Source of the DNA: a virus
Virus record (IMG/VR): IMGVR_UViG_3300032214_001034
Location: 1 to 64,000 of that record
Reading direction: 5' to 3' (one strand)
Length of the DNA: 64,000 bases
Below the pieces are notes generated by a model. It had not been told where the DNA came from. It saw only the letters and a list, made by a program, of their open reading frames with translations, and ran no database searches. Position numbers and translations under genes: made by a program. Within the stretch, counting starts at the first letter, position 1, and each line of letters begins with the position of its first letter. Below, piece after piece: positions 1 through 64,000 of this stretch.

Positions 1-156
1 CAATGGCAACGAATTCAAGATAGGATGAAAACTCCTGGTAAATCTATTGATCGTTACATGGACTATGCGTATAGTTGGATTGGTTGGGGGCATCATGGTG
101 CTCGCACTTCGTATGCTCATGATTATGCTTCCAGACTGATCACGGTAGAGGTTTGA
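1..156 (+). CDS. C-terminal end of an unrecognised protein (partial)
   Basis: An open frame enters from the left edge and runs 51 codons to a TGA at 154-156. The readable tail is aromatic-rich, including SWIGWGHHGARTSYAHDYA, which suggests a folded soluble domain rather than a disordered tail. I do not recognise the family. It is followed at once by a hairpin with a T-run, so it is the last gene of its transcript. The start and most of the gene lie outside the window. Confidence 0.6.
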   Translation, partial: QWQRIQDRMKTPGKSIDRYMDYAYSWIGWGHHGARTSYAHDYASRLITVEV

Positions 157-181
157 TAAAATAAAATATAACAACAGAATA

Positions 182-218
182 ATAAATAGAGGGGAGTGGT
201 TGCTACTCCTCTTTTTTT
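182..218 (+). terminator. Intrinsic terminator with a late-promoter box at its foot
   Basis: AGGGGAGT (190-197) pairs with ACTCCTCT (205-212) with one G-U pair, then seven Ts follow. An ATAAATA box (T4-late type) sits at 182-188, directly before the stem. A transcript started from that box would begin inside the 5' arm and could not form the hairpin. Confidence 0.75.
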
Positions 219-632
219 ATGTTTAATTTTAACTTTGGTAAGAAGAGACCAGATAAGAAGCAGATAATCTTTATAAGCGTCATACTCAGTGGTATTGTAG
301 CAACCCTCTCCCAATGCTCAGGAGTCCCCTCAGAGCGCCTCTGGGACCTCCTAGACGAGGTTCAGAGGTCTCTGTTCCCACAGACCATAATCAACGATGT
401 CCTGCTCCAGGATCCTGGCGTGGTGGATAGGAGAGTTGAGAGAGATGTGGATAAAGCAATAAGAGAATATGAACGCTTGACAAGAGATTCAGATCCACCT
501 AGAGTACCTTTGCCTAGGTTGATAGAGAAAGCTATAGATACTTCTAAGTGTTACTCTAAAGAGTGTAAAAAACTTGGAGGAGAAATGAGACTCTGTGCTC
601 CATGGATTGAAGACTGTGTTATAAGTGATTGA
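219..632 (+). CDS. Conserved cyanophage protein with an N-terminal membrane anchor or lipobox
   Basis: This is a 137-residue protein. A basic N-terminus (KKRPDKK) is followed by a hydrophobic stretch (residues 16-30) ending in LSQCSG, which resembles a lipoprotein signal with Cys33 as the possible lipidated residue. The rest is charged and mostly helical, and the C-terminus has several Cys (CYSKEC, CAPWIEDC). I believe similar proteins occur near psbA in other cyanomyoviruses, but no function is known to me. A membrane-associated or envelope location is inferred from the N-terminus only. The ATG immediately follows the terminator T-run. Confidence 0.7.
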   Translation: MFNFNFGKKRPDKKQIIFISVILSGIVATLSQCSGVPSERLWDLLDEVQRSLFPQTIINDVLLQDPGVVDRRVERDVDKAIREYERLTRDSDPPRVPLPRLIEKAIDTSKCYSKECKKLGGEMRLCAPWIEDCVISD

Positions 633-700
633 GACTTCAATTTAGTAAATCCTAGTAAATAAATATCTAAAAGTAATTTTTAGTTGTTTAATATCTTTCA

Positions 701-877
701 ATGAATACTTATTCTAGAGCTTTGCGACACATCAGTATGAAAGATGTTAAAGAAAAACACCAACAAAAACTTATTGAACAAAAAATACAAGAAGAAAAGC
801 AACAAAAAGAAGAAAAGTATATTGCTTCTATGATGGAAGAAAAAAAATATGACTGGAGAAAACCTCTAGAGGCTTGA
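701..877 (+). CDS. Small charged helical protein
   Basis: This 58-codon gene begins MNTYSRALRHISMKDVKEKH and continues as a Lys/Glu/Gln-rich stretch that should form one long helix or coiled coil, ending KYDWRKPLEA. It has no catalytic motif. Its stop codon overlaps the -35 box of the psbA promoter (TTGACA at 874-879), so gene and promoter are interlocked. A structural or regulatory peptide is possible, but I do not recognise the family. Confidence 0.6.
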   Translation: MNTYSRALRHISMKDVKEKHQQKLIEQKIQEEKQQKEEKYIASMMEEKKYDWRKPLEA

Positions 878-907
878 CAGGTCCAGAGCACCGTGCTATG
901 ATAAATA
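874..907 (+). promoter_or_regulatory. psbA promoters: sigma70-type plus overlapping late box
   Basis: TTGACA (874-879), a 17-base spacer and TATGAT (897-902) form a near-perfect sigma70 promoter. ATAAATA (901-907), the T4-late box, overlaps the -10. psbA can therefore be read by unmodified host polymerase early and by the phage-modified polymerase late. Confidence 0.8.
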
Positions 908-909
908 GG

Positions 910-1072
910 TAAACAAATGTTACGGATTCCTCATAATTCGTAACATTGCTACTCCCATTAACCGAGACCTATGGGGAGTATAAATCACGTCTCTCATACC
1001 CACACTGGAGGGTGGTGTGGGGAATAACGTAATATCCAGTTCCCCCTGGACTTTTTACCTACCCTTTTTCAA
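910..1072 (+). other. Structured 5' leader of psbA
   Basis: About 165 nt lie between the promoter and the psbA ATG. Three hairpins are readable: AATGTTACG/CGTAACATT (916-924 with 939-947), TACTCCC/GGGAGTA (950-956 with 974-980) and CCCACAC/GTGTGGG (999-1005 with 1015-1021). A fourth possibility pairs GGGGAA with TTCCCC just before the start. No clear Shine-Dalgarno sequence precedes the ATG, so translation may depend on this leader. Confidence 0.55.
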
Positions 1073-2152
1073 ATGACTGCTACAATTTCACAACAACGAC
1101 AATCGAATACTTGGGAACAATTCTGTGAGTGGGTCACTTCGACCAACAACCGTCTTTATGTCGGTTGGTTTGGAACTCTAATGATTCCTACCCTGCTTGC
1201 TGCTACTATTTGCTTCATCGTTGCCTTCGTTGCTGCACCTCCTGTAGACATCGACGGAATCCGTGAACCCGTTGCTGGTTCACTCATGTACGGAAACAAC
1301 ATCATCTCTGGTGCTGTTATTCCTTCGTCCAACGCAATTGGACTGCACTTTTACCCCATCTGGGAAGCTGCTTCTCTGGATGAGTGGCTTTACAATGGTG
1401 GACCTTTCCAACTGATTGTGTTCCACTTCCTCATCGGCATCTACGCCTACATGGGTCGTGAGTGGGAACTTTCTTACCGTCTTGGTATGCGTCCTTGGAT
1501 CTGTGTTGCTTACAGCGCACCTGTTGCTGCTGCATCTGCAGTATTCCTGGTCTATCCTTTCGGTCAAGGTTCTTTCTCTGATGCGATGCCTCTTGGTATT
1601 TCTGGAACCTTCAACTACATGCTGGTGTTCCAGGCTGAGCACAACATCCTGATGCACCCCTTCCACATGCTTGGTGTGGCTGGTGTGTTCGGTGGTTCGC
1701 TGTTCAGTGCTATGCACGGTTCTCTGGTTACTTCCTCACTGGTTCGTGAAACTACTGAGCAAGAGTCACAGAATTATGGTTACAAGTTCGGTCAAGAAGA
1801 AGAGACTTATAACATCGTTGCTGCTCATGGCTATTTTGGTCGTCTTATCTTCCAATACGCTTCGTTCAACAACAGCCGTTCACTTCACTTCTTCCTTGCT
1901 GCTTGGCCTGTAGTTGGCATCTGGTTCACTGCTCTTGGTGTTTCCACGATGGCATTCAACCTCAACGGTTTCAACTTCAACCAGTCAATCATTGACTCTC
2001 AGGGTCGTGTGCTCAACACTTGGGCAGATGTTCTGAACCGTGCTGGTCTTGGTATGGAAGTAATGCACGAGCGTAATGCTCACAACTTCCCTCTCGATCT
2101 TGCTGCTGCTGAAAGCACCCCTGTTGCTCTCACCGCACCTGCAATCGGTTGA
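1073..2152 (+). CDS. psbA: Photosystem II D1 protein
   Basis: D1 is the reaction-centre core subunit of photosystem II in the thylakoid membrane; phage copies keep photosynthesis running as host D1 turns over. The 359-residue length is normal and the frame is intact with no intron. Key residues are in place: Tyr161, Asp170, the late His/Glu pair of MHERNAH, and the LDLAA processing site before an acidic tail. Residue 130 is Glu (GREWELS), as in the high-light D1 form. Codon choice is richer in C/G than in neighbouring phage genes, consistent with host origin. It has its own promoter and terminator. Confidence 0.98.
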
Positions 2153-2179
2153 TTTACATCTAAATAACTGATAAAATAT

Positions 2180-2206
2180 GAGACCCCCTAAAAAGGGTCT
2201 CTTTTT
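2180..2206 (+). terminator. Intrinsic terminator after psbA
   Basis: GAGACCC (2180-2186) and GGGTCTC (2195-2201) form a perfect 7-bp stem with an 8-nt loop, then five Ts. It lies about 30 nt after the psbA stop. A late-like ATAAAATA (2171-2178, one extra A) precedes the stem. Confidence 0.85.
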
Positions 2207-2212
2207 ATTACT

Positions 2213-2479
2213 ATGAAAAAAAGAAAAACTATTTGGCGTTTATGGGCAAAAGCAATTGGAGAAAAAGCATCTAGATGTGACAGAGAATCTGATACTATTG
2301 CTTGGATACGCACCTTTATTTTTATTTCTTACCTGGTCACTAATTGCTTTATCGTGGCTGGAGTAATTCGACACTGGAACGATGATCACGACAACAACAC
2401 CTCACAAACTAGCGGAAATTATCAGAGATACTTGGCCAAATCTTTACAGACCCCAGAAACAGGTAGAAAAACCTATTGA
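2213..2479 (+). CDS. Small membrane protein between psbA and psbD
   Basis: This is an 88-residue protein. A basic N-terminal half (KKRKTIWRLWAKAIGEKASR) precedes one clear membrane helix (about residues 32-50, IRTFIFISYLVTNCFIVAGV) and a polar tail. It sits between the two photosystem II genes and ends 55 nt before psbD; its 3' end overlaps the psbD promoter -35. Related proteins are, I believe, common at this spot in cyanomyoviruses. A thylakoid or inner-membrane location is likely, and a photosystem-related role is inferred only from position. Confidence 0.7.
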   Translation: MKKRKTIWRLWAKAIGEKASRCDRESDTIAWIRTFIFISYLVTNCFIVAGVIRHWNDDHDNNTSQTSGNYQRYLAKSLQTPETGRKTY

Positions 2480-2504
2480 CTCCAAACGTAAAGTTCTGTA
2501 AACT
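2476..2504 (+). promoter_or_regulatory. sigma70-type promoter for psbD
   Basis: TTGACT (2476-2481), a 17-base spacer and TAAACT (2499-2504) form a moderate consensus promoter. It is followed by a GGAGG ribosome-binding site at 2525-2529, just before the psbD ATG. Confidence 0.6.
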
Positions 2505-2533
2505 AAATATGAGAAATAACAAACGGAGGTTTG

Positions 2534-3595
2534 ATGGTTTCATCTACATTACAACAACCAATTACACAAAGGGGATGGTTCGATGTTCTCGATGACTGGC
2601 TTAAGCGTGATCGGTTTGTTTTTGTCGGTTGGTCTGGCTTACTTTTATTTCCGACAGCTTATCTCGCTCTTGGTGGGTGGCTTACAGGGACCACCTTCGC
2701 AACTTCGTGGTACACCCATGGAATTGCGAGTTCATATCTTGAGGGGTGTAACTTTCTTACTGCTGCTGTATCTACTCCTGCTGATGCTCTCGGACATTCT
2801 CTTTTACTCTTATGGGGTCCTGAAGCTCAGGGAGATTTCGTCCGCTGGGTCCAACTTGGGGGACTCTGGACTTTTGTGGCGCTCCACGGAGCTTTCAGCC
2901 TGATTGGTTTCATGTTGCGTCAGTTTGAGATTGCTCGACTGGTTGGAATCCGTCCTTATAACGCAATCGCATTCTCTGGTCCTATCGCTGTATTCGTCAG
3001 CGTCTTCCTGATGTATCCTCTGGGTCAATCTAGTTGGTTCTTTGCTCCCTCCTTTGGTGTGGCAGCGATCTTCAGGTTCCTGCTGTTCCTTCAAGGTTTT
3101 CACAACTGGACTCTTAACCCATTCCACATGATGGGTGTAGCGGGTATTCTGGGTGGTGCTCTGCTTTGTGCAATTCACGGTGCTACTGTGGAGAATACTC
3201 TCTATGAAGATGGAGAACAGGCAAATACCTTTAAGGCTTTTGAACCGACGCAAGAGGAGGAAACTTATTCGATGGTTACTGCGAACCGTTACTGGTCACA
3301 GATTTTCGGTATTGCTTTTAGTAACAAGCGTTGGTTGCATTTCTTTATGCTCTTTGTTCCCGTCATGGGTTTATGGACATCTAGTATCGGTATTATTGGA
3401 CTTGCTCTTAATCTTCGTGCTTACGACTTTGTATCTCAAGAGATTCGTGCAGCGGAAGATCCGGAATTTGAAACGTTCTATACAAAGAACGTATTATTGA
3501 ATGAGGGGTTACGTGCTTGGATGTCACCAGTAGATCAACCTCACGAGAACTTTGTATTTCCAGAGGAAGTTCTCCCGAGGGGTAATGCACTCTAA
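2534..3595 (+). CDS. psbD: Photosystem II D2 protein
   Basis: D2 pairs with D1 in the photosystem II core and binds QA and half of the special pair. The protein has 353 residues and shows the family pattern throughout: [19 protein letters not shown] near the N-terminus, the [22 protein letters not shown] helix with the chlorophyll and iron histidines, and the C-terminal [13 protein letters not shown] chose ATG 2534 because GGAGG lies four bases before it; a TTG at 2531 is less likely. The spacing from psbA allows separate regulation of the two genes. Confidence 0.97.
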
Positions 3596-3596
3596 A

Positions 3597-3630
3597 ATAA
3601 ATACAGGAGTTCTTTGGAACTCCTTTTTTT
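3597..3630 (+). terminator. psbD terminator with nested late-promoter box
   Basis: AGGAGTTC (3605-3612), loop TTTG and GAACTCCT (3617-3624) make a perfect 8-bp stem followed by a T-run. ATAAATA occupies 3597-3603, one base before the stem. Late initiation would fall within the 5' arm and destroy the terminator. Confidence 0.85.
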
Positions 3631-3711
3631 ATGATCGGAATTCTTATATTCTTTATTATCTTCGGGATTTTTATGGTTCTCTTATCACTCACAGACCATT
3701 ATCATTATTGA
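3631..3711 (+). CDS. Possible 26-residue membrane micropeptide
   Basis: An ATG directly after the terminator T-run opens a 26-codon frame, starting MIGILIFFIIFGIFMVLLSL and ending TDHYHY. It would be one transmembrane helix with a polar tail, the size of a small photosystem subunit. No Shine-Dalgarno sequence is visible. If the nested late promoter is used, the mRNA would start about 20 nt upstream. This is a weak call based on hydrophobicity and on filling the gap before the next promoter. Confidence 0.3.
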   Translation: MIGILIFFIIFGIFMVLLSLTDHYHY

Positions 3712-3715
3712 TAAA

Positions 3716-3722
3716 ATAAATA
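3716..3722 (+). promoter_or_regulatory. Late-type promoter box before the HNH gene
   Basis: ATAAATA lies 20 nt before the HNH ATG at 3743, the same distance seen at other late genes in the window. Confidence 0.5.
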
Positions 3723-3742
3723 CTCACAAGTCGCAAGCACTT

Positions 3743-4114
3743 ATGGGACCTCTCCAATCGCCTGAAGAATACTTGTTTAACTTACATGCAACAAGTCACT
3801 CAGAAGCAAAACGATTATGGAGGAAACAAATAAAAGAAAGTTGGAATCATAAATGTGCTTATTGTGGTTCAGAGGAAGATTTAACTCTGGACCATGTTAT
3901 TCCACAATCAAAAGGTGGATTAGATATTACGAGAAATGTAGTATGTTGCTGCAAATCTTGCAATCAATCCAAAGGGCATGACCACTGGAAATTGTGGTAT
4001 GTTCAACAAGACTTTTATTGTGAAGAGAAATTTGATACAATAGAAGAGTGGATGAAACCACCCAAACCAACTAATCTTTTTGCTTATCGCCCAAGAAAAA
4101 ATATTAGATACTAG
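3743..4114 (+). CDS. HNH homing-type endonuclease
   Basis: A 123-residue free-standing HNH nuclease. Two zinc knuckles (CAYC at 38-41 and CKSC at 70-73) flank the core DHVIPQSKGG (Asp50-His51) and Asn65. The family cuts DNA at a specific site and spreads itself or neighbouring DNA by gene conversion. Its place just downstream of psbA/psbD recalls the psbA-associated HNH endonuclease F-CphI of cyanophage S-PM2. Here psbA has no intron, so this enzyme may target intronless psbA or psbD of competing phages (inference). Confidence 0.85.
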   Translation: MGPLQSPEEYLFNLHATSHSEAKRLWRKQIKESWNHKCAYCGSEEDLTLDHVIPQSKGGLDITRNVVCCCKSCNQSKGHDHWKLWYVQQDFYCEEKFDTIEEWMKPPKPTNLFAYRPRKNIRY

Positions 4115-4147
4115 CAATTTTATACATAAAGAGGTTGCTTTTTATAA

Positions 4148-4309
4148 ATGAAAACCCTAACACTCACAGAAGACCAAGTAAAACTTCTGGCGGATGCCGT
4201 ATGGATGCGTCAAAGATGTTTCATTGCTGGTGATAAAAGATTTAAAGAGTATGGTACGATGTTGGAAAATATTATTGGAGACCTTGAATATACACCATCA
4301 AGATATTGA
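4148..4309 (+). CDS. Small protein of unknown function
   Basis: A 53-codon frame, MKTLTLTEDQVKLLADAVWM to GDLEYTPSRY, with an AGAGG ribosome-binding site about 15 nt upstream. The LTEDQVKLLADAV opening looks like an amphipathic helix. I do not recognise the family. It lies alone between the HNH gene and the glutaredoxin promoter. Confidence 0.55.
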   Translation: MKTLTLTEDQVKLLADAVWMRQRCFIAGDKRFKEYGTMLENIIGDLEYTPSRY

Positions 4310-4330
4310 AATAATTGCTTTGAGCAAATA

Positions 4331-4375
4331 TTTACAGGAAATCAATAGTGTCTTATAATTAGAACACAATAAATA
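4331..4375 (+). promoter_or_regulatory. Dual promoter for the glutaredoxin operon
   Basis: TTTACA (4331-4336), a 17-base spacer and TATAAT (4354-4359) form a strong sigma70 promoter. A late ATAAATA box follows at 4369-4375, 22 nt before the glutaredoxin ATG. The operon that follows runs to speD without a visible terminator. Confidence 0.75.
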
Positions 4376-4397
4376 ATCTACAAAAATAAAAAGATAA

Positions 4398-4634
4398 ATG
4401 ACATTTACAGTTTATTCGAAAGACGGTTGCCCATATTGCACTAAGGTAGAACAAGTGCTACAATTAGCTGACCTGAAGCATGTTATTTACAAACTGAATA
4501 CAGATTTTACCCGCGAAGAATTTTACGCGGAGTTTGGTCAAGGATCCACATTCCCTCAAGTGATTGTTGATGACAAACATATTGGTGGATGTTCAGACAC
4601 TGTTCAATATCTTAAGGAGCAAAATTTGGTTTAA
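4398..4634 (+). CDS. nrdC: Glutaredoxin
   Basis: A 78-residue dithiol glutaredoxin. The active site CPYC is at residues 11-14 in the expected strand-loop-helix setting (VYSKDGCPYCTKVEQ), with the cis-proline region TFPQVIVDD and the glutathione-binding GGCSDT near the C-terminus. It reduces ribonucleotide reductase in T4-like phages and so supports dNTP synthesis. It is the first gene of a run with overlapping starts and stops; its TAA shares a base with the next ATG. Confidence 0.92.
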   Translation: MTFTVYSKDGCPYCTKVEQVLQLADLKHVIYKLNTDFTREEFYAEFGQGSTFPQVIVDDKHIGGCSDTVQYLKEQNLV

Positions 4635-4993
4635 TGGACAACAACTTCCGCGAAATCTACACCGATGTTGAGAAAGCAATTGACTATGCTTTTGAAGGAC
4701 AGTTTGTTTTAAAATTTTATGACTATTTGAAAGTTCGTGGAACTAAAAAATTAGAAGTGGATGAGTTTATTGTAAGCAACACTGCTGTGGAATTAAATGA
4801 TCTAGTAAAGGAACTTGAAGAATATCTTGAAGGTGGTACAGACAATAATCATAAAATGCTTCGTGAAGCATATGGTCACATTCCCAAACCACAAGCAAGA
4901 AAAATTAAAAATTATCTAAGTGCCATCTTGGATGATGCTAAAAAATATAGCTATGACAGAAGACCTGGACGACGAAAAAAGATCTCTAAATAA
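4634..4993 (+). CDS. Conserved cyanophage protein of unknown function
   Basis: A 119-residue, helical, charged soluble protein with a basic tail (DRRPGRRKKISK). Its start overlaps the glutaredoxin stop (TAATG), so the two are probably translationally coupled. The basic C-terminus could bind nucleic acid. I recognise no domain or catalytic motif. Its place in the operon suggests early expression with the nucleotide genes. Confidence 0.75.
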   Translation: MDNNFREIYTDVEKAIDYAFEGQFVLKFYDYLKVRGTKKLEVDEFIVSNTAVELNDLVKELEEYLEGGTDNNHKMLREAYGHIPKPQARKIKNYLSAILDDAKKYSYDRRPGRRKKISK

Positions 4994-5159
4994 GTCAGAA
5001 CCCGAAATTAATCGGGGAGTTGAGTTATTACTACGCAATAGGAGGAGAAGATCAGAAAAACCAAAAACTTTTCAAGTGAAGTTTGGTAAAATGATCTCTC
5101 TCTTCCGAAGAGAGTTTCATTTCTTTATCGACTTTCACTTCGATATTAGGAAAAAATAA
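4953..5159 (+). CDS. Small basic protein, out-of-frame overlap
   Basis: A 68-codon frame from ATG 4953 (MTEDLDDEKRSLNKSEPEIN) overlaps the previous gene by 41 bases in another frame. It carries an Arg cluster (RNRRRRSEKPK) and an aromatic tail (FRREFHFFIDFHFD). An upstream ATG at 4920 exists, but the 4953 start gives the acidic N-terminus I associate with cyanophage homologues. Function unknown; nucleic-acid binding is possible from the Arg-rich stretch. Confidence 0.6.
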   Translation: MTEDLDDEKRSLNKSEPEINRGVELLLRNRRRRSEKPKTFQVKFGKMISLFRREFHFFIDFHFDIRKK

Positions 5160-5178
5160 AACTCTCTGGAGAAAAAAG

Positions 5179-5400
5179 ATGTTAGCAGTAACTCTAACCA
5201 TAGGAACATTGGTCTCAATCATGTTCTTTTTTGTAGGAGGAGTAGTAGGATGGTTGGCAAAAGAACACTTCTACCAAACTCAACCAGTTTATACACACCC
5301 AGAGATGTTTGATGAAAATGGGAATGTGATACCAGATGAAATTTTAGCAGTACGATTTGAAAACGATTATGACTACGACGACGAAGAAGACGACGACTAG
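5179..5400 (+). CDS. Single-pass membrane protein with acidic tail
   Basis: This 73-residue protein begins with a membrane helix (residues 3-25, LTIGTLVSIMFFFVGGVVGW), then a short conserved-looking region (YTHPEMFDENGNVIPDEIL) and a strongly acidic end (DYDYDDEEDDD). GGAG lies upstream of the ATG. It is probably an inner-membrane protein with a cytoplasmic domain. The acidic tail is read in another frame by the next gene, which starts 32 bases before this one ends. Confidence 0.7.
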   Translation: MLAVTLTIGTLVSIMFFFVGGVVGWLAKEHFYQTQPVYTHPEMFDENGNVIPDEILAVRFENDYDYDDEEDDD

Positions 5401-5953
5401 AAGTAAGAAGTCTTCTACAACAAATAATACCAAACTGCCTACAAATCCTTTTCAGCATGAAATTCTTGCTCTCGTAAGCTCTCAACGATCTAATGCAAAA
5501 AAGGTAGAACTCCTTCAGGAGTATGCAAATCCAGCTCTTAAGTCCATTCTTATTTGGAACTTTGATGAGTCTGTGATTAGTCTTCTTCCTGAAGGAGATG
5601 TGCCCTATGCAGATGCAAACGATCAAACAGTTTACTCTGGAAGTCTTTCCGATAATCTGAAGAGAGAAGCTGCTGGTGGAGAATCTGCAACTGGTCAAGA
5701 TTTGGATGGCAGAGGACGCACATCTCTTCGCAAAGAATTCCAAAACCTTTACCATTTTGTAAAGGGTGGTAATATGAAACTGAATAATATTCGAAGAGAG
5801 ATGATGTTTATTAATCTCCTTCGTGCTCTTCATCCTATGGAAGCAGAGTTATTAATTCTTGTTAAAGATAAAAATCTTGAATCTAAATATAAGATCACTA
5901 AAGAAACAGTAGCAGAGGCATATCCCGATATTCAGTGGGGTGGTCGTTCATGA
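5369..5953 (+). CDS. DUF6433-like conserved phage protein
   Basis: About 194 residues from ATG 5369 (an in-frame ATG at 5357 is the alternative). A Thr/Lys-rich N-terminal linker precedes the conserved block KVELLQEYANPALKSILIWN, then FDESVISLLPEGDVPY. This pattern I associate with the DUF6433 family of T4-like cyanophages. The C-terminal half is helical. Function unknown. Its end overlaps the next start (ATGA), so it belongs to the glutaredoxin-speD operon. Confidence 0.65.
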   Translation: MTTTTKKTTTRSKKSSTTNNTKLPTNPFQHEILALVSSQRSNAKKVELLQEYANPALKSILIWNFDESVISLLPEGDVPYADANDQTVYSGSLSDNLKREAAGGESATGQDLDGRGRTSLRKEFQNLYHFVKGGNMKLNNIRREMMFINLLRALHPMEAELLILVKDKNLESKYKITKETVAEAYPDIQWGGRS

Positions 5954-6288
5954 CTACTGCTGTAAGTACGGAGAAAAATATGTCAGATTACGGAAGAGAT
6001 GAAAGAGTAGTTCTTCCTTCTAGCTATGGATGCAATATTCTATTAGAGAATACTACATTAGAAACTGCAAAAGATCCTTCTTTCCCCAGTGACGCATACC
6101 TAATTTGGTATATTGTTGATGAAAAGCAAATTATTGATTTGGTAAGAGGATCAAGAACACGTATTTTTGATATGTATTACGACAAATATGGTCCTGGTGT
6201 AATTCAAAAAATTGACTTTGGATATGGCAGAACTAATCCTAAACTGTGGGGATATAAACAACCTGAGAAGAAAAAGAAAGGACGATGA
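5950..6288 (+). CDS. Conserved cyanophage protein of unknown function
   Basis: A 112-residue protein if started at the ATG that overlaps the previous stop (ATGA, 5950-5953). A second ATG at 5980 (MSDYGRDERVV) has a good GGAG six bases upstream and may be the real start. The body contains LPSSYGCNILLENTTLETAK and a basic tail (PEKKKKGR). I recognise no domain. Operon position between other small early genes suggests an accessory takeover role, but nothing in the sequence proves it. Confidence 0.65.
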   Translation: MTTAVSTEKNMSDYGRDERVVLPSSYGCNILLENTTLETAKDPSFPSDAYLIWYIVDEKQIIDLVRGSRTRIFDMYYDKYGPGVIQKIDFGYGRTNPKLWGYKQPEKKKKGR

Positions 6289-6503
6289 GCGAAGGTTTTA
6301 AAGGTTTTGCAAAACCTGCAAAAGATAAAGAATTTAAACTCTATATTAAAAACAGAGAAGTAGAGAAACTTATTAAGGAATATAAGAAACTTAAGAAGTA
6401 TCAAAAATCATCTATTTTTGAAATTGAAAAACTTTGTGGACAAGAAACAAAAATAGATAAACTAATCAACGAATATGGGATAGACCCCGAAGCAATTGAA
6501 TAA
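6285..6503 (+). CDS. Small Lys-rich helical protein
   Basis: A 72-residue protein rich in Lys and Glu (VEKLIKEYKKLKKYQKSS), predicted to be almost entirely helical. Start and stop both overlap neighbours (ATGA before, TAATG after), which supports it being a translated gene in the speD operon. No recognised family. Confidence 0.65.
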   Translation: MSEGFKGFAKPAKDKEFKLYIKNREVEKLIKEYKKLKKYQKSSIFEIEKLCGQETKIDKLINEYGIDPEAIE

Positions 6504-6829
6504 TGGGAAAGCATTATCTTCTTAATTTGTATGGATGCTCGTTTGTCCTTTTGGACGACGAGCGTTGTCTTATTGACCTACTGGAAAACGCAGCAGTTGC
6601 TAGTGGCGCTACTGTGATTCAGACTATCTCAAAGAAGTTTGAACCACAAGGTGTAACTGTAGTCTGTTTGCTTTCAGAAAGTCATATCAGTATTCATACT
6701 TGGCCTGAGGAAGGTAAGGCTGCAGTAGATGTTTATACTTGTGGTGATTGCAATCCCAAGATTGGTTGTGATATTATCATTCAACAACTTTATGCAACAG
6801 AACATACGCTCAGTTATATTGAGCGTTAG
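6503..6829 (+). CDS. speD: S-adenosylmethionine decarboxylase proenzyme
   Basis: A 108-residue bacterial-type (class 1B) SAM decarboxylase, which supplies decarboxylated SAM for spermidine synthesis. The self-cleavage site is visible as SES-HISIHTWPE, with cleavage between Glu59 and Ser60 generating the pyruvoyl group; the following AAVDVYTCGDCNP is the catalytic-Cys region. Length is close to bacterial SpeD. speD is a known auxiliary gene of cyanomyoviruses, where polyamines may help DNA packaging or host physiology. It ends the glutaredoxin operon. Confidence 0.94.
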   Translation: MGKHYLLNLYGCSFVLLDDERCLIDLLENAAVASGATVIQTISKKFEPQGVTVVCLLSESHISIHTWPEEGKAAVDVYTCGDCNPKIGCDIIIQQLYATEHTLSYIER

Positions 6830-6836
6830 ATAAATA
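6830..6836 (+). promoter_or_regulatory. Late-type promoter box
   Basis: ATAAATA directly after the speD stop and 20 nt before the next ATG; CTGGAG provides the ribosome-binding site at about 6846-6851. Confidence 0.5.
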
Positions 6837-6856
6837 CACTATATCTGGAGAAGACT

Positions 6857-7174
6857 ATGCTCTCTACTCAATATCGTCTTCGTCTTGAAGCAATTTGTGA
6901 ACGTATTGTAAAAGGCGAATCCGTAGAGTTAAGTGATATGATATGGGCAGAGAAGTTGGCAAAGTCCAATCGCTCTGCTGCTACTATTTTAAGACAAGCA
7001 AGACGCCGTGCTTCTAATCCTAATATGACTGAAGATAGTCTAGATGGGTTTATGAATGCTCTTGACTTAGGAGATCCTGACCCATCAAATCATAGAACTG
7101 GATTTAATAGTGCTGATGACATTATTGATTTCTTCACTGGAGATAAACCAGAAGACTGGCGACAAAGAGATTAA
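6857..7174 (+). CDS. Conserved cyanophage protein of unknown function
   Basis: A 105-residue soluble protein. The N-terminal two thirds are helical with Arg clusters (ILRQARRRASNP); the C-terminal third is acidic (FNSADDIIDFFTGDKPEDW). This basic-then-acidic layout occurs in small DNA- or RNA-associated proteins, but I do not recognise the family. It has its own late-type promoter and is monocistronic; a sigma70 promoter and riboswitch follow. Confidence 0.7.
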   Translation: MLSTQYRLRLEAICERIVKGESVELSDMIWAEKLAKSNRSAATILRQARRRASNPNMTEDSLDGFMNALDLGDPDPSNHRTGFNSADDIIDFFTGDKPEDWRQRD

Positions 7175-7211
7175 AATATTATAAAATTGTATCACAAGTT
7201 ACAACAAAAAA

Positions 7212-7240
7212 TTGCTACATATATTGAATAGGTCTATAAT
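7212..7240 (+). promoter_or_regulatory. sigma70-type promoter of the riboswitch unit
   Basis: TTGCTA (7212-7217), a 17-base spacer and TATAAT (7235-7240). The expected start at about 7247 coincides with the first paired base of the riboswitch (7248), so the RNA would have essentially no extra 5' sequence. Confidence 0.75.
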
Positions 7241-7245
7241 GACCT

Positions 7246-7343
7246 TACGTTCATCCCTATGGGACGGAAGTAAGCCGACGCGGAACGGATCGTTCATTCG
7301 CTATTCGCAAATAGCGAACGCAAACGCCGACTGAAGGAACGCT
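7246..7343 (+). promoter_or_regulatory. Glutamine-type (Downstream-peptide) riboswitch
   Basis: The sequence has the pattern I know for the glnA/Downstream-peptide RNA class, which binds L-glutamine. A P1 stem pairs CGTTC (7248-7252) with GAACG (7337-7341); the conserved GGGACGGAAGTAAG follows P1; and GACTGAAGGAACGC closes it. A variable arm forms a perfect 9-bp hairpin, TTCGCTATT/AATAGCGAA with a CGCA loop (7297-7318). The class typically precedes short ORFs in cyanobacteria and cyanophages, as here, 34 nt before a DUF4278-like mini-gene. The RNA class is recognised by eye; Rfam was not searched. Confidence 0.8.
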
Positions 7344-7374
7344 CTTTAACCTAAAAAACTAAGGAGAAAACCTA

Positions 7375-7512
7375 ATGTCTAAAGTAGTTTATCGCGGTGT
7401 AGAGTATGATACTCAGAAGCGTCTTGAGTATCAGCAGCAAATGATGCAGCAACCCCAACAGTACAACGAAACCTATCGTGGTGTTAAGTTTGTAAAGGAG
7501 GGTCACAAGTGA
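7375..7512 (+). CDS. DUF4278-like mini-protein under riboswitch control
   Basis: A 45-residue protein with two copies of a YRGV motif: VVYRGVEYDTQKR near the start and ETYRGVKFVKEG near the end, separated by a Gln/Met-rich linker. The YRG-hydrophobic pattern is typical of the DUF4278 short proteins found downstream of glutamine riboswitches in cyanobacteria. AAGGAG (7361-7366) is a strong ribosome-binding site. Its stop overlaps the next ATG (TGATG). The function is unknown; control by glutamine suggests a role tied to nitrogen state. Confidence 0.75.
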   Translation: MSKVVYRGVEYDTQKRLEYQQQMMQQPQQYNETYRGVKFVKEGHK

Positions 7513-7610
7513 TGCAGAAACTCAACGTACTTCAACTCATTAAAGAGCAGAAGCAAAAAGAGCAACGTCGTCACCAAGCACTGCTTGCAAACGCAGGAGC
7601 GGGTAAGTGA
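7512..7610 (+). CDS. 32-residue mini-protein
   Basis: MQKLNVLQLIKEQKQKEQRR followed by HQALLANAGAGK. It is Lys/Gln-rich and helical. The start overlaps the preceding stop by one base, and GGAGGG lies just upstream in the coding end of the previous gene. It therefore looks like the second cistron of a coupled set. I do not recognise a family. Confidence 0.6.
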   Translation: MQKLNVLQLIKEQKQKEQRRHQALLANAGAGK

Positions 7611-7693
7611 TTGCTACGATTGCATCTATTACAGTTGCATCGACTGCATTCATTTATATAATTTATTTTGAAGTTCTATTGCTAAACAAGTAA
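7607..7693 (+). CDS. 28-residue membrane micropeptide (GTG start)
   Basis: A GTG overlaps the preceding stop as GTGA. It opens a 28-codon frame that is almost entirely hydrophobic (IATIASITVASTAFIYIIYF), ending EVLLLNK. Its TAA shares a base with the next ATG. This would be a single transmembrane helix. The perfect interlocking with both neighbours is the main evidence that it is translated. The size resembles small photosystem or cytochrome subunits, but I cannot assign it to one. Confidence 0.5.
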   Translation: MIATIASITVASTAFIYIIYFEVLLLNK

Positions 7694-7848
7694 TGGAAGA
7701 CTATCATTATCACTATGATGATATGGACAAGGACAATAGGGGTCCTGCTTGTTATCTTTTAACATATCGTGGATGCCGATATTGGTCTTGTTATCGTATT
7801 CATCTGGTGGAATGGTTTGAAAAAATGTTTAATGTAGAGGGGTCTTGA
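7693..7848 (+). CDS. 51-residue protein with a YRG motif
   Basis: A 51-residue protein: His/Tyr/Asp-rich start (MEDYHYHYDDMDKDNRG), then LLTYRGCRYWSCYR, which resembles the YRG core of the DUF4278 protein two genes upstream, then a short helical tail. It has three Cys and three His or more, so metal binding is possible. It is the last member of the riboswitch-controlled set; its stop lies inside the terminator hairpin. Confidence 0.6.
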   Translation: MEDYHYHYDDMDKDNRGPACYLLTYRGCRYWSCYRIHLVEWFEKMFNVEGS

Positions 7849-7864
7849 CACCCCTCTTTTTTTT
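7836..7864 (+). terminator. Intrinsic terminator of the riboswitch unit
   Basis: AGAGGGGT (7836-7843) and ACCCCTCT (7850-7857) form a perfect 8-bp stem with a 6-nt loop followed by a T-run. The loop contains the -35 hexamer of the next promoter, and the stem contains the last codons of the preceding gene. Confidence 0.85.
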
Positions 7865-7873
7865 AACTATAAT
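7845..7873 (+). promoter_or_regulatory. sigma70-type promoter nested in the terminator
   Basis: TTGACA (7845-7850), a 17-base spacer and TATAAT (7868-7873) give a perfect consensus. The -35 lies in the terminator loop and the T-run forms the spacer. It would drive the thyX-phoH-gp33-gp59 operon. Confidence 0.85.
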
Positions 7874-7895
7874 ACCTTTGTTAAGGTTGATTCAG

Positions 7896-8075
7896 ATGGA
7901 TAGAGAAAAGCTTAAGCTGATTGTCAAAAACCTTGAGTCTCTGGTAGAATGTTTAAAGTCAGAAGTTTATTCTGATGTAGATTCATATAAGATGAACTAC
8001 GAAGAGATTTCAAATCACATTACTGATTACGACGAAGTATTTTATGACGGAGATGACGATGGATACCCAGATTGA
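7896..8075 (+). CDS. Small acidic protein upstream of thyX
   Basis: A 59-residue protein from ATG 7896 (MDREKLKLIVKNLESLVECL). A longer frame back to 7845 would begin inside the terminator, so the internal ATG is preferred. It is helical with an acidic end (DYDEVFYDGDDDGYPD). It overlaps thyX by 17 bases in another frame. It is the first gene of the operon; function unknown. Confidence 0.6.
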   Translation: MDREKLKLIVKNLESLVECLKSEVYSDVDSYKMNYEEISNHITDYDEVFYDGDDDGYPD

Positions 8076-8778
8076 TGAGTTTGAGTTTATGAAACCAGAA
8101 GTAAAACTCATCAGTGTTACACCAGACGCAGAGAAGCATATGGCTTACTGTGCGCGGGTAAGTAATCCTGCTAATCAACAAAACGAAAAGTTCTCAGGAC
8201 TGCTCAAGTATTGTATTCAGCATCAGCACTGGAGTATTTTTGAACAGGCAAGTATGACTGTTGAGATTAATACTACTCGTGGACTGGCAGCACAAATTCT
8301 TCGCCACCGTTCATTTACATATCAAGAATTTTCGCAACGGTATGCTGATGCTAATCTTCTAGGTGGTACTATTCCTCTGCCAGAACTTCGTCGTCAAGAT
8401 ACAAAGAATCGTCAGAACTCTATTGATGACCTTCCTGATTATTTGAAGTTGGTTTTGTTGGAAGATATTCGTGTTTTGTTTGAGCACTCTCAGAGGGTCT
8501 ACAATCGTCTTCTAGAGAAAGGAGTAGCAAAGGAGTGTGCAAGGTTCGTACTGCCTCTAGCGACCCCTACACGACTCTATATGACCGGTTCTGTCCGGTC
8601 ATGGATCCATTACATTGATCTTCGTTCTGCACATGGTACACAGAAAGAGCACATGGAGATCGCAGAACTAGTTCGTTGTATCTTTACCTGCCAATTCCCT
8701 GCCGTATCTGAAGCACTTGGTTGGACTCGTGAAGGATGTGCTGAGTGTAATGATGCCCCTTCTATTACTATTGAATAA
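8059..8778 (+). CDS. thyX: Flavin-dependent thymidylate synthase
   Basis: ThyX methylates dUMP to dTMP using FAD, NADPH and methylene-tetrahydrofolate. The diagnostic motif RHR(x)7S is present as RHRSFTYQEFSQRY (Arg82-Ser92). Downstream, ARFVLPLATPTRLYMTGSVR and the HGTQKEHMEIAELV segment fit the family. At 239 residues the length is normal. Start 8059 is preferred (MDTQIDEFEF) with GGAG six bases upstream; ATGs at 8044 and 8053 are alternatives. The gene provides dTMP for phage DNA synthesis. Confidence 0.95.
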   Translation: MDTQIDEFEFMKPEVKLISVTPDAEKHMAYCARVSNPANQQNEKFSGLLKYCIQHQHWSIFEQASMTVEINTTRGLAAQILRHRSFTYQEFSQRYADANLLGGTIPLPELRRQDTKNRQNSIDDLPDYLKLVLLEDIRVLFEHSQRVYNRLLEKGVAKECARFVLPLATPTRLYMTGSVRSWIHYIDLRSAHGTQKEHMEIAELVRCIFTCQFPAVSEALGWTREGCAECNDAPSITIE

Positions 8779-8781
8779 ATA
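8775..8781 (+). promoter_or_regulatory. Late-type promoter box
   Basis: ATAAATA at the thyX stop codon, 22 nt before the next ATG. It is in the spacing expected for a T4-late promoter. Confidence 0.45.
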
Positions 8782-8803
8782 TTCTTACAATTTGTTGAGA
8801 TCT

Positions 8804-9052
8804 ATGGCAGTATATCCCGTTATTAATAAAGAAACTGGTGAACAAAAAGAAGTGAAGATGAGTGTTCACGATTGGGATCAGTGGAAAGTAGATAATCCAG
8901 GTTGGGAAAGAGACTATTCTGACCCATCTACCTTTCCAAACTTTGGTGAAATCGGAGAAGTTTATGATAAACTCAGGGTTAAACATCCTGGGTGGAATGA
9001 AGTCCTCCGCAAAGCATCAAAAGCCCCTGGTTCCAACGTAAGACCTGTTTAA
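8804..9052 (+). CDS. Conserved cyanophage protein (MSVHDWDQWK type)
   Basis: An 82-residue protein, MAVYPVINKETGEQKEVKMS then VHDWDQWKVDNPGWERDYSD and a C-terminal WNEVLRKASKAPGS. The layout recalls small FmdB-like regulatory proteins that have lost the zinc-ribbon cysteines; the C-terminal APGSNVRPV tail also fits. That relation is a suggestion only. The start chosen is the ATG at 8804 rather than an upstream in-frame ATG inside thyX. Confidence 0.7.
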   Translation: MAVYPVINKETGEQKEVKMSVHDWDQWKVDNPGWERDYSDPSTFPNFGEIGEVYDKLRVKHPGWNEVLRKASKAPGSNVRPV

Positions 9053-9053
9053 A

Positions 9054-9809
9054 ATGCCAGCAAGAAAAAACACTCCCAAGTCTCCTGTACCTTTCGGAAT
9101 GAGCAACAGACAAATGAAAAGAAAGAAGCCAATTAATTCCGACTTAATGCGGACTATTGAACCTCTTACTGATAATCAAGAGGAACTTTTCCGTTGTTAC
9201 AAACTAGATCAAAACCTAGTTGCATACGGTTGTGCTGGTACTGGTAAAACATTTATCACTCTTTATAATGCTTTGAGGGATGTTTTGAATGAAAAAACTC
9301 CTTACGAAAAAATTTATATTGTACGTTCCCTTGTGGCAACTAGGGAGATTGGTTTTCTTCCAGGCGATCATGAGGATAAATCCTCTCTTTATCAGATTCC
9401 ATATAAGAATATGGTAAAGTACATGTTTGAGTTGCCCTCTGAAGCAGATTTTGAAATGCTTTATGGTAATCTTAAAACTCAAGGAACGATCAGCTTCTGG
9501 AGTACTTCCTTTATTCGTGGAACTACTCTAGACAATGCTATTATTATTGTTGATGAATTTCAAAACTTGAACTTCCATGAACTTGATAGTATAATTACTC
9601 GTGTTGGTGAAAACAGTAAGATTATGTTCTGTGGTGATGCTACTCAATCTGATCTTCTGAAAACGAATGAAAAGAATGGAATCATTGACTTCATGAAAGT
9701 TCTTCGTATCATGCCTTCAATTAATATTATTGAATTTGGAGTTGAAGATATTGTTCGCTCTGGATTTGTGAAGGAATACATTCTTGCAAAAATGGAAATC
9801 GGTGTATGA
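9054..9809 (+). CDS. phoH: PhoH-like P-loop ATPase
   Basis: A 251-residue PhoH-family protein. Walker A is GCAGTGKT (residues 59-66), Walker B is AIIIVDEFQNL, followed by the FCGDATQSDL sensor segment. Bacterial PhoH is phosphate-starvation inducible and has been linked to RNA metabolism; phoH is common in marine phages, with unproven function. It starts two bases after the previous gene and overlaps the next (ATGA), so it belongs to the replication operon. Confidence 0.93.
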   Translation: MPARKNTPKSPVPFGMSNRQMKRKKPINSDLMRTIEPLTDNQEELFRCYKLDQNLVAYGCAGTGKTFITLYNALRDVLNEKTPYEKIYIVRSLVATREIGFLPGDHEDKSSLYQIPYKNMVKYMFELPSEADFEMLYGNLKTQGTISFWSTSFIRGTTLDNAIIIVDEFQNLNFHELDSIITRVGENSKIMFCGDATQSDLLKTNEKNGIIDFMKVLRIMPSINIIEFGVEDIVRSGFVKEYILAKMEIGV

Positions 9810-10486
9810 GTTTTATTCATCATAATTACTTGGGTGATCTTGAATTAGAAAAGAAAGAAACAAATGGCATCCGTCTCTACAATCTTCCAAGTGGAGCATG
9901 GGTGCCTTCTATTACTTCTGTAACTTCTTTTTATAACCGACAGATTTTTATTGATTGGAGAAAGCGAGTTGGTCTTGAAGAAGCAAATCGCATCACGAAA
10001 CAAGCAACAGCAAGAGGTACTGATTTCCACGAAGTGTGTCAAGACTATCTGGAAAATAAAGAATTAAACTGGGATAATTACCAACCCCTGACAAAGTTTA
10101 TGTTTTATCATGTCAAAAATGAACTTGATAAGATAAATAACATACATGCTATTGAACGTACACTCTACTCAGAGTATCTTGGTTTGGCTGGTAGAGTTGA
10201 CTGTATTGCTGAATATGAAGGCGAACTTGCAGTCATAGACTTTAAAACATCCACAAAAATTAAACCCGAAAAGTGGATTGAAAATTATTTTGTTCAAGAA
10301 ATGTTTTACGCTGCAGCGTATTATGAACTGACTGGAATCCCAATCAAAAAACTTATCACTCTTATGGTTACTCCTGGTGGTGAAGTAAAAGTATTTGACA
10401 AACGAAACAAAGGGGATTATATTAAACTATTAGTACGTTACATTAAAGAATTTGTACATCACAATACTGGGTCAGATGGAGAATGA
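9806..10486 (+). CDS. RecB/Cas4-like PD-(D/E)XK exonuclease
   Basis: A 226-residue nuclease. The core residues are visible in order: His75 in GTDFHEVC, Glu123 in YSEYLGLAGRVD, Asp132, then Asp145 and Lys147 in LAVIDFKTS. QEMFYAAAYYELTG resembles the Q-x3-Y motif of RecB-type nucleases. The fold matches mitochondrial MGME1-like or Cas4-like exonucleases that process single-stranded DNA ends. In a T4-like phage it could act in recombination-dependent replication or host DNA breakdown. It overlaps phoH by 4 bases and the gp33 start by 11. Confidence 0.85.
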   Translation: MSFIHHNYLGDLELEKKETNGIRLYNLPSGAWVPSITSVTSFYNRQIFIDWRKRVGLEEANRITKQATARGTDFHEVCQDYLENKELNWDNYQPLTKFMFYHVKNELDKINNIHAIERTLYSEYLGLAGRVDCIAEYEGELAVIDFKTSTKIKPEKWIENYFVQEMFYAAAYYELTGIPIKKLITLMVTPGGEVKVFDKRNKGDYIKLLVRYIKEFVHHNTGSDGE

Positions 10487-10733
10487 ATTAGAAAAAGCAC
10501 TAGAAAGCAAATTCTTCTGCCCATCAAGATTTGCACAAGAAATTGAGACATTGGTTCATGTGAACGATGACATGAACTATATTGATGCAATCATTTTCTT
10601 TTGTGAAAAGAATAACATTGATGTTGAATCAGTTCCTAAGTTGATTTCAAAACCACTTAAGGAAAAGATCAAATATGAAGCGATGGAACTAAACTTTCTG
10701 AAGAGGAGCTCTAGAGCGAAACTACCACTTTGA
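10476..10733 (+). CDS. 33: Late-promoter transcription accessory protein gp33
   Basis: An 85-residue protein (MENELEKALESKFFCPSRFA, then a helical region and the C-terminal ISKPLKEKIKYEAMELNFLK ending SRAKLPL). The size, the C-terminal pattern and its position next to gp59 match cyanophage gp33. gp33 bridges RNA polymerase and the sliding clamp and, with the gp55 sigma, activates ATAAATA late promoters. Many such promoters occur in this window. The start lies within the exonuclease 3' end. Confidence 0.75.
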   Translation: MENELEKALESKFFCPSRFAQEIETLVHVNDDMNYIDAIIFFCEKNNIDVESVPKLISKPLKEKIKYEAMELNFLKRSSRAKLPL

Positions 10734-10736
10734 TGA

Positions 10737-11333
10737 ATGATGCCTTTTGATGCCTACAAATGTTATTTGTCTTTGAAGAATCACTTCACCAAAGACAGTT
10801 ATGACTATCACAAATATTGTGGTAAAAGTCGTGCGACTGTGCAATCGTTTTACAAACGCAAAGATCGGTTCTGGTTTGAAAAGGTTGCACGAAATAAAAG
10901 CGATAAAGAAGTTGTCGATTTCTTTGTATCTAACTTTATCACCTGTACTGATCCAAGTAAACTTTGGATAGGAGAGATGATACGCGAAGGTGAAAGTAGA
11001 TACTCTGAGTGGAAGAAAAGAAATCAATCTCTATCTTATGTTTTCCGAGAAGAAACTCAAAGTCTATTTGAGAATAAAAAAGTAGATGATATTTTTGATT
11101 GTTCGAAGGGTCATCCACCAGTTTTGAAGAATTTCCTGAACGGGAATATTAGTATAGAAACTCTGGTGATTTATGATAAGATTTTCCTGTTCGGGAAAAA
11201 TTTTGATAAGCAATTAAAAGACCCTGTGTGGGAAACCGTCAGTATGAGAATGAAAAAGTATTCTTCGTTTCTAAATATTGATGTGCCACGTTATAAAAAC
11301 ATTTTGAAAGAAGTTGTCTTGGGAGAAAAATGA
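10737..11333 (+). CDS. 59: Helicase loader gp59
   Basis: A 198-residue all-helical protein resembling T4 gp59 (217 residues) along its length: AYKCYLSLKNHF near the start, KRKDRFWFEKVA, then LWIGEM, NISIETLVIYDK and the C-terminal FLNIDVPRYKNILKEVV. gp59 binds forked DNA and gp32 and loads the gp41 helicase. In T4 genes 32, 59 and 33 are adjacent, as here. Start ATGATG at 10737; the second ATG is equally possible. Confidence 0.82.
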   Translation: MMPFDAYKCYLSLKNHFTKDSYDYHKYCGKSRATVQSFYKRKDRFWFEKVARNKSDKEVVDFFVSNFITCTDPSKLWIGEMIREGESRYSEWKKRNQSLSYVFREETQSLFENKKVDDIFDCSKGHPPVLKNFLNGNISIETLVIYDKIFLFGKNFDKQLKDPVWETVSMRMKKYSSFLNIDVPRYKNILKEVVLGEK

Positions 11334-11674
11334 GTTTCTTTAAATCTGAAGTTGTTCGTGCCGAGATGGCTGAAATTAGTGAGATGCAAGAAGAAGTTTA
11401 TTCAAACGTCTTCAAGTTTCCCACGATGACAAAAGAAGATAAACTGAAACATGTTAAACTCCTAGAAAGACTTCTTGAGAAACAAAAGGTTCTTTATACT
11501 CGCTTGAGTTTATCAGATGATCCTGAAGCGATTGAAATGAAGGAAAGAATCACACAATCTGCGTCTATGATGGGTCTCCCACCTAACGTTGATATGAATA
11601 TCATTTTAAATAACATGTCCAAAATGCTTGAGGTGATGAAGGAACAGATTGACAAAACTGGTTCCGACCTGTAG
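11330..11674 (+). CDS. DUF1825-like protein
   Basis: A 114-residue helical protein. The opening MSFFKSEVVRAEMAEISEMQ, the central KLLERLLEKQKVLYTRLSLS and the end NNMSKMLEVMKEQI resemble the cyanobacterial DUF1825 family, which has the same length and layout. Function unknown; the resemblance suggests a gene shared with hosts. It overlaps gp59 by 4 bases, and its last codons contain the gp32 promoter. Confidence 0.65.
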   Translation: MSFFKSEVVRAEMAEISEMQEEVYSNVFKFPTMTKEDKLKHVKLLERLLEKQKVLYTRLSLSDDPEAIEMKERITQSASMMGLPPNVDMNIILNNMSKMLEVMKEQIDKTGSDL

Positions 11675-11677
11675 AAT
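11649..11677 (+). promoter_or_regulatory. sigma70-type promoter for gp32
   Basis: TTGACA (11649-11654), a 17-base spacer and TAGAAT (11672-11677), embedded in the end of the preceding gene. It gives gp32 its own abundant transcript with a leader of about 40 nt and a GAGGTAAT ribosome-binding site. Confidence 0.7.
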
Positions 11678-11724
11678 AACAAGGTACACACAAGCCAAAT
11701 CCGTACAAATCCGAGGTAATCCTA

Positions 11725-12651
11725 ATGTCTTTTGCTGACCTTAAAAAACAATCTTCTCTTGGTTCGCTGACTTCCAAACTGGTAAAGGAAGTAGAGAAGA
11801 TGAGTACAACTTCTGGTGGCGCTGATGAGCGTCTCTGGAAACCCGAAATGGATAAAACTGGTAATGGTTTTGCAGTCATCCGTTTCCTCCCTGCGCCTGA
11901 AGGTGAAGAACTTCCCTGGGCAAAGATGTATACCCATGCTTTCCAAAGCAATGGTGGTTGGTATATTGAGAACTCTCTGACTACTCTTGGTCAGAAAGAT
12001 CCCGTCTCTGAATACAACCGCGAACTGTGGAACAGTGGTATTGATGCTGATAAAGAAACTGTTCGTAAGCAGAAGCGTAAACTGTCTTACTACTCCAACA
12101 TCTATGTGGTGAAGGATCCTACCAATCCTCAGAACGAAGGTAAAGTCTTCCTGTTCAAGTATGGTAAGAAGATCTTTGACAAGATCATGGAAGCAATGCA
12201 ACCTGAGTTTGAAGATGAGACTCCTATCAATCCGTTTGATTTCTGGCAAGGTGCAAACTTCAAACTGAAGATCGTCAAGAAAGACGGTTACTGGAACTAT
12301 GATAAGTCAGAGTTTGATCGTGTTGCTCCTCTTCTGGACGACGATGATGCTCTGGAAGCAGTTTGGAAGAAGCAATATTCTCTTGCTGCTGTAACTGCTC
12401 CAGATCAGTTCAAGACTTATGAGCAACTGGAAGCACGTCTAAAGATGGTTCTCGGACAGAAAACTTCCCGTCCTCGTCTGGATGAAGAAGTTGAAGATGA
12501 AGATAATGATCGCGGTTCTTATACTCCCGACTTTACTTCACGTCGTTCTGAACTCGAACTTCCTTCTGTAAGTTCTTCTTCATCCTCTTCTTCTAATGAT
12601 GAAGATGAAGACGATGCTCTGTCTTACTTCCAGCGTCTTGCTGAAGAGTGA
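11725..12651 (+). CDS. 32: Single-stranded DNA-binding protein gp32
   Basis: A 308-residue T4-type SSB that coats single-stranded DNA in replication, repair and recombination. The N-terminal cooperativity region (SSLGSLTSKLVKEVEK), the core (RLWKPEMDKTGNGFAVIRFL, GGWYIENSLTTLG, KRKLSYYSNIYVVKDP) and the acidic Ser/Asp/Glu tail ending ALSYFQRLAEE are all present. The zinc-binding cysteines of T4 gp32 are absent: the corresponding segment reads DPVSEYN. This appears usual for cyanophage gp32. The stop abuts the stop of the convergent gp53 gene. Confidence 0.93.
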   Translation: MSFADLKKQSSLGSLTSKLVKEVEKMSTTSGGADERLWKPEMDKTGNGFAVIRFLPAPEGEELPWAKMYTHAFQSNGGWYIENSLTTLGQKDPVSEYNRELWNSGIDADKETVRKQKRKLSYYSNIYVVKDPTNPQNEGKVFLFKYGKKIFDKIMEAMQPEFEDETPINPFDFWQGANFKLKIVKKDGYWNYDKSEFDRVAPLLDDDDALEAVWKKQYSLAAVTAPDQFKTYEQLEARLKMVLGQKTSRPRLDEEVEDEDNDRGSYTPDFTSRRSELELPSVSSSSSSSSNDEDEDDALSYFQRLAEE

Positions 12652-13317
12652 TTACTGAAATAGTCTAATATTTTCGGCAGTCTTCAAGGTTTCACTCTTA
12701 TACTGAGTGGAACCTTCTCTGTATGTCATCATATCTTCCATATCATCAAGAACTACATTTAAGTATCTTGGCTTAAGAATAAAGATATTTCTCTTATCAT
12801 TTTCCAAACCTTCTTCATACTCATAGTTTGTAACAGATATTACTGGAGTTCTTGTTACATTAGTATCGGTTAAGAAGTCATAGTATGTTACAGAGTAATC
12901 TGATTCAACCTGAAGACCAGCAGGAACGATTACAACATCTTCGCTATTTTTTACTTCTTCAGTTTCATAGTGATGAATACCGCTGTAAAGAGTATCATAA
13001 TTACCATATTTTTCTAAGAGAAAAGAGTCAAAGTCTGTTTGAGACATTGGCCATTCACTTTGGATATTAATGATGTTGTTTGTAATTAGAACAACCCAAT
13101 CTAAAGTAGAGTCTCCATAGACATTAGCAGCAACATTATCTGGTCTATCATTACCTTCAATTTTATATTTGGTGAAGAAAGATAGGTTCTGGAAAATATC
13201 CTCTCTTAAGACACCCCTTTTAAATAAATTCTTTACACGAACATAATCAGATATTTTGGCATTTGGAAGTCTGCTGACATATTCAAAATCTGGAAGTCTT
13301 TGAAAGTAGTTTGACAT
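12652..13317 (-). CDS. 53: Baseplate wedge protein gp53
   Basis: A 221-residue minus-strand gene. It begins MSNYFQRLPDFEYVSRLPNA and has the gp53 pattern: FFTKYKIEGNDRPDNVAANV then YGDSTLDWVVLITNNIIN, and FLLEKYGNYDTLYSGIHHYE. gp53 clamps the wedges of the T4-type baseplate together. It follows gp48 with one base between, so the two are co-transcribed. The gene converges on gp32 with no space for a separate terminator. Confidence 0.88.
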   Translation of the reverse strand: MSNYFQRLPDFEYVSRLPNAKISDYVRVKNLFKRGVLREDIFQNLSFFTKYKIEGNDRPDNVAANVYGDSTLDWVVLITNNIINIQSEWPMSQTDFDSFLLEKYGNYDTLYSGIHHYETEEVKNSEDVVIVPAGLQVESDYSVTYYDFLTDTNVTRTPVISVTNYEYEEGLENDKRNIFILKPRYLNVVLDDMEDMMTYREGSTQYKSETLKTAENIRLFQ

Positions 13318-13318
13318 T

Positions 13319-14737
13319 TTAGTAACCTATTTCTAAATCTGTTCCATTACCACCAGAACCTTGACCATAATCTTCATTAAATACTGGTTCGAGTTCTTGC
13401 AATTGCATGGTCATCTCATATGAAACTAAAACACCATCTCTAAAAGTTGCATATTGACCTTCTGGTGTATAGTTTACAGTAAAACTTTGTAAAGCACATT
13501 CTTTAATCTTACCTATGTATGGATGATCTTTTCCATTTGCTCCTAGGTGTAAATATTGAACTCTAAAAGTGTGTGGGGCTTTTAAGAAAAGGTTTGAAGC
13601 AGATTTTTGAGGTGACATACCTTGTTTAAAAAATCTAATAATAGAAATTATTTGACTTGCTTCATCAGAATTTCTTGCTGACATTTTAAAGGTAAAATTA
13701 AAAGGTCTTAGAGTGGGACCTTGAAATAATAATTCCATATTTGGGTTGAGAACTGCGCCTTGAGTTCTAGAAAGAAGACTTCCAGCATCTGTTCCAACTG
13801 CAGCTGCACCAAATAAACCAGCTAATCCAGTTCCTACCTCTCCAGAATTTTCTGATATTGCTTGCGCTCCTTCGCCAACTTTATCTGCAGCTGCACCAAG
13901 ACCTTTGGTAATTCCTTCTAGCGCCACATTCGCAGCAAAAGCTTTGGCAGCATCTAAATCTCCACCATTCCACGAGACAGCATTTGTGTCGGATATTCCA
14001 GATGGTATGGGTAAAACTACATAACCAATACCTTTTCTATTAGAATCTCTTTCCGAAAATCCTCCTAGATTGGATTCAGTAAGATTGGCAAATTTCTTAG
14101 GTTCGTATTTTAGCATTGTGAATTTAATCACATCTTGCTTTGTTTCTGCAATATCAATGGGATACTTTAATTCGGGAAATTGATTTCTTGTTTTATCACT
14201 ACCTTCTACTGCTGCTGGCAAATCAACTGGTTGTGAAGTATCCCCAGTATCTGTAGCACCATCAGCACCATTTCCTTTTGCCGAATCAACTATCTTTGCT
14301 TTATCTTGGGGTTTAGTTATTCCCGCTTTTTTAAGGGCATCACTAACATTTTTGTCAACATTTTTATGAATTGCTCCATTTGGATTTTGCAATTCTTTTT
14401 GTAATCCTACTCCAGCAACCCCAGCCATTGTTGGATAGTTTGGATCAGAAAAACTATAGGTTTTTCCTCCGTCTTTTGTAATTGCTGCTGGTTGCCAACT
14501 ACCATTTTTTTCAATATAAACTACAGTTTCTCCGCCACTAATATTTCCAGCACCATCTTGCTTTATTGTTGTGGTAGTTCTGTGATATATTCCAGTTCCC
14601 CCAGTAGTTTCTGTCACTGGTTTAGTGGAACCTTGAGTTCCTGGAACTACCCTTTGTACAGTTCTGGTTGTTGCGCCCACAAAAGTTCTTGCCTGATCAC
14701 TACAAATTGCTCCTGCAGGACAAGTAAATGACGCCAT
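13319..14737 (-). CDS. 48: Baseplate tube cap gp48-like
   Basis: A 472-residue protein. The C-terminal half matches gp48-type tube-cap proteins: NPNMELLFQGPTLRPFNFTF, the block RNSDEASQIISIIRFFKQGM, and the final tube-like strand region (VNYTPEGQYATFRDGVLVSY). The N-terminal half is Gly/Thr-rich with low complexity and an Ala/Gly stretch (about residues 275-320). It is longer than T4 gp48 (364). In the virion it caps the baseplate hub and starts the tail tube with gp54. A late box (14764-14770 on the minus strand) precedes it. Confidence 0.82.
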   Translation of the reverse strand: MASFTCPAGAICSDQARTFVGATTRTVQRVVPGTQGSTKPVTETTGGTGIYHRTTTTIKQDGAGNISGGETVVYIEKNGSWQPAAITKDGGKTYSFSDPNYPTMAGVAGVGLQKELQNPNGAIHKNVDKNVSDALKKAGITKPQDKAKIVDSAKGNGADGATDTGDTSQPVDLPAAVEGSDKTRNQFPELKYPIDIAETKQDVIKFTMLKYEPKKFANLTESNLGGFSERDSNRKGIGYVVLPIPSGISDTNAVSWNGGDLDAAKAFAANVALEGITKGLGAAADKVGEGAQAISENSGEVGTGLAGLFGAAAVGTDAGSLLSRTQGAVLNPNMELLFQGPTLRPFNFTFKMSARNSDEASQIISIIRFFKQGMSPQKSASNLFLKAPHTFRVQYLHLGANGKDHPYIGKIKECALQSFTVNYTPEGQYATFRDGVLVSYEMTMQLQELEPVFNEDYGQGSGGNGTDLEIGY

Positions 14738-14762
14738 CGGATATACTTCTAAACAAAATCCT

Positions 14763-15152
14763 TTATTTATTTAGACGAAACTTCCCATACTGTAATGATA
14801 ATAATTCGTCAAGCTCACTATATTTTACGACGTGAAGTTTTCCTGCGACTTCTTCCCAAGTATATTGTCTTCCTTGTCTCCAATGGAAATTGATTCCTTT
14901 AAATCCCCACCTTTCTAATGATGTGCAAGCAATCAAAGGATGTTGATCATATTCGATGTTTGGTGTTTTGGGATTGTATATAAAGGTATAAAACTTTCCT
15001 GGTTCTGGATATAAAACTTCTTCTGTAAATATACTCATAATCATCAGCATAATTTCTTCCGGATCTTTTGTTCCAGACTCTTCAACTCTTCTTATAAGTT
15101 GTCTTGTTCTTGCTGTTCCGGTGCCTTTATACTTACCAAAACCTTCAGCCAT
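14763..15152 (-). CDS. Conserved cyanophage protein next to gp4
   Basis: A 129-residue soluble protein with a basic N-terminus (KYKGTGTARTRQLIRR) and a Trp/aromatic-rich middle (RWGFKGINFHWRQGRQYTW). I associate this pattern with a protein conserved beside gp4 in cyanomyoviruses. Function unknown. Position between gp4 (head completion) and gp48 (baseplate) suggests a virion or assembly role. The ATG overlaps the gp4 stop. Confidence 0.75.
   Translation of the reverse strand: MAEGFGKYKGTGTARTRQLIRRVEESGTKDPEEIMLMIMSIFTEEVLYPEPGKFYTFIYNPKTPNIEYDQHPLIACTSLERWGFKGINFHWRQGRQYTWEEVAGKLHVVKYSELDELLSLQYGKFRLNK
14764..14770 (-). promoter_or_regulatory. Late-type promoter box (minus strand)
   Basis: The plus-strand TATTTAT is ATAAATA on the minus strand, overlapping the end of the 129-residue gene, 26 nt upstream of the gp48 ATG. 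Confidence 0.5.
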
Positions 15153-15595
15153 TACTTGATCCCCAGCTCTTCTTCTGTGATGATCTTAAACTCAATTAAT
15201 CTGTCATCGCAAAATTCTTTCGCTGCTTTCCACTTTGCTTTATTAACTTCATAGGTGACGCACTCGTGAATATATGATTTTGTCACTCTAGATTTTTTCA
15301 CAGGTGGTTTAGTTTGCTTCTTTGGTTTAACTTCAACAATATATGTTTTAACTTGTCCTGTGCTCTCCTTCACTTTGATAATAAAGTCTGGAAAATATCT
15401 ATGAACACGATTGTCAACTGGTGAGATATACGGAATTGAAAATTCTTCACTTCCCCATTCAAGAATACTTTCATTCAAGTCACACCAACGACAAAATTTT
15501 CTTTCCCAACTACTGCGACAAATAATATTATTTGGATTACCTTTGTACTTTTTAGGAAAGGATGGATAGTATTTGCTTTTAATACTTTCTGCCAT
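15152..15595 (-). CDS. 4: Head completion protein gp4
   Basis: A 147-residue protein closely following T4 gp4 (about 150 residues): NPNNIICRSSWERKFCRWCD, then ILEWGSEEFSIPYISPVDNR with HRYFPDFIIKV, VEVKPKKQTKPP and NKAKWKAAKEFC. The WE...D...E-x-K arrangement resembles a PD-(D/E)XK nuclease. gp4 acts with gp50/gp65-type factors to complete heads before tail joining. It is the first gene of the minus-strand late block. Confidence 0.92.
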   Translation of the reverse strand: MAESIKSKYYPSFPKKYKGNPNNIICRSSWERKFCRWCDLNESILEWGSEEFSIPYISPVDNRVHRYFPDFIIKVKESTGQVKTYIVEVKPKKQTKPPVKKSRVTKSYIHECVTYEVNKAKWKAAKEFCDDRLIEFKIITEEELGIK

Positions 15596-15618
15596 ACATA
15601 ATATATAAGGTCAAAAAG

Positions 15619-15626
15619 TATTTATA
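15619..15626 (-). promoter_or_regulatory. Late promoter for the minus-strand structural block
   Basis: Plus-strand TATTTATA is a perfect TATAAATA on the minus strand, 23 nt upstream of the gp4 ATG in the 32-nt divergent gap. It overlaps the region just before the plus-strand gene at 15628. Confidence 0.7.
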
Positions 15627-15627
15627 A

Positions 15628-16479
15628 ATGCCTTCAACAAGAAGCATTGCTGATATAAAATCAGCACTATTAAATCCAGCAACTACTTCTCACTTTGAGG
15701 TTAAAATTCCTTTTCCCACAGGAGCTCGCGCAGACTCTCAGTTTTGGAAGGATAATGGTGTTAAACTTGATCAAGATAAAATGCAATTGATGTGTCATGA
15801 AGCAACTTTACCTGGATCTAATCTTGCTACTTTAGAACTAACAAATGATCATACTGGTGTAACGGAAAGACACGCATACCGAAGGGTTTATGATGACAGA
15901 ATTGATTTAAGTTTTTATGTGGATGCAGAAAATTATTTACCTATTAGATTTTTTGAAACTTGGATAAAATATACTGCGTTTGAAAGCAAAGCAACTGATT
16001 CTGCTATAGGTGCAAGCCTTAGAAGTGATAATTATTTTTATCGTTTCAGATATAGGGATGAATATGTTGCAAAACAAGGTTTGGAAGTAACTAAATTTGA
16101 AAGAAGTAGTTACGCAGGAGCAAAGGGAAGACGTGCAACAGCATTAACATATAAGTTTGTTAATGCTTTTCCGATTAGCTTGAGTTCTATGCCAGTTTCA
16201 TATGATAGTTCTAGTCTTTTAAAGTGTACTGTTAGTATGAGTTATATTAGATATTACATTGATGAAACAGTTGATGAAAGTTCATCTAGTTCTTCTACAC
16301 CACAACAACAAGCACAATTCAATTCAAGCAATTTGAGTATTCCTGGTCTTGAAGGTGTAAATGCTTTCACAACTCCAGTAAATGGATTTAATCTTGGTGG
16401 TATTTCTCAATCATCTGCTAATGCTTCTGGAAATACAGTTTCTGGATTTACTGTTGGAGCGAACTCAAATATTGGATAA
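15628..16479 (+). CDS. 54: Tail-tube-fold baseplate protein, gp54-like
   Basis: A 283-residue structural protein. The central block MCHEATLPGSNLATLELTND with HTGVTERHAYRRVYDD and LSFYVDAENYLPIRFFETWI is the tube-fold pattern of gp19/gp54 relatives. The C-terminal 60 residues are Ser/Gln/Asn/Gly-rich and flexible. By position (next to gp48, before gp26) and length (T4 gp54 is 320) it is probably the tail-tube initiator. A tail-tube protein is the alternative, so the symbol is tentative. Confidence 0.65.
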   Translation: MPSTRSIADIKSALLNPATTSHFEVKIPFPTGARADSQFWKDNGVKLDQDKMQLMCHEATLPGSNLATLELTNDHTGVTERHAYRRVYDDRIDLSFYVDAENYLPIRFFETWIKYTAFESKATDSAIGASLRSDNYFYRFRYRDEYVAKQGLEVTKFERSSYAGAKGRRATALTYKFVNAFPISLSSMPVSYDSSSLLKCTVSMSYIRYYIDETVDESSSSSSTPQQQAQFNSSNLSIPGLEGVNAFTTPVNGFNLGGISQSSANASGNTVSGFTVGANSNIG

Positions 16480-16485
16480 TAAATA
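16479..16485 (+). promoter_or_regulatory. Late-type promoter box before gp26
   Basis: ATAAATA at the stop of the preceding gene, 27 nt before the gp26 ATG. Confidence 0.5.
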
Positions 16486-16512
16486 ATCACACTGAACATT
16501 CTATAGGACATT

Positions 16513-17232
16513 ATGCCTTTACCTAAGATTGCTACACCAACTTATGAACTTGAATTGCCATCAACAGGAGAGACAATTCAATATAGACCGTTCCTAGTCA
16601 AGGAAGAAAAATTGCTTGTAATTGCTCTAGAGAGTGAAGATAATAAGCAAATTACAACAGCAATCAAAACTGTAATCAAGAACTGTATTCTTACAAAGAA
16701 TATTAAAGTAGAATCACTTCCTACCTTTGATATTGAATATTTGTTTCTTAATATTCGCGGTAAGTCTGTTGGGGAAGAACTTGATGTAAATATTATCTGT
16801 CCAGATGACGGTGAAACGGAAGTTCCTGTCAAGATTAATCTTGATGATATTAAAGTTCAAAAGAATGATGAGCATTCGAATAAGATTAAACTTGATAATT
16901 CAATTATGATGGAAATGAAATATCCATCTTTGGACCAATTTATTAAGAATAATTTTGATTTTGATAATAAGAATGCAATGGATCAATCGTTTGAACTGAT
17001 TGGTTCGTGTATTGATAAAATCTACACAGAAGATGAAGTCTGGGCAACAGCAGATGTTTCTAAAAAAGAACTAAATGAGTTCTTGGAGTCTATGAACTCT
17101 TCTCAGTTTAAAGATATTGAGAAGTTCTTTGAAACGATGCCTAAACTTTCTCATACTGTTAAAGTTACTAATCCCAAAACAAAAGTTGAAAGTGAAGTTG
17201 TTCTTGAGGGCTTAGCGTCTTTTTTCGCGTAG
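16513..17232 (+). CDS. 26: Baseplate hub assembly protein gp26
   Basis: A 239-residue member of the T4 gp26 (T4 baseplate) family. Typical segments are LPSTGETIQYRPFLVKEEKL, LESEDNKQITTAIKTVIKNC and the Asp/Glu/Cys-containing IICPDDGETEVPV; a helical C-terminal half follows. gp26 is a chaperone-like factor for hub assembly in T4. Three bases separate it from the gp51-like gene, the same order as in T4. Confidence 0.82.
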   Translation: MPLPKIATPTYELELPSTGETIQYRPFLVKEEKLLVIALESEDNKQITTAIKTVIKNCILTKNIKVESLPTFDIEYLFLNIRGKSVGEELDVNIICPDDGETEVPVKINLDDIKVQKNDEHSNKIKLDNSIMMEMKYPSLDQFIKNNFDFDNKNAMDQSFELIGSCIDKIYTEDEVWATADVSKKELNEFLESMNSSQFKDIEKFFETMPKLSHTVKVTNPKTKVESEVVLEGLASFFA

Positions 17233-17234
17233 CA

Positions 17235-17423
17235 ATGGTCCATATGGACCTTGAGAATTATTTCCGTCTCAACTTTTCCTTAATGCAGTACCATAAATAT
17301 TCATTAACGGAGATTGAAAATTGGATGCCTTGGGAAAGAGACATCTATGTTGGATTATTGCAACAGCATCTTGAAGAAGAGCAATTAAAACAACAGCAGC
17401 AGATGAGTAATGCCCACTTCTAA
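17235..17423 (+). CDS. 51: Baseplate hub assembly catalyst gp51-like
   Basis: A 62-residue protein with YHKYSLTEIENWMPWERDIY and a Gln/Glu-rich tail (EEEQLKQQQQ). A small protein with the PWERDIY motif regularly follows gp26 and is named gp51 in cyanophages; T4 gp51 is much longer, so this is an assignment by position. Its end overlaps the next gene by 14 bases, in the arrangement of tail-assembly chaperones before a tape-measure gene. Confidence 0.6.
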   Translation: MVHMDLENYFRLNFSLMQYHKYSLTEIENWMPWERDIYVGLLQQHLEEEQLKQQQQMSNAHF

Positions 17424-19770
17424 GGAACTAAAAGATTTAGATTCACAACTTAAGAAGACAGTCATCTCTGCTGAAAGTTTCAAGAGAGGGAGTTCTCTTG
17501 ACTCATCAAAAAGTATTGCCAATATTCACAAAACAATAGGAAATCTTGCTGGACATACAAGAAAACTTGCTGTTCGTTTTATTGATCTAGAAAAGGTTGT
17601 TGAAAATAATTCAAAAAAGATTACAAGTCTCAAAAATCTTTCTCAATCCCAAGGTAAAAGAATAAGTGGTGAAAATATTGGTGCGAAATTACCGGGTGGC
17701 ACTACCTCAAATGTAGAAGATAGTATCTCTGCGATTGCAAAGTCTGTAAACTCCATTGCAGAGATATTGGTAGGAAGAAAGAAACTTACAGATGATACTG
17801 CTGCTTATGAAAGAAGAAAGTCGGAACAGGAAAAGAGAGCACTTGCTGAAAGTAAGTTAGAAACTGTATTCAGCGGCATTGCTAAAACTGCAGAAAAAAT
17901 TATAGCACCTGTTAAAAGTATCCTTGATAGGATATTAGAATTTATTGGAACTGTTATTCTAGGAAGGATAGTTTTTAAAATTATTGAGTGGTTTGGAAAG
18001 AAAGAAAATCAAGAAAAATTACAATCACTTATTCGTTTCTTTAAGGATCATTGGCCAAAACTTCTTGCTTTATACCTTGTATTTGGTAATTCATTTGGAC
18101 GATTTGTTTTTAGTTTAACAAAGACTTTAATTGGTGGTGCAGTTAAACTTGGTATTGCGATTGCTAAACTATTAGCAGCGAAAAAAGTAGCGGGTGCTAA
18201 AGGTGTAGCAAAGTTTCTTGGTAAGCGTGGTGGTCTTATTGGTGCTGGACTAGCAACCGCTGTTACGGTTGGTGGTGCATTAGCAGCAACTAATGCTCTT
18301 AAAGGTGGAGAAGAGAAACCAAAAACTCAAAAGTTTTCTGGTGGTGGATTAGCAATCCCAAAATTTAGTGGTGGAGGATTTAACTTCAAAGGCATGATGG
18401 GTGGCGCTGGAATGGGCGCTATGTTTGGACCTCTTGGTATGCTTCTTGGTGGTGCATTTGGTTCTGGAAAACCACAACAAATGATGAGTGGATTTGTAAG
18501 TGGGGAGAAGGGTGTAGATAAAGTCCCTGCGATGCTTAGTGATGGTGAGTTTGTTATGTCTCGCGGTGCTGTCGCAAAGTATGGTGTTGGTACTTTGGAA
18601 GCAATGAACGCTGCTGGTGGTGGAACAAACAAACCAAAAATTATGAGCGGAACTGCTTTTGCTCAGGGTGGCGGTTATATTACAACCAAGGAAGAAAAGA
18701 AGGAGAAGGTAAAAGATCCTATACTAGAGAAAAGACAGAAAGAACTTGACAAATTATCAAATGCAGCATCGTTTGGTAATTACAGTGATGTTGAAATGGA
18801 CGCTAATAAATCCGTCTTGATTGATAAAAGATTAAAGAGAATAGAATCTCAAATGCAAGTTCAAAGAGCACTTGCATCAGGAAAAGGAATTTCTGTTAAA
18901 GGAGCAACTTTTGGTACTGATATTGGTACTGGATATGGTGCAAAGTATAAAGGAAGAGATGCTATAAAAGTAAAACTCCCTCCAGGTGGAAGTTATGAAC
19001 CACAAATAACACTTGCAGGCAAAATATATTATGCTATGAAGCAGGGAGATAATATAGTATACACTGCTCAAGACTCTAGAGATGTTGGTGGTGGAGGAAT
19101 ATTCAAACCAGGTGGGATGTTTGGTGGACCAAGAATGTCCGCTAGACAAAACTACGCTGCATCAAAAGGAAAATATTATGATCCTCGTGACCGAAAAACG
19201 TATGCAAGTAAAAATGATGCTGACTCTGCTTACAAATCCAGGATGACTAATTTAGCATCTCAACAAAGACTTATTAAGTTGAGTGGTCAGGGTGGAACAG
19301 GAGGTAGGAGTGGTATTAGATATGATACTGAAATGGAAGCGTTTCAAAACGAACAGGAAAAGAGAGGTGGTATTATTGGTCAGTTAAGTAGATGGAGTCA
19401 AAGAGCATTTGGTGGAAATGAAGCAAGAGAGAGATTAGATGCGGAACATAAAGCATCTCAGGCAAGAATAAAACAAAAAGGTGCAGAATCCATTGGTAGA
19501 TACTATTCATCCTCTGATGGAAAGTATTATAAAGATTATGCTGCTGCAAAGAAAGCAAGAGATTTGAGACTTGCTCAACAACAAAAGAGATCGGCACCAG
19601 GAATAACTCCTTCACCAAAACCACAGCAACAGACATATTCTCAGAGAATGAAAGCACGTCAAGATGCTAGAAGAGGTGGAGCACCAGCAGCACCTAAAAC
19701 TCCTAACTTTGGTGCAACTAATCCTGCAGCAAGCAGTGCAAAGTCTAAAACTCTTGGAGTTAAGGGGTAA
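17410..19770 (+). CDS. Tape-measure-like tail protein
   Basis: A 786-residue structural protein. N-terminal coiled coil (about 1-160), hydrophobic segments at about 176-197 (IGTVILGRIVFKIIEW), 215-255 and 275-295, then the phage tape-measure motif VDKVPAMLSDGEFVMSRGAV at about 365-385 and a Lys/Gly/Arg-rich tail. It lies where T4 encodes the gp29 tape measure/hub protein. The next gene has the same plan, so the two are probably paralogues. It may set tail length or plug the hub and interact with the host membrane on ejection. Confidence 0.7.
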   Translation: MPTSKELKDLDSQLKKTVISAESFKRGSSLDSSKSIANIHKTIGNLAGHTRKLAVRFIDLEKVVENNSKKITSLKNLSQSQGKRISGENIGAKLPGGTTSNVEDSISAIAKSVNSIAEILVGRKKLTDDTAAYERRKSEQEKRALAESKLETVFSGIAKTAEKIIAPVKSILDRILEFIGTVILGRIVFKIIEWFGKKENQEKLQSLIRFFKDHWPKLLALYLVFGNSFGRFVFSLTKTLIGGAVKLGIAIAKLLAAKKVAGAKGVAKFLGKRGGLIGAGLATAVTVGGALAATNALKGGEEKPKTQKFSGGGLAIPKFSGGGFNFKGMMGGAGMGAMFGPLGMLLGGAFGSGKPQQMMSGFVSGEKGVDKVPAMLSDGEFVMSRGAVAKYGVGTLEAMNAAGGGTNKPKIMSGTAFAQGGGYITTKEEKKEKVKDPILEKRQKELDKLSNAASFGNYSDVEMDANKSVLIDKRLKRIESQMQVQRALASGKGISVKGATFGTDIGTGYGAKYKGRDAIKVKLPPGGSYEPQITLAGKIYYAMKQGDNIVYTAQDSRDVGGGGIFKPGGMFGGPRMSARQNYAASKGKYYDPRDRKTYASKNDADSAYKSRMTNLASQQRLIKLSGQGGTGGRSGIRYDTEMEAFQNEQEKRGGIIGQLSRWSQRAFGGNEARERLDAEHKASQARIKQKGAESIGRYYSSSDGKYYKDYAAAKKARDLRLAQQQKRSAPGITPSPKPQQQTYSQRMKARQDARRGGAPAAPKTPNFGATNPAASSAKSKTLGVKG

Positions 19771-19776
19771 TAACAA

Positions 19777-22700
19777 ATGGCAATCACCTCAGAAAAACTC
19801 CTAAACAGATCATCAGAACTTCATAGACGTTATGGTGGAAGACTTGCTATGCAGAAAGCACTGCAAGAAAAAATGGTAAGTGGTGCTCCTTCTAATGTTG
19901 TTTTAACAAAAAAATCAATAAAAGATATTGAAGGTATTAAAGTCAATATTATTAAGATTGAAAGTATTTTAAAAGGGACTCTTGCTGTTGAGAAAAAATC
20001 ACTTGATGAAAAGAAAAGACAGGAGAGTGGAAAGAGAAGAGAAAAGCAAGAAGAAAAGTTGGAAACAAAACCACAAGCAGAAAAGGGTAAAATAAAAACT
20101 CCTGAAGTACCAAGAATGGGATTTCTTGATTGGGTAAAGAACTTTATTGGAAATGTTATTCTTGGATACTTTGCTGTAAGGATGCTTGATTATCTACCAA
20201 AGCTAATTCCTATTGTAAAGTTTCTTGGATCTGCCACAGATTTTGTAATCAACACTGGTGGAAAACTTTTAGATGGTTTGATTACTTTTGTTGACTGGGG
20301 TTACAAGGCGATTGATGCAACCAATGGATTTATTAAGAAGATTGGTGGAGCAGGTGCTGCAGATAATTTCGGAAAGTTTTTGGGTCTAATTGATAATGCT
20401 TTATTCTTAACAACTACTATCGCTGGTGCGATGGCAGTTGAGGCTTTGACCTCTGATAGTGGCGGTCGCGGAGATGTTGTATCAGATCAAATAACAAAAA
20501 GAGTTTTTCAGAAGGGAGCACAGCAGGCGGCAACAAGTGCAGCTGGTCAAGCTGGTGGTGCTGCTCAGGCTGGTGGATTGGGTGCTGGTGCAGTAGCAGG
20601 TATTGTTGCTGGAGCTGGACTTCTTGCATCTGCTTTAGGTGAGGGTGCATTTCAACTTCGTAAGGTTGCATCAGATCCTATAAAAAGGAAAGAAGATGAA
20701 TTTAGTAAACTGAGTTGGTTTGACCCAAGAAAGTACTTTGTCGGTGCTCAACTTGGTGGTATGAAAATGCTTCTTGGACCTTTAGCGGCCATTGGAGTAA
20801 TGCTTGATATTGTTGGTGCTCCTTTTAGATATGCTATTGAACTTCTTCGTTATCCATTCCTAAGTGAAGAAGATAAGAAAAAACAAGCATACAATCTTGC
20901 AAAATTTGATGCAAGAATTCGTGAAGATTTTAGAAAAGGATTGAATATGCTTACCCTTGGATTTGCTTTCAAGGAGAAGGGTTCTTTTGGAAACATTTAT
21001 GGAAACAAAGGTGCTCAAAAAGAAATGATGGGTAAGATGGCTGGTGGTGGAATTACAAGAGGTGGTAAAGCGCAAACTGGAGCAAGAAGAACTATAGGTG
21101 GAGATAAGAAGAAAGGAAAGTATAAGAGAGCTCTTGCAAGAAAACCATCAAAAACTCAATTCAAAGGAGATCCTAAAAATCCTTTAGTGAAAACAGGGCA
21201 AGAATTAGATAAAACAAAATACTTTGGTCCAGTCCTTGCAGTTTCAACTAAACTTGAAGCAAAGGAAGAACCAACTCAAAAGGATTATGATAATGTTGGA
21301 TTGGGTCTAAACTTATTGATTGCAAAAGGTCTTGAAGAAGGTCAACTGAAAGGTGGATTAGTTGCTGCTTTTGCTGAAGGTGGTATGGTCAACGATGAAT
21401 TTTTAGAAGCAGCAGAGAAAGGAGTTGATGTTAGTAGCTGGATTAGTAAAACATTTAGAACTGAATTTGAAACTAATGCACAAAAAACTTTAAGATTGAT
21501 AAGAGAAAGAAAAGAAACAAAGGAAGGTGCAGCAGGAGTTCCTGGATCTGAAACACCTGGTTCTCCCGATATGATTAATATTCAGGGAGGAGACGTTGAC
21601 TTCTGGACATTAGTTGCTGTTGCTTCTAGGGAAGATGGAGAACCACAAGCATGGGCAGATGTTGCACAATCAATTTATAATAGACTTGCATCTGGAGCTT
21701 ATACTGGAAAGACTATTAAGGATTTAATTCTTGGTCAAATGCAATATGAACCCACTTGGAAGTTTCCTAAACCGGGTGTAACCGGAAAACCAAACCAAGA
21801 GTGGTATGCAATCAAGGATGCTGCTAGTGCAGGAATAGCAGCAGGTCAATCTGAAGGTGCTATGAAAAAAGTTGCTGCTGCAATTTTGGACCCAACATTG
21901 CAAAAGAATGCACGAGAATTTATTCAAGGCAGAACAGATTTTAGAGGATATAGTGTGAGTGGAGGAGTTCAAAGAAAACCTGGTGACAATTACTATGGAT
22001 GGTATAACAATTACCGTGCAAATAAAGTAGGTTCTGTTCCAAACTTTGGCGCAACTGCAACTTCTACTGGATCTGGTCCTGGTGGAACATTTGTTGGTGG
22101 AGGAACTGGGTCTGGTTATGGAACTGGTGGTGTGAAAATTGCTGGTGATTTGGGTGATTATATGAAAGCAAATAGAGGTAAGATTGGTGTTACTGGTGAA
22201 ATTCACCAACACCCAAGACATCCTGGACAATCTAGACGTAATTATTTTTCATATCACAATCAAAATAGGGCACTTGACATTGGTGGATGGGGTCCAGCAC
22301 ACCCAAGTTCTGGTGGAAGAGATGAACAAGCACCAGTAATCAGAGCATTGTTGGAATGGAATAAGAAAAATGGATATCAACCTGTTGAGATTATTCATGG
22401 ATCTCCTGCATTTAAGGGACTTGGAAAGTACGAATCTTCACCTAATGCACTTCACTCCAATCACGTTCACGTTGCATATGCTTTGGGTGGAAGAGTAAGA
22501 AAACCTACTTATGCTATTGTTGGAGACAAGGGTCCTGAGTTTATATTTGACGCAGACACCACTGCAGGATTAGATAGACTTGCTCCTGGTATTTTAGAAA
22601 AACTTAACGTAGCAAAAACAAAACCACAACTTGCAAGTGTTCTTCAATCCTATGCTACATATGAGCAGCCATATGGTGAAACGCAAGTTATTGAAGTTCC

Positions 22701-22812
22701 TGTAGAAGTTCCTGTTTCTGTGGGTGGGGGTTCTTATGGATCTTCTGGTTCTTCCATAGTGTTTGCTGGTAAGAGAGATGATCCATTTGATACTCTGTAT
22801 CAAGGTGGGTAA
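19777..22812 (+). CDS. Tape-measure-like protein with two peptidoglycan-hydrolase domains
   Basis: A 1011-residue protein. It has an N-terminal Lys/Glu coiled coil (to about 105), a membrane-like segment (MGFLDWVKNFIGNVILGYFA), and an Ala/Gly-rich region. At about 605-740 there is a SleB-like hydrolase (ASREDGEPQAWADVAQSIYN, MQYEPTWKFP). At about 805-900 there is a LAS/M15-type metallopeptidase signature: His827-x6-Asp834 (HNQNRALD) and His896-Val-His898 (SNHVHVA). The end carries the tape-measure motif VGDKGPEFIFD. It probably replaces the lysozyme domain missing from gp5, cutting peptidoglycan during injection. Confidence 0.75.
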   Translation: MAITSEKLLNRSSELHRRYGGRLAMQKALQEKMVSGAPSNVVLTKKSIKDIEGIKVNIIKIESILKGTLAVEKKSLDEKKRQESGKRREKQEEKLETKPQAEKGKIKTPEVPRMGFLDWVKNFIGNVILGYFAVRMLDYLPKLIPIVKFLGSATDFVINTGGKLLDGLITFVDWGYKAIDATNGFIKKIGGAGAADNFGKFLGLIDNALFLTTTIAGAMAVEALTSDSGGRGDVVSDQITKRVFQKGAQQAATSAAGQAGGAAQAGGLGAGAVAGIVAGAGLLASALGEGAFQLRKVASDPIKRKEDEFSKLSWFDPRKYFVGAQLGGMKMLLGPLAAIGVMLDIVGAPFRYAIELLRYPFLSEEDKKKQAYNLAKFDARIREDFRKGLNMLTLGFAFKEKGSFGNIYGNKGAQKEMMGKMAGGGITRGGKAQTGARRTIGGDKKKGKYKRALARKPSKTQFKGDPKNPLVKTGQELDKTKYFGPVLAVSTKLEAKEEPTQKDYDNVGLGLNLLIAKGLEEGQLKGGLVAAFAEGGMVNDEFLEAAEKGVDVSSWISKTFRTEFETNAQKTLRLIRERKETKEGAAGVPGSETPGSPDMINIQGGDVDFWTLVAVASREDGEPQAWADVAQSIYNRLASGAYTGKTIKDLILGQMQYEPTWKFPKPGVTGKPNQEWYAIKDAASAGIAAGQSEGAMKKVAAAILDPTLQKNAREFIQGRTDFRGYSVSGGVQRKPGDNYYGWYNNYRANKVGSVPNFGATATSTGSGPGGTFVGGGTGSGYGTGGVKIAGDLGDYMKANRGKIGVTGEIHQHPRHPGQSRRNYFSYHNQNRALDIGGWGPAHPSSGGRDEQAPVIRALLEWNKKNGYQPVEIIHGSPAFKGLGKYESSPNALHSNHVHVAYALGGRVRKPTYAIVGDKGPEFIFDADTTAGLDRLAPGILEKLNVAKTKPQLASVLQSYATYEQPYGETQVIEVPVEVPVSVGGGSYGSSGSSIVFAGKRDDPFDTLYQGG

Positions 22813-22835
22813 ATAGAAATAAGAGGTAATATGAA

Positions 22836-24191
22836 ATGGCAAATCAAATAACAACCAAGTCAGCAGAAGCTTCTAATATAAAGCAACTTGACATCATATC
22901 AAATAAAGATGGTAAAAAGGTAAGTGTTGCTGGTGGTACAGTTGGTCTTTTGTATTATGAGAGCATCCTACAAGACTCTGTAAGAGCAACACTTACTTTT
23001 GCTGATGCGGGAAATACCATCAACAACAAAACTGCTTTAGACGGACTCCCTATAGTAGGTCAAGAAAAAATAGAAGTTAAATTCGCAGATAATAATAACA
23101 ATGAAATAAAATTATCTTTGTATGTGAATAAGGTTACACCTATGTCCGATGATACAACCAAGTCTTTGGTGCAACTTGATTTAACTTCCAAAGAATTTAT
23201 TATGAATGAAAAGGTAAGACTGAATAAAAGATTCGATGGAAAAATATCAGATCATATACAGAAAATATTGACCGATCCAAATTATCTTGGAACAAAGAAG
23301 AAAGTGGATGTTGAAGAAACATCGAACAACTATAACTTTGTAGGCAACAACCGTAAACCATATTATGCTATGAACTGGTTGTCTAAAAAAGCAGTGTCTG
23401 CAAAAAATCAAAAGCAGGGTGACAGTGCTGGATATTTTTTCTATGAAACATCTGAAGGATTTTTCTTTAAATCTATTGATGGATTACTTGCACAAGAAAA
23501 GAAGAAATCAATTATCTATAACCAAACACCAGATTCAAGAGGAGAAAATATACCTGCTGGATATGACATAAAGGCGCTTGATTATGTGAAGGATAATGCT
23601 GTGGATGTTCAAGATAAACTTCAGATGGGAGCATTCTCAACTAGAACTATTCTATTTGATCCTTTTACATGCTATTATGAGGTTATTACACCAAACGCTA
23701 AGGAAAAGGAAAAGTCATTAAAACTTGGCGGAAAAGAACTCCCTGTTTTAAATAAAGAATTTGATCGTGAAGGAAATAATAAAGAGTTTTCCAGAACACA
23801 ATATATGCTTCTTGATAAAGGAACTTTACCGACTGGTAGTGGAATTGGTAAAGGTCAGGAGCAACTCAACAAATCGAAGGAAGAAAATTTCCTTCCAAAA
23901 GATATATTGAATCAAGCGATTATGAGATATGGTCAGTTGTTTTCTCAGAAGTCAACGATTACAATTGCAGGAGATTTCTCACTTCATGCGGGCGATGTTA
24001 TATTCTTAGATGCTCCAGAACTACAGACAGAAACTAAGAATGATGATGTAAACAAAGAAAGTGGAGGTCTATATATTATAGCAGATTTATGTCACTACAT
24101 TTCCCCCAAAGAAACGTATACTAAGTTGAATTTGGTTAGAGATTCTTTTGGTAGGAAAGGAAATCACACATCAGGTAGTATTCCACTATGA
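22836..24191 (+). CDS. 27: Baseplate hub protein, gp27-like
   Basis: A 451-residue structural protein directly upstream of gp5 except for one small gene. The N-terminus (VAGGTVGLLYYESILQDSVR) and the strand-rich domain LVQLDLTSKEFIMNEKVRLN resemble the tube-like domains of hub proteins. GYFFYETSEGFFFKSIDGLL is the signature seen in gp27/gpD-type hub proteins, where a flexible loop is read before DNA passage. Length is close to T4 gp27 (391). Assignment rests on pattern and synteny. Confidence 0.7.
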   Translation: MANQITTKSAEASNIKQLDIISNKDGKKVSVAGGTVGLLYYESILQDSVRATLTFADAGNTINNKTALDGLPIVGQEKIEVKFADNNNNEIKLSLYVNKVTPMSDDTTKSLVQLDLTSKEFIMNEKVRLNKRFDGKISDHIQKILTDPNYLGTKKKVDVEETSNNYNFVGNNRKPYYAMNWLSKKAVSAKNQKQGDSAGYFFYETSEGFFFKSIDGLLAQEKKKSIIYNQTPDSRGENIPAGYDIKALDYVKDNAVDVQDKLQMGAFSTRTILFDPFTCYYEVITPNAKEKEKSLKLGGKELPVLNKEFDREGNNKEFSRTQYMLLDKGTLPTGSGIGKGQEQLNKSKEENFLPKDILNQAIMRYGQLFSQKSTITIAGDFSLHAGDVIFLDAPELQTETKNDDVNKESGGLYIIADLCHYISPKETYTKLNLVRDSFGRKGNHTSGSIPL

Positions 24192-24406
24192 AAGATAGAA
24201 GCATACAACAACATATTAATGATGATAAAGACCTTTTGGACAACTCAACTCTCTCGCCGCAGATGAGAAGACATGTTGAGGATGAATTGACACATCTGGA
24301 AAAATATCATGCTAATCATCCAGATGAAGATCATGACCCAACTCCATTTGAAATGTACTGTGATGAGAACCCAAGTGCATTAGAATGTAAAATTTATGAA
24401 GATTAA
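24188..24406 (+). CDS. cp12: CP12-like Calvin-cycle inhibitor
   Basis: A 72-residue acidic protein. Its end, DPTPFEMYCDENPSALECKI followed by YED, is the CP12 C-terminal domain with the redox pair Cys58 and Cys67. CP12 bridges GAPDH and phosphoribulokinase and shuts down the Calvin cycle; cyanophage copies redirect carbon to NADPH and nucleotides. The N-terminal Cys pair of plant CP12 is missing, as I expect for marine forms. It overlaps the gp27-like gene by 4 bases (ATGA) and precedes gp5 by 6, so a metabolic gene sits inside the late baseplate operon. Confidence 0.7.
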   Translation: MKDRSIQQHINDDKDLLDNSTLSPQMRRHVEDELTHLEKYHANHPDEDHDPTPFEMYCDENPSALECKIYED

Positions 24407-24412
24407 TAACTG

Positions 24413-26206
24413 ATGGAAGGAGGATCTTTATTTAATCCTGGTTTTTTAGGTGGTAGTTTTCTCTGGTGGATCGGTCAGATTGCCGATGATTCCACCTGGA
24501 GAGATAATATCCTGCCTGGAAAATTTGAGAATAAAGATTCTATTCCAGGATGGGGAAGAAGATATAAGGTAAGAATCATTGGTCTCCATGATAAAGAAGA
24601 GGAGACTATTCCATCAGATCAACTTCCATGGGCTCAGGTGATGTATCCTGTGACCGGTGGTGGAGGTCAAACAAATGCAGGAGCAACAGCAAACCTAAGA
24701 CAAGGTAATTTTGTTTTTGGATTCTTCCTTGATGGTCAGGATCAACAAGTACCTGTAATCATGGGAGTGCTTGGAAACAATGCACAAACCGCATTAAATA
24801 CAAGGTTTCAAAATTTTGCAGCGACAAGTGGTTATGTAGAAGGAGCAGAACCGAAAACTGGAAGTGCTAAAGAAAGAGTTCCAGATGAAGGTCTTGTAAC
24901 AACCAAACCAAAGAGTCCGCAAGTATCTCAACAAACCGCTACTCCTCCGCCAGGAGTTAGACTCAATCAGTTTGGATTAAGACCTGATATTGCTCTCACG
25001 AGAGAACAACTAACTGTTGCACAGCAAGCAAGACAGACGGCAAGAGATCGGGGGTTGCCACCAGAACAAGTAGAAGCAGCAGCACAGCAAGCAGTTGCTG
25101 ATTTAATCAAGAACGATAGACAGCAAGCAAATTCTAAAACTGCACCATCTCAACCTGGTGCAACAAAAGAAAATGTTGATGCAGTTCATCAACAGAGTGC
25201 AAGTGATGTAAAACGTGAAGACAAGATGAAAGAGAAGATTTCTCTTTTGAAACCTTGCGATACTACCGAGTCTGCCATAAAAGCAATACAAACCGAAATT
25301 GAAAATGTAACAAAAAAGATTGAAAAGTATTTGAAGGCAATCAATAGTTATGTTGATGCAGTATCCAATACCATTTCCAATATACAAAAGGTTATTTCTG
25401 ATGCTGCTTGTATAATTGCAAAATATATGAAAATACTTTTTGATAAGATTATGGAATATGTTTTGAAACTACTTAATAAAGAACTCACGAAAGTTGTTTC
25501 GGCTATGCCATCCAGCATGAGACAAATGTTTGGTGACATAAAAGAAATCTTAACAGAATTGATTCTTTGTCTTTACAACAAAATTACAAATGGTCTTTGT
25601 GGACTGATTCAAGATCTTCTTAACAAAGCACTTAAACCAAAAGAACTTGAAGCAATAGTAAGAGCAAGACAGTTTGATGATCAAGTTACAGTCCCAGAAA
25701 TTCCCGTTTGTGCTGCTGAAGATTTTGTTGGTCAAGCAGTTTCTGCAAGTAAAGAGCAGATTGACCAAGCGAATAATACTATTATTGATAATCTAAATGC
25801 ATTCCTTGATGATATTCAAGGAGAACTTGCTGGAGTAAGTGGTGCATTATCTGACATTACTTCTTTAATAGGTAATATCAGTGGAGCACTTACTGCTGCT
25901 TTTGCTTTCGAGAATATTAAATTGAATGTATTTGGGTGCGAACTTGCTCCAAATTGTGCAGTATCTGATTACTATACATTCTCTCGTGGAGGATCATCTG
26001 CTCCAACTAAAGATAAGCCAAGTGCGAAAGGTGTTTCTGACGTTGCTGCTAAACCGACAAATGCAACTGCACCAACAGAAGTTCAGTATGTTGGTCCTAC
26101 CAAAAACACTCAAGACTTACCTACAGGTAAAACTTCTGGACAAACTAGAGCAGCTGGGGCTGGAACTCAAGCAGAGTTGAATCAAATTAACTCCGGTGTA
26201 GCATAA
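24413..26206 (+). CDS. 5: Baseplate hub spike protein gp5, without lysozyme domain
   Basis: A 597-residue protein whose N-terminus is the gp5 OB-fold domain: YKVRIIGLH (51-59), LPWAQVMYPVT (71-81), FGFFLDG (102-108) and VPVIMGVLG align with T4 gp5. A Pro/Gln-rich linker (about 150-270) is followed by a long helical region (KISLLKPCDTTESAIKAIQT and onward) instead of the T4 lysozyme domain and triple-stranded beta-helix. It probably trimerises below the gp27-like ring. The hydrolase and needle functions seem to be in neighbouring genes. Confidence 0.85.
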   Translation: MEGGSLFNPGFLGGSFLWWIGQIADDSTWRDNILPGKFENKDSIPGWGRRYKVRIIGLHDKEEETIPSDQLPWAQVMYPVTGGGGQTNAGATANLRQGNFVFGFFLDGQDQQVPVIMGVLGNNAQTALNTRFQNFAATSGYVEGAEPKTGSAKERVPDEGLVTTKPKSPQVSQQTATPPPGVRLNQFGLRPDIALTREQLTVAQQARQTARDRGLPPEQVEAAAQQAVADLIKNDRQQANSKTAPSQPGATKENVDAVHQQSASDVKREDKMKEKISLLKPCDTTESAIKAIQTEIENVTKKIEKYLKAINSYVDAVSNTISNIQKVISDAACIIAKYMKILFDKIMEYVLKLLNKELTKVVSAMPSSMRQMFGDIKEILTELILCLYNKITNGLCGLIQDLLNKALKPKELEAIVRARQFDDQVTVPEIPVCAAEDFVGQAVSASKEQIDQANNTIIDNLNAFLDDIQGELAGVSGALSDITSLIGNISGALTAAFAFENIKLNVFGCELAPNCAVSDYYTFSRGGSSAPTKDKPSAKGVSDVAAKPTNATAPTEVQYVGPTKNTQDLPTGKTSGQTRAAGAGTQAELNQINSGVA

Positions 26207-26212
26207 TAAATA
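26206..26212 (+). promoter_or_regulatory. Late-type promoter box
   Basis: ATAAATA overlaps the gp5 stop region, 36 nt before the next large structural gene. Confidence 0.45.
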
Positions 26213-26248
26213 TGATTATGGCAAGCAAGATGGAAAAAATATAATAGC

Positions 26249-29200
26249 ATGTCATTCAATATTTTTGACTTCCCCAGAAAATCTGATATAACAGTTGGTT
26301 ATGTTGACCCAATTTTGGGATATGTAACAGGTGTATCAATTTGTGATGCAAATGAATATGCCAAAAAGAATCCTGGTACAACATTTGTTTTTGAAACGAG
26401 AGATGGAATCAGATATTTAAATATTAATGAAGTTAATCAATTAACACCAGAAGATCTTCCTTCATCCGCTGATACTTGTACAGGAATTGTAGTTGAAGGT
26501 CAAGCAGAATCTCCCTCAGTTACTTTTTCTGGATGTGGTGGAGTTGGTGCTGCAGGAAATCCTGTTTTTGGAAGAGATGGATCTTTACTTGCAGTTGATT
26601 TGATCTCTGGTGGATTTGGTTATCAATGTCCTCCTCTAGTTGAGGTTAGAGATGAAACTGGAATTGGAGTCGGTGCAGTTACTCGCTCTATTCTTGTAGG
26701 GGATCCTGAGTATCCTGACTGTACATTTGTTGATACTTTTGAAGTTTTTGATCAGGAAGATGACTTCGAAGACTATCAGATTTGTGATCCAGTTGATGAT
26801 GTTGAATATGGAACAAGATATGATCCAGATGGGAAACCAATAGGCAGGTGGGAACCAACTCTTTATGCGACTCTTTCTAGAGATCCAATTGCAAGAGAGA
26901 TACAAAAATATCAAGACTTCTTACAAAAATTAAGCACGCCTTGGTGGAGTACTAGAAAGGAAAACCCTTTAAGAGTTACGTCTGGAAATAGAACTACACG
27001 AATCAAACATGATGTTCAACATCCTGGGTGGGGTGGAGAGTATGGTATAGAAAAAAGTGAAAACTTTAAAGAAGTAACATTTAAGGTTTTTACTTCCGGT
27101 GGACAAGATAAGGGACTTGTTCTTAAATTTACATCACAAGATAAGTCTCATACTTTTAAAATTAAAGCGGATGATTTTAAAAATGATGAAACCGGTCAAA
27201 AAGTAACCGAGAGAGTTAAAATCAATACAATTTATAATGTATCATCTGAAGGATCTTTTCGCGGAAGGGGGACTGAGAAAGGTATAGTTAATGCATTGGG
27301 AAGAGGTGCAAAAGAAAAAAATCCAACAGGAAAAGAAGTAGTTATAAGTGGAAATACAATATTTGCAGACTTTTTAGAAAGTTCAAATGATAATGATGAC
27401 TTGCAAGTAGAAGCAACTTTAGGAAAGTTTACTTCTAAGCAAATTGGAAAAGGATCCAGCAGAAGTAATTTTGATTTAAAGTATGAACTGAGGGATAATT
27501 CATCCTATACGAAACCAGCAAAGATTGATGATAGTTTTATGAATAAGTATGCTATCTCACCAGTTCCCCCATCAAATGCCCCTGGTAGTGATTTTGCTGG
27601 ACAAGAATTTACTATAGAGTGGGAAGAAAATTTTCCTTATGATGGTGAGTATGTTTTTCGTGCTCAAGCAGATAATATTGGAAGATATTATTTGGATAAT
27701 GAAAAACTAATAGAGACAACTCAATTTAGAGCAGATCAAACTCCAAAGGTTGTTAAGAAGAATGTTAAAGCAGGTGTTCATCGCATCAGAGTTGATCTTT
27801 ACAATGTTCCAATCGTTCAAAACTCTCCATCACAACCAAAAACTATTTTTAATACGGTTGATTATATTGGAAAAGCAGACAGAAAACTTTGGAGACTTGA
27901 TCCTAGAGCTGGTAAAGATGCTGGATTTATAAACCAATATGGTGTTCTTCCATTTGATCCCAACTCTGATAGAGCACAGTCCGATGATTTTTCAGGAACT
28001 CATGTTATTCGTTGGGAATATGTTGAGTTTCCTAAAGATGGAAACTATAATATTGAAATAATGGTCGATGATAATGTTACTCTTTATATTGGAAACAGAG
28101 ATGGTGGTGGAGAAAAAGGAATTGGAAATGGATTAAGATCAGTGGATCAAGGTGGTGATGAAGTTATTATTAGGAAGGTTGGATATAGTTCTCCTAGTAG
28201 AAGCACTGGTAAGAGTTTAGAAACCAGATTCTTCAAAGCAGGAAAGTATAGAATTCGTGCTGAACTGGAACAAATTAAAGGAAGACCACTTTCTGGTGGT
28301 AATCCCATGGCTCTTGCCATTAATATTGAAACAACTGCCACTGAGCAACAGGTAGTTTCGGCAAGATCTTGGAATGACAATCCTATGGGTGCTGCATTAA
28401 CAATTGATGCACCTATGCCACCTATTCCACAGGAACCAATTCCTCAGCAGGAAGGTCGTTGTCCTAATAATCCAATTTGGACTACACGATTCCCAGGCGC
28501 AAAAGAAAAGTGGTGGCCTGTTAAATTTCAAAATGCTCCTGGTCTACCGTCCTGGAGTAGATTTATGAATCGCTATGCGATCTCTCCTATTCCACCATTA
28601 GCAAAACCTGGATCTGATGGTGGTGGCATTATCTATAGAAATCAATGGGATGTTGATATTCCTTATGATGGATTCTATGCATTTAAATCTACTGTAGATA
28701 ATGCTGGTAGAATCTTAATTGATGGTAAACCAGTCATGCAAGCAAACTACATTCCAACAACCCTAGAAAATACTAGAGGTGGTAGTGGTAGTGAAAGAAG
28801 AAGTGGAATTTCTGCAATCGGTAGTGATGGAATTATATACAACTGGAGAGAGGAAAATCCAAAGTCTAAAAAGATATTTTTAAGCAAAGGATTGCATAAG
28901 ATTGAGATTGAAGTTGAGAATGGAAAAACTAATACATTTCAAAAAATTGATAAGAAAATTTTTAGCACCAAAGATTGGTTAGTTCCTCCTCCTGCACCTT
29001 TACCATCTATTTCTCCAACAGAGTTAAATATTTCCTATGTTGGTTTGAATCCTACTAATACAAAACTAAATGTTAATGGTAATCGTATAAAGATAAAAGA
29101 TGGTGATGGGAATGATGCAAATGCAACATTCTCAATTGTTTCCTCCGATCCAGGAGTTAATGCAAGATTTTCTTCTGATGGAACTCGCATCGAGTATGAT

Positions 29201-30493
29201 GGATCTGGAAAAATAAAAATAAAGTTGGAGTGGAATGATAATCCATTTATAGCAGGGGTTGCTGTTAAAAGTATTAGTGTTGGTGGAGTTACTTTAACTC
29301 AAAACGACACAAGTGGTACAGAGACTAAAAATATTACAGTAAATAAGCAAATAACTTCTCCAACAACAATCAACAAATCTCAAACTGTTGATGGTGTTAA
29401 TTTTGAAGGACCAACACAAATCGCAAATTATAGAGGAGATTTTATTTCGCCAGTTTTGCAAAATGTGAATGCTTTCCCTAATGATGAAATTCAAGGAAAG
29501 AGTTGGACTTTCAGATGGACAAATGTTGATTTTCCAGTTGATGGTCAGTATACTCTTGAATCTGAGGCAGATGATGAATTAGTAATTAAAGTTGATGGTA
29601 TTAGAGTTGGTTCTTCAAAGGTATTTGAAGGTAGAAGAAAGACAACTTTTAATGCAACTAAAGGAAAGAAAACTATTGAATTAGAATTATCTAATATTCG
29701 TATACCTAATACAGGATTCCAACAAAATCCTACTGTAGGATTTGCTCAAATAACTGTACCAGTTGATGTTGCTACTGGGGTTGGACAGCCATGGTCAACA
29801 AACCCTGTTGGTATTTCTGCCATTCTAATTCCACCTCCTTGTCCAAAGAAAGTAACTGGAAAAGGTGTTGTTTGTAGAGTCGTTGTAGATGATCCTGGAA
29901 ATGGATATCCAACCACTCAGGGACCTGGATATCCTGCAGCACTCAGACTTAGAAGTGTTGAGGTTGAAAATCCAGGAATCAACTATAACTGTGGAGTAGA
30001 TCAAATTCAAATCACTCCAAGTAATGGTGCTCAACTAGGTTATGAGTGTGATACTTTTGGTAGAATTATAAGAGTAAATGTATTAAATCCTGGTCTTGGA
30101 TTTACTGAATATCCAGAAATATCTATTGTATCGCCTCCAGGTGTTGAACCAACTGGCGTTAATGCAACATTTAGACCTCAGTTTGAGATTGTAAGAGATC
30201 CAATCGTTGTTGATCCTGAGATCATTATTCAAGTCACAGATCTTGTTGGTCTTAAGCAGACTGGATATGTTGATGGTCGTCCTTACTACGGTGCCGTATA
30301 CTACAAGGATGGAGTTCGTTATGCTGGATTCTATCAAACGCCAGGAGAACTTGTTCAAGTTTATGATACTCTTCAAGAGAGCATTGATGGTGTTGTTGTT
30401 ACACGTCCATCTGCAATCCAGAGACAGGGTACTGATATTAGCAGTAATGATCCAAGACTCAATATTCCAGGCACGCCTGATGAAATCATTTAA
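26249..30493 (+). CDS. Large virion protein with four PA14-like domains
   Basis: A 1414-residue structural protein. Four PA14-like carbohydrate-binding-type domains are visible at about 425-540, 553-700, 768-900 and 1058-1170, each with the pattern FPYDGEYVFRAQADNIGRYY then KKN/KKI...HRIRV/HKIEI. N- and C-terminal regions have Cys/Gly-rich blocks (FSGCGGVGAAGNPVFGRDG and DDPGNGYP..., PGINYNCG). The conserved-looking end is VTDLVGLKQTGYVDGRPYYG. It probably forms a peripheral baseplate or spike structure that contacts host glycans. Confidence 0.75.
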   Translation: MSFNIFDFPRKSDITVGYVDPILGYVTGVSICDANEYAKKNPGTTFVFETRDGIRYLNINEVNQLTPEDLPSSADTCTGIVVEGQAESPSVTFSGCGGVGAAGNPVFGRDGSLLAVDLISGGFGYQCPPLVEVRDETGIGVGAVTRSILVGDPEYPDCTFVDTFEVFDQEDDFEDYQICDPVDDVEYGTRYDPDGKPIGRWEPTLYATLSRDPIAREIQKYQDFLQKLSTPWWSTRKENPLRVTSGNRTTRIKHDVQHPGWGGEYGIEKSENFKEVTFKVFTSGGQDKGLVLKFTSQDKSHTFKIKADDFKNDETGQKVTERVKINTIYNVSSEGSFRGRGTEKGIVNALGRGAKEKNPTGKEVVISGNTIFADFLESSNDNDDLQVEATLGKFTSKQIGKGSSRSNFDLKYELRDNSSYTKPAKIDDSFMNKYAISPVPPSNAPGSDFAGQEFTIEWEENFPYDGEYVFRAQADNIGRYYLDNEKLIETTQFRADQTPKVVKKNVKAGVHRIRVDLYNVPIVQNSPSQPKTIFNTVDYIGKADRKLWRLDPRAGKDAGFINQYGVLPFDPNSDRAQSDDFSGTHVIRWEYVEFPKDGNYNIEIMVDDNVTLYIGNRDGGGEKGIGNGLRSVDQGGDEVIIRKVGYSSPSRSTGKSLETRFFKAGKYRIRAELEQIKGRPLSGGNPMALAINIETTATEQQVVSARSWNDNPMGAALTIDAPMPPIPQEPIPQQEGRCPNNPIWTTRFPGAKEKWWPVKFQNAPGLPSWSRFMNRYAISPIPPLAKPGSDGGGIIYRNQWDVDIPYDGFYAFKSTVDNAGRILIDGKPVMQANYIPTTLENTRGGSGSERRSGISAIGSDGIIYNWREENPKSKKIFLSKGLHKIEIEVENGKTNTFQKIDKKIFSTKDWLVPPPAPLPSISPTELNISYVGLNPTNTKLNVNGNRIKIKDGDGNDANATFSIVSSDPGVNARFSSDGTRIEYDGSGKIKIKLEWNDNPFIAGVAVKSISVGGVTLTQNDTSGTETKNITVNKQITSPTTINKSQTVDGVNFEGPTQIANYRGDFISPVLQNVNAFPNDEIQGKSWTFRWTNVDFPVDGQYTLESEADDELVIKVDGIRVGSSKVFEGRRKTTFNATKGKKTIELELSNIRIPNTGFQQNPTVGFAQITVPVDVATGVGQPWSTNPVGISAILIPPPCPKKVTGKGVVCRVVVDDPGNGYPTTQGPGYPAALRLRSVEVENPGINYNCGVDQIQITPSNGAQLGYECDTFGRIIRVNVLNPGLGFTEYPEISIVSPPGVEPTGVNATFRPQFEIVRDPIVVDPEIIIQVTDLVGLKQTGYVDGRPYYGAVYYKDGVRYAGFYQTPGELVQVYDTLQESIDGVVVTRPSAIQRQGTDISSNDPRLNIPGTPDEII

Positions 30494-30517
30494 ATAGTAA
30501 AATAATGATAAGATAAA

Positions 30518-31165
30518 ATGCCAACATCCAGAAATTCAAAAGGTGATAGGTTGCCCAATAGTACAGGCACAAATCCAAATCCTAACGATACAGCAAAACA
30601 AAACTATACTGCAATTCGTCAAGGAAATGATCATGGATCAATTTCTTTTGGACATATTCATCAACCAGCTGACGTAACTGCTGCTGTTAAATTAGAAACT
30701 CCGGATGGAAGACATACCTTTTTCTTAGATGAAGATGGTCCAAGAAAAGGTTGGACTACTTCATTATCGCCAGGCAACTTTCAAGTTGAGTGTGGAAGCG
30801 ATAATGTAGAAGCACAAGACACCTTGATGTTAAATGCAAAAAATGGTAATATAGTTATTGTAGCAACTAATGGAAAAATAAGATTACAAGGAACTGATAT
30901 TGAACTCATTGCTGTAGGTGAAGGTGGTAGTAAGGGAAATATTGTAATGGAAGCAACTGAAACTGTTGCAGTTAGAAAATGTAAAAAGTTCTTAGTCAAC
31001 GCTTCAGTTAATTATAAATTGGCAACATCAGGTCTTGGTGAGATTACTTCTAATAGTAGACTTAAAATTTATGGATCTATTATTCAAGGTGTAACTGACG
31101 CATGTGCTAAGAAAGACTCCAAGAACGGAGGACAACGTTATCAAAAACAAAATAATCGAGTATAA
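30518..31165 (+). CDS. Needle/spike-like beta-helical virion protein
   Basis: A 215-residue protein. The middle carries short alternating strands (LNAKNGNIVIVATNGKIRLQ then GTDIELIAVGE, GNIVMEATETVAVRKCKKFL) typical of the triple-stranded beta-helix of gp5/VgrG needles. gp5 in this window lacks that part, so this may be the separate puncturing needle. The tail is Lys/Gln/Asn-rich. The role is inferred from repeat pattern and position. Confidence 0.6.
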   Translation: MPTSRNSKGDRLPNSTGTNPNPNDTAKQNYTAIRQGNDHGSISFGHIHQPADVTAAVKLETPDGRHTFFLDEDGPRKGWTTSLSPGNFQVECGSDNVEAQDTLMLNAKNGNIVIVATNGKIRLQGTDIELIAVGEGGSKGNIVMEATETVAVRKCKKFLVNASVNYKLATSGLGEITSNSRLKIYGSIIQGVTDACAKKDSKNGGQRYQKQNNRV

Positions 31166-31176
31166 GGAGATTTAAA

Positions 31177-31968
31177 ATGACTGCTGGATGGGATGATGTT
31201 AATGTTGGTGGACAGCTTAAGGTAGGAACAGGTATTGTTCCTGCGATTAAGGAGGGTGATCAAAAAATTAATGGGTCTGCTTTTATTGAAGGACCTGCTG
31301 TGATTGGAAGTCCAACACACTTTCCAACTGCATATGCAACTTTAAATGTTGCGCCATTGACAAATAGTGATCCAGACTCGGTTCCTCCATTTGCTCCAGG
31401 TTCTTTATGTCAAGGATTAAGTAATCCCTATGCACTGTGTGTTTCTGACAATGCAGCAGTGATGGGAAATCTTGACGTGAATTTTAGAATTCAATCGGGA
31501 CGTGATATTATTGCGGGAGGAAATATAATTTCAAATTGTGGTGGACATATTCTTGCTGCTAAGAAAAACTTTGACATCCCTCACCCAACTAAACCAGGAT
31601 ATCGTTTACGTCACACTTGTCCTGAAGGTCCATCAAATGATGTATATTTCCGTGGAAGAGTGACTAATAAAAAAGAAATCATTCTCCCTGGATATTGGAA
31701 AAATCTTGTTGACTGGACAACAATTACGGTTAATTTAACTCCAGTTGGAGCACATCAAAATGTAATTGTAAAAAGAATTGATGAAGAAAAAGTATATCTT
31801 CAAGCACATGGTGGTATGCCAATTGATTGTTTCTACCATATCTTTGCCACTAGAGCGGATGGTGAGAGACTAATTCCAGAATATGAAGGAAAAACACCAG
31901 CAGACTATCCAGGAAACAATGATGAATATTCAGTTTCTGGATACCATTATGACAGAAGGGAGGTTTAA
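31177..31968 (+). CDS. Virion structural protein, copy 1 of a tandem pair
   Basis: A 263-residue protein. The C-terminal 140 residues form a domain shared with the next gene: KKNFDIPHPTKPGYRLRHTC, then PEGPSNDVYFRGRV, LPGYWKNLVDWTTITVNLTP, IDCFYHIFATRADGERL and YPGNN. The N-terminal part is Gly/Pro-rich and strand-like. This domain is found, I believe, in several cyanophage tail proteins. GGAGA precedes the ATG. Three bases separate it from its paralogue, indicating duplication. Confidence 0.7.
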   Translation: MTAGWDDVNVGGQLKVGTGIVPAIKEGDQKINGSAFIEGPAVIGSPTHFPTAYATLNVAPLTNSDPDSVPPFAPGSLCQGLSNPYALCVSDNAAVMGNLDVNFRIQSGRDIIAGGNIISNCGGHILAAKKNFDIPHPTKPGYRLRHTCPEGPSNDVYFRGRVTNKKEIILPGYWKNLVDWTTITVNLTPVGAHQNVIVKRIDEEKVYLQAHGGMPIDCFYHIFATRADGERLIPEYEGKTPADYPGNNDEYSVSGYHYDRREV

Positions 31969-31970
31969 AC

Positions 31971-32660
31971 ATGGCTGCACCAGGACAACCAAAAAACGCA
32001 GAATTTCCAGGAGAATTTATTCCCTCTCAGGGAGATAAAGATTGTACTGATAGACAAGCTTGGGGTGAACCATCTGTAATTTATTCTTACATCTTTAAAG
32101 GAAACGCGGATCAAAACACATATCCTCCAGATGCATGTCCGCCATATTATCACAAGACTGCACAGATTGATGAACTTCAAGTAAATACAGAAATTAATGG
32201 TTCTGGTAACATTGATATTTCTGGATCTGTAAGAGCATCTCAAGTAACTGCCAGTGGAGTTACTCTAACTTCAAGAAAACCTTTTGATATTCCTCATCCA
32301 AATAAAGATGGGTGGAGGCTTCGTCATGTTTGTTTGGAAGGTCCAGAATCCGGTGTTTACTATCGTGGAAGACTCACTGATTCTAACATTATAAATCTTC
32401 CCGATTATTGGAAAGGATTGGTTGATCCAGAAACAATCACAGTTACTCTTACTCAGATAGGTTCATCTCAAGACTTAATTGTTGATTCTATCGAGTGGGG
32501 ATCTAAAGTAAAAATAAGATCTGGATCTGCATCCAAAATTGATTGTTTCTTTTTGGTTCATGCAGAAAGAGCGGATGGTGAAAAATTAATTGTTGAATAC
32601 CCAGGACAATCTTCCGATGATTATCCTGGAGATAATTCAATTTACAGTATTAATAAGTAG
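31971..32660 (+). CDS. Virion structural protein, copy 2 of a tandem pair
   Basis: A 229-residue paralogue of the previous gene. The shared domain reads RKPFDIPHPNKDGWRLRHVC, then LEGPESGVYYRGRL, LPDYWKGLVDPETITVTLTQ, IDCFFLVHAERADGEKL and YPGDN. The N-terminus is unrelated to copy 1 (DCTDRQAWGEPSVIYSYIFK). Different N-termini on the same C-terminal domain suggest two attachment points for one structural module. Confidence 0.7.
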   Translation: MAAPGQPKNAEFPGEFIPSQGDKDCTDRQAWGEPSVIYSYIFKGNADQNTYPPDACPPYYHKTAQIDELQVNTEINGSGNIDISGSVRASQVTASGVTLTSRKPFDIPHPNKDGWRLRHVCLEGPESGVYYRGRLTDSNIINLPDYWKGLVDPETITVTLTQIGSSQDLIVDSIEWGSKVKIRSGSASKIDCFFLVHAERADGEKLIVEYPGQSSDDYPGDNSIYSINK

Positions 32661-32670
32661 GAGATAAAAT

Positions 32671-33015
32671 ATGTCAAAGCATTTTTATTTTATTGATGTC
32701 AATGTAGCAGCTGGTCAAAGCACTCTGACTGCTATTGCCAATGAGTCAGCGACTTTTGGTATTGGTGCAACTTCAATTTTAGAACCCAATGAATTAGTTG
32801 TAGGAACAGCATTGAGTGTTGGAGTAGCATTAAGTGTTGGAACAGGAGTTTCGGTTAGTAGTGGAATTGTAACTGCTACTGGTGGATTTATTAGTGGTAT
32901 TAGCACTAATGGACTGCTGGGAATTTCTACTACACCGATTCAAATAACTCTCAATGGAAATATACTTTCCTTTACTGCTGTGGGAATTGGATCAACTTTC
33001 TTCACACTGGCTTGA
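32671..33015 (+). CDS. Small fibre-type repeat protein
   Basis: A 114-residue protein of short Val/Gly/Ser/Thr strands (ALSVGVALSVGTGVSVSSGI) with the GIST/GIS-type repeats seen in fibre genes further on. It probably forms a beta-structured fibre segment. Its last codons overlap the -35 of the early-island promoter. Confidence 0.6.
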   Translation: MSKHFYFIDVNVAAGQSTLTAIANESATFGIGATSILEPNELVVGTALSVGVALSVGTGVSVSSGIVTATGGFISGISTNGLLGISTTPIQITLNGNILSFTAVGIGSTFFTLA

Positions 33016-33041
33016 CAGGGGTCCCGTCCATCCCCTATAAT
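33012..33041 (+). promoter_or_regulatory. sigma70-type promoter of the early island
   Basis: TTGACA (33012-33017), an 18-base spacer and TATAAT (33036-33041). It starts at the end of the last late structural gene and should drive the small genes and tRNAs up to the terminator at 34998-35022. Confidence 0.8.
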
Positions 33042-33066
33042 AAGAGGGTAATCAACGGACGACCGA

Positions 33067-33249
33067 ATGCAAGACGAGTACCTCACACGCTGCGTGGTGG
33101 ACCCTGTGAAGCGTACAGTGTACCTGTACTCTAATGAAGGGTCAGAAAAGGAAGTGACCTGTGAGACCGTGGAAGAGTTTATGAATGTGCTAGACTTTGT
33201 TCGTGCTACAGTGGATGAAGAAACTCTCTCATACGCAAATCCACTTTAA
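33067..33249 (+). CDS. Small protein of unknown function
   Basis: A 60-residue protein, MQDEYLTRCVVDPVKRTVYL then YSNEGSEKEVTCETVEEFMN, with two Cys. The strand-rich N-terminus and helical C-terminus suggest a small globular fold. Codon use is somewhat more G/C-rich than in the fibre genes. It is the first gene of the early island; family not recognised. Confidence 0.65.
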   Translation: MQDEYLTRCVVDPVKRTVYLYSNEGSEKEVTCETVEEFMNVLDFVRATVDEETLSYANPL

Positions 33250-33308
33250 GTTCCATTTTTGGTCGAAAAAAATCCCGGTAAATTTTCTCACACGATACTT
33301 TTTTCAAA

Positions 33309-33515
33309 ATGAATCCTTATCGCATTAACTACAAAGCACTGAAAGAAGAACCAGTGAAAACCACACCAGAGAATGTGAAGGAAGCAAATGAGAACTTGTT
33401 TCGTGCTAAATGGAATCTTCCTCAAGCAGCAAAGCACTGTGGAATGTCACAAAAAGAAATGAAATTGACATTCTGGGAGTATCTCAAGTATAATCCTATG
33501 ACTTACCAAGCGTGA
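33309..33515 (+). CDS. Small protein with helix-turn-helix-like segment
   Basis: A 68-residue protein. Residues about 40-60 (NLPQAAKHCGMSQKEMKLTF) look like a helix-turn-helix with the AAKHCGMS turn, so DNA binding is plausible. I associate the whole sequence with a small protein conserved in cyanomyoviruses. It ends seven bases before the tRNA-Leu gene and shares its transcript. Confidence 0.65.
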   Translation: MNPYRINYKALKEEPVKTTPENVKEANENLFRAKWNLPQAAKHCGMSQKEMKLTFWEYLKYNPMTYQA

Positions 33516-33521
33516 GTTTTT

Positions 33522-33594
33522 GCCCGTGTAGTCCAACGGCAGAGACAGGGGACTTAAAATCCCTCCAGTGTCGGTTCGAATCCGACCACGGGTA
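33522..33594 (+). tRNA. tRNA-Leu (anticodon UAA) with a short variable loop
   Basis: Acceptor GCCCGTG pairs with CACGGGT (G1-U72 wobble), discriminator A. The D arm is short (GTC/GAC). The anticodon stem GGGGA/TCCCT encloses CTTAAAA with anticodon TAA (33555-33557). The T arm GTCGG-TTCGAAT-CCGAC is perfect. The variable loop has only 5 nt, whereas leucine tRNAs normally have a long variable arm. CCA is not encoded. Confidence 0.85.
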
Positions 33595-33638
33595 TGAGGT
33601 TTAACCTCTAAATAAACAAAAGTAATAGGAATATTACT

Positions 33639-33908
33639 ATGAAGTACAGGATTGATTCTGCATATGTTTGGTTCAATCGCGGAAGACAACTTGTTCTTAT
33701 GTACTTTGTAAATCAAGTTCCATTTACTTTTGATGAACTCCCTGACGAATCTTTATTTGACTTGGAGTTGATTGAACTAGCAGACAACGAAAGACGCTTT
33801 GAACCTGAGGACTTGTATCAATCTTCTTACTATCTTATGTTAGAAGAATGTCATCCTTTGCTTTATGAGTTGGATTTAGAAAATCCAGAAATGTTGCCTG
33901 TTGATTAA
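33639..33908 (+). CDS. Acidic small protein of unknown function
   Basis: An 89-residue acidic protein. It opens MKYRIDSAYVWFNRGRQLVL and continues through TFDELPDESLFDLELIELAD to repeated Glu/Asp/Leu stretches. Strongly negative small phage proteins sometimes mimic DNA or inhibit host nucleases, but nothing specific is recognised here. It lies between the two tRNA genes and ends one base before the tRNA-Thr. Confidence 0.65.
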   Translation: MKYRIDSAYVWFNRGRQLVLMYFVNQVPFTFDELPDESLFDLELIELADNERRFEPEDLYQSSYYLMLEECHPLLYELDLENPEMLPVD

Positions 33909-33909
33909 T

Positions 33910-33981
33910 GCCCTTGTAGCTCAGTGGTAGAGCAACGGTTTTGTAAACCGTTGGTCGCTGGTTCAAATCCAGTCGGGGGCT
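33910..33981 (+). tRNA. tRNA-Thr (anticodon UGU)
   Basis: Acceptor GCCCTTG/CGGGGGC, D arm GCTC/GAGC with loop AGTGGTA, anticodon stem ACGGT/ACCGT with loop TTTGTAA and anticodon TGT (33942-33944), and T arm GCTGG-TTCAAAT-CCAGT. All four arms fold. It reads ACA codons, which are abundant in the Thr-rich fibre genes. Confidence 0.9.
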
Positions 33982-34000
33982 CTGAGTTCTATAACTCCAA

Positions 34001-34159
34001 ATGTCACTTATTTCACAACAAGACCGTCAAATGGTCATTGAAGCACTTGAATATTATGTTCAAAAACTTAAGGACGATAATTGTACAGATGCTTCCATCA
34101 CGGCATTTCAAACCCTCCTTAATTGGATCGAACTGGAACATTTCAAGCATGAAAATTAA
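34001..34159 (+). CDS. Small helical protein of unknown function
   Basis: A 52-residue protein (MSLISQQDRQMVIEALEYYV, ending TLLNWIELEHFKHEN), predicted to be two helices. It starts 20 nt after the tRNA-Thr and overlaps the next gene by 11 bases. No family recognised. Confidence 0.6.
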   Translation: MSLISQQDRQMVIEALEYYVQKLKDDNCTDASITAFQTLLNWIELEHFKHEN

Positions 34160-34322
34160 TCTTTGGTATTGCGCTGATATGAATCAGTGGCGTTGGACTC
34201 TTACGGATAATAGTCGTCCTATTTGTCGCCAAGAATCGGGACAGAGACCTTTTCTTCGTGATGCGATGAATGACGTAGCAAATACTGTAGAATATATGTT
34301 AGAATGCAAACAAACTGAGTAA
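34149..34322 (+). CDS. Small Trp-rich protein of unknown function
   Basis: A 57-residue protein from ATG 34149 (MKINLWYCADMNQWRWTLTD, then RQESGQRPFLRDAMNDVANT). A longer upstream frame would begin inside the tRNA-Thr and is rejected. The strand-then-helix pattern and the N-terminal WYCADMNQWRW suggest a small globular domain I associate with other cyanophages. Function unknown. Confidence 0.6.
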   Translation: MKINLWYCADMNQWRWTLTDNSRPICRQESGQRPFLRDAMNDVANTVEYMLECKQTE

Positions 34323-34332
34323 AAATACTTAG

Positions 34333-34953
34333 ATGAAATCAGACTTTTATATAGATAGGGTAGGTAAAGAAGAAATCAAAGAACTTCTTTATACCTATCA
34401 TTATCTTAAAGACGAATCCAAAGATTTTAAATCTGGTTTCAATTATGGACTATATCGTAAATCTTTCACAGACATCCTTAGGGTTGGCAGCTGTCTTGGT
34501 GCTTGCGTTTTTACTGGTCTCCCAGTTCCAGAAATTGCCGTAGGTGCTTTTGGTTTAGAAAGAAATCAGCAAGAAGGAATATATGAACTCTCACGTTTGT
34601 GTATTCATCCAGATTTGCAAAAAGAAGAGTATAATATCACATCTTGGTTCGTTAGTCGTTGCATAAGGAGATTTAGGAAAGATGCCCGCGTTCGTGCTAT
34701 TCTTAGTTACGCTGATGCTAATCACCACTCTGGAACTATATACAGAGCTTCTAATTTTGGTTACTACGGTTTAACTGATAAGAAATCTGATTTCTGGATT
34801 AAACAACCAGATGGATCATTTATCAAACATTCAAGGGGTTCAACTAAAGGTGTAGAAGGTGAGTGGAGAGAAAGAAGTAGAAAACATAGATATTTGATGG
34901 TGTTTGACAAAGAACTTCAAAAACGCTTGACATGGGAAGAGGAGAAGTGGTAA
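34333..34953 (+). CDS. Mom-like GNAT-fold DNA-modification protein
   Basis: A 206-residue protein resembling the phage Mu Mom family: a central ELSRLCIHPDLQ, then NITSWFVSRCIRRFRKDARV, AILSYADANHHSGTIYRASN and FGYYGLT. This SYAD...H.GTIYRA.NF pattern is the one I associate with Mom-type acyltransferases, which add a carbamoylmethyl group to adenine and protect phage DNA from restriction. The remainder is basic and Trp-rich, fitting DNA contact. It ends the early island and is followed by a strong terminator. A different GNAT acyltransferase role is possible. Confidence 0.6.
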   Translation: MKSDFYIDRVGKEEIKELLYTYHYLKDESKDFKSGFNYGLYRKSFTDILRVGSCLGACVFTGLPVPEIAVGAFGLERNQQEGIYELSRLCIHPDLQKEEYNITSWFVSRCIRRFRKDARVRAILSYADANHHSGTIYRASNFGYYGLTDKKSDFWIKQPDGSFIKHSRGSTKGVEGEWRERSRKHRYLMVFDKELQKRLTWEEEKW

Positions 34954-34956
34954 AAT
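34927..34956 (+). promoter_or_regulatory. Possible sigma70-type promoter of a short transcript
   Basis: TTGACA (34927-34932), an 18-base spacer and TAAAAT (34951-34956) at the end of the Mom-like gene. Transcription would begin near 34963 and meet a terminator 35 nt later, giving an RNA of about 60 nt with no reading frame. Confidence 0.45.
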
Positions 34957-34997
34957 ATAAGTTCCTTCCGTGTGAAAGAAGTCATTGTGCTTCCTTG

Positions 34998-35022
34998 AAC
35001 CTCTCTTCGGGGAGGTTTTTTT
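34998..35022 (+). terminator. Intrinsic terminator closing the early island
   Basis: AACCTCTC and GGGAGGTT form an 8-bp stem (one G-U) closed by a stable TTCG loop, then a T-run to 35022. It separates the early island from the late fibre genes. Confidence 0.9.
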
Positions 35023-35026
35023 ATGG

Positions 35027-35033
35027 ATAAATA
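35027..35033 (+). promoter_or_regulatory. Late promoter of the fibre region
   Basis: ATAAATA five bases after the terminator T-run, 30 nt before the ATG of the 1961-residue fibre protein. Confidence 0.6.
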
Positions 35034-35063
35034 ATCCATAACGGAACTATAAGCACTAATAAG

Positions 35064-38000
35064 ATGGGTCTTTCCAGATTAGATAATTTTCTGAAGTCTT
35101 CGCGTGGTACTATTCTTTATGTTGATCCAAACAGTTTGGATGCGACTGATAGTATTGAGAACCAAGGTAATTCACTTACACGCCCATTCAAAACAATTCA
35201 ACGTGCTCTGATTGAAGCGGCAAGATTTTCATATCAGAGAGGATTAAATAACGATAGATTTAGTAAGACAACAATTTTACTTTATCCTGGAGATCACATT
35301 GTTGACAACCGTCCTGGATGGATTCCTGATGGTGTAAACAATTTTAGATTGCGTAATGGATCAACATCAAATAACCTTCCACCATACGATTTAAACTCTA
35401 ATTTTGATTTAACAACAGCAGATAATGAACTTTATAAGCTGAATAGTATTCATGGTGGAGTAATTCTTCCAAGAGGAACATCAATTGTTGGTCTTGACCT
35501 GCGTAAGACTAAGATCAGACCAAAATATGTTCCTAGCCCAACAAACGACAATATTGAAAGATCTACAATTTTCAGAGTAACTGGAACTTGCTATTTGTGG
35601 CAATTCTCTCTGTTTGATGCTGATCCAAACGGAGTTTGTTACGTTGACTATACTTCAAACACATTCGTTCCAAACTTCTCACACCATAAACTTTCTTGCT
35701 TTGAGTATGCTGATGGTGTAAATGATGTCAATATTAATGATGACTTTATGACATATTCAACAGATCGTACAGATCTGGATATGTATTATGAAAAAGTTGG
35801 TCTTGTTTATGGTCAATCATCTGGTCGTGCAATTGAACCAGATTATCCGAGTTCTGGTCTTGACATTCAACCAAAAATTGATGAATTTCGTATTGTTGGT
35901 TCTACTGGTGCTTCAGTTGGAATTACCAGTATCAAATCGGGTGATGGTGTAACAGCAACTACTGACATTACTCTTACAACTGCATCAGCTATTGATGGTC
36001 TGGATGTCGATACGCCATTCCGTGTTAGAGGAATTACTTCAGATCCATCAATCTATAATGGTCAATTTGTAGTTGCAGAGAAGTTAAGTTCAACTGAGAT
36101 CATTTATCAAGTTCAAAATGCTCCTACAAATCCACTTCCAACTGTAACTGGATCTACGCTCTCACTTCAGTCAGATACTGTAACCTCAGCATCTCCATAT
36201 ATTTTCAATATCTCTCTGAGATCTGTATATGGAATGTGTGGTCTTCTTGCTGATGGTGATAAGGCAACTGGATTTAAATCCATGGTTGTTGCACAGTTCA
36301 CTGGTATTGGTCTGCAGAAAGACGATAATGCTTTTGTAAAATATAGCACAGTAACTGGAACTTATAATGACAGCACTCAACTAGCTGGTGCTAATCTTAG
36401 TAATGATTCAAGAGCAGTATTCAAGCCATCATATAGAAACTTCCATATTAGAGCAGCAAATAATGCATTCATTCAGTGCGTCTCAGTTTTCGCAATTGGA
36501 TATGCTGAGCATTTCTCTGCTGAGAATGGTGGTGATATGTCCATCACCAACTCTAACTCAAACTTTGGTGCAAAGGCACTGATTGCTTCTGGATTTAGAA
36601 AAGAAGCATTCCCTCAAGACGACACGGGATATATCACACACATTATTCCACCAAAAGAGATTCCTTTAACTGAAACTTCAATTGAATTTAGTTCTATTGA
36701 TGTTAATAAGACTGTAGGGGTTGCATCAACAGCACATCTCTTCCTTTATGGTGAAACAAATGCTGACGTTCCACCAGAAAATGTTATTGAAGGATATAGA
36801 ATTGGTGCAAGACAGGATGATAATCTGAGAGTTCTTGTCTCTTATGCTGGATCTGTTACAGAGTATAGTGCTCGCATCACGATGGATGGAGCAACATCTA
36901 GTTCTGAGAAAGTATTTACTGTAAATCAGAGTCCAACAGGTATTAATAGTATTGGTGCAACTTATGGTAATGGTGCAAATGTAATTACATTTACTCAAGC
37001 ACACACACTCGCTGATGGAGAATCTGTTCGCGTAATTAGTGACAATGGTCAATTGCCAGATGGATTGATTCCAAATAACGTTTTCTATGCAATTACCAGC
37101 GGATTAACTACAAACACTGATATTAAACTTGCTAAAACATTAAACGAAGCTCTGATTGGAACTGCTCTTCCCATTAATGAAAAGGGCGGTCTCCTGAAAG
37201 TTGTAAGTAGAGTATCTGATAAGAATTCGGGTGATATTGGACACCCAATTCAGTATGATACTACTAATTCGCAATGGTTTATCAACGTATCCGCAGCATC
37301 AACTGAGAACTCAATCTACTCAACAATTGTTGGACTTGGTTCTACTGCACTTGGAGATGCAACTCCAAGAACATTCATAAAAAGAAAGTCTGATAATAGA
37401 AACGCAAACGACACATTATATCGTTTAAGATATGTTGTTCCTAAGAATATCAATTCTGGAGTAGCAAGACCTCCAAGTGATGGATTTATTCTTCAAGAAT
37501 CCAATACATCTATCGGTTCTACTGATGGCGAAATTCAAACCTATTTTGGTAGTGGATCTCTATCAAATGTAAATGAGCAAAGAAACTTTAGATTTATTGC
37601 TGATGCAACTTGGGATGGATCATCGACAGTTAATGTAACTACAGAACTTCCGCACAATCTGATCGTTGGATCTGAAGTTGAACTTGTAAATGTCACAAGT
37701 ACCCTTAATACTACAGGTGTTGCTGGAACAGCATTCAATAGAAAGTATTATGTTACTGGAATCAGCAGTGCAAAGCACTTTGCTGTTGGATTAACAACCA
37801 ATCCAGGAACATTTACGAATGATACTTCGGCAAGAAACACTTCATTGCCATATTTCAGAAGAAAAACATATAATAACTCCTACTACATTTACAGAAATCA
37901 GGAAGCACAAAAGTTTGTAAGTGGTGAGCAAGACGGTATTTACTATCTGACTGTATTGAATTCTTCTAATTCACCAACAGTTGCTCCATTCACTAATGAA

Positions 38001-40949
38001 AAATACTCACAACCAGTAAAAGAACTCTATCCACAAACAAATAGAGATAATCCAATATCAGATCCAGATGAGACAACCTGTTTTGCTACTTCTTCTCTGA
38101 TTGGTGAAGTTGTTGTAAATGATGTAAGAAACAGTGTTACAAAAGAAACTCTAACTAAGTTTGTTAAGGATACTGATGTTGGTGTTGGTATTAACAATAT
38201 TGTATCTCAAACTGGCACAGCACATACAATCTTTACCACCATTGATCATGGTTTAAATCGTATCACGAGAGCAAGTGTTACTAACGTAGGTGCTGGATAC
38301 AGTGATGGAACTTATTATAATATTAAATTAGTAGGCGCTGCAGCATCCACTACTGGTAAGTTTGCAACTGCAAAGGTTACTGTTTCCAGTAACTCTATTG
38401 ATGCTGCTTCCATAAGAATTATGGATGGTGGATCTGCATATGGAATTGGTAATACTCTAAGTTTTGTTGGTATTCCAACTACTGGATCTGGAACATTCAC
38501 TGAGGCTATTGCAACGGTTGACGCAATTTACAATAACGTTGGTGATACTTTAAGAGTTGTTGGTGTATCTTCTGAGGGATATGCTGGATATAATCAACTT
38601 TATAGAATCACTGGAGTTAATGTAGGTGCAGCAACTTCTATTAATGTAGAATCGGTTGCCAGTGTTGCTGGATTCAACACAGTAACTGGAGTAGGTGTAA
38701 CCCTGACTGCAGATGCGTTTATGTATCTGACAGGCGAAGCAATCCGAATTAATTCACTTGCATATGATAATGGCAGTGGAATCGCTACAATCACAACTCA
38801 GAATAGTCATGGTCTGAGAGTTGACCAAAAGGTTAAACTGGTTGGATTTAATGAGAGCACTTATACTGGTGACTTTGTTGTTACTGAGGTTCTTGATGTA
38901 TTAACATCTTCTCCAACATATAGATTCTCTGTTAATCTTGGTGCAGGAACATCTGCTCCAGTTCCAACAGCAGGTGCAGGCACCACATATGTTTATCGTT
39001 TAGGTTATACATCTAATGACGGTGTAATCACTGAGAATAATGAGAATCTTGGTGGTAGAATGATTCCTACCTATGCAGGTATTACAACCACGCTTTCTGC
39101 TGATATTCCAAACGCAACTACAGATGAAGTATACCTCACAAATCTCAATAATCTTAATGTTAATGTTGGAGATTATCTCTTAATTGATGATGAAATTGTA
39201 AGAGTCAAGACAACTGTAACTGGAACAAATCCACTTTATGTTTTCCGTGGAGTTCTTGGAACAAAACCAACGGTTCACTTCATCAATGGAACTGCAAGAA
39301 AGATCTTCATAAATCCAACAGAACTAAGAAGACACTCTATTAACAGAGCGTCTGGTCATACATTTGAATATGTTGGTTTTGGTCCTGGTAATTATTCAAC
39401 TGCATTACCAGATAGACAAGATCGTATTATTACAGCACAAGAAGAACTTCTGGCTCAATCAACCAAGAGAGAAGGTGGAATCAACTTCTACACGGGTATG
39501 AATGACAGAGGTATTTCATACTCTGGTAATAAGAAGTTAAGCACCATTACTGGTATTGAAGAAATCTTTGATACTCCAGTACAAACGATTACTGGTGAAG
39601 ACATTGGCATCATTCCTAACATCAACGTTGTCAATCCACTCGAAGGTCTCTTCACAAGATCAATTCGTGTTGAGGGTGGTTCGGATAATAAGGTTTCTTC
39701 CGAATTTAATGGTCCAGTCATCGTTAATAACAAACTGACAGTCAACTCAACTAAGGGTCTAGAAGCAAATAATCTCTTCTTACAGGGTGATGCAACAGTT
39801 TCTAGAAAGTATACTGTGGGTATTGCAACTCCAGTACTTGCAGGTAATCCAGGTGACATGACTTACTATGCTAATCCTGATGAAGGTGGATATGTTGGTT
39901 GGGTCTACACTCTGCAAAATGATTGGAAGAGATTTGGAAATGTAAGTCTGTCTAAAGACGCTAATATTAGTATTTTTGATCAGGTTGGTATTGCAACTAC
40001 ATCTCCTGGATCGCTCAAATTCCTTGTTGGATCTGGTTCTACCCAGTTCTCTATTGATAATGGAGAAGTTGGCATCGGAACAACTGGAAATGGATATTCT
40101 CTGCACGTTATTGGAAATACAAATATTGTAGGAACAGTAACTGCATCCTACTTCTCAGGTGACGGATCACTTTTAACTAATCTGAATGCTTCTGCACTTG
40201 GTTGGACTGTTATTGCTGGTGGAATTTATAATACAGCTTTGAATAATGTTGGTATTGGAACTTCAGTACCAAGATTTAATTTAGAACTTGGATCTGTTGG
40301 TACAGCATCAACTTCTCTTTATGTAAATGGAGAAGCAAAGTTTGTAGGACTTATCACTGCTAATAATGTTAATGTAACTGGTATTCTTACGGCATCTGGA
40401 TTTGATCTTCAAAATTCATCCACGGGCAGAATCACAACTGGTATTATAACTTCATCTACGATTCACGTTGGAACTGCACTCACTACTCTTTATGCAAGTG
40501 GTACTGATGTTGGTATTGGAACTTCAGCACCAAGAGCTAAGTTAGACGTTGAGGGACATGCTAGATTTAAGACCTACTCCGAAAATGTAGAATATGTTAC
40601 ACCATTTGCTAGTGTTGTAACTATTGATCTTTCTAAAGCACAAACATTTATCTGTACTGCCACTTCAAATATTAACCAGTTTACCTTAACAAATGCTCCA
40701 TCAGGATCTACTGAATTTACAATTAGAATTGATCAGGATGGAACAGGTAATCGTTCAGTTGGAATTGACACCTTTAGAACATCTGGAGGTGTAACAATTC
40801 CAGTTTATTGGCCAGGTGGAGGTGTTCTCCCAATTGTAACTCCAACTGCAAATAGATCTGATATTTACACCTTCAAAGTATTTGATGGTAATAATATTAC
40901 GAGTGTGGGATTATATGGAGTTGTTGTTGGTCAAAACTTTACTAATTGA
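35064..40949 (+). CDS. Long tail-fibre/tailspike-type protein
   Basis: A 1961-residue protein. The N-terminal 250 residues (GTILYVDPNSLDATDSIENQ, PFKTIQRALIEAARFSYQRG, YPGDHIVDNRPGW) look like the first turns of a right-handed beta-helix as in tailspikes. The middle is a long run of beta-structured repeats. Residues about 1630-1830 carry fibre repeats of the type VGIGTSVPRFNLELGSVGTA and SYFSGDGSLLTNLNASALGW. The end is a compact beta domain (NRSVGIDTFRTSGGVTIPVY). It is the largest gene in the window and the likely distal host-contact or fibre shaft protein. Confidence 0.8.
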   Translation: MGLSRLDNFLKSSRGTILYVDPNSLDATDSIENQGNSLTRPFKTIQRALIEAARFSYQRGLNNDRFSKTTILLYPGDHIVDNRPGWIPDGVNNFRLRNGSTSNNLPPYDLNSNFDLTTADNELYKLNSIHGGVILPRGTSIVGLDLRKTKIRPKYVPSPTNDNIERSTIFRVTGTCYLWQFSLFDADPNGVCYVDYTSNTFVPNFSHHKLSCFEYADGVNDVNINDDFMTYSTDRTDLDMYYEKVGLVYGQSSGRAIEPDYPSSGLDIQPKIDEFRIVGSTGASVGITSIKSGDGVTATTDITLTTASAIDGLDVDTPFRVRGITSDPSIYNGQFVVAEKLSSTEIIYQVQNAPTNPLPTVTGSTLSLQSDTVTSASPYIFNISLRSVYGMCGLLADGDKATGFKSMVVAQFTGIGLQKDDNAFVKYSTVTGTYNDSTQLAGANLSNDSRAVFKPSYRNFHIRAANNAFIQCVSVFAIGYAEHFSAENGGDMSITNSNSNFGAKALIASGFRKEAFPQDDTGYITHIIPPKEIPLTETSIEFSSIDVNKTVGVASTAHLFLYGETNADVPPENVIEGYRIGARQDDNLRVLVSYAGSVTEYSARITMDGATSSSEKVFTVNQSPTGINSIGATYGNGANVITFTQAHTLADGESVRVISDNGQLPDGLIPNNVFYAITSGLTTNTDIKLAKTLNEALIGTALPINEKGGLLKVVSRVSDKNSGDIGHPIQYDTTNSQWFINVSAASTENSIYSTIVGLGSTALGDATPRTFIKRKSDNRNANDTLYRLRYVVPKNINSGVARPPSDGFILQESNTSIGSTDGEIQTYFGSGSLSNVNEQRNFRFIADATWDGSSTVNVTTELPHNLIVGSEVELVNVTSTLNTTGVAGTAFNRKYYVTGISSAKHFAVGLTTNPGTFTNDTSARNTSLPYFRRKTYNNSYYIYRNQEAQKFVSGEQDGIYYLTVLNSSNSPTVAPFTNEKYSQPVKELYPQTNRDNPISDPDETTCFATSSLIGEVVVNDVRNSVTKETLTKFVKDTDVGVGINNIVSQTGTAHTIFTTIDHGLNRITRASVTNVGAGYSDGTYYNIKLVGAAASTTGKFATAKVTVSSNSIDAASIRIMDGGSAYGIGNTLSFVGIPTTGSGTFTEAIATVDAIYNNVGDTLRVVGVSSEGYAGYNQLYRITGVNVGAATSINVESVASVAGFNTVTGVGVTLTADAFMYLTGEAIRINSLAYDNGSGIATITTQNSHGLRVDQKVKLVGFNESTYTGDFVVTEVLDVLTSSPTYRFSVNLGAGTSAPVPTAGAGTTYVYRLGYTSNDGVITENNENLGGRMIPTYAGITTTLSADIPNATTDEVYLTNLNNLNVNVGDYLLIDDEIVRVKTTVTGTNPLYVFRGVLGTKPTVHFINGTARKIFINPTELRRHSINRASGHTFEYVGFGPGNYSTALPDRQDRIITAQEELLAQSTKREGGINFYTGMNDRGISYSGNKKLSTITGIEEIFDTPVQTITGEDIGIIPNINVVNPLEGLFTRSIRVEGGSDNKVSSEFNGPVIVNNKLTVNSTKGLEANNLFLQGDATVSRKYTVGIATPVLAGNPGDMTYYANPDEGGYVGWVYTLQNDWKRFGNVSLSKDANISIFDQVGIATTSPGSLKFLVGSGSTQFSIDNGEVGIGTTGNGYSLHVIGNTNIVGTVTASYFSGDGSLLTNLNASALGWTVIAGGIYNTALNNVGIGTSVPRFNLELGSVGTASTSLYVNGEAKFVGLITANNVNVTGILTASGFDLQNSSTGRITTGIITSSTIHVGTALTTLYASGTDVGIGTSAPRAKLDVEGHARFKTYSENVEYVTPFASVVTIDLSKAQTFICTATSNINQFTLTNAPSGSTEFTIRIDQDGTGNRSVGIDTFRTSGGVTIPVYWPGGGVLPIVTPTANRSDIYTFKVFDGNNITSVGLYGVVVGQNFTN

Positions 40950-40960
40950 GGTGAAGTAGA

Positions 40961-43399
40961 ATGAAACAAACAACTCTAGATCTTAACGGTCCCGTCCTTT
41001 CGTTCACCACAAATCCAGTTGGTGTTGCATCAACTGGAGTGGTTTCTGGGACAGGGAGTGGTATTGCAACTTTTACTGGAATTGCAACAGCATCATTCCC
41101 AACAGGTGTAAGCACAGGATCTCCTGATGCACCAACAAATACAGCTTCAAATAGTGGTATTATTACATATCGTTGGTATGAGGTTGGTGTTGGTGCTTTG
41201 TCGGATAGTCAGTATGTAACTGGAACAGCAACATCAACTCTTACTTTATCAAGACTTATTACTCCAACGGATAATAGAAGACAGTTTTATCTGACTGCAG
41301 ATTATATTGCATCTGCTTATCAATCTTCATCTCCAGTTACTGCAGGCACTGCAAGATCAACTGGTAATGCTATAAATGAACCTTTTAGTTCTGGTATTGG
41401 AACTCTTACGGTTTATCCATTACTTGAAGTTATTGGTCAACCATCAAATAGAAGTGCGTTAATCAATAACAATGCAACGTTTACCGTTAATGCTGGATTA
41501 ACTGATTCTTCATTTGATGATAGTCTGACCACATATCAGTGGTATGTGGATGGAAATCTTGCTAATGATGGTACAATAGACACTACATCATCAACATCAA
41601 CTACTACCACAACTACTTTTAATGATACTTATACGAATGACACTTCACTATCATTACCATCAGCAACAACAAACGTTACTATAACTGTTGCAGGAGCAAG
41701 AGGTGGTAATGGTGGATCAGATGCTGGTGGTGGAGGAGGTGCTGGTGGTAGTGGAAGAGCTGGAAGATTCTCATATGCAAACGGTGGAAGAACTTTAAGA
41801 TTTAGAATTGGTAGAAGAGGTGGTGATGGAGGAACTGGAACTGGATGTTGTGCTGGCGGTGGCGGATCCAGTCCATTTGGTGGTGGAGGAAGAGGAGGAA
41901 ATACTGGTGGATCCGGATGGTCTGGCGGCGGAGCAGGTGGTGGAGGTGCTACGGGAGTTTTTGATGACAATAAAGGTGGATATACTATCGTCGCTGGCGG
42001 TGGCGGCGGTGGCGGTGGTGGATCAAATAATAGAGGTGGATCAAACGGAGGAGCATCTCCTGGGTTTGGTCAAGGAAATGTAAATTCCGTTGGTGGTGGT
42101 GGACAAGGTGGTGATAAAGGTGGTGATGGCGGCGGTGGCGGCGGTGGTGGCGGCGGCGCTCCTGGTGGTGGTGGAGGCGGTGCTGGTGAAGATAATTCTT
42201 TTGGTGGTGGCGGTGGAAATGGTGGATTAAGTGCATATGACACAAACTATGCTACTTTTGGATTTGATGGTTGGTTGCACGATGGAGATGGGTATGTTAA
42301 TATTCAGTACACAACTTTAAAATCTGATACAGTAGTAGTAAACAGAAAGACAGTTGTTTCTGGAACAAAGACTCCAACTCTTACAATGAGAGCAGACTTT
42401 GTTGGAATTCAAACAGTCCAATGTAGAATTTCTCATCCATCTGCTACAAATTCACCAATTTTTACTGATGTTGCTTACTTCACTTCACTCTCAACAGCAG
42501 ATCAATATAATGTTCAACTAGAAACGATTGGTGTCAGCAATACTGCAACTATTTCAACGTTTGATCTATTCAGTGGAGATAGAGAAATTATAACTTCATT
42601 ATCAGATCCTACTGTAGAAGGAATTAATAGTTACTATAGTTTCTTTGCACCTGATAGAGATATTCCTGTTGAAATAGATCTTTATGGTGGAAAGGGATAT
42701 GATAGAGGATCTTTTGTTGGAGGAGAGGGTGGATTCTCTAGAATCAGATTTACTATGACAAGAAATACCGAATATGTTATTTCTGGTTTATCAACATCTA
42801 TCAATGCCCCATTCCTTTATAGAAAGGGTCAATTGATTGCTTGTGTTGGTAGAGGTGGAGATGCTGGAACATCTGGTAATGGTGGATTTGGTGGTGGAAT
42901 CGGAATTGCAGGTGCATCTGGATCTGGTAGAAATGGTGGATCGGGTGGATCGGTGATTGCAGTTGGTTCTTTGGGATCAAATGGTGTTTTTGGATCACTA
43001 ACAACACTCTCTGCAACATCACCAGATACAAAAACTACAATTCCAAATGGTGGAAGAACTATTAAATGTACCAAAGGTGTTTACTGGCAGCAACAAGGAA
43101 TCTCTGCTTGTAGTGATGTTGGTACAACCTTGTTTAGATTGTCAGATGGCACACAAGTTACAAACACTGCTTCTATTACTAGAGGATATAAAGCAGGATA
43201 TGATATTATTCAAACTGCAGGAAGATCTATAGGAAATGGTGGTAATGGTGGCAGTGGTGCTGCAGGTGGTGCTGGTGGTGATGGTTCATCTGGTGGTGGA
43301 GGTGGATCTGGATATACTGATGGATCTGTAACTGTGGTTTCAAATACTCTTGGTGGAAGTACTGGTAATGCGAGAGTAATTATTAGACTTGCGACTTAA
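40961..43399 (+). CDS. Glycine-rich fibre protein with Ig-like domains
   Basis: An 812-residue protein. The N-terminal 230 residues hold two Ig-like beta domains (ITYRWYEVGVGALSDSQYVT and LTTYQWYVDGNLANDG). Residues about 244-423 are a polyglycine block with Gly runs broken by single Ser, Ala, Asn or Asp. A further beta region (LTMRADFVGIQTVQCRISHP) is followed by shorter Gly-rich blocks at about 630-675 and 758-787. The mosaic resembles adhesins with polyglycine-II helices. It opens the array of Gly-rich genes. Confidence 0.75.
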   Translation: MKQTTLDLNGPVLSFTTNPVGVASTGVVSGTGSGIATFTGIATASFPTGVSTGSPDAPTNTASNSGIITYRWYEVGVGALSDSQYVTGTATSTLTLSRLITPTDNRRQFYLTADYIASAYQSSSPVTAGTARSTGNAINEPFSSGIGTLTVYPLLEVIGQPSNRSALINNNATFTVNAGLTDSSFDDSLTTYQWYVDGNLANDGTIDTTSSTSTTTTTTFNDTYTNDTSLSLPSATTNVTITVAGARGGNGGSDAGGGGGAGGSGRAGRFSYANGGRTLRFRIGRRGGDGGTGTGCCAGGGGSSPFGGGGRGGNTGGSGWSGGGAGGGGATGVFDDNKGGYTIVAGGGGGGGGGSNNRGGSNGGASPGFGQGNVNSVGGGGQGGDKGGDGGGGGGGGGGAPGGGGGGAGEDNSFGGGGGNGGLSAYDTNYATFGFDGWLHDGDGYVNIQYTTLKSDTVVVNRKTVVSGTKTPTLTMRADFVGIQTVQCRISHPSATNSPIFTDVAYFTSLSTADQYNVQLETIGVSNTATISTFDLFSGDREIITSLSDPTVEGINSYYSFFAPDRDIPVEIDLYGGKGYDRGSFVGGEGGFSRIRFTMTRNTEYVISGLSTSINAPFLYRKGQLIACVGRGGDAGTSGNGGFGGGIGIAGASGSGRNGGSGGSVIAVGSLGSNGVFGSLTTLSATSPDTKTTIPNGGRTIKCTKGVYWQQQGISACSDVGTTLFRLSDGTQVTNTASITRGYKAGYDIIQTAGRSIGNGGNGGSGAAGGAGGDGSSGGGGGSGYTDGSVTVVSNTLGGSTGNARVIIRLAT

Positions 43400-43438
43400 C
43401 TAAATAGTTAAAACTAACCGGGGGAGAGTGAACCCGAA

Positions 43439-44656
43439 ATGGCTGTAAATAAGAATTTTGTAGTCAAAAATGGTTTAGAGGTCGATACCAACCTCATTCT
43501 CGCGGATGCTACAACGAATAGTGTTGGTATTGGCACCACAGTTCCCGAATATACCCTTCACGTTTTTGAAGGGAGTGGTATTGGTGCTACTACCGTTTAT
43601 GTTACTGGCGTAACAACATCCCTTCAGGGATTAAGAGTTGGTGCCGGTGGAACAGTTTTAACGGTTGTTGCAAGCCCAGGAATTGGATATTCTGTTGGTG
43701 TTGGTTCATCCCAACCAGAATATCTGTTAGATGTTCGTTCACCAGTTTCTACTGGACAAACAGCACTTTATGTTCAGGGTGATGTCAGAATTACTGGTGA
43801 TATAAATCTAGACGACATCACGCTTGATGATGCAACAATTCAAGATCTGAGGGTTCAGAACACTTTATTTGTTGGTGCTGATGGTGGAACTGGCGTTTCT
43901 ACCTTTGTTGGTTTCACTACATTCCAAAATAACGTTTATATTGCAGGTGTTACAACACTTGCTGCCAACGGAGGAATCACTACAACAGGTGGTGATTTTT
44001 ATGTCGGTGGAAACTTCTTTAGCAGTGGTGGAATAATTGTTGACAGCGACCTCTATATTATTGGTATTGCTACTGTTGGGACATTAGATGTCAACGATAA
44101 TGCAAATATTGATGGTAATCTTCTTGTAACAGGACTATCCACATTTGTTGGACTTAGTACCTTCCAGGATTACGTTTTTGTTCAAGATGGTCTAATTAAT
44201 GCTGGTGTTACAACATCAAATGCATATACAATTAATGGAACTCAAGTAGTTAGTTCTGCAAGAGAACTGCAGAATATTGCTTCTCTTGATGCAACTACAA
44301 CTGCAACGATTGAAGCAGCAATTGCTAATGCACCAAACACCTTTACTGATATTGAGGTTACTGGTCTTTCCACATTTGTTGGATTCAGTACATTCCAAAA
44401 TGATGTTTATGTTGCTGGTGTAGTAACTGCAACTTCATTCTATGGTAATGGATCAAATCTGACTGGTATTGCTACTGGTTTAACTGCAACAATTGGCGTT
44501 GGTTCTGAATCAACTTTTGTTGGTGCAGGAGTTACTGAAATTTACTTTGCAACAACCACAGGAACAAACGTAAGTGTTGTTTCTGCTGGAACAAGTGCAA
44601 CTGTTACAATTACTCCAGGTGTTTCACTTGGACTTGCAATCGCTCTTGGCGGTTAA
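43439..44656 (+). CDS. Tail-fibre protein with GIGTT-type repeats
   Basis: A 405-residue fibre protein. Repeated strand units include NSVGIGTTVPEYTLHVFEGS, GYSVGVGSSQPEYLLDVRSP and two copies of a STFVGFTTFQNNVYIAGVTT-type unit. ATSFYGNGSNLTGIAT near residue 340 is a module also seen in at least three other genes here. It likely forms a trimeric beta-structured fibre segment. The stop codon overlaps a late-promoter box. Confidence 0.75.
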   Translation: MAVNKNFVVKNGLEVDTNLILADATTNSVGIGTTVPEYTLHVFEGSGIGATTVYVTGVTTSLQGLRVGAGGTVLTVVASPGIGYSVGVGSSQPEYLLDVRSPVSTGQTALYVQGDVRITGDINLDDITLDDATIQDLRVQNTLFVGADGGTGVSTFVGFTTFQNNVYIAGVTTLAANGGITTTGGDFYVGGNFFSSGGIIVDSDLYIIGIATVGTLDVNDNANIDGNLLVTGLSTFVGLSTFQDYVFVQDGLINAGVTTSNAYTINGTQVVSSARELQNIASLDATTTATIEAAIANAPNTFTDIEVTGLSTFVGFSTFQNDVYVAGVVTATSFYGNGSNLTGIATGLTATIGVGSESTFVGAGVTEIYFATTTGTNVSVVSAGTSATVTITPGVSLGLAIALGG

Positions 44657-44682
44657 TAAATACTCTTAACACATAAAGAAAA

Positions 44683-45222
44683 ATGGCAGAATCATTTTCA
44701 AACGCATTATCAAGAGCAGCAGGAATTGTAACAACCAGTTCTGCTGGTTCTATTGGAATCACGACTAACTTAATCACTGGTATTTCAACGGCATCAGTTT
44801 CTGTAGGTGATCTGATTGATAATGCAAACTTTATTGCGGGAACTAAAGTTTCTACAATTGGATCTGGGCAAGTTACTGCAGATAGAAATTCTACAAACAC
44901 TGCACCAACATCAGCTCAAAACGTCAAGTTCCTTGGTGTTACAAACGTCTATACTTCGCCATCAGCAACGAAGAGTATTCTGATTGGCGGAACTTTTGCT
45001 AATAACACTAATAATCAAGTAAATTTGACTGTTGAAGTTTTTGATAATAGTGCGGGAATCAGTGCTGCGATCGCAAGTAAGATTCCAGTTCCTGCAGGAA
45101 GTTCATTCGTCATCTCTGATACAGGTAAGACACTTTTAGAAGGTGATGATGTGTTGAGGGTATACTGTGATACTGCAAATGCAATTGATGTAAGCCTCAG
45201 CATTCTCACAGGAGTAGCGTGA
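44683..45222 (+). CDS. Small beta-sandwich fibre-associated protein
   Basis: A 179-residue protein. The N-terminal half has short Ser/Thr/Ile repeats; the C-terminal half (TKSILIGGTFANNTNNQVNL, IPVPAGSSFVISDTGKTLLE, DDVLRVYCDTANAIDVSLSI) is a compact beta domain of a type recurring at 46049, 52416 and 55031. It ends one base before the next gene. Probably a cap or joint between fibre segments. Confidence 0.65.
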   Translation: MAESFSNALSRAAGIVTTSSAGSIGITTNLITGISTASVSVGDLIDNANFIAGTKVSTIGSGQVTADRNSTNTAPTSAQNVKFLGVTNVYTSPSATKSILIGGTFANNTNNQVNLTVEVFDNSAGISAAIASKIPVPAGSSFVISDTGKTLLEGDDVLRVYCDTANAIDVSLSILTGVA

Positions 45223-45223
45223 T

Positions 45224-46024
45224 ATGGCAGATCGTAACGGTTATATTGGAAGAGCTCCTGGTGATTCATCAGTAGTTGTTGCTAGACAGGTATTTTCTCC
45301 ATCAGGAGTTCAAACAAACTTTACGTTTGCATCTGGATATACTGTTGGTTATTTGGACGCATACCTGAATGGCGTTCGTCTGATTGAAGGTCAAGACTAT
45401 AGTGCAACTGATACATCAACTGTTGGTCTGACTAGTTTTGCTCAGAACGGTGATGTTCTTGAGTTAGTTGCATATAAAGCATTTAATGTTGCAACAATTG
45501 ACACTGCACCAGGAAATCTTACCGTTGGTGGATATATTTCTGCTGGTGGATCTATCACTGGATCTGCATTTTATGGTGATGGAAGTAACCTAACAGGAAT
45601 TTCTTCTGTTTCATTTGCAACTACAGCATTCACTCTTGCTAATAATGCAACAGGAATCAATGCAACATTTACTGGTAATGTGTCAATTGGTGGCACATTA
45701 ACGTATGAAGATGTAACAAATGTTGATGCGGTAGGAGTTATTACTGCAAGAAGCGGTATTGAACTTGGTGCTTCTGGGGTAGGTGGAACAATTACCTCTG
45801 GTGGAAATGCAACTTTTGCTGGAATTGTAACTGCAACTGGTGGATTTAATCTTGGTATTAGTTCTGCTGGATCTGTTATTACTTCAGGACCAGTAAAAAC
45901 TTTGAATTTTGTAGGAACCGGTAATACATTTGCAGTAAATGGAACTACCGTTGATATTAGTATTCAAGGTGGTGGTGGAGGAGGGATTACTTCTCTGGAT
46001 ATTACTTCATCATTATTCATTTAA
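45224..46024 (+). CDS. Fibre protein with conserved NGVRL head domain
   Basis: A 266-residue protein. The N-terminal domain (MADRNGYIGRAPGDSSVVVA, DAYLNGVRLIEGQDYSATDT) is the same type as at 51468 and is common at the start of phage fibre proteins. It is followed by SAFYGDGSNLTGIS and GNVSIGGTLTYEDVTNVDAV, the latter repeated at 57482. The end is NFVGTGNTFAVNGTTVDISI plus GGGGGG. It looks like a modular adaptor for the fibre. Confidence 0.7.
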   Translation: MADRNGYIGRAPGDSSVVVARQVFSPSGVQTNFTFASGYTVGYLDAYLNGVRLIEGQDYSATDTSTVGLTSFAQNGDVLELVAYKAFNVATIDTAPGNLTVGGYISAGGSITGSAFYGDGSNLTGISSVSFATTAFTLANNATGINATFTGNVSIGGTLTYEDVTNVDAVGVITARSGIELGASGVGGTITSGGNATFAGIVTATGGFNLGISSAGSVITSGPVKTLNFVGTGNTFAVNGTTVDISIQGGGGGGITSLDITSSLFI

Positions 46025-46048
46025 ATAAATACCTAAAAAGATAAAGAG

Positions 46049-46447
46049 ATGGCACTCCAGAAAACTAAAGTATTAAGTATCACATCGGTTACAGGCATTA
46101 GCACTGTTGGAATCTTTACTGCTGGTGTGACCGCTACTGATGCAGGAACAGCATCAACAACTTATGTAAGAAGTGTTGTGATGCATAACACTGGATTGGG
46201 AACTGCTAGGGTTTCACTCTACATTAACCCAGACACTAATCCTGTTATTACTGGTTATGGAATCACTGCAAATAGAATTTTAAGAGTTGATCTTGCTCCA
46301 AGTGAAACAACATTCTTTGAAACTAACTATCCGATTGTTCTCACGCCAACTGATGCAATTTCAGTAGAGGTAAATGCTCCTGATACTGGCGGAACGGGTA
46401 TTGGTTCAGCAGTTAATTTCCTAGTAAACGGCGATGTTGAAGTCTGA
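46049..46447 (+). CDS. Small beta-sandwich protein preceding a Gly-rich gene
   Basis: A 132-residue protein (MALQKTKVLSITSVTGISTV, then VRSVVMHNTGLGTARVSLYI and TFFETNYPIVLTPTDAISVE). A close relative begins at 63874, and a more distant one is at 52416. Only two bases separate it from the Gly-rich gene, so the pair is probably co-translated. Likely a structural partner or attachment collar for the Gly-rich protein. Confidence 0.65.
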   Translation: MALQKTKVLSITSVTGISTVGIFTAGVTATDAGTASTTYVRSVVMHNTGLGTARVSLYINPDTNPVITGYGITANRILRVDLAPSETTFFETNYPIVLTPTDAISVEVNAPDTGGTGIGSAVNFLVNGDVEV

Positions 46448-46449
46448 TT

Positions 46450-47448
46450 ATGAGCGTCAAATCATTTGGCAATCCATCATCAAGTTTTAGATACAGATTC
46501 GGTAGAACTGGAAATAGAGCTTCTAAGCCTTATGCAGTATCAATTCCAATATCTGCTTCTGGTGGAAATGTAAGTGCTCTGGAGCCAGGAAATGGATATA
46601 AGTATCATACATTTACAAGTCCAGGAACATTTACAGTAACTTCTGGTGTTGGTAATATTGAATATATTGTAGTTGCTGGTGGTGGCGGAGGAGGAGAATC
46701 TGGTGGTGGTGGTGCTGGTGGATTATTATCAAACTCTGTTGAAATGCCTTCTCCAACTAGACAGGCACCTTTTCCAGTTTCTGGACCAGTATCATATTCA
46801 GTTGTAATTGGTGGTGGTGGTAGTGCAGGTGTATCTGGTCCTGGCGCGGTTGATGGATCTCAAGGAAGTCCGTCTTCATTTGGACCAGTATCAACAAATG
46901 GTGGTGGAGGGGGAACATCGGCTGATGCACCATCTCCATTTGTTGGTGGATCAGGTGGTTCTGGTGGGGGTGCATCAACTCCTACAGCATTTGATCCTGG
47001 TGGAGCGGCAACTAACTATCCTGGACCAACACAACAAGGTTATCCTGGTGGTGGTGCATATGGATATTTGGCAGGAAATGGAAATAGTGGAGGTGGTGGT
47101 GGTGCCGGAGCAGCAGGTCAAGATGGAAGTCCGCCTGGAGGATCACCATTAAAAGGAGGTGATGGTGGAAATGGACTTCAGTTTCCTGCCTTTACTGGAC
47201 CTTTAATTGGAGTTCCTGCTCTTGCACCATTGAGTGGTTACTTTGCAGGTGGCGGCGGTGGCGGTTCTTGGGGGAATCCAGGTGGTGCTGGTGGTTTGGG
47301 TGGTGGTGTTCCTGGATCTGGTACTGGAACTACTCCCGCAGCTGCCCAAGCAAATACTGGAGGAGGTGGTGGTGGATCTGGATATCCACCTTGGGTTCCT
47401 GGTGGTGCTGGTGGTTCTGGCATCGTCATCATTCGTTACTTAGCATAA
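46450..47448 (+). CDS. Glycine-rich adhesin-like protein, single module
   Basis: A 332-residue protein with one copy of the array module. A short N-terminus and beta hairpin (YKYHTFTSPGTFTVTSGVGN, IEYIVVAGGGGGG) are followed by about 250 residues of Gly runs with Pro-Gly, Ser and Asn interruptions, and the fixed end GGAGGSGIVIIRYLA. The pattern fits the phage glycine-rich (polyglycine-II bundle) domain seen in adhesin tips. The stop codon is inside a CATAAATA late box. Confidence 0.75.
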   Translation: MSVKSFGNPSSSFRYRFGRTGNRASKPYAVSIPISASGGNVSALEPGNGYKYHTFTSPGTFTVTSGVGNIEYIVVAGGGGGGESGGGGAGGLLSNSVEMPSPTRQAPFPVSGPVSYSVVIGGGGSAGVSGPGAVDGSQGSPSSFGPVSTNGGGGGTSADAPSPFVGGSGGSGGGASTPTAFDPGGAATNYPGPTQQGYPGGGAYGYLAGNGNSGGGGGAGAAGQDGSPPGGSPLKGGDGGNGLQFPAFTGPLIGVPALAPLSGYFAGGGGGGSWGNPGGAGGLGGGVPGSGTGTTPAAAQANTGGGGGGSGYPPWVPGGAGGSGIVIIRYLA

Positions 47449-47466
47449 ATATTCAAAAACTATAAA

Positions 47467-49452
47467 ATGGCATTAAGAGCACTCGGAAATCCACTTGCAA
47501 GTTTTATAGATTACCTAGCAAAGACTGGTACTGATGCTTCTACTCCACCACCAACCTTAGAAGGTTTAACAGCAACTGGTGGTGTGATTAGTGATTATGT
47601 TGATCCGGGATCTGGCGCAATTTATCGAGCACATATATTTAATTCTACGGGTACTTTTTCCGTAACTTCTGTCGGTGATTATGGTGATACTGTTGATTAT
47701 TTGCTTGTAGGTGGTGGTGGTGCCGGTGGAATGGGTTTAAATGGTGGTGGTGGTGGAGGAGCAGGAAGATACTTGACGGGCACTACTCCAATTCCATCAC
47801 CATCTTCTTTTTCAATTTCTGTTGGTGGTGGTGGTGCAATAAATTTTCCTGGAGATGGAATAACGGGATCTAATAGTGTTGCATCTTTCCCAGCAGGAAC
47901 AATCACCGCACAAGGAGGTGGTGGAGGAGGTGGAAATGCCAATGCTGGTCTTGCTGGCGGTTCTGGTGGTGGTGCAGGTAGAGATTCTAATGGTGCTGCT
48001 GGTGGATCTGCAACTCCTGGTCCTGGTGGAAATGCTGGTGGAACTTCTGGTTCTTCTACCTCTTTTTCCGCATCTGGTGGTGGTGGTGGTGCTGGGAGTG
48101 CTGGACAACCATTTCAAGCACCACCAGGACCTGGTGTAGAAGTTTCTGGTGGTGGTGGAAATGGACTTCCAAATAGTATTTCCGGAACTGAAACAATCTA
48201 TGCAGCAGGTGGAGGAGGGGCAGGAAGATTAAAAACTGCTGGTGGTTCCTCTGGTGTTGGTGGAGGAGGTGCTGGATATGCAGATCCCACTAATCCAACT
48301 GACCCAAATTACTATAAAGGTAGACAAAGCACTGGATCTGGTGGTGGAGGATCTGGGTATTCTTCACCATTTACTTGGAACCCACCACAAATTCCAGGTG
48401 GAACTGGTGCATCTGGCGTTGCTGTAATTAGATATCAAATAGGACAATTAACAGCAGCAGCAAAAGCAACTGGTGGTGCGATTAGTTATTATCAAGGACA
48501 AACCATTCATACCTTTACAAGTTCTGGTACTTTTACTTTACCAGCGTCTTATCCATCAATTTCAGCACAAATATTAGTTGTTGCTGGTGGTGGTGCAGGT
48601 GGATATAGGCATGGTGGTGGTGGAGGAGGAGGAGGTGTTGTCCACGTTCCTCTTGCAAATGGTTCAATTTCTAATGGAACTTATACTATAACTGTTGGTG
48701 GTGGTGGAGCAGCAAAAACTGTTGATTATGATGGGGGGGATGATGGAAGTCCTTCGTCATTTGGTCCACCTTCATCTGCTTCTGCACCAACTCATCTTCT
48801 TGCTCTTGGTGGAGGAGGTGGTGGAACTTGGCAACCTGCTACATCTGGTCCTTGGGGATCAGGACATCCAGGTGGTTCCGGTGGTGGAGAATATGGAAAT
48901 CCAGATCAATCTGGTGGAACTGGTTCTCAACCCGCACCAACGGTATTTGGTACATCAACCGGATATGGAACAAATGGTGGAAGTGGAATCAATTATCCAG
49001 GAGATGGTAGAATAGGTGGTGGAGGTGGTGGAGCAGGTGGAGCAGGTGTTCCTGGTGGACCTTCTGCACCAGAAACAGGAAATGGTGGACCCGGTATTCA
49101 AATACAAATAGCATCAAATCCAAATAATAACTACTATTGGGCTGGTGGTGGTGGTGCTGGTGCTTGGAATGCACCAGATTTTAGATCTGCTAATAAAGGA
49201 GTTGGTGGTGCTGGTGGTGGTGGCGGTGGATCATCTTGGGATGCTGGAGTTCCTGGTGGTCCTGGTGCTTCTGGTGGACTTGGAGTTGGTGGAACGGGAA
49301 CTGCTGGTGCAGTAAATATTGGTGGTGATGGGGCACAATCTACAGGTGGTGGTGGAGGTGGAAACGGTCAGTCGGACTATTCCACTTGGCCTGCTGTTGG
49401 AAGAGGTGGATTTGGTGGTTCTGGTATTGTTATTATTGCTTATCCTTCATAA
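47467..49452 (+). CDS. Glycine-rich adhesin-like protein, double module
   Basis: A 661-residue protein made of two modules. Each opens with a beta hairpin (GLTATGGVISDYVDP...IYRAHIFNSTGTFSV; LTAAAKATGGAISYY...IHTFTSSGTFTL) leading to VVAGGGGAGG-type Gly runs and ending GxSGVAVIRY (module 1) or GGSGIVIIAYPS (module 2). It is the first of four double-module paralogues. Variable residues between the Gly runs differ from copy to copy, as expected for receptor-binding loops. Confidence 0.75.
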   Translation: MALRALGNPLASFIDYLAKTGTDASTPPPTLEGLTATGGVISDYVDPGSGAIYRAHIFNSTGTFSVTSVGDYGDTVDYLLVGGGGAGGMGLNGGGGGGAGRYLTGTTPIPSPSSFSISVGGGGAINFPGDGITGSNSVASFPAGTITAQGGGGGGGNANAGLAGGSGGGAGRDSNGAAGGSATPGPGGNAGGTSGSSTSFSASGGGGGAGSAGQPFQAPPGPGVEVSGGGGNGLPNSISGTETIYAAGGGGAGRLKTAGGSSGVGGGGAGYADPTNPTDPNYYKGRQSTGSGGGGSGYSSPFTWNPPQIPGGTGASGVAVIRYQIGQLTAAAKATGGAISYYQGQTIHTFTSSGTFTLPASYPSISAQILVVAGGGAGGYRHGGGGGGGGVVHVPLANGSISNGTYTITVGGGGAAKTVDYDGGDDGSPSSFGPPSSASAPTHLLALGGGGGGTWQPATSGPWGSGHPGGSGGGEYGNPDQSGGTGSQPAPTVFGTSTGYGTNGGSGINYPGDGRIGGGGGGAGGAGVPGGPSAPETGNGGPGIQIQIASNPNNNYYWAGGGGAGAWNAPDFRSANKGVGGAGGGGGGSSWDAGVPGGPGASGGLGVGGTGTAGAVNIGGDGAQSTGGGGGGNGQSDYSTWPAVGRGGFGGSGIVIIAYPS

Positions 49453-49470
49453 ATACTCAAAAAGCATAAA

Positions 49471-51447
49471 ATGGGCGTAAGATCGGTCAATAATTCACTA
49501 CAACAGTTTTTAGACACTTTTGTAAGAAGTGGTACTGATGCGTCTACCCCTTCTGTTGCGCCATCAGGATTAACAGCAACTGGTGGCGTTATTAGTGATT
49601 ATGTAGATGGTTCTAATGTTTATAGAGCACACATCTTTACATCAACAGGAACATTTTCAGTAAGTTCTATTGGATCTTATGGTTCTAATGTTGAATATCT
49701 CGTGGTTGCTGGTGGTGGAGGAGGTGGTGGACATAATACTGGTGGTGGAGGAGGTGCTGGAGGTTTAAGAACTAATCTTACCGGACATCCATTAGCAGGT
49801 TCAGCATTTCCAGTATCAACTTCGCCCGGATCTTATACAGTTACTATTGGATCTGGTGGAATAGGAGGAGCTCCCTCAGGAAATTCTGGCACTCAGGGTG
49901 GTCCATCATCTTTTGGTCCTATTACATCAACAGGTGGTGGATATGGTGGTAAAGGTGTAACTGCATCCCCAAATGCTGCTCCTGGTGGACCTGGTGGATC
50001 TGGTGGAGGTGGAGGTGGAGATGATACTGCTGGCCCATATCCCGGTGGTACTGGCACTTCCGGACAAGGAAATAATGGTGGATTTGGATATGCACCAGGA
50101 GCAAGAGGTGGCGGCGGCGGTGGAATAAGTGCCGAAGGAACTCCCGGTGCATCTGTTGCTGGTCCTGGTGGCGCAGGTGTTCAAGTTGCTATTGCTGGCC
50201 CACCAACATCTACTGGCATAGTTGGCGCATTAAATCCTGGTCCGGGTGAATATCAGTGGTTTGCTGGTGGTGGCGGCGGCGGTGGAAATGTCAATGCCGG
50301 AACTGGTGGTGTAGGTGGTGGTGGAACTGGTGGAACTGGAGGTGGACCTCCAGGAATACCATTTTCTGCTCCATCACGAGGAACTTATGCTACTGGAGGC
50401 GGTGGAGGTGGTGCCGCTGGATGGGGAACAGCAGTTCCTGGAGGTAATGGCGGTTCCGGAATCGTAGTAGTAAGATATAAAATTGGACAATTAACAGCAA
50501 CCGCAAAAGCAACTGGTGGTTCTATAAGTTACTATGATGGTAAGACAATTCATACCTTTACGACTTCTGGTACTTTTACTGCTCCAGGATCATTTAATGA
50601 GACTGTAGAATATGTTGTAATTGCTGGTGGTGGTAGTGGTGCTGCTGTATTTGGTGGAGGTGGTGCTGGTGGATACAGAGAAGGAAGTGTGCCAATTTCC
50701 GGTCCATCATCTACTACAATTCAAGTTGGAGCTGGTGCAGCAGGAGTTTCTTACCCTGCCGGTGGTGCATTATCTGGTTCACAAGGAACTTCATCTTATT
50801 TTGGAGCACCAATAACATCCGATGGTGGGGGTTTTGGTGCCAGTGGACCTGGTGTAGTTGGTGGACCTGGTGGATCTGGTGGTGGTGGATCCGACTGGGC
50901 AGCAACAGGAGCTGCTGGTGGACCGGCAACTGGATATCCAGGACCATCTCAACAAGGATTTCCTGGAGGAAGTGGATCTGGTGTTGATGCTGGCGGTGGC
51001 GGTGGTGGCGGCGCTGGCGGTGCGGGAGGAAATGGTTCTTCTCCATCTGGTGGACTTGGTGGATTGGGAAGACAAGTACCAGCAACATTTAGAAACCCAA
51101 AATCATCTACATCATTAGGATCTTCTGGACCAACGGGACCAGTTCCTGCAACAAATCCTGGAGGAGATACTAGTGGTCTATATTGGTTTGCAGGTGGTGG
51201 TGGTGGTGGAGCATATCACGGACCAACAGGAGCTAATCCAGCATCAACTGGTGGTGGTGGAGGAGGAGGGCCTGTCCCATCTCCATATGCAGGTGCTGGT
51301 AATGGTGGAATAAATCCAAATGGAAATGGTAGTCCCGGAAAGGAAAACACTGGTGGCGGAGGAGGAGGAGGAACTAGAGATCTTGTTACAAAAAGTGCCA
51401 GTGGATCTGGTGGTTCCGGAATAGTCCTAATTGCTTATCCTTCATAA
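49471..51447 (+). CDS. Glycine-rich adhesin-like protein, double module
   Basis: A 658-residue paralogue of the previous gene with the same plan: short unique N-terminus (MGVRSVNNSLQQFLDTFVRS), module 1 to SGIVVVRYKIGQLTATAKAT, module 2 to GGSGIVLIAYPS. Module 2 includes GRQVPATFRNPKSSTSLGSS, a segment also present in two later copies. Gly runs of up to nine residues occur. It is not preceded by a small beta protein, unlike several others. Confidence 0.75.
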   Translation: MGVRSVNNSLQQFLDTFVRSGTDASTPSVAPSGLTATGGVISDYVDGSNVYRAHIFTSTGTFSVSSIGSYGSNVEYLVVAGGGGGGGHNTGGGGGAGGLRTNLTGHPLAGSAFPVSTSPGSYTVTIGSGGIGGAPSGNSGTQGGPSSFGPITSTGGGYGGKGVTASPNAAPGGPGGSGGGGGGDDTAGPYPGGTGTSGQGNNGGFGYAPGARGGGGGGISAEGTPGASVAGPGGAGVQVAIAGPPTSTGIVGALNPGPGEYQWFAGGGGGGGNVNAGTGGVGGGGTGGTGGGPPGIPFSAPSRGTYATGGGGGGAAGWGTAVPGGNGGSGIVVVRYKIGQLTATAKATGGSISYYDGKTIHTFTTSGTFTAPGSFNETVEYVVIAGGGSGAAVFGGGGAGGYREGSVPISGPSSTTIQVGAGAAGVSYPAGGALSGSQGTSSYFGAPITSDGGGFGASGPGVVGGPGGSGGGGSDWAATGAAGGPATGYPGPSQQGFPGGSGSGVDAGGGGGGGAGGAGGNGSSPSGGLGGLGRQVPATFRNPKSSTSLGSSGPTGPVPATNPGGDTSGLYWFAGGGGGGAYHGPTGANPASTGGGGGGGPVPSPYAGAGNGGINPNGNGSPGKENTGGGGGGGTRDLVTKSASGSGGSGIVLIAYPS

Positions 51448-51467
51448 ATAACTAAAAAAGAAATAAG

Positions 51468-52160
51468 ATGGCAATAGGACGCCCAGTATCATTAACATCG
51501 AATGTGGCTTCTAAAACCATCAGTGTAACTGCAACAGCATCTCAGACGCTTTTTACAGTCACTGGTGGTTATAGAATCAATCAACTTGCAGTATTTCGTA
51601 ATGGTGTTCGTTTAGTTGATGGGACTGATTACACTGCAAGAGATGGTGCATCAGTCACTCTTCTTTCTGCAGCAACTGCAGGAGATACATTAGAGTTTCA
51701 GATTTTTGATGATTTCCGTGTTGCTGATGCGATTGTTTCTGCTGAGTCAGATCAAACAATCTATGGAAATCTAACTGTTACTGGTACATTAACTGGTGCA
51801 TCAATTGGTATTCAGTCTGCAGGAACTTCTGTTGGTTCTGCAACAACACTTAACTTTATAGGTGTTGGTAATACCTTTGCGGTTAATGGCAATACAATTG
51901 ATATTAGTATTGCTGGTGGCGGTGGTGGTGGTCTTGGAACTGCAATCAACTATTCCAATGGAACTACCACACCATTTAGTTACATTGATAGAGAAGCAAC
52001 AATAGGTCAAGATATTGTTCTTGATACTTTAAATGCTGGTGAGAGTTCATCAATTATCGTTTCAGTTATTCCAAACATTACTATTGCATCTGGTGTTGGA
52101 GTAACTGTTGGTGCAGGTAAGACAATGGTTATTGATGTCCTTCAAATCGGAGATCTCTGA
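51468..52160 (+). CDS. Fibre protein with NGVRL head domain, second copy
   Basis: A 230-residue relative of the gene at 45224: NQLAVFRNGVRLVDGTDYTA, a helical/strand linker, then LNFIGVGNTFAVNGNTIDIS with GGGGGG. After the Gly run it has an extra beta domain (ATIGQDIVLDTLNAGESSSI). The stop overlaps the next ATG (TGATG). It starts a new cassette in the array. Confidence 0.7.
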   Translation: MAIGRPVSLTSNVASKTISVTATASQTLFTVTGGYRINQLAVFRNGVRLVDGTDYTARDGASVTLLSAATAGDTLEFQIFDDFRVADAIVSAESDQTIYGNLTVTGTLTGASIGIQSAGTSVGSATTLNFIGVGNTFAVNGNTIDISIAGGGGGGLGTAINYSNGTTTPFSYIDREATIGQDIVLDTLNAGESSSIIVSVIPNITIASGVGVTVGAGKTMVIDVLQIGDL

Positions 52161-52393
52161 TGTCAAGTTTAAGAGTTACTACTTTAAGAGGTAGATCAGG
52201 TAATGAAAGCCCATCATTACCTGATGGTGTCGTCATTACTGGTATTGCAACTGCTACTGGATTTAGTGGCAATTTAACTGGTAATGCAACGGGACTTTCT
52301 GGTACTCCAGATATTGTTGTTGGAACTATCACTGCATCGACGTATGTGGGTGTTCCAGCGTCATCAGATTGGCGTGATAGTTCACTCTTCTAA
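52160..52393 (+). CDS. Short fibre-type protein
   Basis: A 77-residue protein, MSSLRVTTLRGRSGNESPSL then ITGIATATGFSGNLTGNATG and YVGVPASSDWRDSSLF. The ATATGFSGNLTGNAT unit is the same repeat used in larger fibre genes. It may be an N-terminal fibre fragment that became separate. It is coupled to the preceding gene by a one-base overlap. Confidence 0.6.
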   Translation: MSSLRVTTLRGRSGNESPSLPDGVVITGIATATGFSGNLTGNATGLSGTPDIVVGTITASTYVGVPASSDWRDSSLF

Positions 52394-52415
52394 ATAGATA
52401 TAAAACAGAAATAAG

Positions 52416-52778
52416 ATGGCACTTAATAGAGGCAACTTAGGGAATGTAACGCAGGTTTCAGCAGCGACCACGACTGCAGTATATACTGTTGGTTCTGCTC
52501 AGACTGCTTATATTAAGAGTGTTCTGATCACCAATCTGAGTGCATCTGCAACTCAAAATGTTCAGGTTCATGTAGTTCCAAACAGCGGTGGAAGTGCTGG
52601 GACTGCATCATCAACCACAAGAATTGCAAGAATTGGTATATCAACAGATGATACATTCTTCTTTGAGCCAGCATATCCAATCACATTAACCGCAACTGGA
52701 GATACTTTACAGGTTTATAATGAAGGTTTAACATCAAACTCCGTTAATGTTCTGGTATTAGGCGACAAAGAGGTATGA
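52416..52778 (+). CDS. Small beta-sandwich protein preceding a Gly-rich gene
   Basis: A 120-residue protein (QTAYIKSVLITNLSASATQN, DDTFFFEPAYPITLTATGDT, SVNVLVLGDKEV) of the same type as at 46049. It ends one base before the next Gly-rich gene, repeating the small-beta/Gly-rich pairing. Confidence 0.65.
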   Translation: MALNRGNLGNVTQVSAATTTAVYTVGSAQTAYIKSVLITNLSASATQNVQVHVVPNSGGSAGTASSTTRIARIGISTDDTFFFEPAYPITLTATGDTLQVYNEGLTSNSVNVLVLGDKEV

Positions 52779-52779
52779 T

Positions 52780-54744
52780 ATGGCATTTAAGAATATTCAA
52801 GGCAACGTAAGAAATAGTCTTTTAGATTATTTCGTAAGTGGTAAAGCAGTTCAGTATCATTCTAATCAGTTTGGTGGAGCAGTAATATTATCAGGATTAA
52901 CAGCAACTGGTGGTGTCATTAGTGATTATACTGACGGTTCTACTGTTTATAGAGCTCATATCTTTACTTCATCGGGAACTTTTAATGTAACTGCTACTGG
53001 TTCTTATGGTGATACTGTAGAATATCTTGTGGTTGCTGGTGGAGGTGGAGGCGCTGCTAGGCATGGCGGAGGTGGTGGAGCTGGAGGTCTTTTAGTGAGT
53101 CCGGGATTTACTGGAATTCCAACATCACAAAATCAAGGATCATCTATAACAATTCCAGGAACTTTACCCGCACCTTATTCTATAACCGTTGGTGCTGGTG
53201 GTGTTGGAGGTATGGGTCCAGATAGCAACAATTCACCAACAACCATTGGAACCCAAGGTGGTCCATCATCATTTGGTCCTGTTTCTACAACTGGTGGTGG
53301 TTATGGTGCTTCATATATACCATCTCCACCGGGAGCAAATCCTGGTGGTCCTGGTGGATCTGGTGGTGGAGGTTCTAATTTTGATACTTCAACGTTTGGA
53401 ATTGGTGGACCTGCAACTAATTATCCTGGACCAACGCAGCAAGGTTTTCCTGGTGGTGCTGGAGGTCCGGGAGTCCCATCTCATGGTGCAGGCGCCGGCG
53501 GCGGCGCGGGTGAAGCAGGTCAAAATGCAGTTTCTCCTCAAACTGGTGGAAGAGGTGGTGCTGGACTAACAGTTTATATTGCATCCCCACCAGCACAACC
53601 AGCACCACAAAACTCCTTTGCCGGTGGTGGAGGTGGTGGTGGAGATATTGCCGGCGCAGGATCACCAATAGGAGGTGGAGGTGCTGGTGGAGCTGGTGGT
53701 GGACAAAGTGGAACTGCCGGAACTTTTGCAACTGGTGGAGGCGGAGGAGGATCAAGAACTATTGGACCAGGTAATGGTGGCAACGGTGGTTCCGGAATCG
53801 TAGTAGTTCGCTACCAAATCGCTCAATTAACAGCAACCGCAAAAGCAACTGGTGGTTCTATAAGTTATTATAATGGCAAGACAATTCATACCTTTACGAG
53901 TTCTGGTACTTTTGCTGCACCTTCACCACTAAACCCAACATCATTGTCTGTTGAGTATGTTGTAGTTGGTGGTGGAGGTGCAGGTGGATCTGGACAAAGA
54001 GCTGGTGGTGGTGGAGGTGCTGGACAATATCTTACTGGTTCATCAACTATTCCATCTGGTTCTTCTTTCCCAATTTCTATTGGTGCTGGTGGAGCACAAG
54101 TAACAACATCAACCGAAGGGACATCTGCAAGTGATGGTGCTCTTGGAACACAAACTGTAGCAACATTCCCAGCAGGAACTATAACCTCTGGTGGTGGGGG
54201 CGGTGGTGGTGGATATCAAAGAGCAGGTAAAGCAGGTTCTCCTACCGGCGCATCTGGTGGAGGTGGTGGTAGAGATGGATCATCTGCAGGACCATCTGCT
54301 GGACCTGGAGGAAATCCAGGAGGAACTGGGGGACCAGGATCTGGATATGGAGGTGCTGGTGGAGGCGGTGGTGCTGGTGGTGCTGGAGTGAATGGATCAA
54401 ATCCAGGAGCTTCAACAGAAACTGCCGGACCAGGTGGACCCGGAGTACAAGTTCCTGCAACATTTAGAAATCCACAATCAGCAACATCTTTAGGAACTCC
54501 TGGTCCAGGAGGTGCATATTATATTGCAGGTGGAGGTGGTGGTACTGCTTATAGACCTGGTGGACAGGGAACTGGTGGTGTTGGTGGTGGAGGAGCAGGA
54601 TCTTCGGAAGTTTCAGGAGGCACTCCCGGACAACAATATGCTAAAGAAAACACCGGAAGTGGAGGTGGTGGTGGAGGAACAGGAACATATCTTCCTGCTG
54701 GTTCTGGTGGTTCCGGAATTGTCCTCATCGCATATCCTTCATAA
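52780..54744 (+). CDS. Glycine-rich adhesin-like protein, double module
   Basis: A 654-residue paralogue. Module 1 begins GLTATGGVISDYTDGSTVYR and ends GGSGIVVVRYQIAQLTATAK; module 2 begins ATGGSISYYNGKTIHTFTSS and ends GGSGIVLIAYPS. Module 2 shares its middle (AGQYLTGSSTIPSGSSFPIS, ATFPAGTITSGGGGGGG) with module 1 of the gene at 47467, so modules appear to have been shuffled between positions. It also has the VPATFRNPQSATSLGTPG segment. Confidence 0.75.
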   Translation: MAFKNIQGNVRNSLLDYFVSGKAVQYHSNQFGGAVILSGLTATGGVISDYTDGSTVYRAHIFTSSGTFNVTATGSYGDTVEYLVVAGGGGGAARHGGGGGAGGLLVSPGFTGIPTSQNQGSSITIPGTLPAPYSITVGAGGVGGMGPDSNNSPTTIGTQGGPSSFGPVSTTGGGYGASYIPSPPGANPGGPGGSGGGGSNFDTSTFGIGGPATNYPGPTQQGFPGGAGGPGVPSHGAGAGGGAGEAGQNAVSPQTGGRGGAGLTVYIASPPAQPAPQNSFAGGGGGGGDIAGAGSPIGGGGAGGAGGGQSGTAGTFATGGGGGGSRTIGPGNGGNGGSGIVVVRYQIAQLTATAKATGGSISYYNGKTIHTFTSSGTFAAPSPLNPTSLSVEYVVVGGGGAGGSGQRAGGGGGAGQYLTGSSTIPSGSSFPISIGAGGAQVTTSTEGTSASDGALGTQTVATFPAGTITSGGGGGGGGYQRAGKAGSPTGASGGGGGRDGSSAGPSAGPGGNPGGTGGPGSGYGGAGGGGGAGGAGVNGSNPGASTETAGPGGPGVQVPATFRNPQSATSLGTPGPGGAYYIAGGGGGTAYRPGGQGTGGVGGGGAGSSEVSGGTPGQQYAKENTGSGGGGGGTGTYLPAGSGGSGIVLIAYPS

Positions 54745-54764
54745 ATACCTAAAAACATAGACAA

Positions 54765-55001
54765 ATGTCAAAGATACAAGTTGATGAAATCGTAGATAAA
54801 CTAGATGCAGGTGCTCCCACATTTACAAAGGGAGTATCTGTAGCTGGTGTTGCTACTGCTACAACTTTTAATGGAAACGTAACTGGTATTGCTATTACTG
54901 CAACATCAACGATTAGTGTTGGTGGAACAAGTGTAAATACTTTGATTGACAATAAAACATCACCAGGAAAAGCAATTGCTTTGTCAATGGTCTTCGGTTG
55001 A
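54765..55001 (+). CDS. Short fibre-type protein
   Basis: A 78-residue protein, MSKIQVDEIVDKLDAGAPTF then VAGVATATTFNGNVTGIAIT. The ATATTFNGNVTGI unit is another version of the fibre repeat. The first 25 residues look like a conserved attachment segment. It lies between Gly-rich genes with late boxes on both sides. Confidence 0.6.
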   Translation: MSKIQVDEIVDKLDAGAPTFTKGVSVAGVATATTFNGNVTGIAITATSTISVGGTSVNTLIDNKTSPGKAIALSMVFG

Positions 55002-55030
55002 TAAATAAACAAAAGAGGTATTGTAAGTAA

Positions 55031-55432
55031 ATGGCTGCTCCGAATATAGTAAATGTTGCATCTATTGCAGGAATAACGACATATCACGCAGGTATTGCCG
55101 CAACTACTGGTGGTCGTGGTGCATTAGGTATTACAACTGTTGTTTCTAACGCAGCAGCAAGCGGAAAAGTTTTAAAAATTAACTCTTTAGTTGCAGCAGG
55201 AATTGGAAACACAACGGGAGTTACTTTACAACACTTCAATAACGTAAATCACGTTTCTGCATCAAGTACAGTTTCCATCGCAATGACTGTATCAGTACCA
55301 ACATACTCTACATTAGTACTGATCAGTAAAGAAAATTCAATATACTTAGAAGAAAATACCTCTCTTGGAGTCTTTGCTCAACCAGGCACAGGACGTATTG
55401 ATGTAGTTTGCTCTTACGAAGAAATTAGTTGA
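55031..55432 (+). CDS. Small beta-rich protein preceding a Gly-rich gene
   Basis: A 133-residue protein (NVASIAGITTYHAGIAATTG, GKVLKINSLVAAGIGNTTGV, LVLISKENSIYLEENTSLGV). It resembles in size and position the proteins at 46049 and 52416, with limited sequence likeness. It is followed after 12 bases by the next Gly-rich gene. Confidence 0.6.
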   Translation: MAAPNIVNVASIAGITTYHAGIAATTGGRGALGITTVVSNAAASGKVLKINSLVAAGIGNTTGVTLQHFNNVNHVSASSTVSIAMTVSVPTYSTLVLISKENSIYLEENTSLGVFAQPGTGRIDVVCSYEEIS

Positions 55433-55444
55433 GGAGAGTGAACA

Positions 55445-57460
55445 ATGAGTTATCTTGGAAGAAGAATTGGTAAGTCACAGGATACTGCTACTGATACTGG
55501 AGATGGTGCAGGTGGTGGTCTTTTAGATCTTTTTACAAACGGATATTTTCAAAGACAAGGAAACATTTATAATGCTCCTGGAATAATACCACAAGGATTA
55601 ACAGCAACTGGTGGTATTATTAGTGATTATGTAGATGGATCGACGGTTTATAGAGCACATATCTTTACTTCATCAGGTACTTTTAGTGTAAGTTCTATTG
55701 GTGGTTATGGATCTAATGTAGAGTATCTTGTTGTTGCTGGTGGCGGCGGCGGTGGCGGAGGATGGCAGGCAGGTGGCGGAGGCGCTGGTGGGTACAGAAG
55801 TAGTGTATCTGGCGAAAGTTCTGGTGGTGGAGCAAGTGCAGAAAGCGCATTTCCAGTATCAGCATCTCCCGGTTCATATACAGTAACAATTGGTGCTGGT
55901 GGTGTTGGTGGTCAACCCAGTCCAGGATCATTCGGAGCATTTACTGGTAGTCAAGGAGGACCATCTTCATTTGGTCCTATAACGTCTACAGGTGGTGGTT
56001 ATGGTGCAACTTATATAAATCCCGGTGATAATCCAGGAGGACCTGGTGGTTCAGGTGGTGGTGCTGGTGATAGTGGAACTTCAGCAACCGCATCAGGAGG
56101 AACTGGTACTCCTGGACAGGGGTATAATGGTGGTGGTAGATCAGGTCCTTATGCACCAAACTATACCGGTGGCGGCGGCGGAGGCGCTGGCGGAGTTGGA
56201 TCTACCGGAGGTACTAGTCTTGCACCAGGTGGTAATGGTGTTGCATCATCTATTACAGGTTCTTCTGTGATAAGAGCTGGTGGTGGTGGAGGAGGATCAT
56301 ATAGTTTATCTGTGGGTGGAACAGGTGGTTCTGGTGGTGGTGGAACAGGTGGTGGAGGATCTCCAGCCACAAATTCAACTGAAGGAACTTACTCAACCGG
56401 CGGGGGCGGTGGTGGACAAGGTACATTAGCCGTTGGATCTAATGGTGGTTCTGGAATCGTAGTAGTAAGATATCAAATAGGTTTATTAACAGCAACCGCA
56501 AAAGCAACTGGTGGTGCTATTAGTTACTATGGTGGTAAGACTATTCATACCTTTACGAGTTCTGGTACTTTTGCAACAGAACCTAATTGGACTTCAACTA
56601 ATGTAGAGTATGTTGTAGTTGGTGGGGGGGCTGGTGGAGCAGGTGGGACTGGTGGTGCTGGTTCAGGTGGTGGTGGAGGTGCTGGTGGATTTATTACAAA
56701 TACAAATCATCCAATTGGCACTCATCCAGTATCAGTATCCGTTGTTGTTGGAGCAGGAGGTAGATTGGGATATGCTCCAGGACCTACTGCACCAGATACA
56801 AGAGGAACTAATGGATCTCCATCTTATTTTGGTCCATCATTAGTTGGTTATGGTGGTGGTCGTGGTAGTGGTGGATATCCAACACCATCACAATCTGCAG
56901 ATAATGGGGGATCTGGTGGTGGAGCACAGCCTCGTGCTGGTGCTGGTGCTCCTGATAATATTGGAGGTCTTGGTGATAGACAAACTGGAACTTCCACTCC
57001 TGCACCAATCACTCCACAAGGATTCCCTGGCGGTAATTCTTTAGGACCTGTTGCGATTGGTGGTGGTGGCGGAGGTGCAGGCGGCGCTGGTACTGATGGT
57101 GGACCAGGAGCAGCTCATGGTGGTATTGGAAAACAAGTTCCAGCGACATTTAGAAATCCATTATCAGCACCAGGACCAAATGGAGGTGGTTTAGGATTCC
57201 CTGGACCTTCCGGATCTTATTGGCTTGCTGGAGGTGGTGGAGGTGGTGGATGGTCTGCAACCGCAGGTGGATCAGGTGGTGGTCCTGGTGGACCTTATGC
57301 TGGTGCAGGTAGTGGAGGACCATCAAGTTCACCTAGTGATGGATTTGCTGCAAAAGAAAATTCTGGATCTGGTGGAGGCGGAGGTGGAGAAAATCCTGAT
57401 CCATTTAGTCCGGGTGCTTCGGGTGGTTCCGGAATCGTCCTCATTGCTTATCCTTCATAA
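55445..57460 (+). CDS. Glycine-rich adhesin-like protein, double module
   Basis: A 671-residue paralogue. The unique N-terminus (MSYLGRRIGKSQDTATDTGD) is longer than in the others. Module 1 runs from GLTATGGIISDYVDGSTVYR to GGSGIVVVRYQIGLLTATAK and module 2 from TGGAISYYGGKTIHTFTSSG to GGSGIVLIAYPS, including GKQVPATFRNPLSAPGPNGG. Its stop also lies within CATAAATA. Confidence 0.75.
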   Translation: MSYLGRRIGKSQDTATDTGDGAGGGLLDLFTNGYFQRQGNIYNAPGIIPQGLTATGGIISDYVDGSTVYRAHIFTSSGTFSVSSIGGYGSNVEYLVVAGGGGGGGGWQAGGGGAGGYRSSVSGESSGGGASAESAFPVSASPGSYTVTIGAGGVGGQPSPGSFGAFTGSQGGPSSFGPITSTGGGYGATYINPGDNPGGPGGSGGGAGDSGTSATASGGTGTPGQGYNGGGRSGPYAPNYTGGGGGGAGGVGSTGGTSLAPGGNGVASSITGSSVIRAGGGGGGSYSLSVGGTGGSGGGGTGGGGSPATNSTEGTYSTGGGGGGQGTLAVGSNGGSGIVVVRYQIGLLTATAKATGGAISYYGGKTIHTFTSSGTFATEPNWTSTNVEYVVVGGGAGGAGGTGGAGSGGGGGAGGFITNTNHPIGTHPVSVSVVVGAGGRLGYAPGPTAPDTRGTNGSPSYFGPSLVGYGGGRGSGGYPTPSQSADNGGSGGGAQPRAGAGAPDNIGGLGDRQTGTSTPAPITPQGFPGGNSLGPVAIGGGGGGAGGAGTDGGPGAAHGGIGKQVPATFRNPLSAPGPNGGGLGFPGPSGSYWLAGGGGGGGWSATAGGSGGGPGGPYAGAGSGGPSSSPSDGFAAKENSGSGGGGGGENPDPFSPGASGGSGIVLIAYPS

Positions 57461-57481
57461 ATATCTAAAAAGTAGTTAAAA

Positions 57482-58279
57482 ATGTCGCAGCTATACGTTG
57501 ACAACATCAAAAACAGAACAGGTGGATCAGTTGGATTTCCGACTGGAATTGTTGTAACGGGGGTTGCGACTGCTACGCAATTTAGTGGAAACATCACAGG
57601 AACAACAGCAACATTCTCTGGTAATGTGTCAGTTGGAGGCACATTAAGTTATGAAGATGTAACGAATGTTGATTCAGTCGGATTGATCACTGCAAGAAAT
57701 GGTATTGATGTAACAGCGGGTGGTATTAATGCTGTTGGTGTTGTAAGTGCTACTAGTTTTGTCGGAACTGCATTAAGTATTTCTGGTATTGGAACTATCA
57801 GCGACCTAAGTATAAAAGCAGCTGCAGAAACAGTATCAGTCGCCTCAACAAGTGATTTGGGTGGGGGAAAGGTTGTAATTGAGTGTGATGCAACAAATGG
57901 AACAGTATTTACTCACAATCTTGTGAATGGAACTGTTGGTATTGTTTCATTAAAAAATTTCCCAGTTAGAGGAAATTCTGTTACAACATATTCAATTATA
58001 TTCAACCAACTTCCAACAACTCCTGCAGGGGCTGGTAATACAACTCCAGCAACAGGTATTGGAACTAATATTACATTAACTCCTTCAGGTGTTTCTGGAT
58101 TTACAACATCAGCAAGAGTTGCAACAGCATCTACTGTAACTCTTTCAACAACTGCAAATGATGTAGATATTGTAACTCTTGCAGTTCATTACAATGGTTC
58201 TGGAACAGGAACTCCAGGAAATTACAGAGTATTTGCAACAGGAAATACTGGATATAGATTCGGAACTATTGGATTCTGA
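57482..58279 (+). CDS. Fibre protein with SYEDVTNVD module
   Basis: A 265-residue protein. The N-terminal half is made of fibre repeats (VVTGVATATQFSGNITGTTA, GNVSVGGTLSYEDVTNVDSV, GLITARNGIDVTAGGINAVG, VVSATSFVGTALSI); the C-terminal half is a globular beta domain (GKVVIECDATNGTVFTHNLV, GNYRVFATGNTGYRFGTIGF). The SYEDVTNVD block is also in the gene at 45224 at the DNA level. Confidence 0.7.
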   Translation: MSQLYVDNIKNRTGGSVGFPTGIVVTGVATATQFSGNITGTTATFSGNVSVGGTLSYEDVTNVDSVGLITARNGIDVTAGGINAVGVVSATSFVGTALSISGIGTISDLSIKAAAETVSVASTSDLGGGKVVIECDATNGTVFTHNLVNGTVGIVSLKNFPVRGNSVTTYSIIFNQLPTTPAGAGNTTPATGIGTNITLTPSGVSGFTTSARVATASTVTLSTTANDVDIVTLAVHYNGSGTGTPGNYRVFATGNTGYRFGTIGF

Positions 58280-58292
58280 TAGGAGGTAGATT

Positions 58293-59300
58293 ATGGCACC
58301 ATTTTTTACTGGAATTGCAAAGAATATAGGTGGTTATGGATTTGGTAGAAGAAGAAGTGGGCCCGTTCCATTTTCTGCTACTGGAGGTACTTTAGTTTCT
58401 CCGGGAAATGGATATAATTATCACGTTTTTCTTACACCCGGAACTTTTACAGTAACTTCAGGAACTGCTAATGTAGAATATCTGGTAGTTGCTGGTGGTG
58501 GAGCAGGTGCTTATGATGGAAGATCCCCATCAGACCGACAAGCAACAGGTGGTGGTGCTGGAGGTTTAAGAACTAACTCACCAACAGCACCAGCACCATT
58601 AAAGGCACCAGATTTACCTCTAGACGCAGGAACATATCCTGTTAGTGTTGGTCCTGGAGGAGTTGGTGGTTTTGTTACTGGACCCGGTTCTGATGGATTT
58701 AGAGTAGGAAATAAGGGCGGAGATTCAACATTTCATACTATAACTTCAAACGCAGGTGGTGGTGGAGGAGGTCATTATCCACCAGCTGGAGGTAATGTCT
58801 ATCCAGATATAACAGTATATAAAGGTGGATCTGGATCTAGTGGAAATGGACCATCAACATCTGATGGAAACTTTCCACCAACTTCTCCGCCACAAGGAAA
58901 TCCTTCTGGTGCTGCAAGCGGACCTGGAGCTAGTGTTGGTGGTGCTGGTGGTGCTGGTGGTGTTGGGGGTCCAGGATTAACTGGTGCTGGCGGCGCTGGA
59001 TTGGCAGTTCCTGCTTTTGCTGCGCCACTAATTTCGCCGGCAATCCCCGCACCAGTTCAACCAACTTGGATACCTGCTGTTGGACCTACAGGGTTGTATG
59101 CTGGTGGTGGTGGATCTACGAGTAATTTTTCTGATGGAACAATTATTGGACCTGGTGGACCGGGTGGAGGCGGAAGTGCTGGTAGACCTGCAGGATCTGC
59201 AGCAGTTACTTATACAGGTGGTGGTGGTGGGGGATCTGGTGGATCTGCAACTTTTGCATCTGGTGGATCCGGAATTGTTATTGTTAGATATGTTGCATAA
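58293..59300 (+). CDS. Glycine-rich adhesin-like protein, single module
   Basis: A 335-residue protein with one module: YNYHVFLTPGTFTVTSGTAN, VEYLVVAGGGAGAYDGRS, Gly/Pro-rich body, end GGSGIVIVRYVA. It parallels the single-module gene at 46450, so single-module genes lie at both ends of the array. GGAGG precedes the ATG. Its stop codon is next to a sigma70 promoter rather than a late box. Confidence 0.75.
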   Translation: MAPFFTGIAKNIGGYGFGRRRSGPVPFSATGGTLVSPGNGYNYHVFLTPGTFTVTSGTANVEYLVVAGGGAGAYDGRSPSDRQATGGGAGGLRTNSPTAPAPLKAPDLPLDAGTYPVSVGPGGVGGFVTGPGSDGFRVGNKGGDSTFHTITSNAGGGGGGHYPPAGGNVYPDITVYKGGSGSSGNGPSTSDGNFPPTSPPQGNPSGAASGPGASVGGAGGAGGVGGPGLTGAGGAGLAVPAFAAPLISPAIPAPVQPTWIPAVGPTGLYAGGGGSTSNFSDGTIIGPGGPGGGGSAGRPAGSAAVTYTGGGGGGSGGSATFASGGSGIVIVRYVA

Positions 59301-59303
59301 AGT

Positions 59304-59332
59304 TTGACACTCCAACAAACATCCTATATAAT
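59304..59332 (+). promoter_or_regulatory. sigma70-type promoter of the oxygenase-halogenase operon
   Basis: TTGACA (59304-59309), a 17-base spacer and TATAAT (59327-59332): a perfect consensus just after the last Gly-rich gene. It places the five enzyme genes under early-type control although they sit within late fibre genes. Confidence 0.85.
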
Positions 59333-59355
59333 ATCACTGAATACATTATTCAAAT

Positions 59356-59976
59356 ATGGCATTTCAATCAATTTGGTATTTTTCTGATCTACCAGAAGAA
59401 GTAGTAGATCTTGTAGAACGAGACCTTTCAGAAAAGTTCGAAGAGCAAATGGCAGACTCCAGATTGCATGGAGACGCACTGAACAAAGATAAACGAAACT
59501 CACAAAACGCTTGGATCCCCACCACACATTGGGTTGGTGGATTCGTATGGCACTATATTGAACGTGCAAACCGCGAGAACTTCCTCTATGACCTTCGTTG
59601 TATTGATGGAGAATCAATGCAGTTCACGAAGTATAGTGAAGGACAGTTCTATGGTTGGCATAATGACGCAGGTTTAGCGACTCAATACAAACCTGTAAGT
59701 GTTGGTAATCGTCAGGATGGTCTGGCACAAGATTTCTTGAATGAGAATATTGAACTTGTACGTAAACTTTCATTCGTGGTCCAACTCTCTGACCCCGATG
59801 ATTATGAAGGTGGCAATCTCCAACTTCTTGATGAAGCAGGGAATAGTTATATTGCTCCCCGTAAGCGTGGCACTGTGATTCTGTTTGATTCCCGCACACA
59901 ACATAGAGTTCTTAAAGTTACAAAAGGAACCCGTAAGAGTTTGGTAGGTTGGTGCGTAGGCAGCCGTTGGAAATAG
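59356..59976 (+). CDS. 2OG-Fe(II) oxygenase, prolyl/PKHD-hydroxylase type
   Basis: A 206-residue 2-oxoglutarate and iron dependent oxygenase. The iron ligands are His102 and Asp104 (YGWHNDAG) and distal His183 (SRTQHRVLKV), with Arg193 of GTRKSLVGW as the 2OG anchor. The double-stranded beta-helix strands (LSFVVQLSDPDDYEGGNLQL, RGTVILFDS) are all visible. This subgroup hydroxylates peptide prolines or related substrates. It is the first gene of the operon and the closest to the Pro/Gly-rich array. Confidence 0.88.
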   Translation: MAFQSIWYFSDLPEEVVDLVERDLSEKFEEQMADSRLHGDALNKDKRNSQNAWIPTTHWVGGFVWHYIERANRENFLYDLRCIDGESMQFTKYSEGQFYGWHNDAGLATQYKPVSVGNRQDGLAQDFLNENIELVRKLSFVVQLSDPDDYEGGNLQLLDEAGNSYIAPRKRGTVILFDSRTQHRVLKVTKGTRKSLVGWCVGSRWK

Positions 59977-60013
59977 AAACTTCGGTGGAACTGACTAAAT
60001 AGTTATATCTATA

Positions 60014-60736
60014 TTGAATAAAACTATGGAAAATCATTATGTTTACTATTCTTATGAGGAGTTTGGGAGGGGTTACATAGGTTGTAGGACCTGCGAATGT
60101 CTCCCAGAAGAAGATCAATATATGGGGTCTTTTACTGATGAAACATTCAATCCAACCAACAAGATAATCCTTGAAACTTTTTCTACAAGAAAAGAAGCAC
60201 TTCAAGCAGAAGTAGATCTCCATAAGTTTTATCAAGTAGACAAAAATTCTCACTTTGCTAATAAAGCAAGACAAAAAACAACTGGATTTTATTATTCATT
60301 TAAAGGAGCAATTCGCACAGAAGAATACAAAAAGAAAATGAGCGAAAGACTTAAAGGTAGAGAAATAAAACCAGAATGGATTGAAAAAATGAAAGAAAAT
60401 CTAAAACCTGCTTTTGGTGAAGATAATCATTTTTATGGAAAAAATCACACAGAAAAATCTAGAAAAGAAATTTCAAATTCCCTCAAAGAATATTATACAA
60501 ATAATTCACATCCTTGGTCTGGTAGAAAACATAGTGAAGAATCAAAAGTAAAATTTAGAATAAAAAACTCTGGTGAAAATAATCCAAATTTTGGAAAAAT
60601 ACAAAGTGAAGAAACAAAGGAAAAAGTTAGATTAGCAAAAATTGGTAAAAATTGGTGGTCTAATCAAATGGAAGAAAAATTTTGTAAAGAATGTCCTGGT
60701 GAAGGATGGAAACTTGGTAGAAAGAAAAGGAGGTAA
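60014..60736 (+). CDS. GIY-YIG-type homing endonuclease with NUMOD3 repeats
   Basis: A 240-residue nuclease. The N-terminus (YVYYSYEEFGRGYIGCRTCE) has a GIY-YIG-like start with a diverged first motif. Three NUMOD3-type DNA-binding repeats follow: GEDNHFYGKNHTEKSRKEIS, SGRKHSEESKVKF and GENNPNFGKIQSEETKEKVR. Basic residues dominate. Such free-standing (Seg-like) enzymes are mobile. It is inserted between two oxygenase genes and interrupts the operon without breaking a frame. ATG at 60026 is an alternative start. Confidence 0.8.
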   Translation: MNKTMENHYVYYSYEEFGRGYIGCRTCECLPEEDQYMGSFTDETFNPTNKIILETFSTRKEALQAEVDLHKFYQVDKNSHFANKARQKTTGFYYSFKGAIRTEEYKKKMSERLKGREIKPEWIEKMKENLKPAFGEDNHFYGKNHTEKSRKEISNSLKEYYTNNSHPWSGRKHSEESKVKFRIKNSGENNPNFGKIQSEETKEKVRLAKIGKNWWSNQMEEKFCKECPGEGWKLGRKKRR

Positions 60737-60739
60737 GTT

Positions 60740-61462
60740 ATGGCAGAACAAATGAGCGAACTGCAACTAATGATGCAGGAAAGGATGAATACGGGAACTG
60801 CTTGGACTCGTAATGAATCCTTTGAAAAGAATGGATATTTGGTAATCAAAGACCTTTGGGACCCAGAAGAACTTTATCATCCTCTGCCACCAGAACGTGG
60901 ACAGATGAACTGGTGGGGTAAAAAGATTGACCAGTTTACTCATACACCAGTAGAACAACAGGTTGAAGGTTCACTTGCGCGTTATTGGCACCCACAATAT
61001 CGTCAGATTCACTGTGGTATTCGCACAAAACTAGAAGAAGCACTGGGTCGTAAACTTTATAATACTTATTATTATGATAGATATTACTTCCCTGGTCAGG
61101 AACTTACACGTCACGCAGACCGTGATGCCTGTGAGATTTCTGTGACGGTTCATATCAGCACTAATCTGGAAGGTAAGGATGCTGATTGGCCGATCTTTAT
61201 TAAGACACCAGACCAATACGCAGACAAAAAGAAAACCCAGGTATTAGTTCCTGGTGAGAACCGTTCTGTGGTTCTCAAAGCAGGTGATGGTATGGTTTAT
61301 AAAGGTTGTGAACGCCCACACTGGCGTGATCCGATGCCTGGTGCAAAGAAGAATAAAAAACTGTTTGGTAAAACTTCTGAACTTTATTTTCATCAGATCT
61401 TTTTTCACTACGTGCTTCAAGATGGACAACGTGCCCACTGTGCTTGGGATAGAGCACGATGA
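60740..61462 (+). CDS. 2OG-Fe(II) oxygenase
   Basis: A 240-residue oxygenase. His125 and Asp127 (LTRHADRDACEISVTVHIS) and distal His193 (ERPHWRDPMPG) form the iron triad, with Arg195 a possible 2OG anchor. The Tyr-rich approach (YNTYYYDRYYFPGQ) and FHQIFFHYVLQDG end suit phage 2OG oxygenases. Substrate unknown. GGAGG lies just upstream of the ATG in the tail of the endonuclease gene. It overlaps the next gene by 4 bases. Confidence 0.85.
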   Translation: MAEQMSELQLMMQERMNTGTAWTRNESFEKNGYLVIKDLWDPEELYHPLPPERGQMNWWGKKIDQFTHTPVEQQVEGSLARYWHPQYRQIHCGIRTKLEEALGRKLYNTYYYDRYYFPGQELTRHADRDACEISVTVHISTNLEGKDADWPIFIKTPDQYADKKKTQVLVPGENRSVVLKAGDGMVYKGCERPHWRDPMPGAKKNKKLFGKTSELYFHQIFFHYVLQDGQRAHCAWDRAR

Positions 61463-62010
61463 AAACTCCACTTTTTGAATACCCTTCTTATCAATATCAA
61501 ATTGATGATTGGGATTTTAAAAAGAAGGGACTGCTAAATCGTATCAACTCTCAAAAGTTTGTAAGGACTACACTTCAAACTTTTGAGACCGACAGACAAA
61601 CAAACAAGAAGTCATATCTACATTACTTCCAAGACCTTATCAAACCTCAACTGTTTGAGTTTTGTCGGGAAGCAGAAGTTTCTTGTAGTATGACTGATTG
61701 TTGGTCTGTGAGATATAAACAAGGAGACCATCAGACCATTCACAATCATCGTAGTTGGGGATTTTCTGGTGTTCTTTATGTTGAGTATGATCCCAAACTT
61801 CATACTCCTACTTGTTTCGTTGCTCCTTGGCAAGACCCAAGAACTGATACAACAACATTAGCATATCCACAAAATGTAAAGGAGGGAACATTAGTGATTG
61901 TTCCTTCTTATACTTTACATTTTGTACATCCCAATCAAGTAAGAAAGCAGAGAACGATTATATCTTTTGACTTACTTCCCAAACTACCAGAACACCAAGC
62001 AATCCAGTGA
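61459..62010 (+). CDS. 2OG-Fe(II) oxygenase, family-5 type (HxH)
   Basis: A 183-residue protein of the 2OG-FeII_Oxy_5 type. The iron motif reads His95-Asn-His97 (QTIHNHRSWGFSGVLYVEY), a variant in which His replaces the usual Asp. The distal site is LVIVPSYTLHFVHPNQ (His154 or His157), and Arg165 (RKQRTIISFDL) would hold 2OG. Substrate unknown. It overlaps both neighbours by 4 bases (ATGA and GTGA-type), so the last three genes of the operon are tightly coupled. Confidence 0.82.
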   Translation: MKTPLFEYPSYQYQIDDWDFKKKGLLNRINSQKFVRTTLQTFETDRQTNKKSYLHYFQDLIKPQLFEFCREAEVSCSMTDCWSVRYKQGDHQTIHNHRSWGFSGVLYVEYDPKLHTPTCFVAPWQDPRTDTTTLAYPQNVKEGTLVIVPSYTLHFVHPNQVRKQRTIISFDLLPKLPEHQAIQ

Positions 62011-63428
62011 AAATAGTTATTGTAGGAGGCGGAACCGCAGGATGGATTTCCGCCCTCATTCTTCAAAAGGAAACAGATCATAACATCACTTTGATTGATA
62101 GTTCTTCTATCGGACCATTAGGTGTTGGTGAAAGTACAACAGGACTCTTTGGACAAGTTATTCGTGCATACTTGTCTGAGGAGGACTTTGTTGAAAAGTG
62201 TGGTTTAACTCCTAAATTAGGAACACAATTTATCGGATGGTCCGATAAAGATTTTTATTCTCCATTAGAAGGTACATTCTCAGCACATGATGAGTTTGAT
62301 TATGCCTTCTATTATGGATTAGAAAACTCAAGACTGAATGATTATTCTGTATTCAGTTTATTTGCAAGTCAAGATAAGATTAATTTTAATAAGACAACTA
62401 CAAAAGAAAAGTTTGTCTCTGATAGAAGGTATGCATATCATTTAGATACTTACAAAACAATTGCATATCTAAAAGAAAAATGTGTTGAATCTGGTGTCCA
62501 ATTTATTGATTCAAAAGTTGTAGATATTTCTTTAGATAAATTCAGAAACGTAAATCAAATCTATACAGAAGACTCTGCGATAGAGTGTGATTTTGTAATT
62601 GACTGTAGTGGTTTCAATCGTACAGTCATATCAGCATATAATCCTAACTTTGTATCTTATGAGAAATGGATGAGTGTCAATACAGGACTTCCATTTAACT
62701 TAAGTTGGGATGAGATTGAATATAAAAAACCTGTTACTACATCAAGAGCTTTATCTTGTGGTTGGATGTGGATGATTCCAACACAACATAGTATTGGTTG
62801 TGGAATTGTATATGACAATAACTTTGCAACACAAGATGAAATAGTTGCAGAAGTCAATGAAATACTTGGAGTCAATATAAAAATAAGAAAAGAAATTAAA
62901 TTTAGATCTGGAAGACTGGATCAATCTTTGTGTCATAATGTTGCATCAATTGGCACTTGCTATTCATTCTTGGAACCATTACAAGCAACAAGTATTCATA
63001 CAACAATTCTACAAATAGAACGATTGGTTCATCTATTAGAGAATAGTATTACTGTAGATGACTATAATCTTTTTTGTGCAGATGTAGTTGATAATTATGC
63101 TGACTTTGTATCATTACATTATCAATTTAAGCATATTAATAATGAGTTCTGGCAAAGTAGAATTCCAAGAGAATATACAGCAGAAATGATTGAAAAATCA
63201 AAGAGACAAGCATTAACACCATATGATTATGATATTAATCGAGGACATTATGAACTAGTTGGTCATAATTTATGGAGTTATATACTTGCTGGTGGTCATT
63301 TAGTAACTCATCAAAGAATAAGTTATACGGAAGAGCAGTTAAATAATATTCAACTTTGGGAAAATCAAATTCCAGAAGTTTTAGAGAACTCTATGACATT
63401 CACCGATTTTCTGGGGATGTATAAATAA
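62007..63428 (+). CDS. Flavin-dependent tryptophan halogenase-like protein
   Basis: A 473-residue FADH2-dependent halogenase of the PrnA family. The nucleotide-binding GGGTAGW is at 7-13, GVGESTTGLF follows, Lys70 (TPKLGTQF) is placed like the catalytic lysine, and the WxWxIP signature is present as GWMWMIP (252-258). SFLEPLQATS with Glu323 matches the active-site loop. Chlorination or bromination of an indole is the family reaction; the true substrate is unknown. No flavin reductase is visible nearby, so reduced flavin would come from the host. GTG start overlaps the previous stop. Confidence 0.85.
   Translation: MKIVIVGGGTAGWISALILQKETDHNITLIDSSSIGPLGVGESTTGLFGQVIRAYLSEEDFVEKCGLTPKLGTQFIGWSDKDFYSPLEGTFSAHDEFDYAFYYGLENSRLNDYSVFSLFASQDKINFNKTTTKEKFVSDRRYAYHLDTYKTIAYLKEKCVESGVQFIDSKVVDISLDKFRNVNQIYTEDSAIECDFVIDCSGFNRTVISAYNPNFVSYEKWMSVNTGLPFNLSWDEIEYKKPVTTSRALSCGWMWMIPTQHSIGCGIVYDNNFATQDEIVAEVNEILGVNIKIRKEIKFRSGRLDQSLCHNVASIGTCYSFLEPLQATSIHTTILQIERLVHLLENSITVDDYNLFCADVVDNYADFVSLHYQFKHINNEFWQSRIPREYTAEMIEKSKRQALTPYDYDINRGHYELVGHNLWSYILAGGHLVTHQRISYTEEQLNNIQLWENQIPEVLENSMTFTDFLGMYK
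63421..63427 (+). promoter_or_regulatory. Late promoter restarting fibre transcription
   Basis: TATAAATA (63420-63427) is a perfect late box in the last codons and stop of the halogenase gene, 16 nt before the next fibre-type ATG. Confidence 0.6.
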
Positions 63429-63443
63429 CTAGAAAGTCATAAA

Positions 63444-63851
63444 ATGACAAGAGCAAGAGACCTAGCAAGATTAGGCAATAGCCAAGCACTTTCGGTTGAT
63501 AGTAACTTTAATGTTGGTATTAACTCCACACAACCCGATTCAAAGTTAGATGTTGTTGGTGTTGTTAGTGCTACTTCATTTTATGGTGATGGTTCAAACT
63601 TAACTGGTATTGCTGCTACTGATACAGTAAGCACCAGTTCTTTAAACGTTATTGGTATTTCCACTCTCGGTGGATTTACTACTTTTGGTAATAATGCTTT
63701 TATTGCGGGTATTGTAACTGCTACTAGTTTCAGCGGAACAGTCCCATCATCAAACTTAAGTGGAGCATTACCTGCTCTTGATGGTTCTGCACTTACAAAT
63801 CTCAATATTCCTGCAGGTTTTAACGAACTTGATGCAGCTTTGTTTAACTAA
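63444..63851 (+). CDS. Fibre-type repeat protein
   Basis: A 135-residue protein, MTRARDLARLGNSQALSVDS then NVGINSTQPDSKLDVVGVVS, ATSFYGDGSNLTGIAAT and a second ATSFSGTVPSSNLSGALPAL unit. The opening looks like a shared attachment segment, and the SFYGDGSNLTG unit links it to genes at 43439 and 45224. It continues the fibre region after the enzyme operon. Confidence 0.7.
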   Translation: MTRARDLARLGNSQALSVDSNFNVGINSTQPDSKLDVVGVVSATSFYGDGSNLTGIAATDTVSTSSLNVIGISTLGGFTTFGNNAFIAGIVTATSFSGTVPSSNLSGALPALDGSALTNLNIPAGFNELDAALFN

Positions 63852-63873
63852 ATAATACAAAAAGTATATACCA

Positions 63874-64000
63874 ATGGGACTTAAAAGAACTAAACTCTTA
63901 GGAATTCAAGCAGTTACTGGTATTAATACCGTTGGTATTTTGACGGTTGGCACCACTCCAACTGCTGGTGGTGTTGGTATTGCATCAACCACTTATCTGC
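63874..64000 (+). CDS. Small beta-sandwich protein (partial), paralogue of the gene at 46049
   Basis: The first 42 codons of a gene cut by the window end: MGLKRTKLLGIQAVTGINTV then GILTVGTTPTAGG and IASTTYL. It follows the start of the protein at 46049 residue by residue (MALQKTKVLSITSVTGISTV). By analogy a Gly-rich gene may follow outside the window. Confidence 0.7.
   Translation, partial: MGLKRTKLLGIQAVTGINTVGILTVGTTPTAGGVGIASTTYL

Follow-up and report, generated by a model that had tools for sequence, protein, structure and literature searches.

A probable nested glutamine riboswitch with a circularly permuted aptamer core in a viral genome fragment

A glutamine-riboswitch-like RNA lies at 7248-7342 of the window (the whole stretch of 64,000 nucleotides analysed here, from a virus fragment of 74,468 bases), between a promoter at 7212-7240 and a small YRG gene at 7375. 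The element is very probably a cis-acting glutamine riboswitch composed of two aptamer cores, of which one is circularly permuted and nested inside the P3 helix of the other. At the level of sequence covariation among relatives, the nested connectivity, the P3 helix and, in both cores, the tertiary pair that closes the pocket are established, and many relatives additionally carry protein-coding genes in their P2 arms. The parts of the element and its flanking features are listed in Table 1.

An earlier note on this DNA had read a single glutamine aptamer, with P1 starting at 7248 (CGUUC, 7248-7252), a core GGGACGGAAGUAAG at 7261-7274, a perfect 9-bp arm (7297-7305/7310-7318) as an extra helix, and a closure GAAGGAACGC at 7333-7342. 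All of these stretches are found at the places given; the single aptamer does not hold, as covariation points to two cores and assigns the 9-bp arm to the inner one as its P2. A single long glnA aptamer was accordingly rejected, with a second covarying core inside it.

Table 1. Features of the element and its surroundings in the window
Feature	Position	Strand	Basis or remark
Sigma-70-type promoter	7212-7240	+	TTGCTA 7212-7217, 17-nt spacer, TATAAT 7235-7240
Inverted repeat AGGTC/GACCT, loop = -10 box TATAAT	7230-7245	+	Sequence
Outer P1, 5′ strand CGUUC	7248-7252	+	Pairs 7337-7341; partner taken from X1:Y2 and P3
P2a hairpin UCCC-UAU-GGGA	7254-7264	+	Stem covaries in relatives
Outer junction CGGAAGUA; X1 = G7267, pairs Y2 = C7342	7265-7272	+	X1:Y2 in 311/311 relatives
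P3, 5′ strand AGCCGACG, common to both aptamers	7273-7280	+	Inter-repeat covariation
Inner P1, strand GAACG, pairs 7291-7295	7283-7287	+	Relatives, fold
Triloop GAU closing the circularly permuted inner P1; Y1 = G7288, pairs X2 = C7321	7288-7290	+	X2:Y1 covariation
Inner P1, strand CGUUC	7291-7295	+	Relatives
P2b 9-bp hairpin UUCGCUAUU-CGCA-AAUAGCGAA	7297-7318	+	Site of embedded ORF in many relatives
Inner junction CGCAAA; X2 = C7321	7319-7324	+	Relatives
P3, 3′ strand CGCCGACU	7325-7332	+	Inter-repeat covariation
GAAGGAACG-C: outer 3′ junction, outer P1 3′ strand 7337-7341, Y2 = C7342	7333-7342	+	Rfam match, covariation
Candidate SD-masking hairpin CUCUUUA 7342-7348/UAAGGAG 7360-7366	7342-7366	+	Minimum-energy fold
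45-aa YRG protein, DUF4278-like	7375-7512	+	Pfam E 0.0017 (below cut-off); phrog_5049 E 1e-10

Genomic setting, Rfam matches and relatives

The ORFs surrounding the element include psbA-like, psbD-like, ThyX-like and PhoH-like ones (the gene names being our reading of the ORFs), and the neighbourhood resembles those annotated in the T4-like cyanophages S-PM2, P-TIM68, Bellamy and S-SRM01. Elsewhere in the window, a PhotoRC-II RNA at 941-1035 (81.5 bits) is directly followed by a psbA-like ORF at 1073-2152.

At gathering cut-offs, Rfam reported only the PhotoRC-II RNA and two tRNAs in the window, and the element itself went unreported. At relaxed thresholds, the Glutamine/glnA model RF01739 produced an adjacent double match, at 7246-7291 (32.2 bits, E 1.3e-6) and 7289-7345 (33.1 bits, E 7.1e-7), each below the gathering cut-off of 35 bits, which some relatives reach (for example L002 with 35.6 and L005 with 35.4 bits). 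The Downstream-peptide model RF01704 matched the window weakly, with 16.4 bits against a 33-bit cut-off, and gave no match anywhere in the record at E <= 0.001. Of the two types proposed earlier, kinship with the glutamine riboswitches is thus borne out by the double RF01739 match, although it falls narrowly short of the curated cut-off, and the Downstream-peptide type is not. Chance is untenable as an explanation, because the two sub-threshold matches lie side by side and hundreds of relatives exist.

Relatives were obtained by blastn, which returned 78 phage records, and by pattern scans of IMG/VR, which added further ones; the matches listed contained at least 383 parsed elements, at least 311 of them unique with the window included. 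The set of 311 was delimited by a uniform parser in which the tertiary pairs played no part in choosing; 14 candidate places, mostly cut contigs and canonical tandems, remained unparsed and were left out. Each element is composed of two repeats, R1 and R2, with the common layout CGUUCA, P2 arm, CG(X), junction, P3 strand and GGAACG(Y). The four P1 strands are invariant and therefore give no covariation, and since most P1 bases were fixed by the search patterns, this invariance is itself no evidence; the partner of the outer P1 is for this reason taken from X1:Y2 and P3.

Several loci deviate from this layout. In L304, L306 and L316, which apparently lack GGAACG in repeat 1, the inner core is possibly degenerate, while the inner loop of L133, L137, L141 and similar loci is a 20-21-nt linker with a CCUA/UAGG hairpin. 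Canonical tandems of glutamine-I riboswitches, with the local P3 stems complete, occupy the viral-contig loci L134, L152, L154, L155 and L162. Among five loci read from a loose pattern scan of genome contigs, L197, L217 and L241 are true elements, and L189 and L222 were discarded as chance matches.

The nested-element pattern matched 2 of 299 host-order genomes, namely the single-cell genome G001, with the match on a 7-kb contig, and G199, whose 189-kb contig carries ORFs resembling ribonucleotide reductase subunits and a primase near the site and is read, by eye from its ORFs, as a phage contig. Given so few matches, with at least one of the two contigs phage-like, the element looks phage-borne among the host-order genomes sampled.

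Covariation and the topology of the two cores

In glutamine-II riboswitches, the long-range pair C19:G41 closes the glutamine pocket, and glutamine-I has an equivalent pair (PMC6698751), which we take from the aligned sequences to be G23:C60. This pair corresponds to X and Y in the element, so that the outer pair of the window is G7267:C7342. X1 in the 5′ half of R1 is complementary to Y2 in the 3′ half of R2 in 311 of 311 elements (C-G 235, G-C 76), and X2 is complementary to Y1 in 303 of 311 (C-G 257, G-C 46), with 8 exceptions; all four combinations of outer and inner pair states exist (n = 311). The association reaches p 1e-74 for the outer and p 1e-55 for the inner pair, values that ignore shared ancestry, and the outer-pair state switches at least 6-7 times on a weakly resolved tree of P2b proteins. 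The X1:Y2 match also holds across an intervening ORF, in 129 elements and over distances of up to 261 nt.

A second line of evidence is the P3 helix, in which the strand of R1 pairs with the strand of R2 (AGUCG/CGACU, AGCCGACN/NGCCGACU, GGACGG/CCGCCC and others), with U-A, G-C and A-U at position 8 and C.A, A.C and U-A at position 3 by class. Strand lengths agree in 125 of 125 elements of the first set, comprising 5-bp and 8-bp classes, and the observed level of pairing was reached in 0 of 10000 class-controlled shuffles. Across 38 gapless rows of fixed length, 135 two-sided changes were counted against 43 in shuffles; the pairs with two-sided changes number 13 in the nested and 7 in the tandem arrangement, the tertiary cells of the latter being only 47% paired. 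No local loop closes P3 in the window, where its strands enclose the inner core, and the nested fold is better than one with local P1s by 4.8 kcal/mol. The covariation of X1:Y2, X2:Y1 and P3 therefore argues for an outer core that holds a permuted core in its P3.

The outer core would be a glutamine-I (glnA) three-way junction formed by the 5′ half of R1 and the 3′ half of R2, with P3 capped by the second core and not by a loop; its P1 (CGUUC/GAACG), P2 hairpin and the CGGAAGUA and GAAG junctions are present as in glutamine-I. The inner core, put together from the 3′ half of R1 and the 5′ half of R2, would be a glutamine aptamer in circularly permuted form: the GAU triloop closes its P1, and it draws on the opposite end of the common P3. 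The linker between GAACG and CGUUC measures 3-6 nt, or 20-21 nt where it contains a hairpin of its own, and is never shorter than 3 nt; a scan for linkers of 0-2 nt returned one chance match only. The contact nucleotides named for glutamine-II/I (C1, G18/G22, C39/C58 and G40/G59; PMC6698751) are present in both cores, and both pockets would bind L-glutamine and communicate via P3. The outer core keeps the loop-E bases; the inner core is without the glutamine-I loop E (AAGUA/GAA), which may leave it with a weaker or altered pocket. The simplest origin of such an arrangement would be tandem duplication, domain-swapped folding and subsequent loss of the redundant P3 loops.

It is possible, though we consider it rather unlikely, that glutamine-I aptamer function is confined to the outer core and that the inner part is a structural cap, which enlarges P3 and has lost ligand binding. 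The outer core has both loop E and tertiary pairs in 311 of 311 elements, as against an inner core with no loop E and 8 mismatched tertiary pairs, and the element of phage S-CREM1 is annotated by Rfam as one 99-nt glnA element (PMC9964418). The inner tertiary pair nevertheless still covaries in 303 of 311 elements, and GGAACG and CGUUCA are kept, both being partly required by the search patterns. We know of no role for this tertiary pair besides the pocket.

An ordinary tandem, in which two glutamine aptamers with separate P1 helices follow one another and act pseudo-cooperatively as for glutamine doublets (PMC9481103), is very improbable. The two successive RF01739 matches would suit it, as would the identical P1 strands, which make local pairing possible, and true tandems with a complete local P3 exist in viral contigs (L134, L152, L154). 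However, X1 and Y1 of the same repeat fail as a pair (G-G in 65 and C-C in 41 of 311 elements; no association, Fisher p 0.20), and neither repeat has its own P3, this helix covarying between repeats, so that no complete local aptamer is found per repeat. Since X1/Y2 are G7267/C7342 and X2/Y1 are C7321/G7288, a tandem in the window would need G-G at X1:Y1 and C-C at X2:Y2, and it was rejected on these mismatches. A tandem with glutamine-II-like pseudoknots, in which repeat 1 pairs locally across the common P3, is scarcely credible: P3 covariation by itself would be compatible, and RF01704 weakly matches some relatives, but the X1:Y2 and X2:Y1 covariation requires crossed partners. A DNA-level or mobile repeat in place of an RNA sensor, suggested by occurrences of the 9-bp hairpin away from riboswitches (for instance beside tRNA genes), can practically be set aside in view of the covarying helices, the promoter geometry, the Rfam kinship and the constant position of the element 37-41 nt upstream of the YRG start.

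Embedded reading frames, promoter and downstream gene

The P2 arms of the nested element frequently accommodate reading frames: an ORF-sized insert is present in P2a of 62 and in P2b of 130 of the 311 elements, and at least one embedded ORF (P2a, P2b or both) occurs in 166 of the 301 elements with known P2a state; Syn19 and ACG-2014d are among the ORF-bearing relatives. Divergence by codon position (0.26/0.13/0.41 for P2b, 0.21/0.13/0.32 for P2a) is as expected for coding sequence. The P2b start codon lies 3-5 nt past CGUUCA in 127 of 129 cases, and for 117 of 129 the last U of P3 and the GA (or AA) of the GAAGG/AAAGG junction together make the stop codon; because P3 and the junction form the stop, the last ORF residues (WDAND, DAKAD) are aptamer-encoded. 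The last base of P3 is U in 125 of 130 ORF-bearing and 94 of 181 other elements (p 1e-19), and a GAG triloop, which makes an SD-like GGAG, occurs in 62 ORF-bearing elements and 1 ORF-less element. With the start codon within or next to the P2 stem, and with the P3/P1 junction supplying the P2b stop, ORF translation and aptamer folding would be mutually exclusive in ORF-bearing relatives.

The embedded ORFs match the families phrog_504 (P2b), phrog_13397 (the P2b type of L103) and phrog_6471 (P2a), all of unknown function, and a Pfam search returned nothing for most of them. One P2b ORF has relatives in 318 phage records; of seven inspected, six lie within a nested element, including those of Syn19 and S-SM2, and a P2b ORF relative in phage Bellamy (L606 501-680) lies outside any riboswitch. 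The window has the 9-bp hairpin at P2b in place of an ORF. This TTCGCTATT/AATAGCGAA hairpin (7297-7318) is found in P2a or P2b of many elements (L300, L308, L320, L352, L376) and turns up independently of riboswitches too, for instance next to tRNA-like sequences.

The TTGCTA-N17-TATAAT promoter of the earlier note is present as described, with a geometry shared by 231 of the 285 distinct regions upstream of relatives, and predicts a transcription start near 7247. Arms of at least 5 bases around the -10 box occur in 62% of 267 relatives against 12% of shuffles, and their sequence varies, a pattern that would fit conservation of the pairing and not of the bases themselves. Overlapping the -35 box, the motif TTGnnnTA[AT]ATA, reminiscent of a T4-type late promoter, appears in 162 of 285 upstream regions of relatives and in 0 of 285 at a control position; late transcripts might start further upstream and so contain the -10-box dyad, folded into an RNA hairpin.

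Control of a small-gene cluster, as proposed in the earlier note, is supported at the sequence level. A YRG or YKG motif is encoded by 288 of the 296 downstream genes found in relatives. Glutamine-II riboswitches occur in 53 of 61 host-order genomes, and a YRG peptide follows in 15 of the 15 host loci read. DUF4278 spans the N-terminal region of IF17, a factor that inactivates glutamine synthetase, and characterised glutamine riboswitches turn expression on (PMC6316151). By analogy with such cyanobacterial ON switches, glutamine binding would increase translation of the downstream YRG/DUF4278-like gene. Glutamine is the nitrogen signal of cyanophage hosts, and that the phage senses it is likely by homology.

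In the window, the SD-masking hairpin and the outer pocket have C7342 in common, from which a simple ON switch would follow. This hairpin, predicted by the minimum-energy fold, would apply at most to the window's clade: across relatives, SD pairing averaged 0.636 against 0.615 with shuffled upstream sequence, no better than the shuffles, and a general SD-sequestering expression platform was therefore dropped beyond the window's own clade. A more speculative proposal, which we put forward only tentatively, is a two-site sensor coupled via the common helix, whereby glutamine would close the start-codon stem of the embedded ORF and permit the YRG gene, so that one RNA would sort translation by nitrogen state.

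Comparison with known systems and biological meaning

The outer core shares with glutamine-I (RF01739) the P1 CGUUC/GAACG, P2, the CGGAAGUA and GAAGGAACG junctions and the G23:C60-equivalent pair; it differs in the replacement of the P3 loop by a permuted second core and scores below the gathering cut-off. With glutamine-II (RF01704) the element shares the pocket nucleotides, the CGC/GAACGG form of the long-range pair in its inner core, and the YRG/DUF4278-like gene found behind the riboswitch in hosts as in phages, whereas nothing points to its H-type pseudoknot with P2 enclosing GGAACG, covariation calling for crossed partners. Tandem glutamine riboswitches, of which 157 doublets and 4 triplets have been reported (PMC9481103) and which had been noted before (PMC2864571), likewise have two glutamine cores per leader; the present element departs from their description in that strands are exchanged between repeats around one common P3.

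The S-CREM1 glnA element (PMC9964418), a relative of the window element (locus L001), and the glutamine riboswitches of Melnitz-like phages (PMC9004378) are phage-borne too, but were annotated as single, their topology and embedded ORFs being undescribed in these two papers. In the strand-exchanged crystal dimer of glutamine-II (PMC6698751), the pocket is likewise built from strands of two repeats; that exchange is intermolecular and a product of crystallisation, whereas here it would occur within one RNA. Natural circular permutation, the same kind of change to a known fold, has been described for the hammerhead, twister, 5S rRNA and group II introns, and the 2023 list contains no riboswitch (PMC10085705). 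Among the openly licensed papers searched, none describes a riboswitch that is nested or permuted and contains genes in its arms.

If correct, the present reading would provide a natural example of circular permutation in a riboswitch aptamer and of one riboswitch lodged within another, occurring in viral contigs by the hundreds and in many cyanophages in culture. Domain swapping that follows duplication of an RNA and the coupling of ligand pockets via one helix would become open to testing, as would protein-coding genes that share bases with the aptamer to the point that the closing base of P3 is the first base of a stop codon. It would also tie phage gene control to glutamine via a DUF4278-like kind of gene that stands behind the hosts' own glutamine riboswitches too.

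Follow-up and report, generated by a model that had tools for sequence, protein, structure and literature searches.

Organization of the locus

The sequence analyzed here, referred to as the window, comprises 64 kb of the 74,468-base virus record IMGVR_UViG_3300032214_001034. Its gene content is that of a T4-like cyanophage, and the matches of the region described below belong to the Kyanoviridae. The usual cyanophage photosynthesis cassette is also present, with a PhotoRC-II RNA (941-1035) located before psbA (1073-2152) and psbD (2531-3595).

Four small open reading frames follow one another on the forward strand. ORF1 (7375..7512) encodes a DUF4278-like protein of 45 residues with two YRG beta-hairpins, ORF2 (7512..7610) a charged helix of 32 residues counted from the ATG, ORF3 (7607..7693) a membrane helix of 28 residues with a GTG start, and ORF4 (7693..7848) a conserved protein of 51 residues with the pattern YHxDDMDxxxRxPxCYxLxYRGxxYWSCY, which is found in 37 phage records. 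The frames are joined by TGATG (ORF1/ORF2), GTGA (ORF2/ORF3) and TAATG (ORF3/ORF4), and the operon ends in an intrinsic terminator (7836..7864) composed of an AGAGGGG-loop-CCCCTCT hairpin (7836-7857) and a T-run. The four lengths, the overlaps and the terminator had been proposed in a first-pass annotation of the sequence and were all exactly confirmed. A perfect sigma-70 promoter (TTGACA-17-TATAAT, 12 of 12 positions) lies at 7845-7873 with its -35 box inside the loop of the terminator hairpin; it would drive the next genes, which encode a phrog_878 protein and thyX.

Upstream of ORF1, on the same strand, we identified an NtcA-type box GTATCACAAGTTAC (GTA-N8-TAC, 7189..7202) and a sigma-70-type promoter (7212..7240) in which a -35 element TTGCTA (7212-7217) and a -10 element TATAAT (7235-7240) are separated by 17 nt, with 10 of 12 consensus matches. 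The riboswitch that had been placed in front of the frames was found to consist of two tandem RF01739 aptamers, aptamer 1 at 7248..7287 and aptamer 2 at 7291..7341. The first-pass annotation had neither the tandem arrangement nor the NtcA box, nor the gene that lies inside the aptamer in relatives.

Conservation of the four small genes

To compare the locus with its relatives, IMG/VR was scanned with alignments of ORF1 and ORF4, which yielded 160 loci (121 non-identical with the window). The dN/dS ratios (Nei-Gojobori, JC) were 0.06 for ORF1 (108 distinct sequences), 0.16 for ORF2 (90), 0.29 for ORF3 (46) and 0.12 for ORF4 (52); as the ORF1 and ORF4 sets were collected by protein similarity, their values are biased towards purifying selection, while the ORF2 and ORF3 sets are free of that bias. 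Codon position 3 takes most of the changes, and this excess is seen in all four frames. Conservation of frames and overlaps in related phages had been suggested as a check on the genes: the frames are open, all four are under purifying selection, and the overlaps are kept. Broken frames next to an intact riboswitch, which had been named as the outcome speaking against the genes, were looked for among the relatives and none was seen; the losses are clean whole-gene deletions.

ORF3, the membrane-helix frame with a GTG start, is open in all 50 loci that carry its slot. Its start alternates between GTG and ATG, and a -4 or -1 overlap is kept. ORF3 is missing from seven loci, where ORF4 abuts ORF2, and ORF2 from two. 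Judged from these alignments, the small genes behave as cassettes, in which whole genes come and go and the overlaps are kept.

ORF1 and ORF2 form one frame in S-CREM1 and at three further loci. Proteins of phrog_545 likewise join an ORF2-like helix to a YRG...YRG part, although in the reverse order, and profile comparison of ORF2 with their N-terminal helix gave 79-95%. The ORF4 family is also found behind phrog_545 genes. A tblastn search with ORF2 alone returned no match in named phages; the query is too short for this, and the homology becomes visible through alignments. Residues 1-43 of ORF1 match the phrog_5049 HMM (E 1e-10), and its structure model has a pLDDT of 70 and a pTM of 0.30. 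A search by sequence for solved structures of ORF1 and ORF4 gave no meaningful match.

The expectation that standard gene callers would miss all four frames was only partly correct. In S-SRM01, DSL-LC02, S-PM2, S-RIM32, S-MS29 and others, coding sequences (hypothetical proteins) have been annotated for relatives of ORF1, ORF2 and ORF4, whereas several records, such as S-RIM8, S-WAM2 and S-H9-1, lack an annotation for the relative of ORF4. On the basis of the sequence comparison, we regard the four frames as genuine genes of a T4-like cyanophage.

Tandem glutamine aptamers, promoter and NtcA-type box

The RF01739 scores of 32.2 bits for aptamer 1 (with a partial match of 23.1 bits) and 33.1 bits for aptamer 2 (E 5e-5) are just under the curated Rfam gathering threshold of 35, with an E-value of about 1e-6 for the record. 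Glutamine aptamers lie directly upstream of ORF1 in approximately 109 of the 118 usable ORF1 loci. The P1 (CGUUC/GAACG) and P2 helices of RF01739 are kept with covariation, that of P2 being seen in relatives, and seven further ORF1 loci carry a compensated P1 with CGUUG/CAACG in place of CGUUC/GAACG. A single aptamer with this swapped P1 pair, a natural compensatory change, stands upstream of ORF1 in L331-L338.

Of 171 distinct regions upstream of tandem riboswitches, 139 contain a GTA-N8-TAC box, compared with 6.0 expected from shuffles. In this set the box mostly precedes aptamer 1 by 57-61 nt; compared with the position usual for an activator, it is shifted upstream by about one helical turn. 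Most relatives have TATA(A/C)T 13-14 nt ahead of the aptamer. NtcA sites have already been reported in cyanophages (PMC3037559); no report tying them to a glutamine riboswitch was found in the literature searched. Comparison across the relatives bears out the genes and, in front of them, the NtcA-type box, the promoter and the tandem glutamine aptamers.

The two aptamers are separated by only 3 nt in the window, and the 3' P1 strand of aptamer 1 (GAACG, 7283-7287) could pair with the 5' P1 strand of aptamer 2 (CGUUC, 7291-7295) across the loop GAU. This possible anti-aptamer hairpin (7282..7295, -3.9 kcal/mol) is part of the minimum free energy structure of the whole leader, where it costs both P1 helices, and the Shine-Dalgarno (SD) sequence is paired with CUCUUU; compared with shuffles, the fold of the leader is only marginally more stable (z -1.7). 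Because both P1 helices are nearly invariant, covariation cannot prove the hairpin, and what is conserved is only the short linker between the two P1 strands, 3-6 nt in all relatives but one. Downstream of aptamer 2, CUCUUU (7342-7347) and the SD AAGGAG (7361-7366) form a predicted hairpin of -4.6 kcal/mol, a possible expression platform (7342..7366). The anti-SD platform varies between relatives.

In the window, P2 of aptamer 2 is a plain hairpin (7297-7318). It is formed by the palindrome TTCGCTATTCGCAAATAGCGAA, which occurs as a single copy in the window. Near-identical copies are found in aptamer 1 or aptamer 2 of many other phages, and the palindrome may be a spreading hairpin unit.

A gene nested in aptamer 2 of related phages

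In 87 distinct relatives, the P2 loop of aptamer 2 contains a complete gene of 49-66 codons. Its AUG lies immediately 3' of the tandem's second CGUUCAUC, and its stop codon immediately 5' of AGGAACG, which forms the 3' strand of the aptamer's P1; the stop is exactly one base before GGAACG in 81 of the 87 nested genes. All 87 inner proteins have exactly two cysteines. SynMITS9220M01, for example, has phrog_504 inside aptamer 2. In a first survey, the second loop was long in 69 tandem copies, and 66 of these had such a frame. The aptamer core encodes the last five residues and the stop in most cases, typically as GAC GCA AAN (GCC/GUU) GAC UGA.

Four lines of comparison support the view that structure and gene coexist. 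The two P2 strands flank the inner gene and covary, forming on average 5.9 contiguous pairs, compared with 4.0 (sd 0.18) for shuffled partners. Among 38 distinct constructs, 97.4% of cells pair in the P2 across the gene, every slid register is far worse, and double changes amount to 41 cells compared with 14.6 after shuffling; since kin sequences inflate the shuffle statistics, the raw z-values weigh less than the control with slid registers, the types of pair and the contrast between codons. Synonymous variation in the last five codons was 0.17, 0.07 and 0.00 for the three types of inner gene, compared with 0.69, 0.72 and 0.46 in the gene bodies. The triplet before AGGAACG is a stop codon in 85 of 87 gene-bearing aptamers, but in only 60 of 102 gene-free ones, where CGA or CAA is common.

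Loci with identical or near-identical ORF1 proteins carry either form of the aptamer. In DSL-LC02, whose ORF1 is 98% identical to that of the window, the gene is present where the window has the hairpin. The window's phage represents the empty-loop form of aptamer 2, derived or ancestral.

The inner protein, a member of phrog_504 or phrog_13397, is modelled as a two-helix hairpin (pLDDT 81, pTM 0.58), for which Foldseek returned nothing below E 3. A host origin was considered and rejected, as phrog_504 was found in none of 388 Cyanobacteriia genomes. In each of four phage records it has one match, at the aptamer. In P-SSM2 (L444, 426 to 805), no coding sequence is annotated between PSSM2_319 and PSSM2_320; at the corresponding place in its close relative P-SSM5, the inner-aptamer gene is annotated (AGN12278.1).

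These observations make it likely that a protein gene is nested in a metabolite-sensing aptamer and takes its final codons and stop from the aptamer's 3' core, so that translation and glutamine sensing would be mutually exclusive. As the inner gene starts in P2 and ends in the aptamer core, ribosomes and the ligand-bound fold should exclude each other, which predicts opposite glutamine responses of the inner and the downstream genes.

Relation to DUF4278 proteins and glutamine synthetase inhibitors

Cyanobacterial glutamine aptamers mostly precede DUF4278 genes, and DUF4278 forms the N-terminal part of the glutamine synthetase (GS) inactivating factor IF17, where it is reported to be dispensable for inhibition (PMC6316151). 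DUF4278-type YRG motifs had been ascribed to the first and the last frame of the operon. The assignment holds weakly for ORF1, which reaches 19.1 bits with PF14105 at a Pfam cut-off of 25.3, the P-SSM7 homologue reaching 30.3 bits. ORF4 had to be dropped as a DUF4278 protein: it has no Pfam match, and profile comparison gave 74% over 11 residues only, a short YRG-hairpin similarity.

To identify the cyanobacterial partners of the riboswitch, genomes were scanned with the aptamer pattern and the genes behind the aptamer were inspected. The scan revealed IF7-like genes in five cases, IF17-like genes in three and DUF4278-only genes of 56-60 aa in five, and among these aptamer-linked genes it is the DUF4278-only ones that ORF1 resembles. 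In five further cases, the cyanobacterial DUF4278 protein was of a second class, distinguished by another helix at the C-terminus, approximately HxxNLxxNLxxRLxxA...DQxLIxLLExE; several members of this class lie behind a glutamine riboswitch.

By eye, ORF2 is a plausible split-off GS-binding segment of IF7. This candidate was rejected, as hhalign gave 0.1% for ORF2 compared with 97.3% for a split-half control of IF7 itself. The MLxR motif occurs in 0 of 132 ORF2-type sequences, and by profile comparison the arginine-rich GS-binding segment of the IF7 type (ARxLM...QNRQxSMLxR) is absent from the operon. The first-pass idea of a glutamine-regulated gene set with the logic of GS inhibitors is accordingly retained for glutamine control and the DUF4278 link, but not for any resemblance beyond those. 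With a riboswitch of the same class and a DUF4278-like part but no IF7-like segment, the operon resembles IF17 in its regulation rather than, as far as these comparisons go, in the inhibitor itself.

Discussion

It is almost certain that the small genes are real and stand under a glutamine riboswitch, and the locus as a whole is in our view probably best explained as an operon that responds to nitrogen status and encodes four genuine small proteins of the phage. Against it count the aptamer scores below the gathering threshold, the position of ORF1 alone under the Pfam cut-off, the lack of an IF7-like segment, the variable platform and the small advantage of the leader fold over shuffles.

We propose that NtcA would adjust transcription of the operon according to 2-oxoglutarate. 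The two aptamers would be coupled, because GAACG of aptamer 1 can pair either with its own CGUUC or with that of aptamer 2, 3 nt downstream. At low glutamine, a single hairpin would break both P1 helices and glutamine would rebuild both, giving a steep switch. Glutamine is probably an ON signal, by analogy with the type-1 and type-2 glutamine switches of the hosts, for which glutamine is reported to raise expression (PMC6316151). It would turn on translation, probably by freeing the SD AAGGAG from CUCUUU; this step is the weakest of the mechanism because the exact platform varies among relatives. Translational coupling through the overlaps of 1-4 nt would hold the four products in ratio. The YRG beta-hairpins of ORF1 and the helix of ORF2 presumably work together, because they are fused in other phages, and the two proteins could be a viral version of the glutamine-induced small DUF4278 proteins of the host, adjusting nitrogen assimilation during infection. 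That the small proteins act on host nitrogen metabolism is suggested tentatively. In the gene-bearing relatives, translation of the inner gene would unfold the sensor, and the folded sensor should block the inner gene.

Direct inhibition of host glutamine synthetase in the manner of IF7/IF17 appears unlikely. The riboswitch class and a DUF4278-like module do recall IF17, and the ORF1-ORF2 fusions mimic its order of DUF4278 and helix, but the hhalign comparison of ORF2 with IF7, the lack of MLxR and the reported dispensability of the DUF4278 part all argue against this. Slightly less probable still is that the aptamers are remnants, the leader being only a translation enhancer or mRNA stabilizer and the genes serving an unrelated role early in infection, for example with ORF3 and ORF4 at the membrane. 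The sub-threshold Rfam scores, the variable platform and the presence of the ORF4 family behind phrog_545 genes would fit such a role; the P1 compensated in seven loci, the P2 covariation and the conserved NtcA box instead indicate strong selection on the sensing parts. That the frames are untranslated and their conservation reflects an RNA function is very improbable: short as they are, and structured as the leader is, all four combine an excess of third-position changes with low dN/dS, and GTG/ATG start swaps and whole-gene indels are seen.

The operon shares its predicted aptamer class, a DUF4278-like partner and putative control by NtcA and glutamine with the cyanobacterial type-1 glutamine riboswitch (glnA RNA, RF01739), which precedes gifB/IF17 (Klahn 2018, reviewed in PMC6316151) or DUF4278 genes; tandem glnA RNAs have been noted before (PMC2864571). 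In contrast to that system, it is phage-borne, comprises four coupled mini-genes and lacks a GS-binding segment, its P1 strands are 3 nt apart and shared, and in relatives a gene lies inside aptamer 2. The PMM1846-type DUF4278 proteins (7 kDa) of marine picocyanobacteria also lie behind a glutamine riboswitch and an NtcA motif (PMC6316151). The window resembles them in having a small DUF4278-like protein behind such a switch and motif but differs in its type-1-like aptamers and multi-gene operon, the sequence relation being compared at the family level only. Phage glutamine riboswitches are known from S-CREM1 (PMC9964418) and the methylophage Melnitz (PMC9004378); as far as we consulted these reports, the RNA alone is named, with no mention of a small-gene operon or nested gene. 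The S-CREM1 aptamer is homologous to that of the window, and its downstream gene is the ORF1-ORF2 fusion.

Tandem glutamine aptamers were also observed in genomes of marine Alphaproteobacteria and of SAR86 Gammaproteobacteria, where the genes behind them are large and include glnA and one for a predicted ammonium transporter; the class is thus not confined to cyanobacteria. In a MAG of the gammaproteobacterial family Porticoccaceae (L142, ~7563-7742), tandem aptamers precede a DUF4278-like protein of 60 aa with three YRG motifs. Either misbinning or a genuine transfer may account for this; tandem aptamers are also present in two other genomes of this family.

Genes nested in a functional RNA are familiar from the open reading frames of group I introns. 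A peptide frame also lies within the Yfr6 RNA (PMC2518516). The nested gene is like both in that a structured RNA houses a reading frame, but here it is a metabolite aptamer that houses the frame, and its ligand-binding core also supplies the final codons and the stop. For this layout we found, provisionally, no precedent in the literature searched, mostly non-subscription journals.

Our results suggest that cyanophages carry a nitrogen-sensing regulon made up of an NtcA box, tandem glutamine aptamers and a cassette of interchangeable mini-genes, which offers a tangible starting point for studying the response of these abundant ocean viruses to the nitrogen status of their hosts. In relatives, where a gene is likely folded into the riboswitch aptamer, the ligand-binding RNA core would also be coding, and the interplay between ribosome and riboswitch thereby becomes accessible to direct tests.

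Follow-up and report, generated by a model that had tools for sequence, protein, structure and literature searches.

Among known systems, the Synechococcus phages S-SM2 and Bellamy possess cassettes of the 2OG oxygenase genes OXY1, OXY2 and OXY3, located in the tail region behind a perfect promoter; in S-SM2, a fourth 2OG gene separates OXY2 from OXY3, and Bellamy has an extra 2OG gene before OXY1. VirX1, the flavin halogenase of cyanophage Syn10 (PDB:6QGM), and the homologous syn9 cluster represent a PF04820 protein accompanied by 2OG genes beside tail-fibre genes. S-SSM6a and S-SSM7 carry a halogenase/carbamoyltransferase/2OGFeDO cluster, and a halogenated metabolite or polysaccharide decoration has been proposed for phages of the S-SSM6a type (PMC7824862); antibiotic protection has been proposed as well (PMC2984593, PMC9964418). 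In the literature examined, no physiological substrate has been assigned to viral halogenases such as VirX1 or to the many cyanophage 2OG oxygenases.

We analysed positions 1-64,000 of the virus record IMGVR_UViG_3300032214_001034 (the whole stretch of 64,000 nucleotides being referred to as the window). A cassette containing OXY1, a homing endonuclease gene, OXY2, OXY3 and a halogenase gene (HAL), with one perfect sigma70 promoter upstream, was located at 59304-63428 on the plus strand, in a neighbourhood of tail-fibre genes of a T4-like cyanophage. The features were as follows:

59304..59332, plus strand: sigma70-type promoter TTGACA-N17-TATAAT (12/12 match)
59338..59355, plus strand: leader TGAATACATTATTCAAAT, between the promoter and the OXY1 start
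59356..59976, plus strand: OXY1, 2OG-Fe(II) oxygenase, 206 aa, HxD...H (PF13640, phrog_61)
60029..60736, plus strand: predicted GIY-YIG/NUMOD3 free-standing homing endonuclease, 235 aa (NUMOD3, phrog_314)
60740..61462, plus strand: OXY2, 2OG-type oxygenase, 240 aa (conserved residues, AlphaFold/Foldseek)
61459..62010, plus strand: OXY3, 2OG-FeII_Oxy_5 type, 183 aa, HxH...H, accessory (PF13759, fold search)
62007..63428, plus strand: HAL, flavin-dependent halogenase family, 473 aa, GTG start, accessory (PF04820)
63420..63427, plus strand: T4-type late promoter motif TATAAATA, overlapping the HAL stop codon

The order of the oxygenase genes is identical in S-SM2 and Bellamy (75-88% identity), but their cassettes contain no homing endonuclease gene, and neither the cassette nor the genome of these phages has a halogenase. 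The S-SSM6a/S-SSM7 cluster likewise combines a halogenase with 2OG enzymes, but includes carbamoyltransferases, a methylase and sugar enzymes, with a halogenase of another clade, whereas a late motif takes the place of the sigma70 promoter in the syn9 cluster. Since the oxygenase pair OXY1-OXY2 is common in relatives and the halogenase is a rare add-on, the cassette combines known enzyme types in a new and striking way.

The three 2OG oxygenases recognised in the initial annotation were all upheld by profiles and folds. OXY1 matched PF13640 (4.4e-15), via which a double-stranded beta-helix fold was assigned, and was 88% and 84% identical to its counterparts in S-SM2 and Bellamy, respectively; HND in its iron triad (HxD...H) was read from the sequence. 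OXY2 had no match in the Pfam profile search, and its database label "ferrochelatase" was rejected, the best folds among the matches listed being 2OG oxygenases. Across aligned relatives, H125, D127, H194 and R196 of OXY2 are invariant, the first three forming the HxD...H iron triad, and a Foldseek search with its AlphaFold model (pLDDT 92) indicated the 2OG-oxygenase, double-stranded beta-helix fold. The nearest solved fold was Pseudomonas putida prolyl-4-hydroxylase (PDB:4IW3, E 6.5e-8), which acts on EF-Tu and was solved in complex with this protein substrate; identity is only 13%, and the resemblance of OXY2 to protein hydroxylases extends to AlkB and small-molecule enzymes. OXY3 matched PF13759 (3.9e-13), and AlphaFold with Foldseek gave a double-stranded beta-helix fold, with matches including viral collagen prolyl and lysyl hydroxylases. 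Its HxH...H, in place of the HxD/E...H triad, is not an odd variant but is common to aligned relatives (H95 and H154 invariant, H97 in at least 90%). In addition, a gene overlooked in the initial annotation of 59356-63428 (ATG start; NUMOD3, 1.1e-18) is a predicted free-standing homing endonuclease gene inserted between OXY1 and OXY2, where most relatives carry no gene. The 4-base overlaps noted earlier for the last three genes were both present (OXY2/OXY3 and OXY3/HAL).

HAL is a member of the flavin-dependent halogenase family and a predicted halogenase. It matched PF04820 over residues 2-436 (2.8e-81, 274 bits) and has the motifs GGGTAGW (GxGxxG) and WMWMIP (WxWxIP), with which it had been described as PrnA-like. 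The equivalent of PrnA Lys79 is kept (K of TPKLGTQF, a Lys in each of the 30 aligned phage sequences), but the position of PrnA Glu346, a catalytic residue (PMC9764358), is occupied by Gln in HAL and the five other members of a cyanophage subclade (6/6); 9LUQ, 6NSD and VirX1 have Glu here, as do the remaining 24 phage sequences. The active site is therefore not PrnA-like, and the term is misleading for HAL. SPLEG is found at the site of the HPFE-type motifs of Trp halogenases, and the 6NSD alignment ends near residue 396. VirX1 shares the conserved Lys and WxWxIP with HAL but keeps the catalytic Glu (PLEST versus PLQAT in HAL) and belongs to a different clade (~29% identity); in a published residue comparison, the free-tryptophan group does not include VirX1, BrvH or MibH (PMC8269204). 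The sequence closest to HAL, from contig L135 (60% identity), retains a 2OG neighbour and the HAL-2OG overlap at another locus, where genes for the clamp and clamp loader, and not those of the tail, adjoin it. Three of the other four members of the Gln-type subclade, the "PrnA" halogenases of S-PM2, S-RIM44 and Sf-CH3 (31-35% identity to HAL), are encoded in tRNA/AMG regions, and no 2OG gene was present within 5 kb of them. The subclade allows the role of the catalytic glutamate to be studied in naturally occurring variants. No phage flavin reductase was found in the 74-kb fragment, which is itself incomplete.

The perfect sigma70 promoter (TTGACA-17-TATAAT), correctly identified before, is conserved: of 62 distinct relatives, 43 have a match of at least 11/12 upstream of OXY1, compared with 0-5% per class for their other genes, and the window contains four perfect sites versus 0.12 expected by chance. 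The leader, present as a single copy within the window, forms a perfect palindrome (TGAATA-cat-TATTCA), and a leader of similar form (TGAATA.ATTAT) precedes OXY1 in many relatives. With this conserved promoter at OXY1 and T4-type late ATAAATA motifs at the tail genes, the cassette is switched independently and is probably an early module inside a late tail operon, marked by its promoter as a unit with separate regulation. The idea that such clusters are generally expressed early was rejected, because syn9-type clusters and OXY1 of Sf-CH11 carry late motifs.

Comparison with 79 related viral contigs revealed that the OXY1-OXY2 pair is near-constant (~76/79, all without this HAL), whereas OXY3 occurs in only ~30 and, like other 2OG enzymes, comes and goes. 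The accessory ORFs in these cassettes are often 2OG enzymes themselves, and homing endonuclease genes are located at gene junctions of the region. This HAL is missing from all 79, none of which has HAL after OXY3, and non-orthologous halogenases adjoin OXY1-OXY2 in Sf-CH11, L027, L053 and L059. The core of the cassette is OXY1-OXY2; homing endonucleases, OXY3 and further 2OG oxygenases have been added behind it, together with HAL in the present case. The proposal of a single pathway acting on a shared substrate is not supported by this distribution, although the description as a tailoring set holds insofar as the enzymes are of tailoring type, co-oriented, overlapping at the 3' end and non-randomly clustered. 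Loss of the operon from close relatives with unchanged neighbours, named initially as evidence against such a pathway, is nearly what was found, part of the operon being lost in relatives. No recognised tail gene was located within 3.5 kb downstream of OXY2 in 24 of 51 relatives; tail genes were found downstream in 18/19 relatives with OXY3 versus 9/32 without. Whether OXY3 covaries with particular tail families downstream was examined on the OXY2 tree; as there were only 3 independent pairs, no covariation is claimed. The labels "DNA endonuclease V" and "minor coat protein" of neighbouring genes were unsupported by fold or Pfam.

Clustering of halogenase and 2OG genes is a general, non-random property of cyanophages, partly published already: in 19 phages, 24 halogenase clusters have 37 2OG genes within 5 kb, versus 14.8 expected (p ~1.5e-4, by rotation preserving 2OG clustering). 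In syn9, S-CREM1, P-TIM40, Sf-FR1, P-RSM6, S-WAM1, S-SZBM1, Sf-CH11 and S-SRM01, the halogenases are next to genes for tail fibres, fibre assembly, adhesins or collagen-like proteins. This neighbourhood, shared by several halogenase clades, makes the tail proteins in virions of culturable phages a target that can be tested directly.

We tentatively favour a modular protein-tailoring cassette, with tail-fibre proteins as the leading candidate substrate and no need for a common target residue or pathway. Host RNA polymerase would transcribe the cassette early, so that the enzymes could be ready before late proteins accumulate; OXY1-3 would then act as hydroxylases of amino-acid side chains. HAL, supplied with FADH2 by a reductase of the host, may have an aromatic side chain as its target, or a related substrate other than free tryptophan. 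The likeliest substrates would be the phage's own tail-fibre/adhesin proteins, encoded by genes flanking the cassette. Consistent with protein tailoring are 1) OXY1-OXY2 pairing with accessory turnover in the 79 relatives, 2) promoter conservation and its contrast with late motifs, 3) 2OG enrichment and tail-fibre-type genes near halogenases, and non-orthologous halogenases at OXY1-OXY2, and 4) the fold matches of OXY2 and OXY3 to protein hydroxylases and the position of VirX1, BrvH and MibH, the last of which has a lantibiotic peptide as substrate, outside the free-tryptophan group. Several observations speak against tail proteins: an early promoter is ill-suited to a tail-maturation enzyme, the halogenases of L135, S-PM2, S-RIM44 and Sf-CH3 lie outside tail regions, nearly half of the relatives scored lack a recognised tail gene within the downstream interval, no covariation of enzymes with particular tail proteins emerged from the 3 independent pairs, and the OXY2 fold is unspecific.

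Some of these observations would suit an early, host-directed cassette, for which the tail region is an insertion hot spot and hydroxylation (here perhaps halogenation) of host translation factors, transcription or surface components redirects the host. The sigma70-type promoter, the EF-Tu complex of the best OXY2 fold and the HAL relatives outside tail regions agree with it, but in some other cyanophages halogenase-2OG clusters lie behind late motifs inside tail-fibre blocks, and the sequence suggests no specific host target; we regard it as somewhat unlikely. A small-molecule pathway, in which a metabolite is modified or a halogenated product protects the infected host or decorates a polysaccharide, follows the published proposals cited above and the S-SSM7 cluster, but is unlikely here, as no scaffold-building gene (carbamoyltransferase, methyltransferase or sugar gene) is among the cassette genes and this HAL is found in none of the 79 relatives. 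That the genes are unlinked cargo of a recombination hot spot driven by homing endonucleases, leaving the neighbourhood uninformative on common function, would fit the endonuclease genes at junctions, GC3 (OXY1/OXY2 0.33-0.34, OXY3 0.26, HAL 0.19, homing endonuclease 0.17) and HAL after OXY3 only in the window, but is quite improbable given the OXY1-OXY2 pair with its conserved promoter across ~79 contigs, the 2OG enrichment persisting under rotation and the repeated HAL-2OG overlap in L135. As an extension of the protein-tailoring reading, it is doubtful but conceivable that cyanophages have a general and swappable system of post-translational tailoring, whose 2OG hydroxylases and flavin halogenases (among them a Gln-for-Glu subclade of altered chemistry) modify tail-fibre/adhesin proteins; if true, host recognition would be diversified chemically, beyond sequence alone.

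It was also noticed that TATAAATA at 63420..63427 is the sole plus-strand copy within the window, located 5' of the tail gene at 63444. The exact motif was found 3' of the cassette in 8/60 relatives versus 55/897 controls and was not informative, whereas the shorter ATAAATA was. In Bellamy, which has no HAL, an identical late motif and flank precede the tail gene.

The record of the window virus totals 74,468 bases, and its closest isolates are S-SM2 and Bellamy, two T4-like phages of Synechococcus in the Kyanoviridae. A tail gene block encoding glycine-rich PF21722/phrog_2295 proteins and tail-fibre-like proteins occupies 44.7-59.3 kb of the window, and tail genes start again at 63444, 3′ of HAL, the halogenase-family gene. 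Re-reading of the sequence upheld the coordinates, motifs and 4-base overlaps of the initial annotation, which had described a four-gene cassette; a homing endonuclease ORF had been overlooked, so the cassette contains five genes, ordered after the promoter as OXY1, homing endonuclease, OXY2, OXY3 and HAL, OXY1 to OXY3 being 2OG-Fe(II)-type oxygenases. The features were as follows:

59304-59332, perfect sigma70-type promoter, heading the cassette directly after the tail block
60029-60736, GIY-YIG/NUMOD3 homing endonuclease, between OXY1 and OXY2
63420-63427, late motif TATAAATA, overlapping the HAL stop and preceding the tail gene at 63444

Scanning of viral contigs for OXY2 gave 79 distinct loci. 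OXY1 was next to OXY2 in about 76 of them, with the junction split by homing endonucleases in several, and OXY3 was found in about 30; many had further 2OG-type genes around the OXY1-OXY2 pair. HAL was 3′ of OXY3 in none of the 79 OXY2 loci. Sf-CH11 and three contig loci (L027, L053 and L059) carried a halogenase-family gene other than HAL upstream of OXY1, indicating that halogenases of several clades have joined the pair, which requires none. S-SM2 and Bellamy possess the cassette but lack a halogenase in the whole genome. The evidence supports a modular tailoring cassette rather than a single fixed pathway.

A sigma70 consensus with at most one mismatch in its 12 positions was located upstream of OXY1 in 53/76 loci, as against 10/932 other genes; with duplicates removed, the match was upstream of OXY1 in 43/62 (69%) versus 0-5% for every other gene class. 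Tail gene starts were often preceded, by 20-40 bases, by ATAAATA, which resembles TATAAAT, taken from PMC3037559 as the late sequence of T4. In the window, this T4-type late motif preceded the tail genes at 44683, 46049, 47467, 49471, 51468, 54765, 55031, 57482 and 63444, and none was found before OXY1, OXY2, OXY3 or HAL. Judged from these motifs, the cassette is probably an independently switched, early unit inside a late operon. Such separate switching is not general to halogenase-2OG clusters: late motifs precede those of syn9, S-CREM1, S-WAM1, S-SZBM1 and others, as well as OXY1 of Sf-CH11. Perfect TTGACA-N16-18-TATAAT promoters were also noticed at 7845, 33012 and 33465, giving four in the window (59304 included) against 0.12 expected. 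The OXY1 leader contains a perfect palindrome (TGAATA-CAT-TATTCA, 59338-59352), conserved in part among relatives and possibly an operator or leader element. At the OXY1/OXY2 junction of two loci (L018:2367-2450 and L031:7192-7290), an inverted repeat with the late motif TATAAATA/CATAAATA precedes the homing endonuclease, resembling the control elements that accompany homing genes in T4; the repeat is degenerate in the window.

HAL matched PF04820 across its full length; identity was 60% with its nearest relative, a metagenomic one (L135), and 24-35% with the remaining phage halogenases in the comparison. PrnA requires Lys79, and its Glu346 was proposed to keep HOCl in place and to take a proton from the intermediate (PMC9764358). 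HAL has Lys at the former position and Gln at the latter (PLQATSIH), as have L135, S-PM2, S-RIM44, Sf-CH3 and the second Sf-CH11 copy at the latter, whereas Glu stands there in the aligned solved structures and in the 24 remaining phage sequences. The change mapped once on the tree, the six Gln-type proteins forming a clade (SH-aLRT 97). Since Gln is kept over 30-60% identity, the comparison argues against decay, and altered activity or substrate may be suggested for this clade. Residue comparison sets VirX1 (the halogenase of cyanophage Syn10), BrvH and MibH apart from free-tryptophan enzymes (PMC8269204); HAL likewise lacks an HPFE-type motif.

OXY1 and OXY3 matched PF13640 and PF13759, respectively; OXY2, labelled ferrochelatase in public annotation, had no match in the Pfam search. 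Its H125, D127, H194 and R196 were invariant among 28 aligned sequences, and its AlphaFold model (pLDDT 92) matched 2OG oxygenases, with structure 4IW3, a prolyl-4-hydroxylase of P. putida in complex with EF-Tu, ranking first (E 6.5e-8). Alignment showed HxH...H to be common to OXY3 and its relatives, and the predicted structure of OXY3 also has a 2OG oxygenase fold. Protein hydroxylation would be compatible with these predicted folds, which fall short of proof because AlkB and small-molecule enzymes appear in the same list as protein hydroxylases. It was also noticed that PHROG families 2954, 3531, 274, 2297 and 1644, matched by 2OG-type oxygenases, are labelled ferrochelatase, DNA endonuclease (V) or minor coat protein, labels that recur in GenBank cyanophage records.

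The 24 halogenase clusters of 19 cyanophage or pelagiphage genomes had 37 2OG genes within 5 kb versus 14.8 expected (rotation, p 1.5e-4), and 12 of the clusters had at least two versus 3.8 expected (p 5e-5). Relatedness among the genomes and the absence of the weakest 2OG matches from the listing make these p values approximate and optimistic. Genes for tail fibres, fibre assembly, adhesins or collagen-like proteins lie next to many of the 24 clusters, and because of this location virion proteins are tentatively preferred as the substrate class. A host or metabolic role is favoured by the sigma70-type promoter and by where the relatives of HAL are located: in L135 a 2OG-family gene overlaps the halogenase beside clamp and clamp-loader genes, and tRNA/AMG regions hold the clade members of S-PM2, S-RIM44 and Sf-CH3, the closest virion structural gene lying about 2 kb off on the opposite strand. 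Host proteins are a conceivable if doubtful substrate class and small molecules an unlikely one; that the cassette genes are unlinked cargo is less likely still.

For cyanophage oxygenases, DNA repair or 2OG/nitrogen signalling has been proposed (PMC3037559, PMC2984593), for the halogenase antibiotic protection (PMC2984593, PMC9964418), and for another cyanophage cluster a halogenated metabolite or polysaccharide decoration (PMC7824862); tail-fibre modification was not found as a proposal in the open-licence papers searched. Cyanophages were already known to carry halogenases and 2OG oxygenases, also together. As far as the searches go, four things are new: the exact order of these genes, an OXY1-OXY2 module with a conserved sigma70 promoter set within a late tail operon, a halogenase subclade of Gln type, and figures for the association of halogenases with 2OG genes.

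Another GIY/NUMOD3 endonuclease lies among tail genes shortly after the window ends (L087:5977-6660), with 61% identity to the cassette endonuclease over the aligned part. The tail protein at 63444-63851 and its relatives (clusters c5 and c19) end in P-A-G-[FY]-x-[DE]-L-D-x-[AM]-L-F, a motif that recurs at their C-termini.
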